DNA of 64,000 nt from Wenzhouxiangella sp. XN79A (GTDB lineage: Bacteria; Pseudomonadota; Gammaproteobacteria; Xanthomonadales; Wenzhouxiangellaceae). Position 1 is the stretch's first letter. Each line of letters starts with the position of its first letter. The notes beneath the pieces were generated by a model that was not told the origin of the DNA, did no database searches, and saw only the letters and a program-made list of their open reading frames with translations. This document shows positions 1 to 64,000 of this stretch, piece after piece. The stretch is from the NCBI RefSeq assembly GCF_012272825.1, contig NZ_JAAWWS010000136.1, positions 1-64,000 of the forward strand. Direction: 5' to 3'. The translations under genes and the position numbers were made by a program.

Positions 1-4
1 TTGT

Positions 5-493
5 AAAAAAGCCCTTTTGGGTACTTTTGTGGCGATTGACAAAAGTACCTCGCCAGAAAGCGGGCGAAGCCCGCGTGGCGAAACGCTTGTAGCCCCGGGA
101 AGCAACAACCGAAAGGCGCGCAAATCACCGAACGCAAGATATCCGCCCACCGAAGGGCCGTTCACCGAACCAAGCCGCAACCAACCATCCGGCTTCGCCA
201 AGCGTTCAGAAACCTCTGTACCCGGCAAGCCCTTCCCACTCCACGGCACTGCGCGATTCTTCGCGCCACGACCGTCACCGGAGGGCAAACTCCGACAGGT
301 CGCGCGCTTGAAAAAACCCCCTTCGGGTACGTTTGTGGCCATCGACAGAAGCGCGTCGCCGGAAAGCGGGCAAAACCCGCGTGGCGAAACGCTTGCAGCC
401 CCGGGAAGCAACAACCGAAAGGCGAGCGGAACACCAGCAGCAAGACACCCGCCCACCGAGGGGCTTTCCGCCGATCGAAGCCAGGAACAACCA
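5..493. repeat. Pair of ~185-bp imperfect direct repeats in a gene-free stretch
   Basis: Positions about 5-190 and 309-493 align with an offset of roughly 304 bases. The best conserved block (about 60-118 and 366-422) contains a GCGGG...CCCGC stem and the shared string CCCCGGGAAGCAACAACCGA. Copy 1 has a perfect 11-bp inverted repeat at 20-30/39-49 with an 8-base loop; this stem has decayed in copy 2. No credible gene lies in 1-591: the open frames here have no family resemblance and are by-products of high GC. More copies may lie left of the window edge. It looks like an extragenic repeat family. Confidence 0.75.
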
Positions 494-540
494 TCCCCCG
501 ATACACACAGCAATCCGACCACCCCCACAGCCACAACAAG

Positions 541-565
541 AAAGCCCGACACGAAGTCGGGCTTT
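541..565 (-). terminator. Rho-independent terminator of the csgG-like pair
   Basis: A 10-bp perfect stem (541-550 with 556-565, loop ACGAA) lies about 25 bases past the stop of the minus-strand CsgG-like gene. Read on the minus strand, the stem ends in GGGCTTT and continues TCTTGTTG, a T-rich tail as expected for an intrinsic terminator. Confidence 0.8.
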
Positions 566-591
566 CCGTGGTCGGCCGGTCGAACCGGGAC

Positions 592-1596
592 CTATTGCAC
601 TTCGAGTGTGAACTGCTCCGACACCCAGCCTTCCTGGCCATCCGATGTGCGGACGTTGATCCAGCCGCTGTTGCGGCCCAACACGTCGACGATGTCTCCG
701 GAGGCCAGCGAGAACACCACCGGGTTCGTGGTGCCGGGGCCCTGGCGGACGTTCAGCGAGGTGGCGGTGATGACGACCCGCTCTCCGGTGGTTGTTGCTG
801 CGGCTTTGCCGCCGCCGGTTGAAAATGCATTGCCGGTTGCGTCGTAGCGCATCATCGATTCCGGCGTCACCGAGATCACGTAGTCGACCGCGGCGCCGAT
901 GACCTGGCGCAGGGCCTTTTCGCGTGGCGTGTTCTTCCATGACGACAACGAGCCACCGAGCGCGTAGCTGCCGGTGTATCCGGCCAGTGCGCCACCGAGG
1001 TTGAAGTCGCGGGCTTCGCCTTCGACGCTGGTCGCGGCCAGAACGCGGCTGGTCGTCGCATCGATCACACGCAGGTCGATGGCCATGTGGGCCGAGCGGG
1101 ACCCGCCGGCCAGTGCGCCGAGGACGCGGCCGACATCGCCGCCTCCGATCCGACCCTGGGTGCCGCCGGAATCGGCCGCGAATTCGGTCACGGCGGCCAC
1201 GATCAGTAGCTCGGCGCCCTCGATCTCGCCGATCGCCGCGGCGGTATCGGAGCGGATCCGACCGGACGCGCCGAGATCCTGCTCATCGAGCACCGAGTCC
1301 AATGCGTCGCGTTCCAGCACGATGAATCGGCCCGAGTTGACCAGCGCGGTGGTCAGCATGTCGGCCATGCCGTCGCCGATCGACGGGCTGTACCAGTTCT
1401 GTGAATCGGCGGTCTTGTTCTCGAACCGGGCCACGGCGATGCGGGCTCTCGGTCCGTTGTACGGCTCGGCCTGGACATCGGCCATGCTGCGTCCGGAGCT
1501 GTCGCGGACGTTGGTCGTGGTCCCGGTGGTCGGGCAGCCGGTCAGCAGCAGGGCGGCCAGCGCGCCTGCCGCCGCGGTTCGGATGAAGGTCTTCAT
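592..1596 (-). CDS. CsgG/HfaB-family lipoprotein with C-terminal SH3 domain
   Basis: 334 aa. The N-terminus is a lipoprotein signal with lipobox LLTG-C, giving a lipidated Cys21, so the product is probably outer-membrane attached. Residues about 50-255 match the CsgG fold (ARIAVARFENKTADSQ near the start). CsgG itself is the curli secretion channel, but many homologues have unknown roles. Residues about 270-334 form a bacterial SH3 domain (LNVRQGPG and GWINVR motifs), usually a wall- or peptide-binding module. It lies 36 bases downstream of a close paralogue and shares its promoter. No curli subunit genes are nearby, so a curli role is not supported. Confidence 0.8.
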   Translation of the reverse strand: MKTFIRTAAAGALAALLLTGCPTTGTTTNVRDSSGRSMADVQAEPYNGPRARIAVARFENKTADSQNWYSPSIGDGMADMLTTALVNSGRFIVLERDALDSVLDEQDLGASGRIRSDTAAAIGEIEGAELLIVAAVTEFAADSGGTQGRIGGGDVGRVLGALAGGSRSAHMAIDLRVIDATTSRVLAATSVEGEARDFNLGGALAGYTGSYALGGSLSSWKNTPREKALRQVIGAAVDYVISVTPESMMRYDATGNAFSTGGGKAAATTTGERVVITATSLNVRQGPGTTNPVVFSLASGDIVDVLGRNSGWINVRTSDGQEGWVSEQFTLEVQ

Positions 1597-1632
1597 GGTC
1601 GTTGTGTTCTCTGTTGGTTTCGCGGAATGCCT

Positions 1633-2640
1633 CTACTGGACGTCGAGCGTGTCTCCGGCCTGGACCCAACCGGTGCGACCCTGGTCGTCGCGGACCTGGA
1701 TCCAGTCGCCGGCCCGGATCGCCGCCTCGACCACGGCGCCGGAGCTCAGCGAGAACGCCACCGCGCTCGACGCGTTCGGGCCCTGGTGTGCATCGGCGGA
1801 CGTGGCCGTGATCACGACGCGGTCGCCGCCGCTGGAGGCAGCCGGAGCAGCACCGCCGCCCGAGTGGGAGCGGCCGCTGGCGTCGTAGCGCAGCATCTGC
1901 GGCGGGGTGACCGAAATCACGTAATCGACGGCCGCCTCGATGACCTGGCGCAGCGCCTTCTCGCGGGGCGTGTTCTTCCAGCCCGACAGCGACCCGCCGA
2001 GGGCATAGCTGCCGGTGTAGCCGCCCAGCGCGCCGCCGAGGTTGAAGTCCTTGGCCTCGCCCTCGACGCTGGTTGCGGCCAGCACCCGGCTGGTGGTCGC
2101 ATCGACCACGCGCAGATCGATGGCCATATGGGCCGAGCGCGAACCGCCGGCGATCGCACCGAAAGCGCGGCCGAGCCGGTTGCCGCCGAGGCTGCCGGAG
2201 GTGCCCCCGGAGTTGCCGTCGAATTCGGTGACCGCGGCGACGATGAGCAGTTCGGCCCCTTCGATTTCGCCGATCGCGGCAGCGGTGTCGGAACGGATGC
2301 GGCCCGAAGCGCCGAGATCCTGCTCGGTCAGTACGGTGTCCAGGCTTTCGCGCTCCAGCACGATGTAGCGGCCGGAATTGACCAGTGCGGTGGTCAGCAT
2401 GTCGGCCATGCCGTCGCCGATCGACGGGCTGTACCAGTCCTGGGAGTCGGCGGTCTTGTTGTCGAACCGGGCCACCGCGATGCGCGCCTTCGGGCCGTTG
2501 TAGGCGTCGGCCTGGGCCTCGGCAATGCTGCGGTTGGAGCCATCCCGAACGCGCACGGTGGTCCCGGCCTGCGCAAAGGCTTCGCCGAGCATGGCGGTGA
2601 GGGCCAGGCCGATGATCAGGCTGGAAATCCAGTGTTTCAT
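1633..2640 (-). CDS. CsgG/HfaB-family secreted protein, paralogue, SH3 tail
   Basis: 335 aa, tandem paralogue of the downstream gene. The CsgG cores share long identical stretches such as SIGDGMADMLTTALVNSGR, and both end in an SH3-like domain (about 275-335). The N-terminus differs: residues 1-23 look like an ordinary signal peptide ending AFA-Q, with no lipobox Cys. One copy is therefore predicted lipidated and the other soluble in the periplasm or secreted. It is the first gene of the two-gene operon. The CsgG-like assignment rests on the ARIAVARFDNKTADS region and overall architecture; function is unknown. Confidence 0.8.
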   Translation of the reverse strand: MKHWISSLIIGLALTAMLGEAFAQAGTTVRVRDGSNRSIAEAQADAYNGPKARIAVARFDNKTADSQDWYSPSIGDGMADMLTTALVNSGRYIVLERESLDTVLTEQDLGASGRIRSDTAAAIGEIEGAELLIVAAVTEFDGNSGGTSGSLGGNRLGRAFGAIAGGSRSAHMAIDLRVVDATTSRVLAATSVEGEAKDFNLGGALGGYTGSYALGGSLSGWKNTPREKALRQVIEAAVDYVISVTPPQMLRYDASGRSHSGGGAAPAASSGGDRVVITATSADAHQGPNASSAVAFSLSSGAVVEAAIRAGDWIQVRDDQGRTGWVQAGDTLDVQ

Positions 2641-2678
2641 GTGAGCTCCCGAAAGGTTCGAATGTAGGAATGCGATTG

Positions 2679-2708
2679 GTTATAGCCGCTCATCGCGACC
2701 TCATGCAA
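2679..2708 (-). promoter_or_regulatory. Sigma-70-type promoter for the csgG-like pair
   Basis: On the minus strand, TTGCAT (2708-2703) is separated by 18 bases from TATAAC (2684-2679), about 40 bases before the start codon at 2640. Both hexamers match four or five of the six consensus positions. Predicted only. Confidence 0.55.
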
Positions 2709-2781
2709 CCTGTATACGCAAACCCGCGTGGAAAACAGCCATGCTCGGGCGTCGACGGTGGCGCCGGCGGGGCGGACCCGT

Positions 2782-4137
2782 TCAGCCGATCGCCGCGCGG
2801 ATCGGTCGACCGATCGCGTGGTGTTCGAACCCCATCGCGGCCAGCTCGGACGGATCGTAGATGTTGCGTCCGTCGAAGATGACCGGATGGATCAGGCCGG
2901 CCTTGATGCGCTCGAAATCCGGGCTCCAGAACGCCTTCCACTCGGTGACCACGACCAGGCCGTCGGCGCCGTCGATCGCGTCGTAGGGGTCGTCGACCAG
3001 CACCAGGTCGTCGCGTTCGCCGTAGGCGGCCCGGATCGCTTCCATCGCCTTCGGGTCGTGGGCGCGGACGCTGGCCCCGGCGTCCCACAGCGCTTCGATC
3101 AGCACCCGTGCCGGGGCCTCGCGGATGTCGTCGGTCTCCGGCTTGAAGGCCAGGCCCCAGATCGCGAAGCTGCGGCCCGACAGCGCCTGGCCCGGACTCG
3201 ATTCGCGGTCAGTGCCGAAGCGATTCACGATCTTTTCGTGCAGGCGGTGTTTCTGGTCTCGATTCACCGCTTCGACGGCCTCCAGAATGCGGGCCGGGCG
3301 GCCGTGGTCGCTGGCGGTGCGGGCCAGTGCGCGGATGTCCTTCGGGAAGCAGGAGCCGCCGAAGCCGACGCCGGGGTAGATGAAGTGATAGCCGATCCGG
3401 GGGTCGGAGCCGATGCCGTTGCGGACCCGCTCGATATCGGCGCCGACCTCTTCGGCCAGGTTGGCCAGCTCGTTCATGAACGAGATCTTGGTCGCCAGCA
3501 TCGCGTTGGCCGCGTACTTGGTCAGCTCGGCCGAGGCGATGTCCATCGAAATGATCTTCTCGTGGTTGCGGTTGAACGGCGCGTAGAGGTGACGCAGCTG
3601 CTGCTCGGACCGCTCGTCGGCCACGCCGATGATGATCCGGTCGGGGGCCATGAAATCCTTGACCGCCGCACCTTCCTTGAGGAATTCGGGATTCGAGGCC
3701 ACCCGCGGTTCCAGGCCGTCGCCGGTGGTCTCGCGGATGGCCTCGCGCACCCTGGCCGCGGTGCCGACCGGGACCGTCGACTTGGTCACCACCAGCTGCT
3801 CTTCGGTCAGGACGCGACCGATCTGGCGGGCCACGGCCAGCACGGCGCGGAGATCGGCCGAGCCGTCTTCGTCGGACGGGGTGCCCACGGCGATGAACAC
3901 GACCTCGCCGTGGCGGGTCGCCGCGTCGGCGTCGGTGGTGAAGGCCAGCCGGCCGGCGGCGTGATTGCGCTTGACCAGGGCTTCGAGGCCGGGTTCGTAG
4001 ATCGGGATCTCGCCGCGTTCGAGGCGCTCGACCTTGTCGGCGTCGATGTCCATGCAGACCACGTGGTTGCCGACTTCCGCCAGGCAGGCCCCGGTGACGA
4101 GGCCGACGTATCCGGTGCCGAAGATGCTGACGCGCAT
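2782..4137 (-). CDS. ugd: UDP-glucose 6-dehydrogenase
   Basis: 451 aa, the usual length. It oxidises UDP-glucose to UDP-glucuronate with two NAD+, supplying uronic acid for surface polysaccharide or lipid A modification. The N-terminal Rossmann motif [10 protein letters not shown] is at residues 7-16. TKSTVPVGT (118-126) and [10 protein letters not shown] (147-156) are family signatures. The conserved Lys is K207 in ELTKYAAN, and the catalytic Cys263 sits in [10 protein letters not shown]. Neighbours on both sides are unrelated, and no polysaccharide cluster is visible. Confidence 0.95.
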
Positions 4138-4208
4138 GGGATCTCCTGGAACGACGAAGGGTGACGACGACCGCGGAAGCTCGATGCCGCGGGTTGCGGG
4201 CTCACGAA

Positions 4209-4239
4209 GCCGCCGGACCCGCGGAGCGGGCCCGGCGGC
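4209..4239 (-). terminator. Probable terminator after the 2-oxoacid dehydrogenase operon
   Basis: A 14-bp stem with one mismatch (4209-4222 with 4226-4239, loop GGA) lies just past the E2 stop on the minus strand, in the 108-base gap before ugd. The tail is only weakly T-rich (CTTCGTGAG), so termination strength is uncertain. Confidence 0.45.
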
Positions 4240-4245
4240 GCTCGA

Positions 4246-5535
4246 TCAATCGGCGCGCTGAAGATCCTCGATCATGGCCTTGAGGAACCTTGCCGCTTCG
4301 CCGCCGGTGCAGACCCGGTGGTCGAAGGTCAGCGACAGCGGAATCATGCGGTGCGCTTCCATGCCGCCGAGCACCGGGACCACTTCGTGGCGCAACACGC
4401 CGGCAGCGACGATGGCGACGCACGGCGGGTTGATGATCGGTGTCGCGTAGCGTCCGGCGAACACGCCGAAGTTCGACAGCATGATCGTGTAGTCCTTCAG
4501 GTCCTCCGGAGGAATCGAACGGTTCTTTGCATTGTCGCGCAAGCGGTTGATTTCGCTACGAAGCCCCTGGTGATCCGAGGCGTGGACGTCGCGCAGTCGG
4601 GCCACGAACAGGCCGTCCGGGGTGTCGACGGCCATACCGACGTGCATGCCCTTGTGGACCATCCGCACGTTCTGTTCGTCGTCGTACCAGGCGTTCAACC
4701 CCGGCTCGGCCCGGGCGCCGGCCCACAGCGAGCGCAGCAGCCGGACGGTGATGTCCTCGCCCGGACGCCAGGCGTGGATGTCGGCGTCGTCCATGATCGT
4801 GGTCGGCACGACCCGCTTGTGCGATTCGCTCATTACCCGGGCCATGGTCCGGCGGGTGCCGCGGACCGGCTCCCAGTCGCCGCTGGGTGCGGCCGGCGGT
4901 GAGGCCGGTGCCGGGGCCGGTGCCGGGGCCGGCGAGGGCGCCGGAGCGGAAGCCGGGGCGGGCGCAGCCGCCGCGGTCTCCCGGGTCGGGCCGCCTTCGG
5001 CGACCTTGCGCACGTCGTTCGACGTGACCACGCCGTCCGGGCCGGTCGGTTCGACGTCGGCGAGATTCACCTTCAGCTTGCGCGCCAGCGCGCGGACCGC
5101 GGGCGTGACCTTGACGCCGCCGACGGTGGAATGGCTCTGGCGGACGACTTCATCGGAGGTCGTCACGTTGCCGACCACGGTGCCGGAGTCGGCCCGTTCC
5201 TCGCCGTCGGCCTGGCCGGCGTCGTCGGGCGCCGGTTCGGTGGCGGGGACATCTTCGGTGGCGGGGACGTCTTCGGTGGCCGGAACTTCGCCGCCGCCCT
5301 CGCCGGTGTCGAAATCGACCAGCGGGGCGCCGGTCTTGATCACGTCGCCGGCCTGGCCGTAGAACTTCGCGACCTTGCCGGTGTAGGGGGAGGGCACTTC
5401 GACCACCGCCTTGGCGGTTTCCATGGAGACAATGGGGTCGTCGACCTTGACCTCGTCACCCTCGGCGACGAGCCATTCGACGATCTCGGCGTCCGGCAGG
5501 CCTTCGCCGAGGTCGGGCAGATTGAACGTCTTCAT
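4246..5535 (-). CDS. 2-oxoacid dehydrogenase E2 acyltransferase (branched-chain type)
   Basis: 429 aa. The N-terminal lipoyl domain (1-75) carries the lipoylated Lys42 in SMETAKAVVEVP. An Ala/Pro-rich flexible linker follows, with three tandem VPATE(D/P) units near 90-110. The peripheral-subunit-binding domain is at about 143-180 (VTPAVRALARKLKVNL), then another Ala/Pro linker and the acyltransferase core (about 222-429). The catalytic His406 is present, but the classical H-x-x-x-D-G motif reads HRVCTG: the Asp position is Thr410. It follows E1 beta directly and completes the set except for E3 (lipoamide dehydrogenase), which is not in the window. Branched-chain specificity is likely from family resemblance; a pyruvate-type substrate cannot be excluded. 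Confidence 0.87.
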   Translation of the reverse strand: MKTFNLPDLGEGLPDAEIVEWLVAEGDEVKVDDPIVSMETAKAVVEVPSPYTGKVAKFYGQAGDVIKTGAPLVDFDTGEGGGEVPATEDVPATEDVPATEPAPDDAGQADGEERADSGTVVGNVTTSDEVVRQSHSTVGGVKVTPAVRALARKLKVNLADVEPTGPDGVVTSNDVRKVAEGGPTRETAAAAPAPASAPAPSPAPAPAPAPASPPAAPSGDWEPVRGTRRTMARVMSESHKRVVPTTIMDDADIHAWRPGEDITVRLLRSLWAGARAEPGLNAWYDDEQNVRMVHKGMHVGMAVDTPDGLFVARLRDVHASDHQGLRSEINRLRDNAKNRSIPPEDLKDYTIMLSNFGVFAGRYATPIINPPCVAIVAAGVLRHEVVPVLGGMEAHRMIPLSLTFDHRVCTGGEAARFLKAMIEDLQRAD

Positions 5536-6512
5536 GCGTACTCCAGCGTTTCCTTGGCCGCGTGCACGATCCGCTCCGTGCTCGGCATGTAGTTCATTTC
5601 ACTTCGATACAGCGGCATGACGGTGTCGTAGCCGGTCACGCGCTTGACCGGCGCGACCAGGTGCAGGATGCCGGCATCGGCCAACCCGGCGGCGATCTCT
5701 GCACCGACACCGCAGTGCTTCGGTGCCTCGTGGACGATCACGCAGCGGCCGGTCTTCTCGACCGACTCGAGGATCGTCTCCATGTCGATCGGCGCGACCG
5801 TGGCCACGTCGATGACCTCGGCGCTGACGCCCTGCTGCTCGAGCTCGAGCGCCGCTTCCATGGTCTCCTTGACCATCGCACCCCAGGTGACCAGCGTGAC
5901 GTCGGTGCCGTCGCGCAGCACGAAGCAGACGTCCAGCGGCAACTCCTCGCCGTTGTCCTCGACCTCCTCGCGCTGCCAGCGGTAGATGCGCTTGGGCTCG
6001 AGGAACACGACCGGGTCCGGGTCGCGGATCGCGGCGAGCAGCAGGCCGTAGGCGCGGCTCGGCGACGACGGGATCACGGTCCGCACGCCCGGGAAATGCG
6101 CCCAGGTGGCCTCGTTGCTGTCGGAATGGTGCTCCGGGGCGTGGATGCCGCCGCCCCACGGGGCGCGGAACACGGCCGGGCAGCTCATCCGACCGCGGGT
6201 GCGGTGACGCAGGCGCGCGGCGTGGTTGACGATGTGGTCGACCATCGGGTACATGAAGCCCTCGAACTGGGCCTCGACGACCGGCTTCATGCCCTGTGCG
6301 GCCATGCCGACGGCCATCCCGGCGATCATGACTTCGGCCAGCGGCGTATCGATCACGCGCTCATCGCCGAACCGGGCGTTCAGACCGGCGGTCGCGCGGA
6401 ACACGCCGCCGTTGACCCCGACGTCCTCGCCCATGACGACAACGGTGGGGTCCTGCTCCATTTCGTGGGCCAGCGCAAGGGTGACCGCTTCGACCAGAGT
6501 GATCTCGGCCAT
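5532..6512 (-). CDS. 2-oxoacid dehydrogenase E1 component, beta subunit
   Basis: 326 aa from the start MAEITLVEA. The frame stays open well upstream, but this ATG overlaps the E1 alpha stop as TGATG, typical of coupled translation. It is a transketolase-like pyrimidine-binding domain plus a transketolase C-terminal domain: VVVMGEDVGVNGGVF near residues 24-38, DTPLAEVMIAGMAVGMA near 62-78, and YDTVMPLYRSEMNYMPS at the C-terminus. It pairs with E1 alpha to decarboxylate 2-oxoacids with thiamine diphosphate. Its stop overlaps the E2 start by 4 bases, so all three subunits are co-translated. Confidence 0.92.
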   Translation of the reverse strand: MAEITLVEAVTLALAHEMEQDPTVVVMGEDVGVNGGVFRATAGLNARFGDERVIDTPLAEVMIAGMAVGMAAQGMKPVVEAQFEGFMYPMVDHIVNHAARLRHRTRGRMSCPAVFRAPWGGGIHAPEHHSDSNEATWAHFPGVRTVIPSSPSRAYGLLLAAIRDPDPVVFLEPKRIYRWQREEVEDNGEELPLDVCFVLRDGTDVTLVTWGAMVKETMEAALELEQQGVSAEVIDVATVAPIDMETILESVEKTGRCVIVHEAPKHCGVGAEIAAGLADAGILHLVAPVKRVTGYDTVMPLYRSEMNYMPSTERIVHAAKETLEYA

Positions 6513-7612
6513 CAGTGGTGCCCTCCCTTGTGCGGGAAGCGCCGCGCGATCTCGCGCTGCTCTTCGAGGTGGTGGGGAAGATTCTTGAACATGTAGGCGA
6601 ACATCGCGTCGATCGGCTGCGGGTCGTTGGTCACCCGGTCGAGGTATTCGTCCACCGCGCCCTGGACGCGTTCTGCGCACTCGCCGAGCAGCTCCTCTTC
6701 CTTGACCTGGTCCCAGGCGCCCTGGTCCACCAGGTAACTGCGCAGGCGCAGCAGCGGTTCGTGCTTCCAGGCCGTGTCGACTTCGTCCTGCTCGCGATAG
6801 CGGCGGGCGTCGTCTGCGGTGGTGTGGTCGGACAGGCGGTAGGTCATCATTTCGATGACCGAAGCGCCGCGGCCTTCGCGGGCGGCGGCAATGGCCTTGT
6901 CCATGGCCCAGCGCGCGGCGATCAGGTCGTTGCCGTCGACCTGGACCGACGGCAGGCCGCCGGCGATGCCCTTCTGGGCCAGCGTCCTGGCGTTGTTCTG
7001 CTTGTCGCGCGGCACCGAAATGGCCCACTGATTGTTGACGATGACCAGGACCAGCGGCAGCTTGTAGGCACTGGCGGCGTTGATCGCTTCGAGGAAATCG
7101 CCCTTCGATGAGCCGCCGTCGCCGACCACGGAGACCGCGACGCGCGGTTGGCCGTGCAGCTTGTAGGCCATCGCCGCGCCGGCGGCGTGCAGGCACTGGG
7201 TCGCGATCGGCACGCACCAGGGGAAGTCGTGTTTCGGCCCGGCGAAGTCGTTGCCGCGCTCGTCGCCGCCCCAGTACATCAGGACATCCGACATCTTCAC
7301 CCCGCGGTAGAACTGGGCCGCGTACTCACGGTACATCGGCGCGAAGCAGTCTTCCTCGCGCATCGCCGAGCCGATCGCCACGTGGGCGGCTTCGTGGCCG
7401 AGGCAGGAGGCGTAGGTGCCGAGCTTGCCGGTGCGCTGCAGCGCCACGGCCTTCTTGTCGAAGACCCGGGTCAGGGTCATGAGCTTGTACAGGCTGACCA
7501 GCTGCTTGACGTCGCGCGCCAGCGCCGGCACCTGGACACCGTCGACCAGCCGTCCCTCGGGATCGAGGAAGCGGAAATAGTCGACCTTGAACGAGGCGAT
7601 GGTTGCCGCCAT
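6512..7612 (-). CDS. 2-oxoacid dehydrogenase E1 component, alpha subunit
   Basis: 366 aa from ATG at 7612, chosen because GAGG lies 6 bases upstream; another in-frame ATG four codons earlier (7624) lacks this. The thiamine diphosphate site is visible as [10 protein letters not shown] followed about 20 residues later by [10 protein letters not shown]. The [21 protein letters not shown] region ([16 protein letters not shown]) is the phosphorylation-loop equivalent of branched-chain E1 alpha. It is the first gene of the E1 alpha-E1 beta-E2 operon, whose product feeds acyl-CoAs, including branched starters, into lipid synthesis. Divergent to tryptophan dioxygenase. Confidence 0.92.
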
Positions 7613-7710
7613 GAGAAACCTCATTGTCTACGGGATGGGTTCGTTCGTCGGCCGGGGCCCGGGCGTCTTGCCGCGCCTTCATCGTGGAGCCCTGCCGAGG
7701 CAAGCCCGGC

Positions 7711-7716
7711 ATTATA
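7711..7716 (-). promoter_or_regulatory. -10 box of the 2-oxoacid dehydrogenase operon
   Basis: A perfect TATAAT is read on the minus strand, about 100 bases before the E1 alpha start. No good -35 hexamer is seen at 16-18 bases, so an activator or extended contact may be needed. Confidence 0.45.
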
Positions 7717-7737
7717 CCCGCGGTCGAAAGGGGGCGT

Positions 7738-7743
7738 TACACT
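7738..7743 (+). promoter_or_regulatory. Candidate -10 box for tryptophan dioxygenase
   Basis: TACACT on the plus strand, 33 bases before the start codon at 7776, inside the 163-base divergent intergenic region. The -35 is not recognisable. Weak prediction. Confidence 0.35.
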
Positions 7744-7775
7744 GCCGGCCGGACCGAGAATCGACGAGGGAGCCG

Positions 7776-8633
7776 ATGGCTCACGACGACCCGCGACCCA
7801 ACCGGCGCGAGCTGGAAGAGGGCATCCACACCGACCTGGCCGACCGCCTGGACTACCAGGGTTACCTGGCGCTGGACCGTGTGCTCGACGCCCAGGTTCC
7901 GCTCAGCGATCCGCCGCACCACGACGAGCTGCTGTTCATCATCCAGCACCAGACCGCCGAGCTGTGGTTCAAGCTGATCATCCACGAGCTGAAGGCCGCG
8001 ATCCGCCACCTCGAGGCCGATGATCCGTCGCCGTGCCTCAAGATCCTGGCGCGGGTGAAGATGATCCAGCAGCAGCTGTTCGACCAGTGGGCCGTGCTCG
8101 AGACGCTGACGCCCAGCGAGTATGTCCAGTTCCGAAGCGTGCTGGGGACCTCGTCCGGGTTCCAGTCGTTCCAGTACCGGACCGTGGAATTCCTGCTCGG
8201 CAACAAGAACGCCGACCTGGTCCGGGTCTTCGACCATCAACCGGCGGTGCGCGACGAACTCGAGGCGGTGCTCGCCGCGCCGTCGCTGTACGACGCGTTC
8301 ATCCGCTACCTGGCCCGCCAGGGGCTCGACGTGCCGGCCGACCGGGTCGAGCGCGACTTCGCCGAGCCGCACGAGTTCAGCGATGAGCTGGTCGAGGTGC
8401 TGGTCGGTATCTACCGCGATACCGCCCGGTGGTGGACCGAGTACGCCCTGTGCGAGCGCCTGATCGACGTCGAGGAGTCGTTCCAGCTCTGGCGCTACCG
8501 GCACCTCAAGACCGTCGAGCGGGTCATCGGCCACAAGACCGGCACCGGCGGGTCCAGCGGCGTCGGGTTTCTCGAGCGCGCGCTGAAACTCCGCTTCTTC
8601 CCCGAGCTGATCGAAGTCCGCACCCGGCTGTAG
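7776..8633 (+). CDS. kynA: Tryptophan 2,3-dioxygenase
   Basis: 285 aa from ATG at 7776, preceded by GAGGGAG. This haem enzyme converts L-tryptophan and O2 to N-formylkynurenine, the first step of the kynurenine pathway. The active-site His58 lies in [12 protein letters not shown]. Substrate-binding residues fall in [17 protein letters not shown], and the haem ligand is probably His243 in [16 protein letters not shown]. The GTGGSSG loop near the C-terminus closes the active site. Length and motifs match the Xanthomonas-type bacterial enzyme. Other kynurenine genes are not in the window. Confidence 0.96.
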
Positions 8634-8656
8634 CCCGGCGCAGCGTCCCCGGCGAG

Positions 8657-8686
8657 TTGGGTGGGCCGATGCGGCTGTGCAATAAT
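8657..8686 (+). promoter_or_regulatory. Sigma-70-type promoter for the penicillin acylase family gene
   Basis: TTGGGT (8657-8662), an 18-base spacer, then AATAAT (8681-8686); a start near 8693 would leave a 50-base leader before the ATG at 8743. Confidence 0.45.
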
Positions 8687-8742
8687 CGACGGGCGTCGGG
8701 CGCTTTTCGTCCGGCCTTCAATCAGAACAACGGGGTAGATCC

Positions 8743-11607
8743 ATGAACAAGATTCAGACGCTGCTCAACCGGATGCTGATTCCGGCAGCGGCGCTGGCCG
8801 CCAGCATGTCGGCCAGCGCCCAGACCGTGGACGTGCCCGGACTCGGCGACGACGTCACCGTCTATACCGATGCCGACGGCATTCCGACCATCGTCGGCGA
8901 GACCGAAGCCGACGTGACCTTCGTCCAGGGCTATCTGCACGCCCGGGATCGCTTCTTCCAGATGGACTTCCTGCGCCGGGTCGCCTCGGGCACGCTGGCC
9001 GAGCTGCTCGGTCAGGGCGCGTTGCCCAACGACATCCAGCTGCGCACGCTGGGTCTGCGCCGCGCCGCGCTGGCCAGCTGGGCCGGCCTGACCGCCGAGG
9101 AAAAGGGTTGGGTCAAGGCCTACGCCGACGGTGTCAACACCTGGCTGGCCAACAACCCGCTGCCGCCGGAATACGGCCCGCTCGAGCTGACCGCGGCCGG
9201 TGACTGGTCGCCGCTGGATTCGCTGGCCATCGGCAAGCTGCTGGCGTTCCAGCTGTCGTTCGATTCCAGCGACGCCGACCTGACCGTGCAGCTGCTGACC
9301 TACCAGGGCGTCGGCGATTTCGCCGGCTTCGACGGCACCACGCTGTTCTTCCAGGACATCGCCCGGATCGCGCCGGAAGACGATCGGGTCTCGATTCCGA
9401 CCTGGTTCGCCGATGCCGGGATCATCCCGGTGCCGGGCGGAGCGGGCATGGGCGATGCGAAGAACGTCGAGCCGATGATCTACCGCCTCCCGGCCGGTGC
9501 CGAGCAGCTGGCCGATTCGCTGAAGGCCCACGTCGATGCCCTGCAGCAGCTTCCGGTGCTCGGCAAGTCGATCGCGCGCGCCGAGGAGCCGGCCGGCTCG
9601 AACTGGTTCGTGGTCTCCGGCGACCTCACCGCCAGCGGCTATCCGATCCTGGCCAACGATCCGCACCTCGGGCTCGACATGCCGTCGACCTTCACCAAGG
9701 AAAACCTGGTCATCCGCGGTGAAGACGTGGCCGTCAGCGGCGTGGCCTTCGCCGGCACCCCGCTGGTCATCCAGGGCTGCAATACCCACATCTGCTGGGG
9801 CTCGACGGTCAATTCCAGCGACGTGACCGACTACTACCAGGAGGAATTCCTGGTCAACAACTTCGGCCTGCCGACCCACACGATCTACAACGGCGAGCCG
9901 GAGCCGGTCCAGTACGTCTTCCAGTCCTACTTCGTCAACGCCGTCGGCGACGGTGAGCCGGACAACCTGGCCCGGGCCAACGTCGGTTACGACGCCGGCG
10001 GCATCACCTTCCTGGTACCGCGCCGCAACAACGGTCCGATCGTCTCGCAGCCCAGCCCCACCACCGGCGTTTCGGTGCAGTACTCCGGCTGGGGGCCGAC
10101 CTACGAGCTGGCCACCTTCCGCGACTGGGCGCGGGCCAAGAATCTCGAAGAATTCGAGGCGGGCCTGAAGAACTTCACCATCGGCGGCCAGAACTTCGCC
10201 TACGCCGATGTGGAAGGCAACATCGCCTACTACACCACCGGCACGGTACCGCTGCGCGCCGACCTGCAGAACAACACCGTCGATGGCGGCGTTCCGCCGT
10301 TCCTGATCCGCGACGGCAGTGGCGCGCTGAACCACGAGTGGCTTCCGGTCGACGGTGAGCCGGTCACCCGCGGGATCGACTTCGCCGCGCTGCCGTTCGA
10401 TGAAATGCCGCAGATCGTGAACCCCGAATCCGGCTACATTGCCAACGCCAACAACGATCCGGTCGGCACCACGCTGGACAACAACCCCCTGAACCAGCTG
10501 CGTCCGGGCGCCAACGGCATCTATTACCTGGGCTTCGAATACCCGGGTCTGCGCCAGGGCCGGATCGACCGCGTGCTGCAGGACCTGATCGCATCGGGCA
10601 ACCCGATCACCGTCGACGACATCAAGGCGCTGCAGGCCAACAACCAGATGCTCGACGCCGAGATCGTCGTGCCCTACATCCTCGAGGCCTTCGACAACGC
10701 CACCGACGAGGGCGCCTGGCCCGGCCTGGCCCAGTTCGCGCTCAGCCCGGCCATCCAGGAAGCGGTCGGCCGTCTCGCGGCCTGGGACTTCTCGACCCCG
10801 ACGGGCATCCCGCAGGGCTTCGATCCGGGCGATGACCCGATGAACATGCAGGCGCCGGACCAGGCCGAGATCGATCACAGCATCGCAGCGACCATCTACT
10901 CGGTGTTCCGTGGTCAGGCCATTGCCAACACCATCGACGGCACGCTGAGCGCGATCGGTCTGCAGGACGTACTGCCGAGCAGCCGGATCGCCAACCGCGC
11001 GTTCATGAACCTGCTGCAGAGCTTCGAGACCAACATGGGCATCGGCGCGTCGGGCATTCCGTTCTTCAACGTGCCGGAGGCGCCGGACATGACCACCGCG
11101 CGTGACGTGGTGCTGCTGGCCAGCCTCAACGATGCGCTGGAGCTTCTGGCCAGCGACGAATTCGCGCCGGCCTTCGGCAATTCCACCGACCAGGACGATT
11201 ACCGCTGGGGCCTGCTGCATCGGATCGTGTTCACCCACCCGCTGGGCGTCGATCCGTTCAACGTCCCGAACGGCGGTGGACTCAGCCAGGTCGGTCCGGG
11301 CCTGCCGGGCGTGGCCCGCGGCGGCGGTTTCGACGTGGTCGACGCCTCCGGTCACAGCGCCCGCGCCGACGGCCTGAACGAGTTCATGTTCGGCGCCGGT
11401 GCAGCGCGCCGGGTCGTCGCCGAGATGACGCCGTCCGGTCCGGTGGCCGACGAGATCATCCCGGGCGGCCGCAGCGGCATCCTGCTCAGCCCGTTCTACA
11501 CCAACCAGCTGATGCGCTGGCTGGTCCACGACTATCTGCCGCTGGACATCGGCGAAACCGCCGCCGCCGGCAGCGCCGCCCAGGTCGAGACCTTCACCTC
11601 GCCCTGA
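8743..11607 (+). CDS. Secreted penicillin acylase family Ntn hydrolase
   Basis: 954 aa. The signal peptide covers about residues 1-26 (ending ASAQ), so the enzyme is exported and probably self-processed in the periplasm. The family cleaves between Gly and Ser to expose an N-terminal nucleophile: here G285-S286 in EEPAGSNWFVVSG. ANDPHLGLDMPS and GCNTHICWGSTVNSSDVTDYY-type segments downstream are typical of the beta chain. Family members hydrolyse amides such as penicillin side chains, acyl-homoserine lactones or lipopeptides; the substrate here is not determinable. It stands alone with its own promoter and terminator. At 954 residues it is longer than classical penicillin G acylase (about 850). 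Confidence 0.88.
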   Translation: MNKIQTLLNRMLIPAAALAASMSASAQTVDVPGLGDDVTVYTDADGIPTIVGETEADVTFVQGYLHARDRFFQMDFLRRVASGTLAELLGQGALPNDIQLRTLGLRRAALASWAGLTAEEKGWVKAYADGVNTWLANNPLPPEYGPLELTAAGDWSPLDSLAIGKLLAFQLSFDSSDADLTVQLLTYQGVGDFAGFDGTTLFFQDIARIAPEDDRVSIPTWFADAGIIPVPGGAGMGDAKNVEPMIYRLPAGAEQLADSLKAHVDALQQLPVLGKSIARAEEPAGSNWFVVSGDLTASGYPILANDPHLGLDMPSTFTKENLVIRGEDVAVSGVAFAGTPLVIQGCNTHICWGSTVNSSDVTDYYQEEFLVNNFGLPTHTIYNGEPEPVQYVFQSYFVNAVGDGEPDNLARANVGYDAGGITFLVPRRNNGPIVSQPSPTTGVSVQYSGWGPTYELATFRDWARAKNLEEFEAGLKNFTIGGQNFAYADVEGNIAYYTTGTVPLRADLQNNTVDGGVPPFLIRDGSGALNHEWLPVDGEPVTRGIDFAALPFDEMPQIVNPESGYIANANNDPVGTTLDNNPLNQLRPGANGIYYLGFEYPGLRQGRIDRVLQDLIASGNPITVDDIKALQANNQMLDAEIVVPYILEAFDNATDEGAWPGLAQFALSPAIQEAVGRLAAWDFSTPTGIPQGFDPGDDPMNMQAPDQAEIDHSIAATIYSVFRGQAIANTIDGTLSAIGLQDVLPSSRIANRAFMNLLQSFETNMGIGASGIPFFNVPEAPDMTTARDVVLLASLNDALELLASDEFAPAFGNSTDQDDYRWGLLHRIVFTHPLGVDPFNVPNGGGLSQVGPGLPGVARGGGFDVVDASGHSARADGLNEFMFGAGAARRVVAEMTPSGPVADEIIPGGRSGILLSPFYTNQLMRWLVHDYLPLDIGETAAAGSAAQVETFTSP

Positions 11608-11632
11608 TTCCGGCTCGAAGTCCCGCTTCGCG

Positions 11633-11659
11633 AACGTGCCCGCCCCCGGCGGGCACGTT
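11633..11659 (+). terminator. Intrinsic terminator after the penicillin acylase family gene
   Basis: A perfect 12-bp stem (11633-11644 with 11648-11659, loop CCC), 26 bases past the stop and followed by CGTTTC. Strong hairpin with a short T tail. Confidence 0.75.
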
Positions 11660-11948
11660 CGTTTCAGGGCAAGGGCCTGCGCTGAAACGTTCTTCGTCCA
11701 CGGATGGACTCGGATGGAAGCACCGCGGGCGCTCGGCTCGGGCAATCCGGATCGTGCAAGGATCGTCGCTGGCCATCGAGTCCGCCAGGTGTCCTCCGAA
11801 CCGAACCCGGGCAACGTTTCATGGATTTCAATCGCGTTGATCCGTCCCGATCCTGTGGACCATGGGGCCTGGCCTCCACGCCCCGGTTGACCCCTTGCAG
11901 GGCGCGTGAAAGAATCCGGACAAGCTTCGCTGTCCGGATCCTGCCCCC
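11660..11948. other. Intergenic region upstream of the wax ester synthase
   Basis: About 290 bases with no credible gene. Open frames here lack family resemblance. The only recognisable elements are the promoter and dyad next to the downstream start codon, listed separately. Confidence 0.6.
11887..11939 (+). promoter_or_regulatory. Promoter with overlapping dyad operator for wax ester synthase
   Basis: TTGACC (11887-11892), a 17-base spacer, then AAGAAT (11910-11915) predicts a start near 11922. A perfect 9-bp inverted repeat (ATCCGGACA at 11914-11922, TGTCCGGAT at 11931-11939, 8-base spacer) covers the end of the -10 and the predicted start, where a repressor would block transcription. The left arm would not be fully transcribed, so a DNA operator is more likely than an RNA hairpin. 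Confidence 0.5.
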
Positions 11949-13424
11949 GTGAGTTCACCGACCCGCCATCCGATCGCCAAGGTCGATACCGCCTGGCTGC
12001 GTATGGAACAGCCGACCAATCTGATGATGATCACCGGCGTGATCGTCTTCCGCGATTCGGTGGACTACGACCAGCTCAAGGACACCATCCGCTCGCGGTT
12101 CCTGGCCTTTCCCCGGTTCCGCCACAAGGCGGTGCAGACCTCGCGCGGAGCATTCTGGGAAGAGGACGAAGACTTCGAGCTGAGCTCGCACGTCCGCAGG
12201 ATCGCGTTGCCCGGAAACGCCGGCCGGGAAGAGCTGGAGGAGTTCGTCTCGGAGCTGGCTTCCACGCCGCTGGACCAGTACCGGCCGCTGTGGCAGTTCC
12301 ACTACGTCGAGAACTACGCCGAAGGGCCGGCGCTGATCACGCGCATCCACCACTGCTACGCCGACGGCATCGCGCTGGTCCAGGTGATGCTCTCGTTGAC
12401 CGACGCCGATCGTGTCCGCTCGCTGAAGCTGATCGAGCCCGACCAGTGGAAACGTCACCGCGCGCGCGAGTCGAACGTGTTCAAGCGCTTGATCGAGCCT
12501 GCCCGAGAAGGCATCGACGCGGTGCAGCACCTCGGGCAGAAACTGGTCGAGGAGGCCTCGTCGCTGATCCGCGATCCGTCGCAGGCCACCGACTACGCCG
12601 AAGCCGGGTCGGAGATCCTGTCGGAGCTGGCGACGCTGCTGCTGCTCCACGACGATCCACCGTCGCGGTTCAAGGGCAAGCTCGGCATCCGCAAGAAGGT
12701 GGCCTGGACCTCGCCGCTGCCGCTGGCCGAAGTCAAGGCGGTCAGCCACGCGTTGGGCTGCACCGTCAACGACGTGCTGATCGGCATCATGACCGGCGCG
12801 CTGCACCGCTACCTGGTCGACTACGGCGAGGACCCCTCGGAACTCGAAATCCGCGCGACGATCCCGGTGAACCTGCGGCCGCTGGAGCATGCCAAGGACC
12901 TCGGCAACCACTTCGGCACCGTCTTCCTCGACCTGCCGATCTGGGAGGCGAACCCGCTGTCGCGCATCTTCCGGGTGGCCGAGAACATGCATCACCTGAA
13001 GAAATCCAAACAGGCGACCGTGTCACTGGGCCTGCTGGCCACGGTCGGCATGGCGCCGTTGAAGATCCAGAAGGCCGCCCTCGAGCTGTTCGCGCGCAAG
13101 GCCACCACGGTGCTGACCAACGTGCCCGGGCCGAGCGAGTCGCTGTATCTGGCCGGTTCGGAGATCGGGCAGATGATGTTCTGGGTGCCGCAGAGCGAGT
13201 CCATCGGCATGGGCATCAGTATTCTGAGCTACAACGATCAGGTGTTCTGCGGCGTCATCACCGACAACCGGCTTGTGCCCGATCCCGAGCGCATCGTCGA
13301 GCGCTTCGGCCACGAATTCGAGAACCTGCTCGCGCTGGTCATGATGCTCGGCCCCGGCGCCGACCGCAGCCCGCAGGACGTCGAGAACCAGGTCCAGGCC
13401 TGGCTGGACGAGATCGGGGACTGA
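11949..13424 (+). CDS. Wax ester synthase / diacylglycerol acyltransferase (WS/DGAT)
   Basis: 491 aa, GTG start; no earlier in-frame start exists and the N-terminal HPIAKVDTAWLRMEQP segment is a family feature, so this start is required. It joins acyl-CoA to a fatty alcohol or diacylglycerol, giving wax esters or triacylglycerol. The catalytic HHxxxDG motif is HHCYADG at residues 134-140. The second family block has the VNDVLIG and LTNVPGPSESLYLAG segments. It lies in a cluster with a phasin, an acyl-CoA-binding protein and a fatty acyl-CoA reductase, which favours wax ester storage. No Shine-Dalgarno sequence is evident. Confidence 0.93.
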   Translation: MSSPTRHPIAKVDTAWLRMEQPTNLMMITGVIVFRDSVDYDQLKDTIRSRFLAFPRFRHKAVQTSRGAFWEEDEDFELSSHVRRIALPGNAGREELEEFVSELASTPLDQYRPLWQFHYVENYAEGPALITRIHHCYADGIALVQVMLSLTDADRVRSLKLIEPDQWKRHRARESNVFKRLIEPAREGIDAVQHLGQKLVEEASSLIRDPSQATDYAEAGSEILSELATLLLLHDDPPSRFKGKLGIRKKVAWTSPLPLAEVKAVSHALGCTVNDVLIGIMTGALHRYLVDYGEDPSELEIRATIPVNLRPLEHAKDLGNHFGTVFLDLPIWEANPLSRIFRVAENMHHLKKSKQATVSLGLLATVGMAPLKIQKAALELFARKATTVLTNVPGPSESLYLAGSEIGQMMFWVPQSESIGMGISILSYNDQVFCGVITDNRLVPDPERIVERFGHEFENLLALVMMLGPGADRSPQDVENQVQAWLDEIGD

Positions 13425-13503
13425 AGGCCAGGGGGCGAGGAGCGGGTGCCGTAGCGACCTCGGCGTTCAAGTGTGCCGACCCCTTGCCCGCCCCGCGTCC
13501 CTC

Positions 13504-14280
13504 TCAACCCATCGAATCGTTCGCGAAGCGGACATCCAGCGCCTGCATGGCGTCGATCGGCGTCTTCTCGGCGGCCCTGGCGTAGGCCTCGTTCGATTCA
13601 TCCAGCTTCTTGTCGCCGTAGAGCAGGTACAGGCCGTTGCCGTACTCGATCCATGCGATCGGCGAATCGGCCAGGCGGATGGCTTCCTCGAAGTGCTCGA
13701 TGGCCCGTTCGGCGCTGGCGCCGTAGGTCATCGAACCGACCAGCTTGCCGACCTTGGCGATGATCTCGGCGTGGTAGAGCCCCTTCGCGGTGTGGGCCTC
13801 GGCATGCTCGGGAGCCAGTTCCAGGGCGCGGTCGAGCGATTTCTGGATCCGCCCGCCCAGGCCCTGGCTCAACGCCCTGGCCACCGAGATGCACTGGCTG
13901 TAGCGGCCCAGGTGATAGGCGTGGAAATAGTGCGCGTTCGGCTCGTCGGGAAAGGCCGCGATGGCGTGCTCGGCGCGTTCGATTCCGGCCTGGTAGATCG
14001 CCTGCTTGATCGCCTCGTCCTCTTCCAGGTAGTCGGCGTAGATGCCCGATGCCTTGCTGGCCAGCGCGTGGCCGGCGTTGCCGGCCGCCTCGCCGGCGTC
14101 GACGGCCGCGGCGAAGTCGCCGGCGTGAAACGCGCGCCATCCGTCGGCGAGCGCCTTGTCCTCGGGCCAGGGCTCGAGGTCACCGGCATGCAGGGCCGTC
14201 CAGGCCTTCTTCAGCGCGGCGCCGGGGTAGGCGAACCCGGTGGTGTCCAGATCGATCTCGGCCCATTTTCGCGTGTCCAT
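13504..14280 (-). CDS. TPR-repeat-like protein of unknown function
   Basis: 258 aa, no signal peptide, predicted cytoplasmic. The whole chain looks alpha-helical, with tetratricopeptide-like blocks such as GWRAFHAGDFAAAVDAGEAA (near 47-66), AHYFHAYHLGRYSQCISVA (near 115-133), AHTAKGLYHAEIIAKVGKL and ERAIEHFEEAIRLAD. These usually mediate protein contacts. It is convergent with the wax ester synthase (80-base gap), and its upstream region is shared with the divergent phasin gene. The position suggests, but does not prove, a role in lipid storage. Confidence 0.75.
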   Translation of the reverse strand: MDTRKWAEIDLDTTGFAYPGAALKKAWTALHAGDLEPWPEDKALADGWRAFHAGDFAAAVDAGEAAGNAGHALASKASGIYADYLEEDEAIKQAIYQAGIERAEHAIAAFPDEPNAHYFHAYHLGRYSQCISVARALSQGLGGRIQKSLDRALELAPEHAEAHTAKGLYHAEIIAKVGKLVGSMTYGASAERAIEHFEEAIRLADSPIAWIEYGNGLYLLYGDKKLDESNEAYARAAEKTPIDAMQALDVRFANDSMG

Positions 14281-14682
14281 CGAGGCTGCTCCTGTCTTGC
14301 GGATTCGGTCGCTACGTTTCGTATTCTGCCCGTTCGCGTCGCGCCCGGCCAGTCGTCGAGTGGGCCGCGTGGTCGATCACGGCCTTCTGTCCGGGCGAAT
14401 GCCGATTTCGTGCAGGCCGAGCCCTGCAGGCGCCGGGTGCCGGTTCGACCGCGACCGTCACCATCATCGCCGTGGGCGTGCGCCCGCCGGGTCGGAAGCC
14501 GGGACCCTGCCCGGGGCGATCGTGGCAACACGCCTCGAGGCAGGTGTCATGACCCGCGGCGTGCCGCGCATCCGGTCGTCCAGTGCGGTCTTCTAGTGTG
14601 ACTGCTCTAGAAATCGGGTCTACCGTCTTGGTCAAAGCAGCAAGGCTGCAACTGATTCCACATCATTTTCGAGGTGTTCGAC
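14281..14682. other. Divergent intergenic region between TPR and phasin genes
   Basis: 402 bases without a credible gene. It must hold promoters for both flanking genes. The clearest element is the inverted repeat TTCTAG-N10-CTAGAA at 14591-14612; CTAG is generally rare in genomes of this kind. No convincing -35/-10 pair was found for the phasin. Confidence 0.55.
14591..14612. promoter_or_regulatory. Perfect TTCTAG/CTAGAA dyad, candidate operator
   Basis: Six-base arms at 14591-14596 and 14607-14612, separated by 10 bases, 70 bases upstream of the phasin start. Candidate site for the nearby TetR regulator; the arms also resemble -10 fragments (TAGAAA/TAGAAG), so this is tentative. Confidence 0.35.
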
Positions 14683-15258
14683 ATGGCGAAGAAAGCCGCA
14701 AAGAAGAAGGTCGCGAAGAAGAAGGTCGTCCGCAAGACGGCCGCTCGCAAGCCGAGTTCGTCCTTCAACAAGGTCCAGGACAACGCGCACGAAATCTGGT
14801 TGGCCGGTCTGGGTGCGTTCTCGCTGGCCCAGGAAGAAGGCGTCAACCTGGTCCGCAAGGGCGGCAAGCTCGTCAACGAGCGCACCGGCCAGGTCATCAG
14901 CGAAAGCTCGAAGCTGTTCGAGCGTCTGGTGTCCGAAGGCCGCAAGCTCGAAGGCAAGGGCCGCAAGATGGCGGGCGATGCCGTCGGCGGTGTCCGCTCG
15001 GATGTCGAAGGCCGCGTCGGCAAGGCGCGTGAACAGGCCCGGACCAACTGGGACAAGCTGGAGAAGGTCTTCGAAGAGCGCGTTGCACGCGCCCTGGCCA
15101 AGCTCGGCGTCCCGACCTCCGACGAAATTCAGGAACTGAGCGACCGCGTGCAGGAGCTGAACGTTCGCGTTCGCGAACTGGCCAAGGCGCAGGGCGCTGA
15201 AAAGGCCGCGGCGGCCAAGCCGCCGACCAAGAAGAAGGCCGCGACCAAGGAGGCCTGA
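14683..15258 (+). CDS. Phasin family (granule-associated) protein
   Basis: 191 aa from ATG at 14683, with GAGG 8 bases upstream; a GTG three codons earlier is less likely. The N-terminus (MAKKAAKKKVAKKKVVRK) and C-terminus (KPPTKKKAATKEA) are lysine/alanine-rich and histone-H1-like, as in PhaF-type phasins. The core (about 25-170) is amphipathic helix and coiled coil, with the phasin-like segment IWLAGLGAFSLAQEEG. Phasins coat polyhydroxyalkanoate or neutral-lipid granules and can bind DNA through their basic tails. The nearby wax ester synthase suggests lipid inclusions. No PHA synthase is in the window. Confidence 0.85.
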   Translation: MAKKAAKKKVAKKKVVRKTAARKPSSSFNKVQDNAHEIWLAGLGAFSLAQEEGVNLVRKGGKLVNERTGQVISESSKLFERLVSEGRKLEGKGRKMAGDAVGGVRSDVEGRVGKAREQARTNWDKLEKVFEERVARALAKLGVPTSDEIQELSDRVQELNVRVRELAKAQGAEKAAAAKPPTKKKAATKEA

Positions 15259-15327
15259 GCCTTGCTTCGTTCCTGACCATCGAGTCTACCCCGAAGCAGC
15301 CGGAGTTCTCTCCGATCCTGCTTGTTT

Positions 15328-15353
15328 ACCCGGGCTTCGGCCCGGGTTTTTTT
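15328..15353 (+). terminator. Strong intrinsic terminator after the phasin gene
   Basis: An 8-bp GC-rich stem (15328-15335 with 15340-15347) with a stable TTCG tetraloop, followed by seven Ts (15347-15353). Classical rho-independent terminator. Confidence 0.92.
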
Positions 15354-15382
15354 ATGCCCGGTCCGGCCGGGTCTGCGGCCGC

Positions 15383-16012
15383 TCAGCCCGAACGATAGGC
15401 CTGTCCCAGGCGTTCGAAGGCGTCCCTTGCATCGCCGGCCAGGTAGGGGCTGACCAGGCTCATGACCTGCCAGGCGGCGCGATCTGGACGGGGTTCCCGG
15501 TCCGGCTCGAGCACCAGGTCGAACGCCACCCAGTAACTCGAGACCAGGATCATGGTCCGGACCAGTGTCCTCCGGGCCTCGTCGTCGATGACCATCTCTT
15601 CATTGCGGACCAGTGCGCCGAACATCAGGTCAGCGGTCTGCATCGACAGTCGCAGGATGCCGCGCATGCGGCGGTGCAGGCCGGTGTATCGATGGCACAG
15701 GTCGGTCAGGTCGCGGTACACGAAGCGGAACTCGCCGATGGTCTCGAACACCAGGTGCAGGAACAGCCACGCGTCGTCGACCTCGATCCGGTCGGGCGCC
15801 CCGTCGCCGAGCAGCTCCAGCATGCGGTGCTCGAAGCGCTCGAACAGCGCCTCGACCAGCAGCTGCTTGGTCCGGAAGTGGTAGTGCAGGTTGCCCGGGC
15901 TGATGTCCAGCGTGTCGGCGATCGCATTCGTCGTGGTCGAGGCTTCGCCGTCGTGGTTGAACAGCTCCAGCGCGGTTTCGAGAATCCGCTCCCGGGTGTT
16001 GCGGCGCGTCAC
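15383..16012 (-). CDS. TetR/AcrR family transcriptional regulator
   Basis: 209 aa. The N-terminal helix-turn-helix is clear (RERILETALELFNHDGE near 8-24, then TTNAIADTLDISPGNLHYHF, then TKQLLVEALF). The C-terminal ligand domain is divergent. It lies 11 bases downstream of the acyl-CoA-binding protein gene in the same direction, so both are probably one transcript. Its setting among acyl-CoA genes suggests an acyl-CoA- or fatty-acid-responsive repressor of the storage-lipid genes, possibly acting on the dyads near 11914 or 14591. Ligand and targets are inference. Confidence 0.88.
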   Translation of the reverse strand: MTRRNTRERILETALELFNHDGEASTTTNAIADTLDISPGNLHYHFRTKQLLVEALFERFEHRMLELLGDGAPDRIEVDDAWLFLHLVFETIGEFRFVYRDLTDLCHRYTGLHRRMRGILRLSMQTADLMFGALVRNEEMVIDDEARRTLVRTMILVSSYWVAFDLVLEPDREPRPDRAAWQVMSLVSPYLAGDARDAFERLGQAYRSG

Positions 16013-16023
16013 GATGGCCGGAG

Positions 16024-16281
16024 TCAGCCGGTCAGCGAGTCGACCAGCGCGATGTACTGTTTCTTGGCGTCGTCCGGATCGGTGCCCTGGAGCTTCTCCC
16101 AGGCTTCGTACTTGGCGACGCCGACGAAATCGAAGAATCCGGGCTTGTCTCCGCTGACGTCCCCGTCCGAGCCCTGTTTGTAGAGGGCGTACAGTTTCAG
16201 GAGGGTGTCGTTGTCGGGGCGCTCGTCGAGCGCCTGTACACGCTCCGCCGCGGCTTCGAATTCGGCCTTCAGATCAGTCAC
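16024..16281 (-). CDS. Acyl-CoA-binding protein (ACBP)
   Basis: 85 aa, the standard ACBP length. A four-helix cytosolic protein that binds medium/long acyl-CoA and delivers it to acyltransferases. Diagnostic motifs are LLKLYALYKQGSDGD (near 26-40), KPGFFDFVGVAKYEAWEKL (near 46-64) and the Lys/Tyr residues that contact CoA phosphate and adenine. ACBPs are common in eukaryotes and patchy in bacteria. Here it sits between the TetR gene and the fatty acyl-CoA reductase, both users or sensors of acyl-CoA, which strengthens the lipid-storage reading. Confidence 0.93.
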   Translation of the reverse strand: MTDLKAEFEAAAERVQALDERPDNDTLLKLYALYKQGSDGDVSGDKPGFFDFVGVAKYEAWEKLQGTDPDDAKKQYIALVDSLTG

Positions 16282-16316
16282 GTGGTATTCCTCGCAGGCA
16301 TTCGCTCAGTTGGTTT

Positions 16317-16345
16317 CTTCTAGCATGCGCGTGGTCGTGGGTCAA
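16317..16345 (-). promoter_or_regulatory. Sigma-70-type promoter for the ACBP-TetR pair
   Basis: Minus-strand TTGACC (16345-16340), exactly 17 bases, then TAGAAG (16322-16317); predicted start near 16310, giving a leader of about 29 bases before the ATG at 16281. One of the best promoter matches in the window. Confidence 0.65.
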
Positions 16346-16698
16346 CGTTCCCTGGCCGAATGCTGGCCAGACGGGCGGCTCACCGGCTATCCTACGGCCA
16401 GCGAAGCTCGGAACGAGTCCCGGGTCGAGCCCGTTGCGGTCGGCGCTCGCGACTGCTGGCTCCGAAGGGCGCACTGCGTGCGACGGATCGGCTACGGTGC
16501 GTGTCTCGAACAGCGCGCTGCCGGTCGGACCGGCGAATCGGGATCCGAGCTGCAGCGTGCACCCGGTCTCTCGCGTTCGGACGAACACGTCCGCGTGGGT
16601 CGCCGGCGCGTCGCGGGAGCGCCCGGGGAATTCGTCGAGTCCGCGTAGACTTGTCCAGAGCGTCCCGAGAGGGAAACCGACCGTACAGGAGAACTTGC
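16346..16698. other. Intergenic region upstream of the fatty acyl-CoA reductase
   Basis: About 350 bases between the ACBP promoter and the reductase start. No credible gene. A TAGACT hexamer at 16646-16651 could be a -10 for the reductase but has no clear -35. AGGAGAA just before the ATG at 16699 is a good ribosome-binding site. Confidence 0.5.
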
Positions 16699-18690
16699 AT
16701 GGCCTATTTCGTCACCGGGGGCACCGGCTTCATCGGGCGCAACCTGATCGACCAGCTGCTGAAACGACGCGGCACGGTCCACGTCCTGGTCCGTCGCGGA
16801 TCGAAAAAGAAATTCAACGCGCTGGTGGCCGAGCGTTGGAGCGACGACAGGAAACGCGTCGTCGCCGTCAGCGGCGATCTGACCAGGCCCTTCCTCGGCG
16901 TGTCGAAGGGCGATCGCGAGAAGCTCGGGGGCAAGATCAAGCACGTCTTCCATCTCGCCGCGGTCTACGACCTGTCGGCCAGCAGCGAGGACCAGGAGGC
17001 GGTCAATATCGACGGCACCCGCAACGCGATGCAGTTCGCCGAGGCGGTCGGGGCAAAGTGCTTCCACCACACCTCCTCGATCGCCGCGGCCGGCCTGTAC
17101 CAGGGCCTGTTCCGCGAGGACATGTTCGAAGAGGCCGGCAATCTCGATCATCCGTATTTCCGGACCAAGCACGACTCCGAAGGCCTGGTCCGGCGCGAGT
17201 GCCCGATTCCGTGGCGGATCTATCGGCCGGGGATGGTGGTCGGTCATTCCGAGACCGGGGAAATCGACAAGATCGACGGGCCGTACTATTTCTTCAAGTT
17301 GATCCAGAAACTGCGCAAGATGCTGCCGCCCTGGGTTCCGACGCTCGGGCTGGAGGGTGGCCGGGTCAACCTGGTCCCGGTCGACTTCGTGGCCAGGGCA
17401 ATGGATCACATCGCGCACAAGCCGAAGCTCGACAACACCTGCTTCCACCTGACCGACCCGAACCCGAAGCGGATCGGCGAGGTGATGAACCTGTTCGCCG
17501 AGGCGGCCCACGCACCGCTGATGTCGATGCGCGTCGATGCCCGGCTGTTCAGCTTCATTCCGCAGCCGATCAAACAGGGCGTCGGCATGCTGCCGCCGGT
17601 GCGCAGGATCATCAACCAGGTGCTCGGCGACCTCGGCATTCCGCGGGACGTATTGAACTTCTTCAACTATCCGACCAGCTTCGATACCCGCGAGACCGAT
17701 CGCGCGCTGAAGGGCTCGGGCATCGAGGTGCCGCGGCTGGAGGACTACGCCTGGGTGCTGTGGGACTACTGGGAGCGCCACCTCGATCCGGACCTGTTCA
17801 TCGATCGCTCGCTGAGCGGCCACGTCCGTGGTCGGGTGGTGCTGGTCACCGGCGCCTCGTCGGGCATCGGCAAGGCCACGGCGCTGATGATGGGCGAGGC
17901 CGGCGCGCACGTGATCCTGGTCGCGCGCAAGGAGAGCGAACTGCTGGAGGTCAAGACGCTGATCGAGAAGAACGGCGGCAAGGCCTCGGCCTACACCTGC
18001 GACCTGGCCGACGTCGAGGCCGCCGAGAAACTGTGCACCCGGGTCGTCAAGGACCACGGTGCCGTGGACGTGCTGGTCAACAATGCCGGGCGTTCGATCC
18101 GCCGCTCGATCAACCTGTCCTACGACCGGTTCCATGACTTCGAGCGCTGCATGTCGCTGAACTATTTCGGCGCGCTGAAGATGATCCTCGGCCTGTTGCC
18201 GGCGATGGAACAGCGCCGCAGCGGCCACATCATCAACATCTCCTCGATCGGGGTGCTGACCAACGCGCCGCGGTTCTCGGCCTATGTCGCCTCGAAAGCC
18301 GCGCTGGATGCGTTCTCGCGCTGCGCGGCTTCGGAGTTCAACGATACCGGCGTGGCGTTCACCACGATCAACATGCCGCTGGTGCGCACACCGATGATCG
18401 CGCCGACCAAGATCTACGACTCGGTGCCGACGATCACGCCGGAGGACGCCGCCGACATGGTCAAGCAGGCGGTCATCTATCGCCCGCAGCGCATCGCGAC
18501 CCGGCTCGGCATCTTCGGCCAGGTCCTGCACGGCGTGGCGCCGAAGATTTCCGAGATCGTGATGAACTCGGCCTACCGGATGTTCCCGGATTCGGCAGCC
18601 GCGCGCGGCGAGCGCCCCGGCAAGGACGAGCGCAGCGTGACCCAGGAACAGATGGCCTTCGCGCACCTGATGCGCGGCATTCACTGGTAG
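16699..18690 (+). CDS. Marinobacter-type fatty acyl-CoA reductase (alcohol-forming), two SDR domains
   Basis: 663 aa from ATG at 16699 (AGGAGAA upstream). It closely resembles the ~660-residue alcohol-forming reductase of Marinobacter, which reduces fatty acyl-CoA through the aldehyde to fatty alcohol with NADPH. The N-terminal extended SDR domain (about 1-370) has GGTGFIG at 7-13 and a YxxxK pair in PYFRTKHDSEG. The C-terminal classical SDR domain (about 378-640) has VTGASSGIG near 383-391, NNAGRSIRRS, and YVASKAALDAF. The ending MRGIHW parallels the Marinobacter enzyme. It would supply alcohol for the wax ester synthase upstream. Confidence 0.9.
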   Translation: MAYFVTGGTGFIGRNLIDQLLKRRGTVHVLVRRGSKKKFNALVAERWSDDRKRVVAVSGDLTRPFLGVSKGDREKLGGKIKHVFHLAAVYDLSASSEDQEAVNIDGTRNAMQFAEAVGAKCFHHTSSIAAAGLYQGLFREDMFEEAGNLDHPYFRTKHDSEGLVRRECPIPWRIYRPGMVVGHSETGEIDKIDGPYYFFKLIQKLRKMLPPWVPTLGLEGGRVNLVPVDFVARAMDHIAHKPKLDNTCFHLTDPNPKRIGEVMNLFAEAAHAPLMSMRVDARLFSFIPQPIKQGVGMLPPVRRIINQVLGDLGIPRDVLNFFNYPTSFDTRETDRALKGSGIEVPRLEDYAWVLWDYWERHLDPDLFIDRSLSGHVRGRVVLVTGASSGIGKATALMMGEAGAHVILVARKESELLEVKTLIEKNGGKASAYTCDLADVEAAEKLCTRVVKDHGAVDVLVNNAGRSIRRSINLSYDRFHDFERCMSLNYFGALKMILGLLPAMEQRRSGHIINISSIGVLTNAPRFSAYVASKAALDAFSRCAASEFNDTGVAFTTINMPLVRTPMIAPTKIYDSVPTITPEDAADMVKQAVIYRPQRIATRLGIFGQVLHGVAPKISEIVMNSAYRMFPDSAAARGERPGKDERSVTQEQMAFAHLMRGIHW

Positions 18691-18699
18691 CCGGACGGC

Positions 18700-19275
18700 T
18701 CAACCGTCCTCGTCGGATCCGCGCCGGGCGCCGAGCTGGCGGCCGGACAGCGGCGAGATCGGTAGGCGACGTTCGTCGGTCGGCAGGCGGCTGCGTTCGC
18801 CGCGCTGCTGCAGCCGCTCGGTCCGCTCGGGGACCTGCGGGCGCAGCGGTCCGGTCGGACGGGTCGGGTCGATGTAGACCGGCACCGGGACCATCATCGG
18901 CGGAACGCGTCGGCTGCGAGCGCGTTCGGCCTGGCGCTGTCGCTGCTCGGCGTCGCGCCGCGCTTCGCGTTCGGCGCGCTGCATTTCCAGGAAGGCGGCG
19001 TTGGAGCGGGCGATCGAGGCCAGTCCGTCGGCCGATGCGATCACGCTCAGGTGCCCCTCGATCCGGATCGGCTCGGCGCGCTCGTCGCAGGGCAGGTCAC
19101 TGAACACCAGGCTGCCGTCGTCGGCCTGACAGCGATAGATGCTGCCGGTGTCGGCGCCGGCCGGTTCGATCAGTCCGAGCAGCGCCAGGGCGATCCCGGC
19201 GATCGCGGCGAGCACGGCGGCCCCGGAGGGGCCCCGGACCGCACGCCGTACCCCGGTCGCCCGCTGGCCGTTCAT
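18700..19275 (-). CDS. DUF4124-domain secreted protein
   Basis: 191 aa. An N-terminal hydrophobic stretch (about 19-42, ending PAGA) is a signal peptide or anchor. The DUF4124 motif IYRCQADDGSLVFSDLPC lies at about 46-63. The rest is charged and low-complexity: an Arg/Glu-rich helix (about 95-120), then a Pro/Arg-rich tail. DUF4124 proteins are common, exported and uncharacterised. Its ATG overlaps the stop of the upstream glycosyltransferase gene by 4 bases, so it is the last gene of the six-gene lipid operon; that link may be incidental. Convergent with the fatty acyl-CoA reductase (9-base gap). Confidence 0.8.
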   Translation of the reverse strand: MNGQRATGVRRAVRGPSGAAVLAAIAGIALALLGLIEPAGADTGSIYRCQADDGSLVFSDLPCDERAEPIRIEGHLSVIASADGLASIARSNAAFLEMQRAEREARRDAEQRQRQAERARSRRVPPMMVPVPVYIDPTRPTGPLRPQVPERTERLQQRGERSRLPTDERRLPISPLSGRQLGARRGSDEDG

Positions 19276-21521
19276 CGTCCGGTGGCCCGGTCGCTTTCGG
19301 CCTGTTCCCGCGGGCTGTCCAGGCGCAGGCCGTCGATGATTCGATCGACCACGGCCGCGGTTTCCGGCGTGTAGCGGGTCGAGGGCGTGGCTTCGTCGTC
19401 GATCCAGGCTGCCAGTCCACGCTCCACGATGGTGCGCTGCCAGGCCTCGGGGCCGGTCGGCGGCAGGACCCAGCCGCGCTCGATCCAGCGGGCGCAGAGG
19501 TAGGTCAGGCCCTGCTGCGGGCGGACGCTGCCGCGCTTGTTGTAGCTGGGACGGAAGGCCCGTTCGGCGACCCGGCCAGCCCAGCTGCGGGTCAGCCCGG
19601 ACGGCGATTTCAGCGGCCAGAAGTACAACGGCTTGTGCGCTCCCAGCGCGTCCTGAAGGAGTCCGGCACCGCTGCCGGCGACCAGCAAGGCACCGGCGCG
19701 TTCCAGCGCCAGGCCGTAGGGGCAGTCGTCGGCATCGGCCGATCCGGCGTAGACATCGGCCCGGCCGTCGAGCAGGCGCGACAGCGTGCTGCCGGCCCGA
19801 CCGCTGCCGTCCGGGGCCACCACCAGCAACCGGGAATCACGGCGATCGGCCCAGTCCAGTGCGCGCTCGGCCAGGTCGTCGAGTTCCGGACCGGGCCAGC
19901 TGCCCTCCGGGTGTTCGCCGACCAGCAGCGCGACGCGACGTGAGGCGTTGAGCCAGTCCTGCCAGGCGTCGGCCTTGCCGGCCGGGCGGAACGTGTCCGG
20001 GTGGCCGAAGCCGACCAGCATCTCGATCCGATTCGGGTGCGGCGGCAAGTGGTGATGACGCATGCTGACCACCACGCCGCCGTGCTCCGGCACGCGACCT
20101 GCGCGTTGGCCGACCAGGACCAGCCTCGGCGGGTCGTCGCAGCGTTCGGCCAGGGCGCGAGCCGTCCGGCAGGACGGTCCGCCGGAGGCGATGACCACGG
20201 CGGCGCGCTCGAACTCGCGGCGCAGGGCACCGCGGCCGAACCGTCGCGCCAGCAGGGTGCCGAAGACGCCGGGTGCGGCGGCGCGCTGCAGATCGCGGCC
20301 CGTCGCCCGGGCCAGCGCGTCGCCCAGGGCCTCGGCCTTGCGGACCGGGCGGGCCCGCCTGGAGGACAGCAGCAGGACCGGACCGTCGCCGGCCGGTCCG
20401 CCGCGGATGATCCGGCGGCGCGGACCGACGCGACGTTCGAGCCGCCAGCGGGTGTCGGGGTTCAGCCGGCCGGCCAGTTCGAACTGCTCGATCCAGAAGT
20501 GGGCGGGCCGGCGAGTGCGGTCCCGCCGGATCAGGATCGGTTCGCGGACCACGACATCGATCTCGCGCGCGCTGCGGAACAGGCGGTCGAGCACCCACGG
20601 CAGGTCACCGTCGGGCACGCGCTCGAGCAGCCCCTCGATGCGTCGATGGTCGACCCGGTCGATCCGCGTCTCGTCCGGACCGAGCAGGGCGGCCAGCTCC
20701 GGACCGTCTGCGCGCGCGGTCAGCCTCAGCGAAACGTCCGGCCAGCCGCTGGACGGTCGCTTGCTCGAGACCGGCAGGAAGCGCGCCTGGTCGGCCTCGC
20801 GTTCCAGTGCGAACCAGAGATCGCCGGTCGGATTGCTGTCGTAGACGAACCAGTCCGGAAACGGCCGCCAGGGCTGGGTATGGAGGGTGGTGAAGTGCAC
20901 GCAGGCCGATTCGCCGGGCTCGTATTCCTTGTCGCGGGCGTTGTAGCCGCCCGGCATCTCGCCCCACAGGCCGGCGGCGCGGGCGCGTGCCTCGATCCGC
21001 TTGCGGGTGCTGCGGAGCACCGATTCGCGGTTCCAGGCCCCGCTCATGCGCTTGCAGTCGATCAGCATCACCGAGGTGTCGTGATCGTTGATCGACAGGA
21101 AACCGGCGCCGTGCATGTCGCGATCGAACAGCTCGGCCGGATCGGTCAGCCAGACCTGGTCGACGTCGTTGTAGATGGCCCGGCCGGCATAGTCGCAGAA
21201 GTACGGAATCGCGAACCGGTAGTTCGTGAAGCCGGTGATCCAGAAGCCGCTGATGTAGCCCTTCAGGCCCTTCAGCAGGTAGATCTCGTAGATGCGGCCC
21301 GGGTCGCGGTGCTTTTCGACCGACCACAGGAAGGCCCGTTCGGCGCGGAACTGCTTGCGCTCCGAGCCGAGAAAGATCCGCACCGGCGGCTTGTCGCTGG
21401 GGCGGTGGCCGGGCCGGACGCCGAGAATGATCTTCTCCGGGCGGCTGCGCCGGGCCGGCGTCATGTAGGGGTCGATGAACGGGGTCAGGCCGCGCAGGAT
21501 GCGTTGCGCAATCAGCGGCAT
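19272..21521 (-). CDS. Multidomain GT8-like / ELM1-like putative glycosyltransferase
   Basis: 749 aa from ATG at 21521, chosen because AAGGAG lies 7 bases upstream; the open frame extends further without support. Residues about 45-240 look like a GT8-type (GT-A) glycosyltransferase with a DxD-like metal motif (D119-V-D121 in YNDVDQVWLTDP). Residues about 255-370 resemble the tail of a SAM methyltransferase (LPWVLDRLFRSAREIDVVVR, then HFWIEQFELAGR). Residues about 380-720 match the ELM1 family of putative GT-B glycosyltransferases (PVLLLSSRRARPVRK, MRHHHLPPHPNRIEMLVGFG, ECG-free NPY-like segment CPYGLALERAGALLVAGSG). Start overlaps the acyltransferase end by 10 bases. Likely sugar transfer to a lipid acceptor; substrate unknown. 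Confidence 0.7.
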   Translation of the reverse strand: MPLIAQRILRGLTPFIDPYMTPARRSRPEKIILGVRPGHRPSDKPPVRIFLGSERKQFRAERAFLWSVEKHRDPGRIYEIYLLKGLKGYISGFWITGFTNYRFAIPYFCDYAGRAIYNDVDQVWLTDPAELFDRDMHGAGFLSINDHDTSVMLIDCKRMSGAWNRESVLRSTRKRIEARARAAGLWGEMPGGYNARDKEYEPGESACVHFTTLHTQPWRPFPDWFVYDSNPTGDLWFALEREADQARFLPVSSKRPSSGWPDVSLRLTARADGPELAALLGPDETRIDRVDHRRIEGLLERVPDGDLPWVLDRLFRSAREIDVVVREPILIRRDRTRRPAHFWIEQFELAGRLNPDTRWRLERRVGPRRRIIRGGPAGDGPVLLLSSRRARPVRKAEALGDALARATGRDLQRAAAPGVFGTLLARRFGRGALRREFERAAVVIASGGPSCRTARALAERCDDPPRLVLVGQRAGRVPEHGGVVVSMRHHHLPPHPNRIEMLVGFGHPDTFRPAGKADAWQDWLNASRRVALLVGEHPEGSWPGPELDDLAERALDWADRRDSRLLVVAPDGSGRAGSTLSRLLDGRADVYAGSADADDCPYGLALERAGALLVAGSGAGLLQDALGAHKPLYFWPLKSPSGLTRSWAGRVAERAFRPSYNKRGSVRPQQGLTYLCARWIERGWVLPPTGPEAWQRTIVERGLAAWIDDEATPSTRYTPETAAVVDRIIDGLRLDSPREQAESDRATGR

Positions 21522-22489
21522 GGGGGATCTCCTTGAGGTGCGTCTTCCGGCCTCCCGCCGGACGCGGCGGCATCGGCGGACGGGCCGTCGTCGAAATGAT
21601 AGCGCTTCCAGCGTCGCTGGTGCCACGACCACAGCGCCGGCCGGGCTCGCACCCGGCGCTCCATGTGGTCGATCACGGCGTCGAGCATGGCATCCAGGTC
21701 GGGTCCGGTGTCGAGCGGCTCGCCGACCTCGAACACCCAGCGCGGCCAGCGCTCGACGGCATCGATCGGCACGATCGGTGCGCCGGTGCGTTCGGCCAGT
21801 TTGAGCACGCCGGTCGGCGTGCGCTGGCACTTGCCGAGAAAGCGTCGCGGTCGGCCCTCCTGCTTGCTGGCCTGGTCCATCAGCACGTAGATCAGTCCGC
21901 CGCCGTTGAGCGCGCGCAGCATCTGGCGGAAGCTCCGGGTCGGGTTGTCACGGTCGAGCGGAATCGGTTCCGCGCCGGTCGCCGCGATGCAGGCGTGCAG
22001 CACGCCGGGCGCGAGCCGGCGCGGCTCGCGGAACACGATGTGGGCCGGTCGGCCCTGGGCTGCCAGTCGGCCGGCCAGCAGGATGCCGTTGCCCATGTGC
22101 ATGCCGAGCAGGATCGCCCCCCGCCCCTGCTCGGCGAGGCGGTCGAGCACCTCGGTGTTGCGGAGGTCGACGGTATCGACCAGTGCGGCCGGGTCGGCCC
22201 CCGGCCGGCCGAGCGTGAGCGCCTCGAAGATCGCTCCGTCGTTGGTCCGCGCACCGCCGAGCAGGATCCGGCTGGCTTGCCGGCGGTCGACGTCGAGCGC
22301 ACGAGCGACATCGGCACGCAGCCGCGACCAGGCCGGCCAGGCGAGCAGCCAGTGAGCGGTGCCGACCGCTTGCCCGGTACGCCGGACGCGAGCCACGCCG
22401 CCGCGCGCTGCCCAGCCGGCCAGCGCCAGCGACAGCCGCTGGCCGATCCCGCGGCGCAGGCGCCGCAGCGTCGGGCCGGACGAGCTCAC
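21512..22489 (-). CDS. LpxL/HtrB-like lysophospholipid acyltransferase
   Basis: 325 aa, GTG start overlapping the ABC transporter stop as GTGA. It belongs to the lipid A lauroyl/myristoyl acyltransferase superfamily. Evidence: the HMGNG motif with putative catalytic His131 in AILLGMHMGNGILLAGRLA, the VFREPRR segment, the GGGLIYVLMDQ segment where LpxL proteins have a conserved Asp, and the C-terminal PALWSWHQRRWKR, typical of LpxL (W-x-H-R-R-W-K). Unlike LpxL the N-terminal membrane helix is weak. Position between a lipid exporter and glycosyltransferases suggests acylation of a lipid intermediate other than, or in addition to, lipid A. Confidence 0.82.
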   Translation of the reverse strand: MSSSGPTLRRLRRGIGQRLSLALAGWAARGGVARVRRTGQAVGTAHWLLAWPAWSRLRADVARALDVDRRQASRILLGGARTNDGAIFEALTLGRPGADPAALVDTVDLRNTEVLDRLAEQGRGAILLGMHMGNGILLAGRLAAQGRPAHIVFREPRRLAPGVLHACIAATGAEPIPLDRDNPTRSFRQMLRALNGGGLIYVLMDQASKQEGRPRRFLGKCQRTPTGVLKLAERTGAPIVPIDAVERWPRWVFEVGEPLDTGPDLDAMLDAVIDHMERRVRARPALWSWHQRRWKRYHFDDGPSADAAASGGRPEDAPQGDPPCR

Positions 22490-24270
22490 GAGGCGCTCCC
22501 GGTGGCGTTCGGCTCGGGTGTCGACAGCGTGATGGTGCCGTCGCGGACGACCAGCAGGCGATCGGCTCGCTCCATCAATGGGTGGTGGTGGGTGACGGCC
22601 AGCAGGGTCAGCCGCGACTTGAGCTGATCGATGGTGTCGAGCACGGCGCGCTCGGCCTCGGCGTCCAGGTTGCTGGTGGCCTCGTCGAGGATCAGCAGCT
22701 TCGGTCGGTGCACCAGCGCCCGGGCGATCGCCAGCCGCTGCCGCTGGCCACCGGACAGCTGGCCGCCGCGCTCGCCGATCCGGCTGTCGAGCCCGGCCGG
22801 CAGCTGCTCGACGAAGCTCAGCGCGTCGGCCTCGGCCAGGGCGCGCTCGACGTCGTCGCGGTCGAGCCCCTCGGCGCCGAGGGTGATGTTGTTGGCAATG
22901 GTGTCGTTGACCAGCAGCGCTTCCTGCGGCACGTAGCCGATCTGTCGTCGCCAGGCGAAGCGGTCGATCTCGGCCAGGTCGACACCGTCGATGCAGACCC
23001 GCCCGGCGTCGGGCTGGATCAGGCCGGCGACCAGGTCGATGAAGGTCGTCTTGCCCGAGCCCGAGGGGCCGGTCAGCACGGTCAGCCCGCCGGCCGGAAG
23101 GATCAGGGACTGGGCCTCGAACACGGTCTTGCCCGGGTGGCCGAAGCCGACCCGGTCGAATTCGATCGAGCGCTCCAGGGCCGGCGCACTGCGGCCGCCG
23201 TGGGCCTCACGCTCGAGCCGGGCGTCCTCGATCGCCTCGTTCAGCGACCAGAACGCGCTTTCGGCAATCGCAAGGTGCTGCCAGGCCCGCTGGGCCTTGG
23301 ACAACAGTGCGGTGATCCGGGCCAGCAGGAAGATCAGGATCATTACCGCCGACAGCGGCATGTCGAGCCGGACCAGCATGACGAACAGGCCGATCGCCGC
23401 GAGAATCACCAGCAGGGCCTCCTGCAGCGCTTTCATCGCCTCCTTGGAGATCACCTGCTTGCGCAGCGCGCTGTTGAGTTCTTCGGTCTGGTCCGACAGC
23501 AGCGTATCGAACTGATCCTCGCGGGCCATGGCCTTCAGCGGCTTGATCGCCGCAAGCTGGTCGGTCATGACCGAAAGCATGGTCTTGAGCAGCCCGGTCT
23601 GTTTGCGCCCGGCCCGGCCGGCGGTGCGGACCAGCAGGTTCAGGCCGCCGAGCACGATCGCCGAGAGCAGCAGCGCGCCGAGCGTGACCTGCCAGGAAAT
23701 CAGCAGTGCGACCACCGCGTAGACCGCGGCGGTGATGATCTGGGTGGCCATGATCGCTGCGTGCAGGTAGCCTTCCGAGGCCCGCTGGGCCTCGGTCGCC
23801 ATGGCGTTGGCGAGGCTGCCGACGGATTTCGACAGGTAGTAGCGCCAGCGGCTGGCGACCACGGCGCGGACCAGGTCGAGCCGCAGGTCGGTGGCGACCT
23901 GGGCGACCGCGTAGCCGACCTGGCGGTTGGCCAGCAGCACGACCGCGGCCTTGAGCAGGATCAGTCCGATGCCGAAGGCCAGCAGGTTCGGCAGCGTGGC
24001 CTCGATCCCGGCCCAGGCGAACAGGTCGCCGATCAGGCGTTCCGGCGTCGACTGCTCGGTCGAGGCGTCGAGCACCGCGCCGGAGTCATCGAACGACTGG
24101 CTCGACAGCGAGATCATCGACAGCAGCGTCGACAGCCCGACCCCGTCGAGCAGGCTGGCAACGAGCAGGGCGACGAGCACGCTGACGCTGCGCCCGGGAT
24201 AGCGACGGAACAGGGCGACCAGCATGCGTCCGCTGCCGCCGGGTGTCGGATTGGACGGGTCGACCGTCAT
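22486..24270 (-). CDS. MsbA-like ABC exporter (fused membrane and ATPase domains)
   Basis: 594 aa from ATG at 24270, with GGAG upstream; the start overlaps the stop of the previous gene as ATGA. It is an exporter half-transporter: six-helix membrane domain (about 30-330) and nucleotide-binding domain (about 355-585). Walker A is GPSGSGKTT, the Q-loop lies in QIGYVPQEALLVND, the signature is LSGGQRQR, Walker B is LLILDEATSNLD, and the switch His is in AVTHHHPL. Such dimers flip lipids, lipid-linked sugars or peptides. Flanked by lipid kinase, CDP-DAG synthase, acyltransferase and glycosyltransferase genes, a lipid substrate is the natural inference. Confidence 0.9.
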   Translation of the reverse strand: MTVDPSNPTPGGSGRMLVALFRRYPGRSVSVLVALLVASLLDGVGLSTLLSMISLSSQSFDDSGAVLDASTEQSTPERLIGDLFAWAGIEATLPNLLAFGIGLILLKAAVVLLANRQVGYAVAQVATDLRLDLVRAVVASRWRYYLSKSVGSLANAMATEAQRASEGYLHAAIMATQIITAAVYAVVALLISWQVTLGALLLSAIVLGGLNLLVRTAGRAGRKQTGLLKTMLSVMTDQLAAIKPLKAMAREDQFDTLLSDQTEELNSALRKQVISKEAMKALQEALLVILAAIGLFVMLVRLDMPLSAVMILIFLLARITALLSKAQRAWQHLAIAESAFWSLNEAIEDARLEREAHGGRSAPALERSIEFDRVGFGHPGKTVFEAQSLILPAGGLTVLTGPSGSGKTTFIDLVAGLIQPDAGRVCIDGVDLAEIDRFAWRRQIGYVPQEALLVNDTIANNITLGAEGLDRDDVERALAEADALSFVEQLPAGLDSRIGERGGQLSGGQRQRLAIARALVHRPKLLILDEATSNLDAEAERAVLDTIDQLKSRLTLLAVTHHHPLMERADRLLVVRDGTITLSTPEPNATGSAS

Positions 24271-25217
24271 CGAAAGGCTCCGCGTTTCCAGAGACGGACC
24301 AGCAGCACCAGGCCCGACAGTCGCGGCCAGCGCCGCATCCGCTCGGTCGGTTCGACCTGGATGCCGCTGTGCCGCTCGATCTTCCAGACAAGGTAATCGA
24401 TTCCGTTGGTGAAGGTACCGGCGGCCTTCAGCAGTCGCAGTACGTTCAGCGTCTTGCCCCAGCCTCGCCGAAGCGTCCAGCGCAGGCGGCCGAGCGCTTG
24501 CTGGCGTCGGTGGGTCGCGATCCGGTAGTCGTCTCCGCCGGCCGCTGCGATGCCCGGCCGGGCGGGCAGCACGATCGCGCTGATCGTTTGCCAGAACGCC
24601 GGGTCGCGGTCGACCAGGACCGCGGCCGAGCCGGGCGGTTCGGGTCGCAGTTCGCAGCCGTAGGTCGCCTGGACCGCGCGGATCCAGAACGAGCGTGCCG
24701 ATAGCGTGCCGTCGCCGAGCGTCCGGGCCTGGTCGGCGAAGGTCCGAGCTGCCGCTGCGCGGCATGCCGCGATCGTCGAGGCGGCCGCGTCATCGGCCCG
24801 GTGGACCAGCCGACAGGGCTGGGTGAAGCGCGCCCAGAAATAGGCATCCAGGCCGCCGCCGGTGCGGCGGAGCAGGGTGGCCTCGCTGACGACGATGAAC
24901 TTGCAGCGCACGCGCCGCTCGGCCGGCCCGGCCTCGAGGTAGTAGACGTTGGGCGGCAGCAGGGCGTTGAACAGCGACGTCAGCTGGCCGATCGGGCCGC
25001 GGCCGTGTGCCGCGCGATAGCTTCCGACCACGGCCATCAGGTCGACCAGGCCCTCGCCGACCTCGGCGTTGCGCCGGCACGAGCCGTACAGGACCACGGC
25101 ACGCAGTGCGTCGCCGAAGCGCACACGCAGTGCGTCGATCAAGGGCTCCAGCCCTGGCGGCGGCGGCTCGGCCAGGTCTTCGGCCATGCGTCGGACCAGC
25201 GCGTCGTCGCTGTTCAC
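24267..25217 (-). CDS. Tam41-like CDP-diacylglycerol synthase (nucleotidyltransferase fold)
   Basis: 316 aa, GTG start at 25217 overlapping the kinase stop as GTGA; the frame is open further upstream inside the kinase gene. The sequence parallels mitochondrial Tam41/Mmp37, a nucleotidyltransferase that makes CDP-diacylglycerol from phosphatidate and CTP. Shared blocks in order: VVLYGSC (41-47, Tam41 YGSG), GLVDLMAVV (57-65, Tam41 MLDF/IYGV), NVYYLEAG (90-97, VYYN), KFIVVSEATLL (106-116, IKYGVIST), FWARFTQPCRLVHR (LYIAGRLQKPV), and a C-terminal basic helix RRGWGKTLNVLRLLK. It shares no similarity with CdsA membrane enzymes. Neighbouring lipid kinase would supply phosphatidate. Assignment is from recognition, not a search. 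Confidence 0.7.
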   Translation of the reverse strand: MNSDDALVRRMAEDLAEPPPPGLEPLIDALRVRFGDALRAVVLYGSCRRNAEVGEGLVDLMAVVGSYRAAHGRGPIGQLTSLFNALLPPNVYYLEAGPAERRVRCKFIVVSEATLLRRTGGGLDAYFWARFTQPCRLVHRADDAAASTIAACRAAAARTFADQARTLGDGTLSARSFWIRAVQATYGCELRPEPPGSAAVLVDRDPAFWQTISAIVLPARPGIAAAGGDDYRIATHRRQQALGRLRWTLRRGWGKTLNVLRLLKAAGTFTNGIDYLVWKIERHSGIQVEPTERMRRWPRLSGLVLLVRLWKRGAFR

Positions 25218-26215
25218 GGGCGCAGGAAGGTGAAGGTCGGGCCGGGCTCGATGCGCAGCGGCACGGCCGGATCGAGGTCGAATTCCTGGCCGTCGAGCGT
25301 GACCCCGGCCAGGCCGGACACGACCACCGCGTCGGTGTGGCCGGACAGGTAGCCGGTGCCCGGATGCATGGCCTCGGTGAATCGACCGCGCAGAACCGCC
25401 GGTACACGGCGCCGCCAGCGCTCGGCATCGGCGGCGGTCGCGGTCAGGCGCAGCGCGCCGTCGCCGCGCCGGGCATATGGCCGGGCATGCTGATCGTCGA
25501 GCCCCAGCGTGGTCATCAGCAGAAAGCGCATCGGCGCGTCGAGCCGGCCGAGGTCGCCGGCATCGACAGCGATGCGGCGGGCCTCGAACGGCGGCCGATC
25601 GGTCAGCAGGGCCGGCAGCAGCCGGGTCACGCCCAGCGTCGAGGCCAGCCGGCCGCGCCGCCAGCCGGGGCGGTCGATCCACTCGGCATGAATGGTCCGG
25701 ATCGCCTGGTCGAGCATCGCGCCGGCCAGGAAGAAGCCGTGCTGCACGCCGATCGACGGATGGCTCAGGGCCAGCGTGTGCCGGTCGAGCCGGGCCGGGG
25801 CAGCCCCGCCGTCGAGCAGGCGGTCCAGCGTGGCCAGGAAATGGGCCCGGGTGCCGAGGTCGGCGGCCACGTAGTTGGTGCGCCCGGCGCTGAGCACCAG
25901 CAGTTCCGGCGGTTCGCGGCCTCCGAGGTGACGGGCCAGGTAGCTGACCGCGCCCTGCAGCGTGCCGTCGCCGCCGGCCAGCACCAGCCGGTCGACGCCG
26001 TTGGCCAGCGCAGCGACCAGCGCGGCCTCGATCGCGGCCAGGTCGGTGACCCGGTAAGCGGTTCCGCCGGCCGCACGGATTCGCGCCTCGGTGCGCTCGG
26101 CGCGATCGCGCAGGCTCATCCGGAAGCTCAGCGGGTTGATCAGCGCGGCCAGTCGCGTCGTATCGCTGGCGCGGCGCGCGGCATCGGCCGGGTCGGAATC
26201 CGGGGTGGCGGTCAT
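25214..26215 (-). CDS. Diacylglycerol kinase-family lipid kinase
   Basis: 333 aa from ATG at 26215; another in-frame ATG at 26281 would add 22 residues of low-complexity sequence. Neither has a good ribosome-binding site, but a probable -10 at 26296-26301 would leave almost no leader for the longer form. The DAGK catalytic motif is GGDGT at residues 81-85 in VLAGGDGTLQGAVSYL, preceded by the ALINPLSF family opening (24-31). The C-terminal half has the usual beta-sandwich layout. Family members phosphorylate diacylglycerol, ceramide or sphingosine-like lipids. First gene of the operon; it likely makes phosphatidate for the Tam41-like enzyme. Confidence 0.83.
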   Translation of the reverse strand: MTATPDSDPADAARRASDTTRLAALINPLSFRMSLRDRAERTEARIRAAGGTAYRVTDLAAIEAALVAALANGVDRLVLAGGDGTLQGAVSYLARHLGGREPPELLVLSAGRTNYVAADLGTRAHFLATLDRLLDGGAAPARLDRHTLALSHPSIGVQHGFFLAGAMLDQAIRTIHAEWIDRPGWRRGRLASTLGVTRLLPALLTDRPPFEARRIAVDAGDLGRLDAPMRFLLMTTLGLDDQHARPYARRGDGALRLTATAADAERWRRRVPAVLRGRFTEAMHPGTGYLSGHTDAVVVSGLAGVTLDGQEFDLDPAVPLRIEPGPTFTFLRP

Positions 26216-26281
26216 CGTCGAGGGCTCAAGAGGCAGCGCACCGCGCCGCGATCGCGGCGATGGCGGGATGGATCGAAACAT

Positions 26282-26725
26282 CGGTCATGGATGCATTCTA
26301 GCCCGCATTATTCATGAATGAGCTCGCGCCCTTGCTTGGTCCTTGTCCGCACGGCGAATCTTCCTCGCTCGGAAATACAGCAGGGTATTCCGCTCGGTCG
26401 AAAAATCCCCTGAGCGAACGATTCCCGGCGCAATCATCGCGGCGATTCATGAATGATGCGAGCCAGTGTACCGCGCCTCTCGTCCCGCAACGTTCAGCGA
26501 GCCGGACCGTGCCTGGCGGCCAGGCACCGGTCCGGCGATGCATCGTTGCGGCATTGCACTCCTCGGATGAGGCCGTGTCATTCACTGCGGATCGGGCCTG
26601 GCCCGGTCGATCCGGTCTCGCCATGGACGTTACGGAACGAGCGACGGGGCAGGCTCGCCCGGACCATTAATGAACCGAGGTCGCCAGGCCGGCCGCTCCG
26701 GATCGCCGGCCGCGGGTCGATCCGG
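26282..26725. promoter_or_regulatory. Control region between the lipid operon and corB
   Basis: About 440 bases with no credible gene and locally lower GC. It holds a minus-strand TAGAAT (26301-26296), likely -10 for the lipid operon; two copies of the palindrome ATTCATGAAT (26310-26319 and 26445-26454), the first just upstream of that -10 and both followed by GA; and a large hairpin (26501-26536) with a 16/17-bp stem, one bulge and loop CGG. The palindromes look like repressor sites. The hairpin lacks a T tail on either strand. Confidence 0.5.
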
Positions 26726-27997
26726 TCAGGCGTCTCGGCGCATCCGCCACGGCTTGAACAGCACCTTGCGGACGCGGTTGTCGGCCATGTCGACGATGGT
26801 CAGGATGTGGTCGCCGACCCGGATCGAGGTGTGGCCGTCGGGCAGCGATTCGAGCTGCTCCAGGATCAGCCCGTTCAGCGTCTTGGCGCCGGAGGTGGGC
26901 AGGTCCCATTCCATCCGCCGGTTCAGCATCCGCACGGTGGTATTGGCCGACACGATCCAGCTGCCGTCGTCGAGCTTGCGCAGCTGGCGTGCGCGGCCCG
27001 TGCCTTCGCTGGTGTATTCACCGACGATCTCCTCGAGGATGTCGTCGAGCGTGACCAGGCCCTGGATGTCGCCGTATTCGTCGACGACCATGCCCATGCG
27101 CCGTTCGCGGCTCTGGAATTCCAGCAGCTGCTGGGTCAGCGGCGTGCCCTCCGGAATGTAGTACGGGGTCCGGATCGAGCGTTCGAGTTCGGTCGGGGTC
27201 AGTGTGCCCTGCGACAGTTTGACCATCACGGTGCGGATGTGCAGCAGGCCGATCAGGTTGTCGATATCGCCTCGCCACACCGGCAGGCGGGTGTAGATGC
27301 TGCGGGTCAACTGGTGAAGCAGGGTTTCCCAGTCCTCGTCGAGATCGATGCCGACGATGTCCTGGCGCGGCACCATCACATCGTCGATCGTGCCGTACTC
27401 GAGATCGAGGATGTTCAGCAGCATCTGGCGATGGTTCAACGAGATCTGCCGCCCGTCTTCCTTGACCAGCGTGCGCAGTTCCTCGCGAGTCAGCTGGTCG
27501 GCGCGCGGGTCGGCCCGCTTGACACCGAACGGTCGCAGCACCGCCGAGGCCAGCACGTTGATGATCCAGACGAACGGGTAGAGCACCTTCAACAGCGGCA
27601 CCAGGATATAGCTGGCCGGATAGGCGATGCGCTCGGGGTGGGTCGCGGCCAGGGTCTTGGGTGCGACCTCGGCGAAGATCAGGATGACCGCGGTCAGGAC
27701 CAGCGTCGAGACCCAGATGCCGCCATCGCCGAGCAGCTTCAGGAACAGCAGCGTCGAGATCGAGGCGGCCAGGATGTTGACCAGGTTGTTGCCGAGAAGG
27801 ATCAGCCCGAACATCCGCTCGGGCCGGCCGAGCAGGCGCTGGGCGAGCGCAGCGCCGCGGTGGCCGCCCTTGGCCTGGTGGCGCATCCGGTAGCGATTGA
27901 GCGCGACCAGGCCGGTCTCGGAACTCGAGAAGAAGGCCGACAGGACGATCAGTACCAGCAGGATCAGCAGCAGCGTGCCGGTCGACAGCTCGTTCAT
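26726..27997 (-). CDS. corB: CorB/YfjD-type CNNM-CBS membrane protein
   Basis: 423 aa. Architecture: N-terminal CNNM/DUF21 membrane domain (about 1-190; FFSSSETGLVALNRYRMRH, GLILLGNNLVNILAAS, FAEVAPKTLAATHPE), two CBS domains (about 205-330; VMVPRQDIVGIDLD and MVVDEYGDIQGLVTLDDILE), and a C-terminal CorC_HlyC domain. Homologues transport or regulate Mg2+/Co2+. The corB-ypjD pair beside ffh is the same neighbourhood as in E. coli (yfjD-ypjD/ffh), supporting orthology. Confidence 0.92.
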   Translation of the reverse strand: MNELSTGTLLLILLVLIVLSAFFSSSETGLVALNRYRMRHQAKGGHRGAALAQRLLGRPERMFGLILLGNNLVNILAASISTLLFLKLLGDGGIWVSTLVLTAVILIFAEVAPKTLAATHPERIAYPASYILVPLLKVLYPFVWIINVLASAVLRPFGVKRADPRADQLTREELRTLVKEDGRQISLNHRQMLLNILDLEYGTIDDVMVPRQDIVGIDLDEDWETLLHQLTRSIYTRLPVWRGDIDNLIGLLHIRTVMVKLSQGTLTPTELERSIRTPYYIPEGTPLTQQLLEFQSRERRMGMVVDEYGDIQGLVTLDDILEEIVGEYTSEGTGRARQLRKLDDGSWIVSANTTVRMLNRRMEWDLPTSGAKTLNGLILEQLESLPDGHTSIRVGDHILTIVDMADNRVRKVLFKPWRMRRDA

Positions 27998-28001
27998 CGG
28001 G

Positions 28002-28817
28002 TCAGCCGGCCTGCCATCGTCGATCGAGCATCAGTTCGAGCACGGCCTTGGTGCCGAAGTAGGCCAGCACCAGCACCGCCATGCCGATCAGGCAGAGCCG
28101 GACGACGCGCATCCCGCGCCAGCCATAGCGCCAGCGGCCGGCCAGCAGGCCACCGAAGATCAGCCAGGCCAGGATCGACAGCACGGTCTTGTGGACCAGG
28201 TGCTGGGCGAACAGGCTGTCGACGAACAGCAGGCCGCTGGCCAGGCTCACCGTCAGCAGCAGCCAGCCGGCGGAGATCAACTGGAACAGCAGGGTTTCCA
28301 GCGTTGCCAGCGGCGGCAACAGGTCGAGCAGGACCGGATTGCGGTGCCGGTGCAGCAGGTTGTGCTGAACCGAGATGAACATCGCGTTCAGCGCGGCGAT
28401 CGAAAGCAGCGAGTAGGCCAGCAGCGAACTGATCACGTGCAGCTCGATCATGCCGCTGGGCACGTCCAGCGGCGTCGGCGGCGGGCCGAGCGCGGCCTTG
28501 ATGATGATCATCAGCGCCGCCCCCGGCAGCGCGATCGGCAGGATCTCCAGCAGCGGGAAGCGCAGGCTGGACGCCAGCAGCACCGCGACGATGACCAGCG
28601 ACACCACCGACAACGCGCTGAAGAAATCGGCGGTGAATCCCCCGATGGCCTGCATTTCCAACAGCAGCACCGCGCCATGGGCCAGGACCCCGAGCAGTGC
28701 CAGCAGCAGCCCGCCGCGGCGCAGCAGGTTTCGGTCGCGGTGCAGTCCCGACGCGATCGCCAGCGCAGCCAGCAGGTAGAGCGCGGGTGCGGCAGCGACG
28801 GTCAGGGGATCGGTCAC
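28002..28817 (-). CDS. ypjD: YpjD-like inner membrane protein, cytochrome c assembly (CcsA) family
   Basis: 271 aa from a GTG at 28817; a TTG at 28829 is an alternative and neither has a clear ribosome-binding site. Around eight hydrophobic segments are visible (for example ALYLLAALAIASG, GGLLLALLGVLAHGAVLL, SLVIVAVLLASSL, ISSLLAYSLLSIAALNAMF, TVLSILAWLIFGGLLAG). The family is related to haem-handling CcsA/CcmC proteins; YpjD function is not established. His residues in the LLAHGAVLL and QHLVHKTVLS segments could bind haem. It lies 4 bases upstream of corB. Confidence 0.85.
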   Translation of the reverse strand: MTDPLTVAAAPALYLLAALAIASGLHRDRNLLRRGGLLLALLGVLAHGAVLLLEMQAIGGFTADFFSALSVVSLVIVAVLLASSLRFPLLEILPIALPGAALMIIIKAALGPPPTPLDVPSGMIELHVISSLLAYSLLSIAALNAMFISVQHNLLHRHRNPVLLDLLPPLATLETLLFQLISAGWLLLTVSLASGLLFVDSLFAQHLVHKTVLSILAWLIFGGLLAGRWRYGWRGMRVVRLCLIGMAVLVLAYFGTKAVLELMLDRRWQAG

Positions 28818-28902
28818 GGGATCGGTCAAGGTCGGCGGCTGCGTGATGGACGGTATCGAAAACGGATTCGCCGACGCCCCGCGGGCATCGGCACGGGGTC
28901 AG

Positions 28903-28908
28903 TATAAT
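28903..28908 (+). promoter_or_regulatory. Perfect -10 box upstream of ffh
   Basis: TATAAT 35 bases before the ffh ATG, inside the short divergent ypjD-ffh region. No good -35 is seen. Confidence 0.5.
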
Positions 28909-28942
28909 CCCAGCCATCACCAAACCCCAGCACGGACCTGCC

Positions 28943-30337
28943 ATGTTCGACCAGTTGAGCCAACGACTCGGCGATTCGCTGAACCGCCTGCGCGGACGCG
29001 GCAAGCTGACCGAGGACAACATCGCCGAGGCGCTGCGCGATGTTCGCCGCGCACTGCTCGAGGCCGACGTCGCGCTGCCGGTGGTGAAGGAATTCGTCGA
29101 TCACGTCAAGCAGCGCGCGGTCGGTCAGCAGGTCTTGACGAGCCTGAAGCCGGGCGAAGCGCTGGTCAAGGTCGTCCACGACGAGCTGATCGCGATTCTC
29201 GGCGGCGACGCCGCGCCGCTGGCGCTCAACCGCCAGCCGCCGGTCGTGATCCTGATGGCCGGCCTGCAGGGCGCGGGCAAGACCACGACCACCGGCAAGC
29301 TGGCCAGGCTGCTGGCCGAGCGCGAGAACAAGAAGGTCCTGGTCGCCTCGGCCGACATCTACCGGCCGGCGGCGATCGACCAGCTCGAGACGGTGGCCGG
29401 CCAGGCCGGGGCCGCGTTCTACCGCCACCCCGAATCGAACGATGCCGTGGCCATCGCCGAGGCCGCCGTGGCCGAGGCGCGTCGCCAGATCGCCGACGTG
29501 CTGATCCTCGATACCGCCGGTCGACTGGGCATCGACGAGGCGATGATGGACGAGATCCGCCGCGTCCATTCGGCGATCGAGCCGGCCGAGACGCTGTTCG
29601 TCGTCGACGCGATGACCGGCCAGGACGCGGCCAACACCGCCAAGGCCTTTCATGAAGCGCTGCCGCTGTCGGGGGTGATCCTGACCAAGACCGACGGCGA
29701 CGCCCGCGGCGGAGCGGCGCTGTCGGTGCGCCGGATCACCGGCGTGCCGATCAAGTTCCTCGGCACCGGCGAGAAGATCGACGGCCTGGAACCGTTCCAT
29801 CCCGATCGCCTGGCCTCGCGGATTCTCGGCATGGGCGACGTGCTCAGCCTGGTCGAGGATGTCCAGCGCAAGGTCGACGAGAAGGAAGCGCGCAAGCTGG
29901 CCGGCAAGGTCGGCAAGGGCTCGCGCAGGTTCGGTCTGGACGACTTCAAGGCCCAGCTGGAACAGATGCAGAAGCTCGGCGGGCTCGGTGCGCTGGCCGA
30001 GAAGATGCCCGGCATGGGCAACCTGCCGGCGGCGGCCCGGGCCCAGCTGGAGAACGACCCGACCCGCCAGATGATCGCCGTGGTCAATTCGATGACGCCC
30101 AAGGAACGCCGCTTCCCCGACACCATCAACGGATCGCGCAAGCGCCGCATCGCGCAGGGCTCGGGCACCTCCATCCAGGAGGTGAACAAGGTGCTCAAGC
30201 AGCACAAGCAGATGCAGAAGATGATGAAGAAGGCCGGCAGCAAGATGGCCATGAAGAAGTTGATGAAGCGCATGCCCGGGGGCGGTGAAATGCCCGGCGG
30301 CGGCTCGCCGGGCGGGGGCGGCGGTTTCCCGTTCTGA
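28943..30337 (+). CDS. ffh: Signal recognition particle protein
   Basis: 464 aa. This GTPase of the signal recognition particle binds signal sequences and 4.5S RNA, and delivers membrane proteins to FtsY. N-domain about 1-90; G-domain with P-loop GLQGAGKTTTTGKL (near 108-121), DTAGR (near 190) and TKTDGDARGG; Met-rich M-domain about 300-435 (QLEQMQKLG, NSMTPKERR, GSRKRRIAQGSGTS, MKKLMKRM). A Gly/Pro-rich tail ends the protein. The usual partner rpsP does not follow; two amidohydrolases do. Confidence 0.97.
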   Translation: MFDQLSQRLGDSLNRLRGRGKLTEDNIAEALRDVRRALLEADVALPVVKEFVDHVKQRAVGQQVLTSLKPGEALVKVVHDELIAILGGDAAPLALNRQPPVVILMAGLQGAGKTTTTGKLARLLAERENKKVLVASADIYRPAAIDQLETVAGQAGAAFYRHPESNDAVAIAEAAVAEARRQIADVLILDTAGRLGIDEAMMDEIRRVHSAIEPAETLFVVDAMTGQDAANTAKAFHEALPLSGVILTKTDGDARGGAALSVRRITGVPIKFLGTGEKIDGLEPFHPDRLASRILGMGDVLSLVEDVQRKVDEKEARKLAGKVGKGSRRFGLDDFKAQLEQMQKLGGLGALAEKMPGMGNLPAAARAQLENDPTRQMIAVVNSMTPKERRFPDTINGSRKRRIAQGSGTSIQEVNKVLKQHKQMQKMMKKAGSKMAMKKLMKRMPGGGEMPGGGSPGGGGGFPF

Positions 30338-30408
30338 GTCGCGCGCCCGACTCGCACTCGAGCCGCCGATCTGGCATTCTCCGGGCTCCCGCCTGACGGA
30401 GTCCGTTC

Positions 30409-31722
30409 ATGGTTCGATCCTTCCTTCCGGCCTGCGGCCTGGCACTCGCGCTGTGCGCGACGCCGGCTGCCGGCGAATTGCGTGCCTTCGTCGGCGCGAC
30501 GCTCTACCCGGTCGATGCACCGGCAGTCGAAGACGGCGTGTTGCTCGTCGACGGCGGCGAGATTCGTGCCGTCGGCGCCCGTGGCCAGGTCCGCATTCCT
30601 TCGCGCGCCGAGGTCGTCGAGCTGCCGGCCGGCACGGTGATCCTGCCCGGGCTGGTCGACAGCCACAGCCACATCGGCGAAGTGGCCGGCGGCGATCGTT
30701 CCGGGCCGATCCAGCCCGAAGCGCGGGCCTTCGATGCGGTCGACGTGCGCAGCTCCGGCCTGCGCCGCGCGCTGGCCGGCGGCATCACGTCGGTCAACGT
30801 GATGCCGGGCTCGGGCCACCTGATCAGCGGCCAGACCCTCTACATGAAGCTGCGCGCCGGGACCACCATCGACGACCTGGCCTACCGCTTCGACGACGGC
30901 GCTCCGGCCGGCGGCCTGAAGATGGCCAACGGCACCAACTCGATGCGCGATGCCCCGTTTCCCGGCACCCGGGCGAAATCCGCGGCGCTGCTCCGCGCGG
31001 CCTACATCGAGGCGCAGGCCTACGCCGAACGACGCGAATCCGACGACCCGCCGGACCGCGATCTCGGCAAGGACGCCTTGGCCGAGGTGCTGTCGGGCCG
31101 GCGGATGGTGCATTTCCATTCGCACCGCCACGACGACCTGATGACCGCGATCCGGCTGCGCGACGAGTTCGGCTTCCGTATGGTGCTGCACCACACCAGC
31201 GAGGCCTGGCGGGTGGCCGACGAGATCGCCGAGGCCGATGTGCCGGTCTCGCTGATCCTGATCGACAGCCCCGGCGGCAAGCTGGAGGCCCTGTACCTCG
31301 AAGCCCGCAGCGCGCCGGCGCTGGAGCAGGCCGGGGCCAGCGTTGCCTTCCATACCGACGACTGGATCACCGACTCGCGCTATTTCCTGCGGATGGCCGC
31401 GTTCGGCGTCCGGGCCGGGATGACGCGCGAGACCGCCCTGCGGGCACTGACGCTGGCCGGCGCCGAAATGCTCGATCTCGACGACCGGATCGGTTCGCTG
31501 ACGCCCGGCAAGGACGCCGATTTCGTGATTCTCTCGGGCGATCCGTTCAGTGTCTACACGCGCGTGCTCGAGACCTGGGTCGAGGGCGAGAAGCGCTTCG
31601 ATCTCGACGACCCCGACGACCGGGCGATCGCCGAGGGCGGGGCCAACGCACTGACGCCCGGCGACGGCGCCGGCCACCTGCACGGTGCTGGACCGCACGC
31701 CGACCATGGAGACCTGCGATGA
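30409..31722 (+). CDS. Secreted amidohydrolase with intact metal site
   Basis: 437 aa with signal peptide (about 1-21, ending PAAG). Amidohydrolase superfamily, imidazolonepropionase-like: the small beta domain opens with GATLYPVDAPAVEDGVLLVDGGEIRAVG-type sequence; the first metal pair is H-x-H in LVDSHSHIGE; later ligands are probably in VHFHSHRHDD and MVLHHTSEAW, and the catalytic Asp in AFHTDDWITDSRYF. The C-terminus IGSLTPGKDADFVILSGDPF is diagnostic. Probably hydrolyses a small amide or dipeptide-like substrate in the periplasm; the exact substrate is unknown. It overlaps the next gene, a paralogue, by 4 bases. Confidence 0.87.
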   Translation: MVRSFLPACGLALALCATPAAGELRAFVGATLYPVDAPAVEDGVLLVDGGEIRAVGARGQVRIPSRAEVVELPAGTVILPGLVDSHSHIGEVAGGDRSGPIQPEARAFDAVDVRSSGLRRALAGGITSVNVMPGSGHLISGQTLYMKLRAGTTIDDLAYRFDDGAPAGGLKMANGTNSMRDAPFPGTRAKSAALLRAAYIEAQAYAERRESDDPPDRDLGKDALAEVLSGRRMVHFHSHRHDDLMTAIRLRDEFGFRMVLHHTSEAWRVADEIAEADVPVSLILIDSPGGKLEALYLEARSAPALEQAGASVAFHTDDWITDSRYFLRMAAFGVRAGMTRETALRALTLAGAEMLDLDDRIGSLTPGKDADFVILSGDPFSVYTRVLETWVEGEKRFDLDDPDDRAIAEGGANALTPGDGAGHLHGAGPHADHGDLR

Positions 31723-32942
31723 ACCGTCCCTCACTGAAGATGCGCACGGCGGTGCTGGCCGTGCTGATCACGGTCGCGTGCTCTGCCGCGCCCGCGGCGG
31801 CGCAGGACCTGGCCGTGCGCGCCGGCACGCTGCACACCGGCGCCGGCGAACCGATTGCCGACGGCATGGTCTGGATCGTCGATGGCGTGATCCGTGCGGT
31901 CGGACCGGCCGAGTCGATCGCACTGCCCGACGGGGTCGAGGTGATCGAGGTGCCGGTGGCCACGCCGGGTCTGATCGATGCGCGCTCGACGGTCGGCCTG
32001 TCGGGCGCGATGAACCAGCCGCACGACCAGGACCAGCTCGAACGCTCTGCACCGATCCAGCCGGAGCTCCGCGCGATCGACGCCTACAACCCGCGCGAAC
32101 GGCTGGTCGGCTGGCTGCGCGAGCACGGCATCACCACGCTGCATACCGGCCACGGGCCCGGCGAGCTGATCTCCGGCCAGACCCTCATCGCCAAGACCCG
32201 CGGCGAAACGGTCGACGAGGCGGTCATCGTGCCGAGCTTCGGCCTGTCGGCCACGCTCGGCCCGGCCGCGACCGGCCATGATCGATCGACGCCGGGCAAC
32301 CGGAGCAAGGCCGTCGCGTTGCTGCGCGCGAAGTTGATCGAGGCCCGGGGCTACGCCGAGCGCCAGGACGCCGGTCGCGACCTGGCGCTGGAAGCCCTGG
32401 TCGAGGTCCTCGACGGTGCCCGCCCGCTGATCGTCGCGGCCGACCATCACGTCGATATCCTCGCTGCGCTGCGGCTGGCCGACGAGTTCGGCGTCCGGCT
32501 GATCCTGGCCAGCGCCAGCGACGCCCACCTGGTCGTCGACGAGATCCGCGCCGCCGGCGTGCCGGTGCTGCTGCACCCGACGATGATCCGGGCCTGGGGT
32601 GGCAGCGAGCGAGCCAACTTCTCGTTCACCACGGCGCGGACGCTGCTCGATGCCGGCATTCCGGTGGCGCTGCAGTCGGACTTCGAAGGCTACGTGCCGA
32701 AAACGCGGGTCGTGCTGTTCGAGGCCGGGCTGCTGCTCGGATACGGCCTGGACGTGGCCGAGGCGCTGGCCCTGGTCACCTCGGCGCCGGCGGCGATCCT
32801 GGGCATCGACGACCGGGTCGGCACGCTGGAGGTCGGCAAGGACGGCGACGTCGCGCTGTTCGACGGCAACCCGTTCGAGTACACCACCCACGTGCTCGGC
32901 ACCGTCATCGAAGGCGTGCGGGTCAGCGACGTTCGCCGCTGA
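31719..32942 (+). CDS. Secreted amidohydrolase-like protein lacking first metal ligands
   Basis: 407 aa; ATG overlaps the previous stop as ATGA. Signal peptide about 1-29 (ending PAAAQ). It aligns over its length with the gene upstream, but the H-x-H metal pair is replaced: LVDSHSHIGE becomes LIDARSTVGL. The block VLHHTSE becomes ILASASD, losing another His. The fold elements remain (IVAADHHVDILAALRLADEFG, ALQSDFEGYVPKTR, VGTLEVGKDGDVALFDGNPF). It is either a pseudoenzyme partner of the first protein or has one metal site built differently. The pair is probably co-translated and may form a heteromer. Confidence 0.85.
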   Translation: MNRPSLKMRTAVLAVLITVACSAAPAAAQDLAVRAGTLHTGAGEPIADGMVWIVDGVIRAVGPAESIALPDGVEVIEVPVATPGLIDARSTVGLSGAMNQPHDQDQLERSAPIQPELRAIDAYNPRERLVGWLREHGITTLHTGHGPGELISGQTLIAKTRGETVDEAVIVPSFGLSATLGPAATGHDRSTPGNRSKAVALLRAKLIEARGYAERQDAGRDLALEALVEVLDGARPLIVAADHHVDILAALRLADEFGVRLILASASDAHLVVDEIRAAGVPVLLHPTMIRAWGGSERANFSFTTARTLLDAGIPVALQSDFEGYVPKTRVVLFEAGLLLGYGLDVAEALALVTSAPAAILGIDDRVGTLEVGKDGDVALFDGNPFEYTTHVLGTVIEGVRVSDVRR

Positions 32943-32963
32943 GGCCGTGAAGAAGAAGTGTCG

Positions 32964-33003
32964 ACACGAGAACGCGCCCGTCGATGCGGGCGCGTTCTCG
33001 TGT
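32964..33003. terminator. Bidirectional terminator between amidohydrolases and rho
   Basis: A perfect 17-bp stem (32964-32980 with 32987-33003, loop TCGATG) lies between two convergent genes, 22 bases past one stop and 27 bases past the other. The minus-strand flank is ACTTCTTCTTC, pyrimidine-rich; the plus flank is TGCC. Better as a terminator for rho. Confidence 0.75.
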
Positions 33004-33029
33004 TGCCTGGTGGGGTGCTGGACGAGCGG

Positions 33030-34286
<1,257 letters not shown>

Positions 34287-34568
34287 TGGATTGTCTTCAA
34301 CGTGACTTGGATACGTCAGGGTGTCCTGCCTCGGCACACGCCAGCCACGGCCTGCGCCGTGCAGGCCATCGGCCATGCGGTGCCCGCGCCAGGGCGGGCG
34401 AGGAACGCGTACGTCTGTTCCGAGAGGTGCTGGAGTCTGTACGGTGGCGGGCGGCTGCCCGCTCGAGATGGCGCAAGGTTAGCACCATCGCGGCGCGCCG
34501 TCCAGCACGTGCGCACAGCGGGATCGGGTCGGCGGCCGCAGGGAGGATCGCGGCCGCCGCATCCGGGT
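34287..34568 (-). other. rho leader region (trxA-rho gap)
   Basis: 282 bases without a credible gene. Read on the minus strand it contains GCGGGCAGCCGCCCGC and other GC stems between trxA and rho. A long leader before rho is known from E. coli, where Rho autoregulates by attenuation; similar control here is inference. TGCTAACCT (minus strand, near 34480) could be an extended -10. Confidence 0.4.
34531..34558 (-). terminator. Hairpin after trxA
   Basis: A 9-bp stem (34531-34539 with 34550-34558, 10-base loop) starts 10 bases past the trxA stop on the minus strand. No T-run follows, so it may only stabilise the 3' end or partially terminate. Confidence 0.45.
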
Positions 34569-34895
34569 TCAGACGTGCTGGTCGATGAACTCCTTGAGCA
34601 CGCCCTTGGTCACGGCACCGACCTTCATGCCCTGGACCTTGCCGCCGGCAAAGACCATCAGGGTCGGAATGCCGCGGATCTTGAACTGGCCGGCGATCTG
34701 CTGGTTCTCGTCGATGTTGACCTTGGCGACCTTCAGCGAATCGCTGTATTCGTCGGCCAGTTCGCGCAGGATCGGGTCGATCATCTTGCAGGGGCCGCAC
34801 CACTCGGCCCAGTAGTCGACGAGCACCGGCTGGTCGGACTGCAGGACTTCCTGTTCGAACGAGGCGTCGGTTACGTGGGTGATGTTGTCGGACAC
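34569..34895 (-). CDS. trxA: Thioredoxin 1
   Basis: 108 aa, the canonical length. The active site is WCGPC with Cys33 and Cys36. IRGIPTLMVFAGGK carries the conserved cis-Pro, and the buried Asp is in LVDYWAEW. It reduces cytosolic protein disulfides. It lies upstream of rho and divergent from rhlB, the arrangement seen in E. coli. Confidence 0.97.
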   Translation of the reverse strand: MSDNITHVTDASFEQEVLQSDQPVLVDYWAEWCGPCKMIDPILRELADEYSDSLKVAKVNIDENQQIAGQFKIRGIPTLMVFAGGKVQGMKVGAVTKGVLKEFIDQHV

Positions 34896-34976
34896 GACGT
34901 GGGTCTCCTGGTGTGATTCGGGGATCGGGAACGGTGCGGGGCAGGGCCGCGGAGAATCGGCGATTCGCCGATCCGG

Positions 34977-35118
34977 TGCTAGAATAGCGCAAAAGCGGTG
35001 CGAGTCCGCACCCGCATGCCCCGCGATATCCGGTTGGCCGAACCTGTTTTCAAGGTGTACGTCGCGGGCTGGAGGCTCCGAGGCACTCGACTTGACGGGA
35101 TGAACCCGAGAGTGCCTC
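34977..35118 (+). promoter_or_regulatory. Extended -10 promoter and structured leader of rhlB
   Basis: TGCTAGAAT (34977-34985) is an extended -10; a start near 34992 gives a leader of about 190 bases. The leader contains a 6-bp hairpin at 34997-35012 (loop AGTC) and a long interrupted hairpin at 35080-35118: outer 9-bp stem GAGGCACTC/GAGTGCCTC, inner 4-bp stem CGGG/CCCG, with a 7-base bulge on one side only. Such a leader suggests post-transcriptional control. Confidence 0.45.
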
Positions 35119-35180
35119 CGTCGTCCCGTCGGGCGAGGCCCGAGCGCGCCGAACGCCCAGAATCAATCAAGAAGGTATCC

Positions 35181-36515
35181 GTGACCGAATCCATCGCAAC
35201 CCCCGAACGCCTTTCCGCCGAGGACGCCGAACGCGTCCTGACCGATGTCTCCTTCGCCAGCTTCGATCTGCCCGAGGCCGTCCAGCAGAGCCTGGCCGAG
35301 GCGGGGTTCGAGCGCTGCACGCCGATCCAGGCCCGGACCCTGCCGATGGCCCTGAACGGCAAGGACGTGGCCGGCCAGGCGCGCACCGGCACCGGCAAGA
35401 CCGCGGCGTTCCTGCTGGCGATCTTCAAGAACCTGCTCGGCGATCCCGATCCGAAGGCCGCCGGCCATCACCCACGCGCGGTGATCATTGCACCGACCCG
35501 CGAACTGGCGATCCAGATCCACAAGGACGCGCTGTCGCTGGGCAAGCACACCGGCCTGCGCTTCGGCCTGTCCTACGGCGGGGTCGACTACCAGAAGCAG
35601 CGCGATCTCCTCGCCGAGGGCGTCGACGTGCTGATCGGCACGCCGGGACGGATGATCGATTTCTACAAGCAGCGCGTGTTCTCGCTGGAGAAGATCCGCA
35701 TCGCGGTGCTCGACGAGGCCGACCGGATGTTCGATCTCGGTTTCATCGGCGACATCCGCTACCTGTTCCGCGCCATGCCTCCGGTCGACAAGCGCCAGTG
35801 CCTGATGTTCTCGGCCACCTTCCCGCTGAAGGTCACCGAGCTGGCCTACGAGCACATGAACGATGCCGAGACGATCCGCATCGACGAGGACCACAAGACC
35901 ACCGACCGGGTCCGCCAGACCGTCTACTACCCGGCCAACCGCGAGAAGGCGCCGCTGCTGGTCAAGCTGCTGCGCGACATGGTCGACGGCCACGTGATCG
36001 TGTTCGTCAACACCCGTCGAGCCGCCGACCTGGTCGATCGCACGCTCAGGGCCAACGGCTTCGACGCCGCGATGCTGGCCGGCTCGGTGCGCCAGAGCAA
36101 GCGCCAGACGCTGCTGAAGAAGTTCTACGACGGCACCCTGCCGATCCTGGTCGCGACCGACGTCGCTGCCCGCGGTCTGCACATTCCCGGCGTCAGCCAC
36201 GTCATCAATTACGACATGCCGCAGGACGCGGCCGACTACGTCCACCGGATCGGCCGCACGGCCCGGTTGGGCGCGACCGGCGAGGCGATCAGCTTTGCCT
36301 GCGAGGACTACGCCTTCCACCTGCCCGAGATCGAGGACTACATCGGCAAGCCGATCCCGATGGAGGAACACGATGTCGAGGCATTGCCGACGCTCGAGCG
36401 CCCGCTGCCGCCGAAGAAGAAGGACGATGCCTCCGGCGGCCGTCGTGGCGGCGGGGGCGGGGGCGGCGGTCGGCGCCGTGGTGGGCGGCGCGGCGGCGGT
36501 GGCGGCAGGGCCTGA
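35181..36515 (+). CDS. rhlB: DEAD-box RNA helicase RhlB
   Basis: 444 aa from GTG at 35181 (AAGG 5-6 bases upstream); the frame runs 61 codons further back without family similarity, into the structured leader. Motifs: Q-motif FERCTPIQARTLP, I ARTGTGKT, Ia PTRELAIQ, II DEAD in VLDEADRMFDLGFI, III SAT, IV-VI including VATDVAARGLHIPG and HRIGRTAR. The ACEDYAFHLPEIEDYIG region matches RhlB, the degradosome helicase. The tail (about 415-444) is almost pure Gly/Arg (RRGGGGGGGG, RRRGGRRGGG), an RGG-like RNA-binding extension. Confidence 0.92.
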   Translation: MTESIATPERLSAEDAERVLTDVSFASFDLPEAVQQSLAEAGFERCTPIQARTLPMALNGKDVAGQARTGTGKTAAFLLAIFKNLLGDPDPKAAGHHPRAVIIAPTRELAIQIHKDALSLGKHTGLRFGLSYGGVDYQKQRDLLAEGVDVLIGTPGRMIDFYKQRVFSLEKIRIAVLDEADRMFDLGFIGDIRYLFRAMPPVDKRQCLMFSATFPLKVTELAYEHMNDAETIRIDEDHKTTDRVRQTVYYPANREKAPLLVKLLRDMVDGHVIVFVNTRRAADLVDRTLRANGFDAAMLAGSVRQSKRQTLLKKFYDGTLPILVATDVAARGLHIPGVSHVINYDMPQDAADYVHRIGRTARLGATGEAISFACEDYAFHLPEIEDYIGKPIPMEEHDVEALPTLERPLPPKKKDDASGGRRGGGGGGGGRRRGGRRGGGGGRA

Positions 36516-36597
36516 TCCGGGCCTGCTGTGCTACCCTCCGAGCGGTTCCGAGGCTTCCCCGTCCGAGTTCCGTTTCCGATGTCCTGGCTGATTTCCG

Positions 36598-37431
36598 ATG
36601 CACGCCGTCCAGACCGCATTCCCGTCCGCTGAACGGGCGCTTCGCCTGCTTGCGCTGGCCGCGCTGCTGCTGGCCGCAGCGGCGGTCGTCGAGCAGCTGG
36701 TCACCGGTCCCGACCTGCCGGCCACCGGCGCACTGCAGCTGCCCGAACCCGATGCGGCCAGCCCGGCCGACCTGCCGCCGGCCGACTGGCGGCTGTTCGG
36801 ATCGCCCGAGGCGGTCGATCACGGGCTCGGCCGACCGGTCGAGCCGACCCCGCTGGCGCTGCGCCTGCGAGGCGCGGTGAGCGGCGACCGCGGCTACGCG
36901 ATCATCGTCGATGCCGAGGGCAACGAGGGCGTCTATCGCGTCGGCGACGATCTGCCCGGCGACGCACGCGTGGTCGAGATCGAGGCACGTCGCGTGCTCC
37001 TGCGGCGGGCCGGTCGGACCGAGGCGCTCGCGCTTCCTGCCGGGGCCGGCGGCGACCGGTCGCCGGCCCGGGCCCCGGCCCGGGCCCCGAGCTCCGAAGA
37101 CGGCGATCCGACCGGCGGCTTCGGCATCGGTTCGCTGACCAGCGTGACCGGCGCGTTCGCGCTGAACCCGGACGAACTGGCGCGCCAGATCACCATCCTG
37201 CCGGTCGCCGGCGGCGGGTTCCGGGTCCGCGCCGGGCGGGACGCCACGCTGTTCACCCGGCTCGGCTTCCATGTCAACGACGTCGTCACCGCGATCAACG
37301 GCCAGCCGGTCTCGACCCAGGCCGATGTCCGCGCGGTGTTCGAGAACTACAATCCGGGCGAGCGCATCGCCATTACCGTGCGTCGCGGCGATCGCCAGCT
37401 GGTCCTGACGCCCGACCTGAACGATTTCTGA
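36598..37431 (+). CDS. gspC: Type II secretion system protein GspC
   Basis: 277 aa. One N-terminal membrane helix (about 14-34; LRLLALAALLLAAAAVVEQL), then a GspC homology region (about 60-140; LPPADWRLFGSPEA, LRLRGAVSGDRGYAIIVDAEG, YRVGDDLPGDARVVEI), a Pro/Ala linker (about 145-170), and a C-terminal PDZ-like domain (about 200-277; LFTRLGFHVNDVVTAINGQPV). GspC links the inner-membrane platform to the GspD secretin and helps choose substrates. First gene of a gspC-gspD-gspE block. Confidence 0.9.
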   Translation: MHAVQTAFPSAERALRLLALAALLLAAAAVVEQLVTGPDLPATGALQLPEPDAASPADLPPADWRLFGSPEAVDHGLGRPVEPTPLALRLRGAVSGDRGYAIIVDAEGNEGVYRVGDDLPGDARVVEIEARRVLLRRAGRTEALALPAGAGGDRSPARAPARAPSSEDGDPTGGFGIGSLTSVTGAFALNPDELARQITILPVAGGGFRVRAGRDATLFTRLGFHVNDVVTAINGQPVSTQADVRAVFENYNPGERIAITVRRGDRQLVLTPDLNDF

Positions 37432-37459
37432 GTATCGCACCCGACTCGAGGACCCATCG

Positions 37460-39367
37460 ATGATCCACCGCTGCTTGACCTTGCTGCTGCTGGCCGGACT
37501 TGCCGTCCCCGGGGCGCTGTCGGCCCAGGAGGCCGGCGACGACGGTCACGTGCTGAATTTCCAGGACGCCGAGATCCGGTCGTTGATCACCACCGTGGCC
37601 GACATCACCGGCCGCAACATCGTCATCGACCCGGCGGTCAGCGGTCGCGTCACGATCGTGTCCAACGAATCGCTGGATGCCGATGAGGTCTACGAGGTCT
37701 TCCTGTCGGTGCTCGCCGTGCACGGCTTCAGCGCATTGAGCGACGGCAACGTGACCCGGATCGTGCCCGACGCCACCGCGCGCTTCGGCGCCAACGGCGA
37801 TGCCGGCGCCGGCGCGCAGGACCAGGTCACCCGGTTGATCGCGCTGTCGCACGTCCAGGCTTCCGAGGCAGTGGCGCTGCTTCGTTCGCTGGTACCGCAG
37901 TCGGCCTATCTGGCCGCGCACCCGGGCTCGAACAGCGTGCTGATCAGCGACCGGGCCGCCGGCGTGCGCCGGATCGAGTCGGTGCTGCGGCGGATGGACT
38001 CGGCGGTCGGCGACGGCCCCGAGGTGCTGGCGCTGAATCACGCCAGTGCCAGCGAGCTGGCCGAGACGGTCAACGCCATCTATTCCGGCGACCAGCCGCT
38101 GGCCTACGCCGACCCGCGAACCAACAGCCTGATCCTCGGCGGCTCGCCGGGCCAGCGCCTGCGCCTTCGCACGCTGGTCAGCCACCTCGACACGCCGCTG
38201 GACGCGGCCGGCGGCTCGCGGGTCGTCTACCTGCGGTACGCCGACGCCGATTCGCTGGTCCCGGTGCTGGAATCGCTGGTCGAGCAGCCGGGCGAGGATG
38301 CGCCGCGCGCGCGCATCCAGGCCCACACCGAAACCAACGCGATCGTGATCACCGCACCGCCGTCGATCTACCGCGAAATCGCCTCGGTGATCGAACAGCT
38401 CGACATCCGGCGGGCCCAGGTGCTGGTCGAGGCGATCATCGCCGAGGTCGCTGCCGACACCGGTCGCGAGCTCGGTATCCAGTGGCAGTTCTTCGAGTCG
38501 GGCGACGAGGGCTTCTTCGGCGGCACCAACTTCCAGTCCGGCGGACGCAACATCCTGAATCTCAGCGCCGGCCTGACGGGCGGTGAGGGCAGCACCACGG
38601 TGCTGCCGGGCGCCGGCCTGAACCTCGGCTACGTCGGCGGCCGGACCAGCCTGCTCGGCATCGAGCTGCTCGAGATCGGCGCGCTGGCCCGGGCGCTGGC
38701 CACCGACAGCAACACCAACGTGCTGTCGACGCCGTCGATCGTGACCATGGACAATCACCCGGCCAGCATCAACGTCGGCCAGGAAGTGCCGTTCCTGTCC
38801 GGCAGCTTCCTCGCCGAAGGCATTTCGAACGCCGACGGCCAGGTCAACCCGTTCCAGACCATCGAGCGGCGCGAGGTCGGGGTCAAGCTCAACGTCACCC
38901 CGCACATCAACGAGGGCGGCTCGATCATGCTGGCGATCGACCAGGAAGTCTCGTCGCTGGCCCCGGTGATCGGGGCCGTCGACCTGGTCACCAACAAGCG
39001 CACGATTTCCACCCGCGTGATGGTGCCCGACGGCGCCATGCTGGTGCTCGGCGGGCTGATCTCCGACGACCTGCAGGAAGGCACCGAGCGGGTCCCCGGC
39101 CTGGGTCGGATCCCGCTGCTCGGCGAACTGTTCACCTACCGCGCCGACAATCGGGTCAAGCGCAACCTGATGGTGTTCATCCGGCCGCGCGTGCTCGACG
39201 ACCCGGAGCTGATGGACGCGGTCACCGCGGCGCAGTATTCCGGGGTCCGTGAACGGCAGCTGCAGCAGCGCGCCGACGACACCGGCGTGCTGCGTCGCCC
39301 CGATACCCCGCTGCTGCCGGAGCTCGACGCGTTCCTGCAGGCACCCAGCGGCGACGGGGGCGAATGA
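37460..39367 (+). CDS. gspD: Type II secretion system secretin GspD
   Basis: 635 aa. Signal peptide about 1-22 (ending ALSAQ). N0 and N1-N3 domains occupy about 25-320 (LNFQDAEIRSLITTVADITG, repeats of the HVQASEAVALLRSLVP / HASASELAETVNAIY type). The secretin beta-barrel domain is about 340-590 (VEAIIAEVAADTGRELGIQW, VPFLSGSF, VKLNVTPHINEGGSIMLAID, MLVLGGLISDD, RVPGLGRIPLLGELF). It forms the outer-membrane channel. Its stop overlaps gspE by 4 bases. No separate pilotin gene is visible. Confidence 0.95.
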   Translation: MIHRCLTLLLLAGLAVPGALSAQEAGDDGHVLNFQDAEIRSLITTVADITGRNIVIDPAVSGRVTIVSNESLDADEVYEVFLSVLAVHGFSALSDGNVTRIVPDATARFGANGDAGAGAQDQVTRLIALSHVQASEAVALLRSLVPQSAYLAAHPGSNSVLISDRAAGVRRIESVLRRMDSAVGDGPEVLALNHASASELAETVNAIYSGDQPLAYADPRTNSLILGGSPGQRLRLRTLVSHLDTPLDAAGGSRVVYLRYADADSLVPVLESLVEQPGEDAPRARIQAHTETNAIVITAPPSIYREIASVIEQLDIRRAQVLVEAIIAEVAADTGRELGIQWQFFESGDEGFFGGTNFQSGGRNILNLSAGLTGGEGSTTVLPGAGLNLGYVGGRTSLLGIELLEIGALARALATDSNTNVLSTPSIVTMDNHPASINVGQEVPFLSGSFLAEGISNADGQVNPFQTIERREVGVKLNVTPHINEGGSIMLAIDQEVSSLAPVIGAVDLVTNKRTISTRVMVPDGAMLVLGGLISDDLQEGTERVPGLGRIPLLGELFTYRADNRVKRNLMVFIRPRVLDDPELMDAVTAAQYSGVRERQLQQRADDTGVLRRPDTPLLPELDAFLQAPSGDGGE

Positions 39368-40842
39368 TCGATCCGTTCCGGCCCGGTTTCGGCTTCGCCC
39401 GGCGGCGGGGCGTCACCGTCGGCGATCCGGCGCCCGACGGTCGGCACCGCCTGCTGGTCCGGCTGCCGGCCGATCTCGAGGCGCTGCGCGAAGTGCGCCG
39501 CCACCTCGACGGGCCGGTGGTCGTCGAAAAGCTCGACGAAGCCGCCTACGGCGAGGCGATCGCCCGGCTCTATGCCGCTGGCGACGACGATGCGCGGCGA
39601 GTGGCGGCCGACCTCGGCGACGAGCTCGATCTCGACCGGCTGGCCGAACAGCTGCCCGAGCCGTCCGACCTGCTCGAATCGGCCGACGATGCGCCGATCA
39701 TCCGGTTGATCAACGGCGTGCTGTCGCAGGCCGTTCGCGACGGTGCCTCCGATGTCCACGTCGAACCCTTCGAGGACCGGCTGGCGATCCGCTTCCGAAT
39801 CGACGGCGTGCTGATCGAGACGCTGTCGCTGGCCCGCGCGCTGGCCGCCCCGGTGGTTTCGCGGATCAAGGTCATGGCGCGGCTCGATATCGCCGAGAAA
39901 CGGCTGCCGCAGGACGGCCGGATCGGTCTGAAGCTGGCCGGGCGCCCGGTCGACGTGCGCGTCTCGACGCTGCCGTCCAGCCACGGCGAGCGCGTCGTGC
40001 TGCGGCTGCTCGACAAGCAGGCCGGGCGGCTGAGCCTGTCCGAGCTGGGCATGGACGACGCCCTGCTCGAACGCTTCCGCCGGCTGATCCAGCGCCCGCA
40101 CGGTATCCTGCTGGTCACCGGCCCGACCGGCTCGGGCAAGTCGACCAGCCTGTACGCCGCGCTGCTGGCGCTGAACGATCGACGCCGCAACATCATGACC
40201 GTCGAGGACCCGATCGAATACGACATCGACGGCGTCGGTCAGACCCAGGTCAACCCGAAGGTCGAGCTGACCTTCGCCCGCGGCCTGCGCGCGATCCTGC
40301 GCCAGGATCCCGACGTGGTCATGGTCGGCGAGATCCGCGACCTGGAAACTGCGCGGATCGCGGTCCAGGCCTCGCTGACCGGCCACCTGGTGCTGTCGAC
40401 GCTGCATACCAACACCGCGGTCGGTGCGATCCACCGCCTGGTCGATATGGGCATCGAGCCGTTCCTGCTCTCGTCGAGTCTGATCGGCGTGGTCGCGCAG
40501 CGACTGGTGCGGCGGCTGGACCCGGCGCTGCGCGAAGCCTACGAGGCGAGCACGACCGACCTCGAAGCCGCCGGCATCGACCGGCCCGGTCCGGTCACGC
40601 TGTACCGGCCGCGGCGCGACCTGCCCGAGGGCGCCACCGGCTATGCCGGCCGCACCGGAATCTACGAGCTGGTCCGGATCGACGAGGAGCTGCAGCAGCT
40701 GATCCATGCCCGGGCGCCGGAATCGGCACTGGCCGAAGCGGCGCGCCGCAGCGGACCGGGAATTTTCGACGACGGTTGGAACCGGGCGCTCGAGGGCGTG
40801 ACTTCGCTCGACGAAGTGCTGCGCGTGACGCGAGAATTCTAG
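39364..40842 (+). CDS. gspE: Type II secretion ATPase GspE
   Basis: 492 aa. N-terminal GspE-N domain (about 1-115), then the ATPase core: Walker A GPTGSGKST (near 256), Asp box VEDPIEYDIDGVGQTQVN, Walker B VMVGEIRDLETA, His box LSTLHTNTAVGAIHRL. The C-terminal metal module is unusual: the four Cys that normally form CxxC...CxxC are absent (RLDPALREAYEAS and DLPEGATGYAGRTG stand where the Cys pairs should be). It drives pseudopilus assembly. gspF and the pseudopilin genes do not follow; rpoE does. Confidence 0.93.
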   Translation: MIDPFRPGFGFARRRGVTVGDPAPDGRHRLLVRLPADLEALREVRRHLDGPVVVEKLDEAAYGEAIARLYAAGDDDARRVAADLGDELDLDRLAEQLPEPSDLLESADDAPIIRLINGVLSQAVRDGASDVHVEPFEDRLAIRFRIDGVLIETLSLARALAAPVVSRIKVMARLDIAEKRLPQDGRIGLKLAGRPVDVRVSTLPSSHGERVVLRLLDKQAGRLSLSELGMDDALLERFRRLIQRPHGILLVTGPTGSGKSTSLYAALLALNDRRRNIMTVEDPIEYDIDGVGQTQVNPKVELTFARGLRAILRQDPDVVMVGEIRDLETARIAVQASLTGHLVLSTLHTNTAVGAIHRLVDMGIEPFLLSSSLIGVVAQRLVRRLDPALREAYEASTTDLEAAGIDRPGPVTLYRPRRDLPEGATGYAGRTGIYELVRIDEELQQLIHARAPESALAEAARRSGPGIFDDGWNRALEGVTSLDEVLRVTREF

Positions 40843-40872
40843 AAACTCGAGGTTGCGTCGAAGAAACGACGG

Positions 40873-40899
40873 AACCCCGGCCGGGACAGGCGGTCACAT
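40873..40899 (+). promoter_or_regulatory. Possible sigma-E autoregulatory promoter
   Basis: GAACCC (40873-40878), exactly 16 bases, then TCACA (40895-40899), close to the sigma-E consensus GAACTT-N16-TCTGA, 50 bases upstream of rpoE. Autoregulation of rpoE is usual; the match is imperfect. Confidence 0.35.
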
Positions 40900-40949
40900 A
40901 CACCGTCGCCGGCTGCCGGCATCAATGCGATGAGGAGCAGGGCGGCCCG

Positions 40950-41543
40950 ATGGGCGAACGCGAGATCGATCAACAACTGGTCGAACGGGTACAGAAGGGC
41001 GACAAGCGAGCCTTCGATGTCCTGGTCGGCAAGTACCAGCACAAGATCGTCAGTCTGATCTCGCGCTACGTCCACGATCATGCCGAAGCGCTGGACGTGG
41101 CCCAGGAAGCCTTCATCAAGGCCTACCGGGCGATCGGACGCTTTCGAGGCGACAGCGCGTTCTACACCTGGATGTACCGGATTGCCATCAATACCGCAAA
41201 GAACCACCTGGTCTCGCAGAGCCGCCGCCCGCCGCTTTCGGACGTCGATGCCAGCGATGCGGAACAATTTGCCGTCGATACGCGTCTCAAGGATCGTGGA
41301 TCGCCGGAACACGAGCTGCTCACCGAGGAAATCGAGCAGACCATCCATGACGCGATCGCCGCGCTGCCCGAGGATCTCCGGGTCGCGATCACGCTGCGCG
41401 AGATGGAAGGCATGAGCTACGACGACATCGCCACCACCATGGACTGCCCGATCGGCACCGTGCGTTCGCGGATCTTCCGCGCCCGCGAGGCCATCGACAA
41501 TCGACTGCGACCGCTGCTGGGCGGCGAGGGTCCGCGCGATTGA
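40950..41543 (+). CDS. rpoE: RNA polymerase sigma factor RpoE (AlgU)
   Basis: 197 aa from MGEREIDQQLVERVQKGD, preceded by GAGGAG. ECF sigma factor of the envelope stress response. Region 2 is about 25-90 (KYQHKIVSLISRYVHDHAEALDVAQEAFIKAYRAI split over 2.1-2.3, FYTWMYRIAINTAKNHL in 2.4) and region 4 about 135-185 (ALPEDLRVAITLREMEGMSY, IGTVRSRIFRAREAID). First of rpoE-rseA-rseB-rseC-mucD, which control and execute the periplasmic stress response. Confidence 0.96.
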   Translation: MGEREIDQQLVERVQKGDKRAFDVLVGKYQHKIVSLISRYVHDHAEALDVAQEAFIKAYRAIGRFRGDSAFYTWMYRIAINTAKNHLVSQSRRPPLSDVDASDAEQFAVDTRLKDRGSPEHELLTEEIEQTIHDAIAALPEDLRVAITLREMEGMSYDDIATTMDCPIGTVRSRIFRAREAIDNRLRPLLGGEGPRD

Positions 41544-41587
41544 GCGCGGGCCGACTTCCGGAGACGAACCCCGACGAGGTGCACCCC

Positions 41588-42205
41588 TTGGAACGAAACA
41601 ACGAGCAACTTTCGGCCTTGATGGACGGCGAGCTGGATCGTCGGGAATCCCGATTCCTGCTGCGCCGATTGATCGCCGACGAGGGCCTGCAGCGTGACTG
41701 GGCCCGCTATCACCTGGCGCGCGACTGCATGAAGTCGGAATTCAGGGGGCCGGTCGACCTCGTCGCCCGGGTCCGCGGAGCGATCGCCGAGGAGCGCATG
41801 GACCCGGTCGCCCGGCTGTCGCCGCTGGCGCGGTTCGGCATCGGTGGCGCCATGGCCGCCGGGGTCGCGATGCTGGCGGTGGTGGGACTGAATCAGCGGC
41901 TGGCCAACGAGCAGATCCCGGGCGAGCCGGCGCCGGCCTTCGTCAGCCAGAGCTCTGCGCTGGATCGCCAGTTCAGCCGCCAGGCCATCCCGGTCGGCCT
42001 CAACAACCTGCCGGCCGGTCCCTCGCGACGGGCCGCCGATGACCCGCGTGACCGGATCAGCCGCTACATCATCCGTCACGGCCAGGCCTCCGGCGCATCG
42101 AACTTCGTTTCCTTCACGCCGATCCTGACCTCGGACCCGGCCGCCGCGGCCGTGCCGCTGGACACCGGGCCGACCGATAACGACGCGGGCGACGCCGGGG
42201 AATGA
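41588..42205 (+). CDS. rseA: Anti-sigma-E factor RseA (MucA-like)
   Basis: 205 aa from a TTG at 41588 with GAGG 8 bases upstream, giving the typical opening EQLSALMDGELDRRE; an earlier TTG at 41540 overlaps the rpoE stop and is possible. The cytoplasmic domain (1-75) sequesters sigma-E. One membrane helix at about 85-104 (GGAMAAGVAMLAVVGL) is followed by a periplasmic domain that RseB binds. Regulated proteolysis of such proteins releases sigma-E. Confidence 0.85.
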   Translation: MERNNEQLSALMDGELDRRESRFLLRRLIADEGLQRDWARYHLARDCMKSEFRGPVDLVARVRGAIAEERMDPVARLSPLARFGIGGAMAAGVAMLAVVGLNQRLANEQIPGEPAPAFVSQSSALDRQFSRQAIPVGLNNLPAGPSRRAADDPRDRISRYIIRHGQASGASNFVSFTPILTSDPAAAAVPLDTGPTDNDAGDAGE

Positions 42206-43200
42206 TCGCGCCCCGCGCGCTCGGCCTGCTGGCGCTGACGGCCGCTCTGCTGCCGCTGCCGGCCGCCGCCGAGGACTCGGTCCGGGACTGGTTGACCCGG
42301 ATGGAACACGCCGTGGCCTCGATCAGCTATCGCGGCACGATGGTCAGCGTCCGCGACGGCCAGCTCGACACCCTGGCGGTCTATCACCGGGTCGACGAAC
42401 GCGGCATCCGCGAGCGCATCGTCGCGCTGAACGGCCCGCCGCGCGAGATCATCCGTAATCACGATGCCGTCCAGCGGCTGGTGTCCGGCAACGCACCGAT
42501 GGTGGTCGACAATCCCTTCCCGTCCCGGGTGCTTCCGCGCATCGCCTTCGATGTGCTCGACCGCTCCGATGCGCTGTATCGCGTTCAGATGGCCGGCGGC
42601 GAACGGGTCGCCGGACGGGCCGCGCGGGTCATCGAAATCCTGCCGCGCGACGGATTCCGCTACGGCCGCCGGATCTGGCTCGACGAGCGCACCGCCATGC
42701 TGTTGCGCACCGTCCTGCTCGATACCGATGGGCGGGTGCTCCAGGACCTGGCCTTCGTCGATCTCGAGCTCGGCGCGACCATCCGCGACGAGGAGCTCCG
42801 CCCGGCGCTGGTCAATCCTGCCCGGGTGACCCGCTATCGCGATGCCGGCCGCGCCGATGATCGGACCCTGGCTGCCGGCCAGACGCCGTCCTGGATGCCG
42901 GAGACCCTGCCGGAGGGGTTCGAGCTGGTCTCCGTCGGCAGGCCGCTGGGCGGTCAGGACGATGGGTTCGAGCACCTGCTGTTCTCCGACGGACTGTCGA
43001 GTTTCTCGGTCTACATCGAACCGGTGCGCGGGCGCCAGGTCACCGAGCAGCTCGACGCGGTCGGTTCGATGAATGTCTACACCGGCCGGCTCGATGACCG
43101 CCTGATCACCGTGGTCGGCGAAGTTCCGGCCCGCACGGTCCGGATGATCGGCCAGCACGTCCGCCGCGCCCAGCAGCCGGCCCTGCGCCATTTCCGCTGA
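42202..43200 (+). CDS. rseB: Sigma-E regulatory protein RseB (MucB-like)
   Basis: 332 aa with signal peptide (about 1-23, PAAAE); ATG overlaps the rseA stop by 4 bases. Periplasmic lipid-binding-like fold: large N-terminal domain about 25-215 (ISYRGTMVSVRDGQLDTL, RNHDAVQRLVSGN, FRYGRRIWLDERTAML) and a smaller C-terminal domain about 230-330 (LPEGFELVSVGRPL, SDGLSSFSVYIEPV). RseB protects RseA from proteolysis and senses mislocalised LPS or lipoprotein. Confidence 0.92.
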   Translation: MIAPRALGLLALTAALLPLPAAAEDSVRDWLTRMEHAVASISYRGTMVSVRDGQLDTLAVYHRVDERGIRERIVALNGPPREIIRNHDAVQRLVSGNAPMVVDNPFPSRVLPRIAFDVLDRSDALYRVQMAGGERVAGRAARVIEILPRDGFRYGRRIWLDERTAMLLRTVLLDTDGRVLQDLAFVDLELGATIRDEELRPALVNPARVTRYRDAGRADDRTLAAGQTPSWMPETLPEGFELVSVGRPLGGQDDGFEHLLFSDGLSSFSVYIEPVRGRQVTEQLDAVGSMNVYTGRLDDRLITVVGEVPARTVRMIGQHVRRAQQPALRHFR

Positions 43201-43223
43201 GCGGCCGGCGGAGCGCGCGTCGG

Positions 43224-43685
43224 ATGACTTCGGAACCGCTCTGGCAGGCGGCGCGGATCGTCGAAGACGACGACGGGCGACGCTGGTTGGAGTTCGCATC
43301 GCCGGCCGATTGCGCCCGCTGCCGGGCGGGCCGGGGCTGCGGGGCGGCCCAGTGGGCCCGCCTGTTCGGCGACCCGCGCGCCCAGCGGCTGCCGCTGCCC
43401 GCGGCGTGCACGCTGCCGCCGGGCAGCACGGTTCGCGCCGGAATGTCGGCCCGCGCCGTTCTCCGGGCCGCCGCGCTGGCCTATCTGGCGCCGCTGCTGG
43501 CCTTCGTGATGTCGCTGGTCGCGCTCGATGCGCTGGCCGTCGGTGAGGCACAGGCGCTGGCGCTGGCTTCGGCCGCGGCGCTGATCACGCTGCTCGCGGC
43601 CCGTCGCGGCGTCCGCAGCCAGCTGGCGCCGTGCGTCGAAGCAGCGCCGTTGGACTGCAGCGCGCTTGAATCCGAGGCCGGGTGA
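43224..43685 (+). CDS. rseC: RseC/MucC-like membrane protein
   Basis: 153 aa. The N-terminal Cys cluster C-x-x-C-x(5)-C is visible in CARCRAGRGCG (near 30-40). Two membrane helices follow at about 78-100 and 103-125. RseC family proteins modulate sigma-E and take part in SoxR reduction. Position between rseB and mucD is as in pseudomonads (algU-mucA-mucB-mucC-mucD). Confidence 0.85.
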   Translation: MTSEPLWQAARIVEDDDGRRWLEFASPADCARCRAGRGCGAAQWARLFGDPRAQRLPLPAACTLPPGSTVRAGMSARAVLRAAALAYLAPLLAFVMSLVALDALAVGEAQALALASAAALITLLAARRGVRSQLAPCVEAAPLDCSALESEAG

Positions 43686-43831
43686 AAGCATGTAGACCCC
43701 GAGCCGCGCCGAACCGGCCCGGAACGTTCGCTGCGCTGCGCGGTCCAGTAGTCGCAGGCCCGGGCATCATCCCGGGTCATCGAGTTCGAAGCTTCACGCG
43801 CCTGTATTCCGACAACCGAGGATCGATCCAC

Positions 43832-45286
43832 ATGAATCACCGGTCTGAACGACGTTCTGCCCCGGCGGCTGCCATCGCGGCCGGCCGCATTCCCTCACTG
43901 TTCGCCGCCGTGCTGGCGGCCGTGGTCCTGGCCGGACCTGTCCGCGCCACGCCGGAGGACTTCGCCGACGTGGTCGAGGCCACGATTCCGGCGGTGGTCA
44001 ACATCGAGACCACCCGGTTCGGTGAGCGCCCGGATGCCGACGCCACCCAGAGCACGCCTCCGGAGGACGTGCCCGAACTGTTCCGACGGTTCTTCGATCC
44101 CTACGGCGACGGCCGGCCGCGCGGCCGGCCCGACCGCATGGGCGGCGGCTCCGGCTTCATCTTCCGGGCCGACGGGCTGATCGTCACCAATCACCACGTC
44201 ATCGAGGATGCCGATGAGATCATCGTCCGGCTGGCCGACCGCCGCGAGTTCGTCGCCGAACTGGTCGGGTCCGACGCCGAGACCGACGTCGCGGTGCTTC
44301 GGATCGATGCCGAGAACCTGCCGACGCTGGACTTCGGCGATGCCGCGAGCCTTCGCCCGGGCGAGTGGGTGATCGCGATCGGCTCGCCGTTCCAGTTCGA
44401 GCAGAGCGTCACCGCCGGCATCGTCTCGGCGCTGGGTCGCAGCCAGGCCCGCCAGCAGTACGTGCCGTTCATCCAGTCCGACGTGGCGATCAACCGCGGC
44501 AATTCCGGCGGTCCGCTGATCGACCGCGACGGCGAGGTGGTCGGGATCAACTCCTGGATTCTCAGTTCATCGGGCGGCAATATCGGCCTGTCGTTCTCGA
44601 TCCCGATCGAGACCGCCGAGAACACCATCGACCAGCTGCTCGAGTTCGGTCGCGTCGCCCGCGGCTATCTCGGCGTCGGCATCGAGAGCGTCGATCGCGA
44701 GGAAGCCGATGCGCTGGGCCTGGACCGCCCGGTCGGAGCGCTGGTCAACCGGGTCGAACCCGGCAGTGCGGCCGACCGAGCCGGCATCCGGGCCGGCGAC
44801 GTGATTCTCGAAGTTGCCGGCCAGCCGATCGAGATCTTCTCCGACCTGCCGCCGATCGTCGGCTCGATCCGTCCGGGCGAGGAGATCCCGGTGCGGCTGT
44901 CGCGCTGGGGCGAGCAGCAGACCGTCGAGGTCGAACTCGACGAACGCGAGGAAGCCGAGCCGGCAGACGACGGCGCCGCGGCCGAGGACGACGCGCCGAG
45001 CAATGCGCTGGGCCTGACCGTCGAGCCCTTGACCGATGCTCAGCGTCGCCAGCTCGAAGGCGTCGAGAGCGGCGTCCTGATCACCGCGGTCGAGAGCGAC
45101 GCGGCGTACCGCGAAGGGGTGCGTCGCGGCCAGATCCTGCAGATGATCAACAATCGTCGGGTCGAGGACATCGACGACTTCCGCGACATCGTCGATTCGC
45201 TGGAGCCCGGGCGCTCGGTGGCGCTGCTGCTGTGGGCCAACGGCGCGAGTCAGTTCGTCGCCTACACGCCCGAGGTCGAGCGCTGA
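43832..45286 (+). CDS. mucD: MucD/DegP-type periplasmic serine protease with two PDZ domains
   Basis: 484 aa from ATG at 43832 (GAGGAT upstream); the longer frame from 43682 overlaps rseC and adds non-family sequence. Signal peptide about 1-39. Trypsin-like domain about 45-245 with triad His122 (TNHHVIEDAD), Asp152 (AETDVAVL) and Ser225 (RGNSGGPL). PDZ1 is about 262-360 (GYLGVGIESVDREEA), an acidic linker follows about 365-392, and PDZ2 about 393-480 (GLTVEPLTDAQRRQLEG, RRGQILQMINNRRV). It degrades misfolded envelope proteins. Confidence 0.94.
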   Translation: MNHRSERRSAPAAAIAAGRIPSLFAAVLAAVVLAGPVRATPEDFADVVEATIPAVVNIETTRFGERPDADATQSTPPEDVPELFRRFFDPYGDGRPRGRPDRMGGGSGFIFRADGLIVTNHHVIEDADEIIVRLADRREFVAELVGSDAETDVAVLRIDAENLPTLDFGDAASLRPGEWVIAIGSPFQFEQSVTAGIVSALGRSQARQQYVPFIQSDVAINRGNSGGPLIDRDGEVVGINSWILSSSGGNIGLSFSIPIETAENTIDQLLEFGRVARGYLGVGIESVDREEADALGLDRPVGALVNRVEPGSAADRAGIRAGDVILEVAGQPIEIFSDLPPIVGSIRPGEEIPVRLSRWGEQQTVEVELDEREEAEPADDGAAAEDDAPSNALGLTVEPLTDAQRRQLEGVESGVLITAVESDAAYREGVRRGQILQMINNRRVEDIDDFRDIVDSLEPGRSVALLLWANGASQFVAYTPEVER

Positions 45287-45324
45287 GCCCGGCTGCCGTT
45301 GCCGGGCGCGTGCATGGAGCGCGG

Positions 45325-45330
45325 TATACT
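45325..45330 (+). promoter_or_regulatory. -10 box of a possible small RNA or lepA promoter
   Basis: TATACT, five of six matches to consensus; TTGCCG lies 20 bases upstream (45299-45304), a long spacer. A transcript would begin near 45337. Confidence 0.45.
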
Positions 45331-45336
45331 TCGCTG

Positions 45337-45425
45337 CCGGTCCGGCGGGCCCGTCCCGCCGGCCGGGGAGATGCCGGCTTGATCGAGCCGCCGCCACCGC
45401 GAATCGACGGTGGCGGCGTTCGTTT
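45337..45425 (+). ncRNA. Candidate small RNA or lepA leader
   Basis: Between mucD and lepA, a -10 box is followed by two strong hairpins within about 90 bases. The first (45337-45366) has an 8-bp stem CCGGCGGG/CCCGCCGG extended by CCGG pairs. The second (45390-45417) is a 10-bp stem followed by GTTCGTTTG. Promoter, folded body and terminator-like end suggest a discrete small RNA, but a structured lepA leader is equally possible. No known RNA family was recognised. Confidence 0.35.
45390..45417 (+). terminator. Intrinsic terminator between mucD and lepA
   Basis: Perfect 10-bp stem GCCGCCACCG/CGGTGGCGGC (45390-45399 and 45408-45417) with an 8-base loop and a T-containing tail GTTCGTTTG. A weaker 7-bp stem lies directly after the mucD stop at 45287-45307. 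Confidence 0.65.
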
Positions 45426-45553
45426 GTCCGGTCCTGACCCGCTGCCGTGCCCGCTGAGAACCCGACCGTGAACGCTGTATTCGTTGCCAAGCCCCTCTTC
45501 GTCGCCGTCCAACGGCATCGTCATCGCGTGCCGTGTCGCGCCGGGGGACGGCC

Positions 45554-47356
45554 ATGAGCCATGCGCCTCGGATCCGCAATTTCTCGATCATCGCTCACGT
45601 CGACCACGGCAAGTCGACGCTGGCCGATCGCTTCATCCAGGTCTGCGGTGGGCTGACCGAGCGCGAGATGGCCGAACAGGTGCTCGACTCGATGGATATC
45701 GAGCGCGAGCGCGGCATCACGATCAAGGCCCAGAGCGTGACGCTGGACTACGCCGCCGGCGACGGCGAGACCTATCAGCTCAACTTCATCGACACGCCCG
45801 GTCACGTCGACTTCTCCTACGAGGTCTCGCGTTCGCTGGCCGCCTGCGAGGGCGCGCTGCTGGTGGTCGACGCCGCCCAGGGCGTGGAAGCCCAGTCGGT
45901 GGCCAATTGCTATACCGCCGTCGAGCAGGGGCTGGAAGTGATTCCGGTCATCAACAAGATCGACCTGCCGTCGGCCGACCCCGATCGCGTCAAGGCGCAG
46001 ATCGAGGACATCATCGGCATCGACGCCAGCGATGCGCTGCTGGTCAGCGCCAAGACCGGTGCAGGCATTGCCGACGTGCTCGAGGCCATCGTCCGCCGGA
46101 TCCCGGCGCCGGAATTCCGCGACGGCCCGCTGAAGGCGCTGATCATCGATTCCTGGTTCGACAACTACCTCGGCGTCAACTCGCTGATCCGGATCCAGCA
46201 GGGCCGGCTGCGCAAGGGCGAGAAGGTCAAGGTCATGTCGACCGGCGAGGAACACGACGCCGACCAGATCGGCATCTTCACCCCGAAGCGCACCATCAAG
46301 GGCGTGCTGGAATGCGGCCAGGTCGGCTTCATCGCCGCCGGCATCAAGGAAATTCACGGCGCGCCGGTGGGCGACACCCTGACCATGTCGAAGGACCCGG
46401 CCGAAAAGCCGCTGCCGGGCTTCCAGCCGGTCCAGCCGCGGGTGTTCGCCGGGGTATTCCCGGTCGACGCCAGCGACTACCCGGACCTGCGCGAGGCGCT
46501 GGACAAGCTGCAGCTCAACGACTCGGCGCTGCAGTTCGAGCCGGAGACCTCGATGGCGCTGGGCTTCGGCTTCCGCTGCGGCTTCCTCGGCATGCTGCAC
46601 ATGGAAATCGTGCAGGAGCGGCTGGAGCGCGAGTACGATCTCGATCTGATCATCACAGCGCCGACGGTGGTCTACGAGGTCGCGCTGACCGACGGCTCGG
46701 TCGTCGAGCTCGACAACCCGGCTGCACTGCCGCCGCTGAACAGGATCGACGAAATCCGCGAGCCGGTGATCCGGGCCAACATTCTCGTGCCGCAGGACTA
46801 CCTCGGCGCGGTGATCGGCCTGTGCGAGGAAAAGCGCGGCGCCCAGCTCGACATGCGCTTTCTCGGCGGCCAGGTCCAGTTGAGCTACGAGCTGCCGCTG
46901 GCCGAGGTCGTGATCGATTTCTTCGACCGTCTGAAGTCGGTGTCGCGCGGCTTCGCGTCGTTCGAGTACGCGTTCGAACGTCACCAGGCCGGTCCGTTCG
47001 TGCGACTGGACCTGCTGATCAACGGCGAGCGGGTCGACGCGCTGTCGAGCATCGTGCATCGCGACCTGGCCCAGCGCCGCGGCCGCGACCTGGCCGAGCG
47101 GATGCGCGATCTGATTCCGCGCCAGATGTTCGACATCGCCATCCAGGCCTCGGTCGGTTCCAACATCATCGCCCGCTCGACGGTCAAGGCCTTCCGCAAG
47201 AACGTCACCGCGAAGTGCTACGGCGGCGACGTGTCGCGCAAGCGGAAACTGCTCGAAAAACAGAAAGCCGGCAAGCGCCGGATGAAGAATGTCGGCCGGG
47301 TCGAGATTCCGCAGGAAGCCTTCCTTGCGGTGCTGCGTAGCGACAGCGACAACTGA
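45554..47356 (+). CDS. lepA: Elongation factor 4 (LepA)
   Basis: 600 aa from [15 protein letters not shown], with GGGGGA upstream; the frame opens 7 codons earlier. Ribosomal translocase-like GTPase. G1 [11 protein letters not shown]3 DTPGHVDF, G4 NKIDLP, then domains II, III and V and the LepA-specific C-terminal domain ([36 protein letters not shown]). First of the lepA-lepB-rnc-era-recO-pdxJ series. Confidence 0.97.
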
Positions 47357-47417
47357 CTGCGTCGGCCGGACCGACCAACCGGACAACAATCACAAGGCTC
47401 TCCAGGACGATCGATTC

Positions 47418-48218
47418 ATGGATTTTGCTCTCATCATCACGCTGCTGACGCTGGCGTCCGGCGTCGTCTGGCTGCTCGACAAGCTCTGGCTCCGCCGCCG
47501 CCGACAGGCCCGGGTCGAGGCCGGCCAGGCCGACAGCGATGCGCCGTCGCGCCCGGTCGAGTACGCCACTTCGTTCTTTCCACTGCTGCTTCTGGTCCTG
47601 GTGTTCCGCTCGTTTCTGTTCGAACCGTTCAAGATCCCGTCCGGCTCGATGCTGCCGACGCTGCTGATCGGCGACTTCATCGTCGTGTCGAAGTATTCCT
47701 ACGGGCTGCGCCTGCCGGTGCTGAACACGAAGATCCTCGAGACCGGTGAACCCGAGCGTGGCGACGTGTTCGTGTTCCGCTATCCCGACGACCCGGGCAT
47801 CAACTACATCAAGCGGGTGATCGGTTTGCCGGGCGACACCGTCACGTATCGCGACAAGATGCTGTTCGTCAACGGCGAGGCGGTCGAGCAGACCATCGTC
47901 GGGCCCTGGATCGGCGAAGGCGTGAACCGGAATCGGCCCGGTACCCGCCCACAGCAGCGGGTCGAGCAGCTCGGCGAAGTCGACCACGAGATCCTGATCC
48001 ACCCCGGTCGCCGGGCCGGACGGGCGCAGAGCTGGACCGTGCCCGAAGGCCATTACTTCGCGATGGGCGACAACCGCGATGCCTCGCTGGACAGCCGCGC
48101 ATGGGGCTTCGTGCCCGAGCAGAACCTGGTCGGCAAGGCCATCCGCATCTGGATGCACTGGGATTGCGGGCGCGGCTTCTGTGTCGACTTTTCGAGGATC
48201 GGTGATAGGATTGAGTGA
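47418..48218 (+). CDS. lepB: Signal peptidase I
   Basis: 266 aa from MDFALIITLLTLASG. Two membrane helices (about 3-22 and 52-67) and a periplasmic catalytic domain. Catalytic Ser77 lies in IPSGSMLPTL and Lys132 in NYIKRVIGLPGD; GDNRDASLDSRAWGFV is the box E region. It cleaves signal peptides of exported proteins. In the conserved position after lepA. Confidence 0.95.
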   Translation: MDFALIITLLTLASGVVWLLDKLWLRRRRQARVEAGQADSDAPSRPVEYATSFFPLLLLVLVFRSFLFEPFKIPSGSMLPTLLIGDFIVVSKYSYGLRLPVLNTKILETGEPERGDVFVFRYPDDPGINYIKRVIGLPGDTVTYRDKMLFVNGEAVEQTIVGPWIGEGVNRNRPGTRPQQRVEQLGEVDHEILIHPGRRAGRAQSWTVPEGHYFAMGDNRDASLDSRAWGFVPEQNLVGKAIRIWMHWDCGRGFCVDFSRIGDRIE

Positions 48219-48296
48219 CCTCTGCTCCGGCGGTTCGGGGACGGAGTCGGATCAATGGGAACGTTGTCGATCGGCCTGGAGTGATTGGGAGAACGC

Positions 48297-48659
48297 ATGA
48301 AGACCAAGCGACAAATGGGGATGACCCTGATCGGGTTCCTGCTGCTGTTGTCGGCGGTGATTTTCGTGGCCTATATCGGCATGAAGCTGGTGCCGATCTA
48401 CATGAACCACTACAACATCGTCAGCGCGATGAAGGACCTGGCCGCCGAGCCGGGTTCGGCGCAGTACAGCGAGCGCCGGGTTCGCGACCTGCTGTCGCGC
48501 AAGCTCAGCGTCAACTACGTCCGTTCGCTCCGACCCGACCAGATCGAGCTGATCCGTTCGCCGCAGCCGTCGCTGAAGCTGGAATACGAAGTGCGCGAGG
48601 ACCTGATCGGAAACATCGACGTGGTCGTTTCGTTCAACCGTGTCGAAGTCCTCAACTGA
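48297..48659 (+). CDS. DUF4845 single-pass membrane protein
   Basis: 120 aa, GGGAG before the ATG. One N-terminal membrane helix (about 8-30, pilin-like GMTLIGFLLLLSAVIFVAYIG written here as two blocks: GMTLIGFLLL and LSAVIFVAYIG), then a small periplasmic domain. DUF4845 proteins usually lie between lepB and rnc in gammaproteobacteria. The GMTLIGFL start resembles a type IV pilin prepilin site without the usual Glu5. Function unknown. Overlaps rnc by 20 bases. Confidence 0.85.
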   Translation: MKTKRQMGMTLIGFLLLLSAVIFVAYIGMKLVPIYMNHYNIVSAMKDLAAEPGSAQYSERRVRDLLSRKLSVNYVRSLRPDQIELIRSPQPSLKLEYEVREDLIGNIDVVVSFNRVEVLN

Positions 48660-49335
48660 TCCGGTGCGCCCGGCTTCGCTGCCGGGTCTGCCGTACACCT
48701 TCGATGATCCCGGCCTGCTCGAGCAGGCCCTGACCCACCGCAGCTGCGGCAACCCGCACAACGAGCGGCTGGAGTTCCTCGGCGATGCGCTGCTGAACTT
48801 CACGATCGCCGCGCTGCTGTATCGCCGTCGGCCCGAGGCCGCCGAAGGCGACCTGTCCCGGATGCGCGCTCGCCTGGTCCGCGATCGGACGCTGGCCGAG
48901 ATCGCGCGCGAGCTCGATCTGGGCGATCATGTCCGGCTCGGTCCCGGCGAACTCAAGAGCGGTGGGTATCTTCGCGAGTCGATCCTGGCCGATGCGCTGG
49001 AGGCGATCTTCGGTGCCGCACTGCTCGACGGCGGCGTGGTTGCCGCGCGCGAGCTGGTCGAGGCCGTGGTCGGTCCGCGAATCGACACGCTGCCGGCAGC
49101 GGAGCTGCTCAAGGACCCCAAGACCCGGTTGCAGGAGCTGCTTCAAGGCAAGGGCCTGGCCCTGCCGGAGTACATCGTGGTCGACGAGCAGGGCGCCGAC
49201 CACCTGCGGCAGTTCACCGTGGAATGCGGCGTCGATCTGCTCGACGCCCCGGTGCAGGCCACTGCCGGTTCGCGCCGCAAGGCCGAGCAGGCCGCGGCCC
49301 GCGCTGCGCTGGAGCGCCTGGAGGCGACGTCATGA
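48640..49335 (+). CDS. rnc: Ribonuclease III
   Basis: 231 aa, GTG start at 48640 overlapping the previous gene; a second GTG at 48664 is an alternative. Double-strand-specific endonuclease for rRNA and mRNA processing. The signature ERLEFLGDALLNF is near residue 40, with catalytic Glu/Asp; a second acidic site is in ADALEAIFGAALLDGG. A dsRNA-binding domain covers about 155-228 (DPKTRLQELLQGKGLALPEY, GSRRKAEQAAARAALE). Confidence 0.95.
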   Translation: MSKSSTDPVRPASLPGLPYTFDDPGLLEQALTHRSCGNPHNERLEFLGDALLNFTIAALLYRRRPEAAEGDLSRMRARLVRDRTLAEIARELDLGDHVRLGPGELKSGGYLRESILADALEAIFGAALLDGGVVAARELVEAVVGPRIDTLPAAELLKDPKTRLQELLQGKGLALPEYIVVDEQGADHLRQFTVECGVDLLDAPVQATAGSRRKAEQAAARAALERLEATS

Positions 49336-50243
49336 ACGAACGCGAAACCGAATCCTCTCCGCCGCGCGCCGGGACCGTCGCGCTGGTCGGCCGACCGAAC
49401 GCCGGCAAGTCGACGCTGGTCAACCAGATGGTCGGTGAGCACGTCTCGATCGTGACCCACAAGCCCCAGACCACCCGCCACCGGGTGACCGGGATCGTCA
49501 ATGATCCGCGCGGCCAGGTCGTGCTGGTCGATACGCCCGGCCTGCATCGCCGGCGCGACCACGCGCTGAACCGCCACCTGAACCGCGTCGCCGCCGAGAC
49601 GCTGCCCGGCGTCGACCTGGTCGTGGTGCTGGTCGACGCGGCCAACCCGACCGACGAGGACCGGATGGCGCTTGCCGCCGCCGACCAGTCGGGCCAGCCC
49701 TACCTGCTGGTGTTCAACAAGATCGACAAGGTCAAGCACCGCGCCGAGCTGCTGCCGCTGGCCCGGGCGTGGACCGCCGCCGTCAAGCCCGAGGCGGTGC
49801 TCTACATCTCGGCGCTGCGCGACGATGGCGTCGAGGGCCTGCTCGACGCGATCCTCGCCCGCCTGCCGGAGCAGCCGCCGCTGTATCCGCCCGAGCTGTT
49901 CACTCGCGAGCCGATGCGTTTCCTGGCCGCCGAACTGGTTCGCGAGCAGCTGCTCGAGAACCTGCACCAGGAGATCCCCTACGGCACCACGGTGGTCGTC
50001 GAATCGTTCGAGGAAGACGATGGCCGGCTGGCCATCGCGGCGCGCATCCTGGTCGCCGAGAAGCGCCACAAGGGCATCGTCATCGGCAAGGGCGGTCAGA
50101 CGCTGAAACGGATCGGCTCGCGCGCCCGCCAGGCCATGCAGACCCTGTTCGACCAGCCGGTACGGCTCGATCTCAACGTGGCCGTCATGGAAGGCTGGAT
50201 GGACCGGGAAGCGCTGTTCGATCGGCTCGGGTATGGCCGCTGA
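49332..50243 (+). CDS. era: GTPase Era
   Basis: 303 aa; ATG overlaps the rnc stop as ATGA. 16S rRNA-binding GTPase for 30S assembly. G1 GRPNAGKST, G2 PQTTRHRVTGI, G3 DTPGLH, G4 NKIDKV. The C-terminal KH domain (about 205-303) carries GKGGQTLKRIGSRAR. rnc-era coupling is conserved in gammaproteobacteria. Confidence 0.97.
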   Translation: MNERETESSPPRAGTVALVGRPNAGKSTLVNQMVGEHVSIVTHKPQTTRHRVTGIVNDPRGQVVLVDTPGLHRRRDHALNRHLNRVAAETLPGVDLVVVLVDAANPTDEDRMALAAADQSGQPYLLVFNKIDKVKHRAELLPLARAWTAAVKPEAVLYISALRDDGVEGLLDAILARLPEQPPLYPPELFTREPMRFLAAELVREQLLENLHQEIPYGTTVVVESFEEDDGRLAIAARILVAEKRHKGIVIGKGGQTLKRIGSRARQAMQTLFDQPVRLDLNVAVMEGWMDREALFDRLGYGR

Positions 50244-50270
50244 GCGGTCGCAGGGCGCGTCGGGGAGGCG

Positions 50271-50960
50271 ATGAGCCGCGTTGATCGGGAACCGGTCTTC
50301 GTGCTGCACCGGCGGCCGTTTCGGGAAACCAGCCTGATCGTCGAGTTGCTGACCGCGCGTCACGGTCGGATCGTCGGTGTTGCGCGCGGTGCGCGTGGAC
50401 CGCGCTCGTCGCTGCGCGCCTTCGGCGAGCCGTTCCGCCCGTTGGAGGCCGGCTGGACGCGGCGTGGTGAAATGGCCACGCTGACCGGTGCCGAGCCGAT
50501 CGGTCAGGCCGTCGTCCTGTCGGGGCGGGCGCTGTGGTGCGGCCTGTATGCCAACGAACTGCTACTGCGCCTGCTGCCGCGCGATGTCGAGGAGCCGGAA
50601 CTCTTTCTGGCCTACGCCGACCTGCTGCCCGGCCTGCGCGAGGCCGAACGCCAGGGTCCGGCGCTCCGGCGCTTCGAGTGGTCGCTGCTGTCGGTGCTGG
50701 GGGTGGCGCCGGAGATCGACGTGGTCGGCCAGGCCCGGATCGCGGTCGATCCCGACGCCGGCTATCGGATCGATCCCGACCGCGGTCCGGAGCCGGCGCG
50801 CGGCCGGACCGCGATTCCCGGTCACGCGCTCCGCGCGCTGGCGGCCGGACGGACGCTCACGGCGGCCGACGCCTCGGCGTTGCGCCGCCCCATGCGAGAA
50901 TTGATCGAGCGTCAGCTGGACGGCCGTCCGCTGCAAACGCCGAAACTGTATCGAGAGTAG
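50271..50960 (+). CDS. recO: DNA repair protein RecO
   Basis: 229 aa, GGGAGG before ATG. RecO assists RecF/RecR in loading RecA on gapped DNA. N-terminal OB fold about 5-80 ([35 protein letters not shown]), then a helical domain ([28 protein letters not shown]). The Zn-finger Cys found in some RecO are absent, as in many gammaproteobacteria. Between era and pdxJ as in E. coli. Confidence 0.93.
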
Positions 50961-50973
50961 GCCAGGAGGGCCC

Positions 50974-51702
50974 ATGACGCGAACCCTGCTCGGAGTCAAC
51001 ATCGACCATGTCGCTACGCTGCGCCAGGCGCGCGGCACCGCGTACCCCTGCGTGCTCGACGCCGCGCGCGCGGCCGAATCGGCCGGCGCCGACCTGATCA
51101 CCGTGCACCTGCGCGAGGACCGGCGCCACATCCAGGACCGCGACGTCGAGGCGCTGATGGACGTGGTCACGACACGGCTGAACCTCGAGATGGCGGTGAC
51201 CGAGCCGATGATCGGGTTCGCCCTGGCGCTCCGACCGCCGGACGTCTGCCTGGTGCCCGAGCGGCGCGAGGAGCTGACCACCGAGGGCGGACTGGACGTG
51301 GCCGGTCAGGCCGATCGGGTCGGCGAGGCCTGTCGTCGACTCGGCGAGGCCGGCATCCGGGTCTCGCTGTTCATCGACCCCGAGCCGGTCCAGGTCGCCG
51401 CGGCCGCCGCCGCTGGCGCGCCGGTCGTCGAACTGCACACCGGTGGCTGGGCCGAGGCGGGCGGGGACGCCGCGGTGGCCGAGCTCGGCCGGATCGAGCG
51501 CGCTGCCGAGGCAGCCGAGCAGGCCGGCCTGGTGGTCAACGCCGGGCACGGACTGCACTACCACAACACCGCCGAGCTGGTCCGGATGCGGCGCATCCGC
51601 GAGTTCAACATCGGCCATGCGATCGTCGCCCGGGCCGTGTTCGTCGGCCTCGATCGGGCGGTGGCGGAAATGCGCGAGGTGATCGACCGGGCGTCAGCCT
51701 GA
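50974..51702 (+). CDS. pdxJ: Pyridoxine 5'-phosphate synthase
   Basis: 242 aa, AGGAGG before ATG. Condenses 3-amino-2-oxopropyl phosphate and deoxyxylulose 5-phosphate to PNP in vitamin B6 synthesis. TIM-barrel with [18 protein letters not shown] at the start, the catalytic [14 protein letters not shown] and [17 protein letters not shown] segments, and [16 protein letters not shown] near the end. Its last 9 bases overlap the convergent receiver-HPt gene. acpS, the usual next gene, is absent. Confidence 0.96.
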
Positions 51703-52458
51703 TTCGCGCGCGGCCAGCGCCGCGAGGGTGGCGTCGAGCGTGCGCCTGAACTGCAGGTACGCGGTCGAGAGCGGGTCGGGTCGGCACCGCTGCAGCGCCT
51801 TGTGCAACCCGGTCGCGCTGGCGGCCAGCCGGTCGGCGCCGACGTAGCCGGCCGCGCCGATCCACTGGTGCAGGCGTTCCCGGGCCGCGGGATCGGCCCG
51901 CAGCACCTCGTCTTCCAGCCCGGGCAGGCCGTCGCGCAGCTCCGCGGCGAACGCGCAGCGGAGATCGGCCAGCCGGGACGCCGAGCCCAGGGCGCGCAGC
52001 CCGCCGGCGTCGTCGAGCAGGGCCGGGGCGCTGCGGCCGGTCGTGCCGGCAGTTGCGAAGACCGATTCGCCGTCGACCATCCGATGCAGCGCAGCCAGCA
52101 GCGCGTCGGGTGCGACCGGCTTGCCGACATAGCCGCGGAAGCCGAGCGTGCGAGCGCGGGCCAGCGCTTCCTCGCGATGATCGGCGGTCAGTGCCACGGC
52201 CAGCGGCAACGGCTCGGAGTGCACTTCGCGGATCCGCAGCCAGGTCGAGAATCCGTCGAGATCGGGCATGTGCAGGTCGAGCACGACCAGGCCGAAGCGC
52301 TCGGCCGCGCACAGATCGATGGCGACCGCCCCGCTGTCGGCGAGCCTGAGCTGGCGCACATGCGGCTTGAGCACCGCGCGCAGGAAGGCCCGGTTGACCG
52401 GGTGGTCGTCGACGGCCAGCACCTTCAGGCCGGCCAGTCCAGCACATCGATCCTTCAT
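51694..52458 (-). CDS. Stand-alone receiver-HPt signalling protein
   Basis: 254 aa from ATG at 52458 (GGGGAAG upstream). Receiver domain about 10-130: acidic pair D17/D18, phosphoacceptor D61 in [14 protein letters not shown]91 and K113 (GYVGKPV). HPt-like domain about 165-240 with candidate phospho-His197 in [14 protein letters not shown]; the usual Lys after the His is Ile. No DNA-binding or kinase domain. This is the C-terminal layout of hybrid kinases such as BarA/EvgS, here as a separate protein, probably a phosphorelay intermediate. The partner kinase is not in the window. Confidence 0.82.
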
Positions 52459-52512
52459 GGTCGCTTCCCCGTGCGTTGTCGAACGTCGTGCCAACGCTCA
52501 CAATGGTAGCCG

Positions 52513-54489
52513 ATGAGCCACCGATTTCTCACGGTCGATCGACGCTTGCCCGGTCACGCACCGGGCCTGGCCGCGCTGGCCGCGCTGGTCGCGGCGTCCG
52601 TTGCCGGCCCGGTCGGGGCCCTTCAGTGGACGCTGCAGGCCGACGCCGCGGTCGCCGGCGGGCTCCGGGTCGAACGGCTCCGGGTCGAGCGCGCCGCCGA
52701 CGGCCGCGTCGAGGCCGCCGTCGACGGACTGGTGGTCCCGGCGCTGGGTGCGCTCGGCCGCTTCCGGCTGGACTGCGCGCCGGCGGCGCTACCGTGCCGG
52801 GAAGGACGGCTGCAGCGCATCGACGAGGCCGCCGGCGTGCTCGCGACCGCGAACTGGACGCGGGGTACCGAGGACCTGCCCGACGGCGGCCTGGCCCTGG
52901 CACGCACGTCCGATGGTTGGGGCCTGCGCGTCGACGGACTGGAGCTGGCGGCGTGGTTGGCCGCGCCACAGGCCCCGGTGATGCTCCAGTCCGGTCGGAT
53001 GACCGGGCGCGCGTCGATCGCCGGCGGCAGCGGGCAGTTCGATCTGCGCATCGACGAGCTGGGCTTCGACACCGCCGATGGCCGCTATGCCGGCGCCGGG
53101 CTGCGTCTGGACGTCGAGGCCGAGTGGGACGGTCGAGAGCTCGAGGCCGGGCTGGCCTGGCGGGCCGGCGAAGTGTTGCTGGGACCGGCCTATCTGCCGT
53201 CGCCGCCGGTGCCGGTGGCGCTGGCGCTGAGCGTCGTTCCACGCGCGGCCGGGGGGCGTCGGGTCCTGGGTCGGCTGACGGCCGACGGCCTGATCGCCGC
53301 CGGGCTGGACGCGGGCTGGGATGCGCCGGGCGCGCTGCTGCGACCCGATCGCGCTTCGCTCGAACTCGAGATTCCTTCGCTGGGCGCGCTCTGGTCGCTG
53401 GGTCCGGAATCGATCGCAGCCGGTGCCGGCTGGGAGTCGCTGCAGGTGCAGGGCCGCCTCGACGGCCGGCTGGAATGGCGCGCCGGGCAGGTCGGGATGC
53501 TGGACGTCGAACTGGCAGGCGTGGGCATCGATGATCCGTCCGGGCGCCTGTCGATCCGTGACCTCGATGGTCGGCTCCAGCGCCGCGATGCGCTCGACCG
53601 GGCGGCACTGTCGTTCGAGACGCTCACGCTCTACGCGCTGCCGTTCGGCCCGGCCTCGCTGCGGCTGTCCGGCACGCCAGAGGCGCTGGCGCTCGACGAG
53701 CCGGCCCGGATTCCGCTGCTCGACGGCGCGCTGCGACTCGACCGCTTGCGGATCGAGCGCGGTGGCGAAGGCCCGCCCGGCCTGGCCCTGGATGCTGCGC
53801 TGGAGCCGCTGTCGCTGGCCGAACTGACCGGCCGGCTGGGCTGGCCGCGGTTCGGTGGCCAGCTGTCGGGGCGCTTTCCGTCGGTGCGGCTGGACCGCGA
53901 GACGCTGGAGGTGGCCGGCGGGCTGGACCTGGAGCTGTTCGACGGCAGCGCGAGGATCGAGAACCTGGCGATCGAGCGGCCGTTCGGACCGCTGCCTGCG
54001 CTGGCCGGCACGCTGACCCTGGACCGGCTCGACCTGGCACCGCTGACCGCCGCGTTCGATTTCGGTGCGATGCAGGGATCGCTGTCCGGCTACGTGCGCG
54101 AGCTGCGCCTGCTCGACTGGCAGCCGGTGGCCTTCGACGCCTGGCTGTACACGCCACGCGACAGCCGCCGCTCGCGCCGCATCTCGCAGCGCGCGGTCGA
54201 TCAGATCGCCAGCCTCGGTGGCGGCGGTGCGGCGGCGCTGTCGGCGCCGCTGCTGTCGTTGTTCGATGACTTCGGCTACGCCCGGGTCGGCATCGGCTGC
54301 CGGCTGGCCGGCAATGTCTGCCGGATGCGCGGCCTCGAAGAGCTCGACGGGGGCGGCTACCGGATCGTAGAAGGACGCGGCCTGCCGCGCCTCGATGTGG
54401 TCGGCTTCCGGCGCCAGGTCGACTGGCCGGTGCTGCTGGCCCAGCTGGAGGCGGCGACCCGCGGCGACGGGCCCCGGGTCGATGACTGA
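52513..54489 (+). CDS. YdbH-like AsmA-superfamily envelope protein
   Basis: 658 aa. N-terminal signal or anchor helix (about 14-36, LAALAALVAASVAGPVGAL). The rest is repetitive beta-strand sequence with alternating hydrophobic residues (for example LRVERLRVERAADGRVEAAV, ALRLDRLRIERG), as in AsmA/YdbH/TamB proteins that bridge inner and outer membrane and move phospholipid. The C-terminal part (AFDFGAMQGSLSGYVRELRLLDWQPVAFDAW in two shorter blocks, then RRISQRAVDQIASLGGG) resembles the YdbH family end. A DUF1318 gene follows, as ydbL does in E. coli. Confidence 0.75.
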   Translation: MSHRFLTVDRRLPGHAPGLAALAALVAASVAGPVGALQWTLQADAAVAGGLRVERLRVERAADGRVEAAVDGLVVPALGALGRFRLDCAPAALPCREGRLQRIDEAAGVLATANWTRGTEDLPDGGLALARTSDGWGLRVDGLELAAWLAAPQAPVMLQSGRMTGRASIAGGSGQFDLRIDELGFDTADGRYAGAGLRLDVEAEWDGRELEAGLAWRAGEVLLGPAYLPSPPVPVALALSVVPRAAGGRRVLGRLTADGLIAAGLDAGWDAPGALLRPDRASLELEIPSLGALWSLGPESIAAGAGWESLQVQGRLDGRLEWRAGQVGMLDVELAGVGIDDPSGRLSIRDLDGRLQRRDALDRAALSFETLTLYALPFGPASLRLSGTPEALALDEPARIPLLDGALRLDRLRIERGGEGPPGLALDAALEPLSLAELTGRLGWPRFGGQLSGRFPSVRLDRETLEVAGGLDLELFDGSARIENLAIERPFGPLPALAGTLTLDRLDLAPLTAAFDFGAMQGSLSGYVRELRLLDWQPVAFDAWLYTPRDSRRSRRISQRAVDQIASLGGGGAAALSAPLLSLFDDFGYARVGIGCRLAGNVCRMRGLEELDGGGYRIVEGRGLPRLDVVGFRRQVDWPVLLAQLEAATRGDGPRVDD

Positions 54490-54680
54490 TGTTCGACGGC
54501 GGGTGTACAACGGCAAAGGCGTGCCGAGCGCAGGGGCGATGTGACCCGCTTCGCCGGTCTCCGGTGGCGGCCGGGAAGAGCAGGTTTGCTACACTTCGCG
54601 CCGTTCAGTACCCATTCAACGGCCGGGCCGCAGATTGCACCTGCCTGCCTGTCCGAACCCTGACCCCGGAGGTCCTTCCG

Positions 54681-55283
54681 ATGAACCTGAATCACTTGAA
54701 ATGGTCGGTCGCAGCACTGGTCTGCAGCGTGGCCGCGGCCTGCGTCACGATCAACGTGTACTTCCCCGAGGCGGCCGCCGAACAGGCCGCCGATCGTTTC
54801 ATCCGCGACGTGATCGGCCCGGAGACCGAGCCGCAGGCCGCCGTTGTGCCGCCGGCCATTCCGGCGCCACGGGCGTCGCTGGTCGCAGCCCTGGTCGGGT
54901 TCGTCATTCCCTCGGCCCATGCGCAGTCGGCCGACATCGACATCGAGAGCCCGCAGATCAACGCGATCAAGTCACGCATGGCCGAACGCCATCGGCAGCA
55001 CCTGGCCGGCTGGTTCGACGCCGGTGCGATCGGGTTCAGCAACGACGGCCTGGTCGAGATCCGCGATCGCTCGGCCGTCGGGCTGGCCGAGCGGCGGACG
55101 CTGGAGCAGGTGGTCGCCGCCGAGAACGCCGATCGCAACGCGGTCTACCGCGAGATCGCCGTGGCCAACGGCCACCCCGAGTGGGAAGACCAGATCCGCG
55201 AGACCTTCGCGCGCCGCTGGATCGCCAACGCCCGGCCCGGCTGGTACTACCAGGACGCCGGCGGCCGCTGGCAGCAGGCCTAG
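54681..55283 (+). CDS. DUF1318 (YdbL-like) lipoprotein
   Basis: 200 aa, GGAGG 8 bases before the ATG. The N-terminus is a signal sequence ending in AAAC, so a lipoprotein is likely, with the family opening CVTINVYFPEAAAEQAADRF. A Pro/Ala linker (about 55-80) is followed by the DUF1318 domain (about 85-200: INAIKSRMAERHRQHLAGWF, GAIGFSNDGLVEIRDRS, WEDQIRETFARRW). In E. coli YdbL accompanies YdbH and the small lipoprotein YnbE. No separate ynbE lies in the 191-base gap. Confidence 0.83.
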   Translation: MNLNHLKWSVAALVCSVAAACVTINVYFPEAAAEQAADRFIRDVIGPETEPQAAVVPPAIPAPRASLVAALVGFVIPSAHAQSADIDIESPQINAIKSRMAERHRQHLAGWFDAGAIGFSNDGLVEIRDRSAVGLAERRTLEQVVAAENADRNAVYREIAVANGHPEWEDQIRETFARRWIANARPGWYYQDAGGRWQQA

Positions 55284-55287
55284 ACGC

Positions 55288-56622
55288 TTGGGTCGTCAGC
55301 GGCGCCGGCGCCTGCCGGCCGAACCGGTCGCCGTCGAAATCCACGACCTGGCCCACGATGGTCGGGGCGTGGGGCGGATCGAGGACAAGGTCGTGTTCGT
55401 CCACGGCGCGCTGCCGGGCGAGCGCGTACTGGCCCGCCTGACCGGCCGCAACCGCAAGTTCGACGAAGCCATCGCGCTGGCCGTCGAACAGGCCTCCGAC
55501 GAGCGGGTCGAGCCGCGCTGCGAGTGGTTCGGCAACTGCGGCGGCTGCGCCCTGCAGCACCTCGACGCCGGCGCCCAGGTTCGCTGGAAGCAGGGCCGGC
55601 TGGTCGAGAATCTCAAGCGGATCGGCGGCGTGGCGCCGGAGCGGTGGCTGGAGCCGGTCGTCGCCGAGCCGTGGAACTACCGGCGCCGGGCTCGGCTCAG
55701 CGCGCGCTGGGTCCCGGGCAAGGGCCGGGTGCTGGTCGGTTTTCGCGAAGTCGGCGGCCGCTACGTGGCCGAGATCGAGGGCTGCGAGGTGCTCCACCCG
55801 GTGTTCGCCGACCGCCTGATGAGCCTGTCGGCGCTGATCGGCGGGCTGAGCATCCCCGACCGGGTCGCCCAGGTCGAGTGTGCGGCCGGCGACGACTCGG
55901 CCGCGATCGTTCTGCGCCACCTCGAGCCGCTGACCGACGCCGACCTCGAAGCCCTGGTCGGCTGGAGCGAAGCCAACGGTATCGCGGTCTGGCTGCAGCC
56001 CAAGGGGCCGGACACCGTCCATCGGCTGCATCCGGCCGAGCATCGGCTCAGCTACCGGCTCGATGCCTTCGATCTCGAGCTGGTCTTCCATCCGCAGCAC
56101 TTCGTCCAGGTCAACGCCGCGATCAACCGGCAGTTGACCGAGCGGGCGGTCGACCTGCTCGACTGCGGCCCGGACGACCGCGTGCTCGACCTGTTCTGCG
56201 GCCTGGGCAATTTCTCGCTGCCGCTGGCCACCCGCGCCGGCGCCGTGCTCGGCGTCGAGCTCGACGCGGCGATGGTCCAGGCGGCCGAACGGAATGCCGC
56301 TGCGAACGGCTTGACCAACGCCCGGTTCAAGGCCGCCGACCTGCAGCAGCCGGTCGAGCAGCTGGAGTGGCTGAAGGGCGATTTCGATCGCGTGCTGATC
56401 GATCCGCCGCGCTCCGGTGCGCTGGAGGTGTTGCCGGTGATCGCCGCCAGCGGCGCGCGCCGGGTCGTCTATGTCAGCTGCGATCCGGCCACGCTGGCCC
56501 GTGACGCCGGCGAACTGGTCCGGACCCACGGCTACCGGCTCGCCAGCGCCGGGGTGGCCGACATGTTTCCGCACACCGCGCACGTCGAATCGATCGCGGT
56601 GTTCGAGCGGGAGGCGGCATGA
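55288..56622 (+). CDS. rlmD: 23S rRNA (uracil-1939-C5)-methyltransferase RlmD
   Basis: 444 aa from TTG at 55288, 5 bases after the previous stop; the open frame upstream lies inside the DUF1318 gene. N-terminal TRAM domain about 10-65. Iron-sulfur Cys78, Cys84, Cys87 in RCEWFGNCGGC, plus a later Cys in EIEGCEVLHP. SAM domain about 260-444 (LDLFCGLGNFSLPLA), DPPRSG, and catalytic Cys in YVSCDPATLARD. Methylates U1939 of 23S rRNA. First of a five-gene run with nagZ and others. Confidence 0.94.
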   Translation: MGRQRRRRLPAEPVAVEIHDLAHDGRGVGRIEDKVVFVHGALPGERVLARLTGRNRKFDEAIALAVEQASDERVEPRCEWFGNCGGCALQHLDAGAQVRWKQGRLVENLKRIGGVAPERWLEPVVAEPWNYRRRARLSARWVPGKGRVLVGFREVGGRYVAEIEGCEVLHPVFADRLMSLSALIGGLSIPDRVAQVECAAGDDSAAIVLRHLEPLTDADLEALVGWSEANGIAVWLQPKGPDTVHRLHPAEHRLSYRLDAFDLELVFHPQHFVQVNAAINRQLTERAVDLLDCGPDDRVLDLFCGLGNFSLPLATRAGAVLGVELDAAMVQAAERNAAANGLTNARFKAADLQQPVEQLEWLKGDFDRVLIDPPRSGALEVLPVIAASGARRVVYVSCDPATLARDAGELVRTHGYRLASAGVADMFPHTAHVESIAVFEREAA

Positions 56623-57644
56623 GCGAACTGCGTTCCGGACCGCTGATCGTCGGCATCGACGGTCTCGAACTCGACGCCGAAACGCGCGAACGGCTGGCCC
56701 ACCCGGCGGTCGGTGGGGTGATCCTGTTCGCCCGCAACTACGATTCGCCGGAGCAGCTGATCGGCCTGACTGCCGCGATCCGTGCCCTGCGCGACCCGCG
56801 GCTGCTGATCTGCGTCGACCAGGAGGGCGGCCGCGTCCAGCGCTTCCGCGCCGGATTCACGCCGCTGCCGCCGCTGGCCGTGATCGGGCGCTGGTACGGC
56901 AGCCACGCCGATCGCGCGCGCGACCTGGCCTATCGTCATGGTCGGATCATGGCCGCCGAAGTGCTCGGCCACGGCGTCGACCTGAGCCTGGCCCCGGTGC
57001 TCGACCTGGGCGGCAACAGCGAGGTCATCGGCGATCGTGCGCTGGCCGCCGAGCCCGAGGCCGTGGCCGACCTGGCCCGGTACTACGTCGCCGGCATGCG
57101 CGACGCCGGCATGGCGGCCTGCGGCAAGCATTTCCCGGGCCACGGCAGCGTTCGGCCGGACAGCCACCTGACCGAAGTCGTCGACGAGCGCTCGCTGGAA
57201 ACCCTGCAGGCCCGGGACCTGGCGCCGTTCCGGGCGCTGGCCGGGGACCTGGCGCTGGTCATGCCGGCCCACGTCTGCTACCCGGCCGTCGAGGCCTGCC
57301 CGGCGGGCTTTTCGAAGCGCTGGCTGGCCGACATCCTGCGCGGCGAGCTGGGCTTTGCCGGCCAGGTCGTGTCGGACGACCTGGACATGGCCGGCGCGGC
57401 ATCGGCCGGAAGCGCGGCCGACCGCCTGCACGCGGCGCTGGCCGCCGGTTGCGACCTGGCCCTGGTCTGCGAGCCGGCCTCGGTGCCGACCGCGCTCGAC
57501 GCCCTCGGCGATGCCCCGCCCGGCGCCGATCTCGCGCCGCTGTACGGTCGCGCCCGGCTGACCCTGGAAGAACAGGAACGGGTGCCGGAGTTCCGCGCCT
57601 GGAAAACCACCCTGAAGACCCTTTCGGAGGAGACCCGTGGCTGA
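56619..57644 (+). CDS. nagZ: Beta-N-acetylhexosaminidase NagZ
   Basis: 341 aa; ATG overlaps the rlmD stop by 4 bases. Cytoplasmic GH3 enzyme of peptidoglycan recycling that removes GlcNAc from anhydro-muropeptides. LICVDQEGGRVQRFR near 65-79, KHFPGHGSVRPDSH (His/Asp dyad) near 169-182, and the nucleophile Asp in VVSDDLDMAGA near 250. Overlaps the MscS gene by 8 bases. Confidence 0.96.
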   Translation: MSELRSGPLIVGIDGLELDAETRERLAHPAVGGVILFARNYDSPEQLIGLTAAIRALRDPRLLICVDQEGGRVQRFRAGFTPLPPLAVIGRWYGSHADRARDLAYRHGRIMAAEVLGHGVDLSLAPVLDLGGNSEVIGDRALAAEPEAVADLARYYVAGMRDAGMAACGKHFPGHGSVRPDSHLTEVVDERSLETLQARDLAPFRALAGDLALVMPAHVCYPAVEACPAGFSKRWLADILRGELGFAGQVVSDDLDMAGAASAGSAADRLHAALAAGCDLALVCEPASVPTALDALGDAPPGADLAPLYGRARLTLEEQERVPEFRAWKTTLKTLSEETRG

Positions 57645-58749
57645 ATGGATGGACCGCCTGGCCGGCATGATCGGCGTGAACCCGTGGACCGTGCACGCCT
57701 TCCTGATCCTGCTCGGCGCCCAGCTGGTCGATTTCGTCTACCGCAGGTTCATGAACCGGATCGCCCGGCTGGCCGAGCGGAGCGTCAACCTGTGGGACGA
57801 CGCGCTGGTCTATGCCGGCAAGCGACCGATCTCGGTGCTGATCTGGGGGCAGGGCCTGTTGATGGCCGCCCGCGTGGTCGCCCCGCACACCGAGGTCATC
57901 CTGTTCTCGCCGGACCTGCTGGCGATGACCCAGCAATTGCTGCTGGTGTTCAACGCCACCTGGTTGCTGTTCCGCCTGGTGACCGGCTTCGAAGAGGCCT
58001 ACGTCCACCTGCAGCAGGAGCGCGACCGCGGTATCGATCTGACCACGGTCAGCGTGCTGGCCCGGATCGTCCGGATCGCCGTGGTCCTGACCGGCGTGCT
58101 GACCATTCTCAGCATCCTGAACATTCCGATTTCCGGATTGCTGGCCGCCGGCGGCGTGGGCGGCATCGCGATCGGCCTGGCCGCGCGCGACCTGCTGGCC
58201 AACTTCTTCGGCGGCTTGACGGTGTTCATGGACCGGCCGTTCGGCGTCGGTGACTGGGTCCGTTCGCCCGATCGCGACATCGAGGGCGTGGTCCACAAGA
58301 TCGGCTGGCGGGTGACGACCATCATCAAGTTCGACCGCCGGCCGATGTACGTGCCGAACGCGACCTTCACCACCATCACCGTGGAGAACCCGTCGCGCAT
58401 GACCCACCGCCGGATCAACGAGCACATCGGCGTGCGCTACGACGATTTCGCCGCGGTCCGGGCGATCGTCGACGAGATCCGCGCCATGCTGCAGCAGCGC
58501 GAAGACATTGCAACCGACCAGACGCTGATGGTGCATTTCGATCGCTTCGGCGCATCGTCGCTGGACATCATGGTCTACTGTTTCACGCGGACCACGGTCT
58601 GGGCCGAATACCACGCGGTGCGCGAGGACGTTCTGCTGACGATCGGCGAGATCATCGAACGACACGGCGCCGAGATCGCGTTCCCGACCCGGACGTTGAA
58701 GATCGACGCCGTGCCGCCCGAACCGGCCGGCCTGGAAGACGGGCAATGA
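57637..58749 (+). CDS. MscS-family mechanosensitive channel
   Basis: 370 aa, GTG start with GGAGG upstream. Four or five membrane helices in the first 180 residues; the pore helix is ISGLLAAGGVGGIAIGLAARD, followed by LLANFFGGLTVFMDRPFGVGDW, the MscS signature. The cytoplasmic beta and alpha/beta domains (about 205-355) follow. Protects against osmotic downshock. Position in the nagZ-hpt transcript is likely incidental. Confidence 0.92.
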   Translation: MAEWMDRLAGMIGVNPWTVHAFLILLGAQLVDFVYRRFMNRIARLAERSVNLWDDALVYAGKRPISVLIWGQGLLMAARVVAPHTEVILFSPDLLAMTQQLLLVFNATWLLFRLVTGFEEAYVHLQQERDRGIDLTTVSVLARIVRIAVVLTGVLTILSILNIPISGLLAAGGVGGIAIGLAARDLLANFFGGLTVFMDRPFGVGDWVRSPDRDIEGVVHKIGWRVTTIIKFDRRPMYVPNATFTTITVENPSRMTHRRINEHIGVRYDDFAAVRAIVDEIRAMLQQREDIATDQTLMVHFDRFGASSLDIMVYCFTRTTVWAEYHAVREDVLLTIGEIIERHGAEIAFPTRTLKIDAVPPEPAGLEDGQ

Positions 58750-59297
58750 GCGAGACCACGATGACCGAGACGACGATGCCCGAGGGCGCCGAACGGCTGT
58801 TCGACGCCGCCCAGGTGGCGGCCGCCTACGACCGGTTGGCCGTGCGGCTCGACGCGGCACTGCCGGAGGGGCCGGTCCTGCTGCTGACCGTCATGACCGG
58901 TGGCCTGTTCCCGGCCGTCGAGGTGGCCCGACGCCTGAAGCGGCCGATCACGATCGACTACGTTCACGCGACCCGCTACCGTGGCGCCACCCGCGGCGGT
59001 GAAATCGACTGGATCCGCTGGCCCGCGCTGCCCGATTCGAGCCGGCAGGTGCTTCTGGTCGACGACATCTTCGACGAGGGCCATACCCTGGCCGCGGTTC
59101 GCGACCGGATCGCTTCGCACCACGACGTGACCACGGCGGTGCTGGCCCTGAAGCGACACGACCGCGGCCTGCCGCGCGACTGGATCGATCACTACGGCCT
59201 GGAGGTGCCCGACCGCTACGTGTTCGGCTGCGGCATGGACCACGCCGAGCGCTGGCGCGAGCTGCCCGAGATCTGGGCGCTGCCGGACGCGCATTGA
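58746..59297 (+). CDS. Hypoxanthine-guanine phosphoribosyltransferase-like protein
   Basis: 183 aa; ATG overlaps the MscS stop. Type I phosphoribosyltransferase: PRPP loop VLLVDDIFDEGHTL (near 101-114), LLTVMTGGLFPAVEVARRL in the N-terminal half, and the hood region GLEVPDRYVFGCGMD typical of HPRT. Salvages purine bases. Co-transcription with methylthioinosine phosphorylase, which yields hypoxanthine, gives a two-step salvage route. Confidence 0.9.
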   Translation: MSETTMTETTMPEGAERLFDAAQVAAAYDRLAVRLDAALPEGPVLLLTVMTGGLFPAVEVARRLKRPITIDYVHATRYRGATRGGEIDWIRWPALPDSSRQVLLVDDIFDEGHTLAAVRDRIASHHDVTTAVLALKRHDRGLPRDWIDHYGLEVPDRYVFGCGMDHAERWRELPEIWALPDAH

Positions 59298-59316
59298 TAC
59301 GGGAGGACGGATCGAC

Positions 59317-60054
59317 ATGAGCATCGGCATCATCGGCGGAACAGGGGCGCTGGCGCTGTACGAGCCGCTGGAGACGGCGGCCCTCACCACACCGTTCGGT
59401 CCGCCGTCGGCCCGCCCGGTGCGGGTCGCGATCGGCGATCGTTCGGCCTGGTTCCTGGCCCGGCACGGCAACCCGCACCGCATTCCACCGCACCGCGTCA
59501 ACTATCGCGCCAACCTGCATGTCCTGCGCACGCTGGGCTGCCGCACGGTGATCGCGGTCAGCGCCGTCGGCGCCGTCGACCCGGCCCTGCCGGCCGGCGC
59601 GCTGGTCGCCATCGACCAGGTCATCGACTACACCTGGGGTCGCCTTCATACCTACAGCGACGGCCCGTCGGCGCCGCTGCGGCATGTCGAATTCGCGCAA
59701 CCCTTCGAGGGCGAGGCGCGGCGCGCGCTGATCGAGGCGGCCAGCGAGCTCGGCGAGTCGCTGGTGCCGGAAGGCTGCTACGGAGCCACCCAGGGACCGC
59801 GGCTGGAAAGCGCCGCGGAGGTCCGAAGGCTGGCTCGCGACGGTTGCACGGTGGTCGGCATGACCGCCATGCCCGAGGCCGGCCTGGCGCGCGAACTGGG
59901 CATGGACTACGCCAACCTGTGCGTGGTCGCCAACCCGGCCGCCGGGGTTTCCGATACCCCGATCAGCGAGGACGAGATTCACCGCGAGCTGGCCGCCGCC
60001 ATGGACCGGGTGCGGCGGGTGTTGAGCGCGGCCGTCGCCCGGCTGCCCGAGTGA
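59317..60054 (+). CDS. S-methyl-5'-thioinosine phosphorylase
   Basis: 245 aa, GGGAGG before ATG. PNP/MTAP family: GIIGGTGALALYEPL at the start, phosphate-binding FLARHGNPHRIPPHRVNYRANL, and the purine region EGCYGATQGPRLESAAEVRRL with VVGMTAMPEAGLARELGMDYANL. It resembles the Pseudomonas MTI phosphorylase, also next to nagZ. Releases hypoxanthine and methylthioribose 1-phosphate. Substrate preference (MTI versus MTA) is inferred from family and from the adjacent HPRT-like gene. Confidence 0.88.
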   Translation: MSIGIIGGTGALALYEPLETAALTTPFGPPSARPVRVAIGDRSAWFLARHGNPHRIPPHRVNYRANLHVLRTLGCRTVIAVSAVGAVDPALPAGALVAIDQVIDYTWGRLHTYSDGPSAPLRHVEFAQPFEGEARRALIEAASELGESLVPEGCYGATQGPRLESAAEVRRLARDGCTVVGMTAMPEAGLARELGMDYANLCVVANPAAGVSDTPISEDEIHRELAAAMDRVRRVLSAAVARLPE

Positions 60055-60165
60055 TGCCGGGTGTCGTCGGCATCGGAGTGTGACGAGGTTCGCGCATCGA
60101 AGTGTTGGGCAAAGCGCTGCGGTCCGGTACCATGAGAACTCGATCCTCCCCGACCGCGTGCAACG

Positions 60166-61059
60166 GTGACCGATCTACTCCGCTTCCAGGCGCATCACGT
60201 CAGCGACAAGGACATCCGCGTCCTGCGTTCGCTGGTGGGCCTGGCCGGCAACCAGACCGACCTGCGGGTCACGATCTCGGAGGACGATGAGGGCGACATC
60301 CTGCTGATCGATGTCGACGATGCCGAGGGCAGGGCGGCGTGGGAAGCGTTCAACCGAGGCCCCGTGCCGGCCGTCGCCCTGTCGAAGCAGCGCGATTTCC
60401 CGGCCCGCTTCCTGTTGACCAAGCCGATCCGCTCGCAGCCGCTGATCCAGCTGCTCGGCGAGCTGACCTCGCCGTCCCATTCGCCGGAAGTCGAGGCCCG
60501 GACCGCGCCGGCCTGGGCGGTCATGGCCTTCGGCGACGACGAGTTGCCGCTGGCCGAGCACCTGCGCCGTCACACCTGGGATGCGCCGGTGGTGCTGGCC
60601 AGCGACGGCGGGGCCGAGTTGATCATCGACGCCGGTTCCGGCGCCTGGTACTCCGGGGCCTCGGATCGCGAGCTGGCGCGGCTGCTGCAGCGCAGTTTCG
60701 CCGCCTCGACGGTGCGCGAACTGTCGAGCAGCGAGCTGATCGATCACACCAACGGCCTGGAGCAGAACAACCTCACCCACTTGAAGTGGCGCGCCGGGCT
60801 CGCCCTGTCCGACGGAGCGCTGCATCCCGACCTGGCCGGCGATGTCCGGCTGATGCTGCCCCAGGTGCCGCTCCAGGCATTGTCCGACACGGCCTATTCG
60901 CGCCAGGCGCGCCTGCTGATCCGAGCGCCGATGACCGTCGATGAACTGGCCGAGGCCAGTCGGGCCGAGAAGGACGACGTGGCCGCGTTCCTCAACGCCT
61001 GCCACGCCTGCGGGTTCCTGCTCATCGACGCCGGTCGTCCGGCTTCGGCCAGCGGCTGA
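60166..61059 (+). CDS. Protein of unknown function, receiver-like N-terminus
   Basis: 297 aa, GTG start. I do not recognise a family with confidence. Residues about 1-110 have the layout of a degenerate receiver domain: ILLIDVDDAEGR where the phospho-Asp strand would be and FLLTKPIRSQPLIQLLGEL where a Lys-Pro usually closes the fold. The middle (about 115-210) is alpha/beta. The end (about 215-290; LTHLKWRAGLALSDG, LLIRAPMTVDELAEAS, DDVAAFLNACHACGFLL) looks like a winged helix. Cytoplasmic, no signal peptide. Possibly regulatory. HMG-CoA synthase follows after 29 bases. Confidence 0.7.
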   Translation: MTDLLRFQAHHVSDKDIRVLRSLVGLAGNQTDLRVTISEDDEGDILLIDVDDAEGRAAWEAFNRGPVPAVALSKQRDFPARFLLTKPIRSQPLIQLLGELTSPSHSPEVEARTAPAWAVMAFGDDELPLAEHLRRHTWDAPVVLASDGGAELIIDAGSGAWYSGASDRELARLLQRSFAASTVRELSSSELIDHTNGLEQNNLTHLKWRAGLALSDGALHPDLAGDVRLMLPQVPLQALSDTAYSRQARLLIRAPMTVDELAEASRAEKDDVAAFLNACHACGFLLIDAGRPASASG

Positions 61060-61088
61060 GCCATGACGGTTCGCAAGCGGATGTCGCG

Positions 61089-62327
61089 ATGAATTCGCCG
61101 GTCGGGATCGACGCCGCGGCGTTTGCCGGTCCCCACGCCTGTCTCGACCTGGCCGATCTGGCCGCGGCCCGCGGCGTCGACCCCGACAAGTTCGTGCTCG
61201 GCCTCGGCCAGCGCCGGATGGCGATCGCCTCGCCGTGCGAGGACACCGTCACCCTCGCGGTCGACGCCGGTCGCCGGGCGCTGGCGGCGTTCGACATCGA
61301 TCCGGCCGAGATCGGCACGCTGATCGTCGGCACCGAGACCGGCGTCGACCACAGCAAGCCGGTGGCCGTCTACGTCCACGAACTGCTCGGCCTCGACGCG
61401 CGCTGCCGCACTTTCGAAACCAAGCATGCCTGCTACGGCGCGATGGCCGGGCTGACCGCGTCGATGGACTGGATCGCCGCCGGCCGGGCGCGCGGACGCA
61501 AGGCGCTGGTCATCGCCTCCGACATCGCCCGCTATGGCCTGGGCACGCCGGGCGAACCGACCCAGGGCGCCGGTGCCGTGGCGCTGGTGGTCGCCGACCG
61601 GCCGCGCCTGCTGACCGTCGACCCGGCCACGATCGGCGACTACACCCGCCAGGTCATGGACTTCTGGCGACCGCTGTATTCCAAGGTCGCCTTTGCCGAT
61701 GGGCACTACTCGATCCAGTGCTACCTCGACGCGCTGGTCGGCGCGCGAGCCGACGCGGTGGGCGAGGGCGCGGCGCTGCTCGACGAGCTGGCCGCCTGCC
61801 TGTATCACGTGCCGTTCGTGAAGATGGCCAAGAAGGCGCACCAGCGCCACCTCGAGATCGAGCGCGGCGCGCCGCTGGATCGCGACAGCGATGCCGACCG
61901 GCAAGCGCTGGCCGCCAGCCTGTCGAGCCGGGTCGAGCCGTGGCTGACGCTCAACGCCGAGATCGGCAACATCTACACCGGCTCGCTGTTCCTGTCGCTG
62001 ATCGACCTGCTGCGCCAGGCCGCCGAGCGCTTTTCCGGGCGGACGGTCAGCCTGTTTTCCTACGGCAGCGGCTGCGGCGCGACCTTCTGCCTCGGCGAGA
62101 TCACCGGGACCGCGGCGCAGTGGGCCTCGGCACTGGACCCGTCCGAAGACCTGGCCCGTCGGTACCGCCTGAATATCGAGGACTACGAGCGGCTGGTCCG
62201 CGACGGCGAGCAGGCCGACACCGCCGAATCACTGGACCCGACCAGCTACGGCCTGTCCGACGGCCTGTTCTACGTCGGCACCGTCGACCACCAGCGGCGA
62301 TACGTGGAGAGCAGGGCTGAGCGGTGA
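61089..62327 (+). CDS. Hydroxymethylglutaryl-CoA synthase
   Basis: 412 aa. Condenses acetyl-CoA and acetoacetyl-CoA to HMG-CoA. All three catalytic residues of the bacterial enzyme are visible: Glu83 (GTETGVD), Cys115 (FETKHACYGAMAG) and His240 (LYHVPFVKMAKKAH). Length fits. HMG-CoA synthase serves the mevalonate pathway or polyketide beta-branching; neither set of genes is in the window, and most gammaproteobacteria lack the mevalonate route. The last codons and the stop lie inside a 7-bp repeat array that begins at 62318, so the C-terminus may have been altered by it. Confidence 0.92.
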   Translation: MNSPVGIDAAAFAGPHACLDLADLAAARGVDPDKFVLGLGQRRMAIASPCEDTVTLAVDAGRRALAAFDIDPAEIGTLIVGTETGVDHSKPVAVYVHELLGLDARCRTFETKHACYGAMAGLTASMDWIAAGRARGRKALVIASDIARYGLGTPGEPTQGAGAVALVVADRPRLLTVDPATIGDYTRQVMDFWRPLYSKVAFADGHYSIQCYLDALVGARADAVGEGAALLDELAACLYHVPFVKMAKKAHQRHLEIERGAPLDRDSDADRQALAASLSSRVEPWLTLNAEIGNIYTGSLFLSLIDLLRQAAERFSGRTVSLFSYGSGCGATFCLGEITGTAAQWASALDPSEDLARRYRLNIEDYERLVRDGEQADTAESLDPTSYGLSDGLFYVGTVDHQRRYVESRAER

Positions 62328-62513
62328 GCGGTGAGCGGTGAGCGGTAAGCGGTGAGCGGTGAGCGGTGAGCGGTGAGCGGTGAGCGGTGAGCGGTGAGCG
62401 GTGAGCGGTGAGCGGTGAGCGGTGAGCGGTGAGCGGTGAGCGGTAAGCGGTAAGCGGTAAGCGGTAAGCGGTGAGCGGTGAGCGGTGAGCGGTGAGCGGT
62501 GAGCGGTGAGCGA
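62318..62513. repeat. Heptanucleotide array, 28 units of TGAGCGG
   Basis: 28 uninterrupted 7-bp units. Most are TGAGCGG; units at 62346 and at 62444, 62451, 62458 and 62465 are TAAGCGG; the last (62507) is TGAGCGA. The first unit overlaps the HMG-CoA synthase C-terminus and its TGA provides the stop. Plus-strand frames are all closed by the repeated TGA; minus-strand frames are all open, encoding a spurious SPLTAHR repeat. Confidence 0.97.
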
Positions 62514-62603
62514 TGAACCCGAACCCCGAACCCTGAACCCTGAAACCTGAAACCTGAAACCTGAAAACTGAAAACTGAAAACTGAAAACTGAAAACTGAA
62601 ACC
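62514..62603. repeat. Second heptanucleotide array, TGAACCC to TGAAAAC
   Basis: About 13 units continue without a gap in the register of the preceding array. In order: TGAACCC, one 6-base unit GAACCC, CGAACCC, TGAACCC, three TGAAACC, five TGAAAAC, one TGAAACC. The stepwise base change across neighbours indicates local unit duplication. The remaining stretch to 62721 shows no gene or clear site. Confidence 0.95.
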
Positions 62604-62721
62604 TGGTCCCTGCCCATCCCCTCCGTCCCTGCCTCCAGGCGGCGGCTGCACGCGATGCGCTTGGCCGGGTCCCGGCAGCCACCCACTCGTTCCTTTCCCC
62701 TCGCCCCCTCGTCCCGGCGTT
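62604..62721. other. Spacer between heptamer arrays and dnaE2
   Basis: 118 bases, pyrimidine-rich on the plus strand (TCCCTGCCCATCCCCTCCGT) with no recognisable gene or terminator. It completes a 394-base gene-free interval. Confidence 0.5.
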
Positions 62722-64000
62722 TCAGCAAAAATCCCGCGAGTCCGCGGCCAGTCCGTCCAGCCAGCCGTCCAGGGTCTCGAAACGATGCGCCACCACGTGC
62801 TGGGTGCCGTTGGCGTTCTGAAGCGTTCCGACGACCTTCAGCAGCGTTGCCTGCAGCACTTCGGCCCGGAACCGCTCCAGCAGCTTCGGCCAGACGATCA
62901 CGTTGATGATCCCGGTCTCGTCTTCCAGCGACAGGAACACCACGCCCGAGGCGGTGCCCGGCCGCTGGCGGTGGGTGACGACGCCGGCGGCCTGGACCGC
63001 ACTGCCGTCGGGCAGGGCGGCCAGCGCCCGGGCCGGCTTGACCCGCGCGCCCAGCCGGCGGCGCAGTTGTCCGATCGGGTGATGGTCCAGCGACAGGCCG
63101 GTGGCGGCGTAGTCGTCGAGCAGGTCTTCGCGCACGCCCGGCAGGCCGAGCTGCGGTTGCTGCTCGGCCAGCTGCGCATGGGCCAGCAGATCACCCTGGC
63201 GGCGTGCGCCGAGGGCCTGCCAGCGCGCCCGCCGCCGATGTCCGGCCAGCCCCTTCAGCGCGCCGGCCTCGGCCAGCGCGCGGATTGCCTTCGCGTCCAG
63301 CCCGGCGCGTTCGGCCAGTTCGCCGGTGTCGCGGAACGGCGCATGGGCGCGCGCCGCGACCAGCCGCTCGGCGGCCTCGCCGGCCAGGCCGCGGACCAGG
63401 CGCAGGCCCAGCCGGATGGCCGGGTTGCTGGTGCTGCAATTGTCGTTCCACTCATGGCCGCCGCGCGGGTCCGGGCACAGCGAGCAGTCCACGTCGCTGG
63501 CCCGCACGTCGACCGGCAGCACGCGCACGCCGTGCCGGCGCACGTCGGCGATCAGCTGGGCCGGCGCGTAGAAGCCCATCGGCTGGCTGTTGAGCAGGCC
63601 GCAGCAGAACGCCGCCGGGTGATGGCGCTTCAGCCACGACGAGAAGTAGGTCAGCAACGCGAAACTGGCCGCGTGCGACTCGGGAAAACCGTAGTCGCCG
63701 AAGCCGCAGATCTGGCCGTAGATCCGTTCGGCGAACGCCAGCGAATAGCCGCGCGCCAGCATGCCGTCGATCAGCTTGTCGCGGAACGGTTCCAGTCCGC
63801 CGCGACGCTTCCAGGCCGCCATCGCCCGCCGCAGCTGGTCGGCCTCGCCGGGGGTGAAGCCGGCCGCGACGATCGCGATCTGCATGACCTGCTCCTGGAA
63901 GATCGGCACGCCCAGGGTGCGCTTCAGCACGCTCTCCAGCGCCGGGCCGGGATAGCTCACCCGGCTCGGATCGTCGCGCCGCTCGAGGTAGGGATGGACC
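62722..64000 (-). CDS. dnaE2: Error-prone DNA polymerase DnaE2, C-terminal part (runs off window)
   Basis: About 426 residues are visible; the frame stays open to the window edge, so the start lies beyond 64000. It is the C-family polymerase alpha-like enzyme of the ImuA-ImuB-DnaE2 damage-tolerance cassette. Visible parts: VPIFQEQVMQIAIVAAGFTPGEAD (in two blocks: VPIFQEQVMQIA, AGFTPGEADQLRRAM), FGDYGFPESHAASFALLTYF, HHPAAFCCGLLNSQPMGFY, the HhH region and an OB-fold near the end (ETGIINVIVWPKLLERFR). The CCGLLNSQPMGFY segment and the short OB-ending C-terminus distinguish DnaE2 from replicative DnaE1. Confidence 0.92.
   Translation of the reverse strand, partial: VHPYLERRDDPSRVSYPGPALESVLKRTLGVPIFQEQVMQIAIVAAGFTPGEADQLRRAMAAWKRRGGLEPFRDKLIDGMLARGYSLAFAERIYGQICGFGDYGFPESHAASFALLTYFSSWLKRHHPAAFCCGLLNSQPMGFYAPAQLIADVRRHGVRVLPVDVRASDVDCSLCPDPRGGHEWNDNCSTSNPAIRLGLRLVRGLAGEAAERLVAARAHAPFRDTGELAERAGLDAKAIRALAEAGALKGLAGHRRRARWQALGARRQGDLLAHAQLAEQQPQLGLPGVREDLLDDYAATGLSLDHHPIGQLRRRLGARVKPARALAALPDGSAVQAAGVVTHRQRPGTASGVVFLSLEDETGIINVIVWPKLLERFRAEVLQATLLKVVGTLQNANGTQHVVAHRFETLDGWLDGLAADSRDFC

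Follow-up and report, generated by a model that had tools for sequence, protein, structure and literature searches.

A composite heptamer array at the 3' end of an HMG-CoA synthase family gene in a Wenzhouxiangellaceae genome, and its probable growth by whole-unit slippage

The window (the whole stretch of DNA that was analysed, 64,000 nucleotides) belongs to a genome of the Wenzhouxiangellaceae, here G000, represented by one draft assembly of 171 contigs. A tract of tandem heptamers lies in it between two convergent 3' ends, that of HMGS on the plus strand and that of a DnaE2-like gene on the minus strand (Table 1). HMGS terminates at the TGA stop codon 62325-62327, in unit 2 of the array, and the final three residues of the protein (A-E-R) are encoded by the array itself. 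The distance from the array end to the 3' end of the dnaE2-like gene is 118 nt. Three overlapping minus-strand frames are open because the array unit has no stop on that strand; judging by the composition of the unit, they are to be taken as spurious and not as genes. They are nevertheless liable to be annotated as hypothetical proteins with HRSPLTA and FQFSVFS repeats. For annotators, the complements of such heptamer arrays yield long spurious reading frames.

Table 1. Coordinates of the heptamer tract and of the frames around it.
Feature	Coordinates	Strand	Description or support
Whole tract	62318-62603	+	286 bases, 41 head-to-tail heptamer units
Block 1	62318-62513	+	28 heptamers, 196 nt; TRF score 356, 97% matches
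Block 2	62514-62603	+	13 units, 90 nt; TRF score 110, 93% matches
HMG-CoA synthase family gene (HMGS), 412 aa	61089..62327	+	ORF; Pfam HMG_CoA_synt_N 1.6e-27, _C 4.5e-27
DNA polymerase III alpha-chain (DnaE2-like) gene, 3' part, running past the window end	62722..63999	-	ORF; Pfam DNA_pol3_finger 2.8e-24, HHH_6, OB-fold
Three overlapping frames, probably spurious, 193/140/152 aa	62101..62728	-	ORF list; array complement (HRSPLTA..., FQFSVFS...)

By direct reading, block 1 contains 22 TGAGCGG units, 5 TAAGCGG units (unit 5 and units 19-22) and a final unit 28, TGAGCGA. Block 2 reads, in order, TGAACCC, GAACCC, CGAACCC, TGAACCC, three TGAAACC, five TGAAAAC and a last TGAAACC. The GAACCC unit (62521-62526) has only 6 nt, its T being missing, which leads to a single 1-nt register slip within block 2. 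A preliminary description of this DNA had given 28 plus about 13 units over 286 bases, one of them short of a base and one beginning with CGA, and these coordinates and counts are exact (the two deviant units are GAACCC and CGAACCC). All other units were said there to begin with TGA: most of them do (34 of the 41 units), the rest being the five TAAGCGG, the CGAACCC and the T-less unit. The unbroken register described there holds across the block junction 62513/62514, where the TGA spacing carries on, and fails at the 1-nt slip. In the same manner, the stepwise gradient in block 2 (from TGAACCC through TGAAACC to TGAAAAC) is present except for the last unit, which reverts to TGAAACC. Three substitutions separate TGAGCGG from TGAACCC, at 3 of the 4 non-TGA positions.

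Exact period-7 repetition reaches a run of 90 at the tract. The corresponding maximum was 8-12 in 20 mononucleotide shuffles and is 7 elsewhere in the window, so that the 7-nt tandem run is longer than chance. Exact arrays of other periods from 5 to 12 are absent from the 64-kb window. The RNA fold of the array is no more stable than those of shuffles (z = -0.45). The hairpins of the spacer amount to one weak 5-bp stem on the minus strand, at shuffle level (0.9 expected). Two candidate roles were discarded: (i) a bidirectional terminator or inverted pair, since the locus contains neither an inverted partner array nor a terminator hairpin above shuffle level; (ii) a phase-variation repeat, since the array is 3' of HMGS and of the dnaE2-like gene and no promoter-like site was found. 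The array probably has no function at this locus.

In the closest syntenic relative (G004), HMGS is 83% identical and has the same convergent neighbour; it ends on its own TAG stop and the array is absent. Two further congeners (G002 and G005) are also without the array. It is very improbable that the tract is an assembly artefact. The assembly is a draft of 171 contigs in which arrays exceeding short-read length may be collapsed or mis-sized, and some array matches in relatives lie near contig ends; on the contrary, unique genes run on at both sides of the tract, the window is positions 1-64000 of a 95,945-base contig, and similar arrays are found in single-contig genomes such as G017.

The tract is not isolated in its genome. 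G000 was surveyed through sampled stretches, i.e., 326 kb of array-centred loci and 285 kb largely off known arrays, with TGA search patterns that bias the finds towards TGA. It carries dozens of heptamer arrays, mostly in spacers downstream of genes. In the array-centred loci, 69 exact arrays have period 7; each of the other periods from 4 to 15 accounts for 0-7. The mostly array-free sample adds two arrays, of CGAACCC and GGAAACC. The other heptamer arrays that the preliminary description had suggested looking for are thus present, and they form one unit family. Its members are connected with one another: TGAAAAC, TGAACCC, TGAAACC, TGAGAAC, TGACAAC, TGATCCC, TGAGCAG, TGAACAG, CGAACCC, CGAAACC, CGAGAAC, GGAACCC, GGAAACC, TTAACCC and GGAGCGG; GGGACCA is the one outsider. 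Many of these arrays are mosaics like the tract. The longest one (351 nt, unbroken) contains successively GGAACCC, TGAACCC, CGAACCC, TGAACCC, TGAAACC and GGAAACC. That the arrays lie 3' of genes is seen from their orientation: 29 of 36 have their upstream neighbour on the TGA strand (p=3e-4), genes having been called by a simple GC-by-codon-position method that leaves some error in neighbour orientation. Most of the arrays begin 20-376 nt past the stop codon.

It was considered whether the arrays are parts of one larger mobile repeat. This is rejected, since only some of the loci have dispersed repeats in common when their flanks are compared. A palindromic repeat (TCATCCCGGGGC...GAACCCGGGATCTCGTGACG...CGTCACGAGGTTCCGGGTTC) is dispersed beside several G000 arrays (L125 5082-5500 and about 12,400-12,800; L127 13,640-14,056; L167). 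A second dispersed repeat (GAAGGCCTGTTGGAGGCCGCTTGCGGGC...CCCTCCAACAGGCGAA) is found in L115, L116 and L178. The search for known RNA families at five array loci gave one tRNA only.

Some loci of G000 have a particular organization. In the upstream array flanks of L112 and L125, TGAGCAG and TTTTCAG (the reverse complement of CTGAAAA) are interleaved in one register, i.e., two unit types in both orientations share one common phase. L125 also contains (TTAACCC)9 at 16950-17015, i.e., a telomere-like (GGGTTAA)n, joined in register to (TGAAAAC)10. In L126 5700-8300 (contig C50, of low coding density), same-strand frames of about 145-175 aa are separated by short heptamer-bearing spacers; this region is possibly a gene-cassette array.

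The register at the junctions of exact blocks was scored by an automatic procedure in six genomes (G000, G017, G032, G010, G043 and G053). Neighbouring blocks that differ by a single letter keep the register at 29 of 29 junctions. Those that differ by two or more letters are at the best register at 15 of 23 junctions, when 4.1 are expected with random phase. A change of unit in phase is thus the general behaviour of these arrays, and the tract is typical. The tract is probably a composite heptanucleotide simple-sequence repeat, grown by whole-unit slippage with local amplification of altered units. Slipped-strand mispairing would lengthen or shorten an array by whole 7-nt units; an occasional base substitution would alter a single unit, and later slippage would multiply the altered unit beside its parent. 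The outcome would be in-register blocks one letter apart, such as TAAGCGG within TGAGCGG, or TGAACCC followed by TGAAACC and TGAAAAC. In the case of neighbours several letters apart, either the intermediates would have disappeared or short-homology template switching would have joined two array types. At HMGS, the array would have replaced the end of the reading frame. The step being a whole unit, the register is expected to be a by-product and not a selected property. The slippage plus unit conversion put forward in the preliminary description is a good fit to the block of four TAAGCGG, to the one-step gradient and to the 29/29 and 15/23 in-register joins. A difference in copy number at an orthologous place was found in a second genus of the order, g14 (L189/L201, about 6 versus 9 units).

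A chance contact of two unrelated arrays, each expanded independently, could also account for the two blocks; this is unlikely. At the first junction, independent expansion retains some probability because TGAGCGG and TGAACCC are three substitutions apart, with TGAGCGA as the lone partial intermediate. Both types exist apart from each other in G000, and out-of-register junctions are known (5 nt between the blocks in C28, 4 nt in L115). However, multi-step joins in register are far above the one-in-seven expectation across genomes, and unit 28 (TGAGCGA) looks transitional.

The preliminary description also considered selection for the TGA spacing. Any frame entering the array stops within three units because a TGA comes every 7 nt, and a stop with this spacing would shut all three frames behind a gene (fail-safe termination). 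HMGS does terminate within the array. In genus g14 (G043 and G053), 29 of the 65 intergenic arrays have their start between -21 and +3 nt of the stop of the sense gene, 16 of them exactly on it; stop codon positions, whose comparison had been suggested from the start, thus associate arrays with gene ends both at HMGS (stop in unit 2) and in a further genus. The transition variants of g14 keep the stop (TAA in 8 arrays, CGA or TGG in 1), against 2 versus 9 in G000 (p=0.005). The array of the 8-mer TGAGACGG likewise sits after a stop codon.

These observations, made on finds obtained with a TGA pattern, are suggestive only of TGA selection in g14. The constancy of TGA is partly a matter of ascertainment because the arrays were found with this pattern. 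On the side of G000, selection for TGA is rejected: (i) triplet variants destroy the stop in 25 cases and preserve it in 2; (ii) most arrays begin at least 20 nt (up to 376 nt) beyond the stop codon, i.e., too far for TGA to matter in ending the gene; (iii) arrays of CGAACCC, GGAACCC, CGAGAAC, TTAACCC and CAACAAC share the register. In a class sample of 274 genomes, six-unit arrays gave 173 matches for TGANNNN and 151 for the reversed control AGTNNNN, these totals being summed by hand with some arrays counted in both. Moreover, selection for additional stops was not found in bacteria (Ho and Hurst 2019, PMC6764699). Taken as the explanation of the tract, TGA selection is thus quite improbable.

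The preferred explanation, slippage, is incomplete in its purely local form. Three observations are beyond it: (i) the same few units recur at loci of a genome that are not linked, with other units in relatives; (ii) the units jump by three substitutions from TGAGCGG to TGAACCC at 62513/62514; (iii) multi-step joins are in register in excess. The main alternative is copying between arrays, in which short-homology template switching or gene conversion carries unit types from one unlinked array to another, or from one arm of an inverted pair to the other. Each genome would gain its own dialect, and a new type could replace an old one in register; such copying may add to slippage. It would cover both the shared units and the three-letter jump, and is possible although not favoured.

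The number of arrays per genome goes from 0 to 55 among 61 relatives, and the dialects vary between genomes. The dominant units are TGAAAGG in G034, TGACCAC/TGACTAC in G032, TGAAGTG/TGAAAGG in G017 and TGAGCCT/TGATCCT in G006. At orthologous places of G043 and G053, the arrays are on the same stop codon and the unit is sometimes different. TGACGCG corresponds to TGAGTGG/TGAGTAG in L188/L202, and TGAGTAG to TAAGCAG in L185/L204; in both cases the two arms are changed together, as expected from dispersed copying. In L191/L206, (TGAGTAG)n corresponds to an octamer, (TGAGACGG)n. In g14, facing array pairs between convergent genes, around a short spacer, were found 22 times and back-to-back pairs 0 times. 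The facing arms have the same unit class in 21 of the 22 pairs (Fisher p=2e-4; e.g., L182, L185, L189, L200 and L204). This concordance and the 15/23 multi-step joins in register also argue for copying. Against it, no copying event is directly seen, and array loci are generally without common unique flanks, though some share other dispersed repeats.

Octamer arrays behave like heptamer arrays. Those of TGAGACGG, GGGGAATC and GGAGAAGG types are at gene 3' ends, beside heptamer arrays or replacing them (L243, L244, L251, L254, L257 and L258 in G053, L223 in G017). TGAGACGG runs into GGGAATCG in register.

A reverse transcriptase, i.e., templated addition in a telomerase-like manner, was considered as a requirement and rejected because array-rich genomes are without an RVT_1 match (G010, G021, G023, G032, G036, G043 and G053). 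The presence of reverse transcriptase does not track array number; that these seven genomes are rich in arrays without this enzyme also counts against dispersed copying. A cluster of nine RVT_1 matches within 29 kb, several of identical score, was noticed in G017 (G017:C1:3792391-3820990).

Comparison with known systems leads to the conclusion that the tract belongs to the broad kind of heptamer repeats, and to neither of the two named unit families (GGGNATC and TAACTGA). According to Mrazek et al. 2007, as cited in PMC4679880 and PMC4692102, 7 nt is the commonest long repeat unit in many prokaryotes, and slippage tied to the polymerase contact length is the proposed cause. As far as these citing papers describe them, the LSSRs of Mrazek are like the present arrays in their 7-nt unit, long runs exceeding chance, high number per genome, mostly intergenic position (also the case in G000), patchy presence in relatives and proposed slippage. 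They differ in that the units here are connected into one family and make up in-register mosaics within a single array.

The GGGNATC heptamers of Xanthomonas and Nostoc (Rehm et al. 2015, PMC4692102) occur genome-wide, 0-50 bp behind stops or overlapping them, on the coding strand, and are rare between divergent genes. They form single arrays or inverted pairs, and the unit number varies at conserved places. The present arrays have the same genome-wide presence, position behind or over stops, single or paired organization and rarity between divergent genes, and their unit number differs at one conserved place in g14 (L189/L201); the stop of HMGS, in unit 2, agrees with the limit of 50 bp or overlap. 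On the contrary, the units are of TGA/NGA type (TGAGCGG, TGAACCC, TGAAACC and TGAAAAC in the tract), and the tract is without four-unit preference. Only the few TGAACCC-type units, read as GGGTTCA on the minus strand, have GGG, and most units are unable to form a three-G quadruplex.

The TAACTGA direct repeats of Beggiatoaceae, Cyanobacteria and Bacteroidetes (MacGregor 2015, PMC4679880) mostly lie immediately before start codons, with 2-6 copies. In one orientation they put a stop in every frame, and some genomes have them mixed with other heptamers. The tract is similar as a TGA-containing heptamer with all-frame stops one way, mixed units and absence from close relatives. It differs by its units, by its 41 copies and by its place between two gene 3' ends, not upstream of starts.

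Among long microsatellites, heptamer arrays are the most common type in many bacteria. Genus g14 has arrays anchored on stops, with units that differ between species and facing arms that match; the sharing of units among dispersed arrays is thus testable. The family surveyed here (0 to 55 arrays per genome, orthologous stops with different units) is a compact test system for resequencing, with three questions: why the unit has 7 nt, why the same few units are found at unlinked places, and whether there is any function. More tentatively still than copying as such, the dispersed 7-nt (and 8-nt) arrays of gene 3' ends might evolve in concert within each genome, units being copied among unlinked arrays and inverted arms. 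With unit copying inside each genome, the dialects of species would thus differ while the anchoring on stop codons persists. If this concerted evolution is true, the array of the window would be a half-completed swap of one unit type for another.
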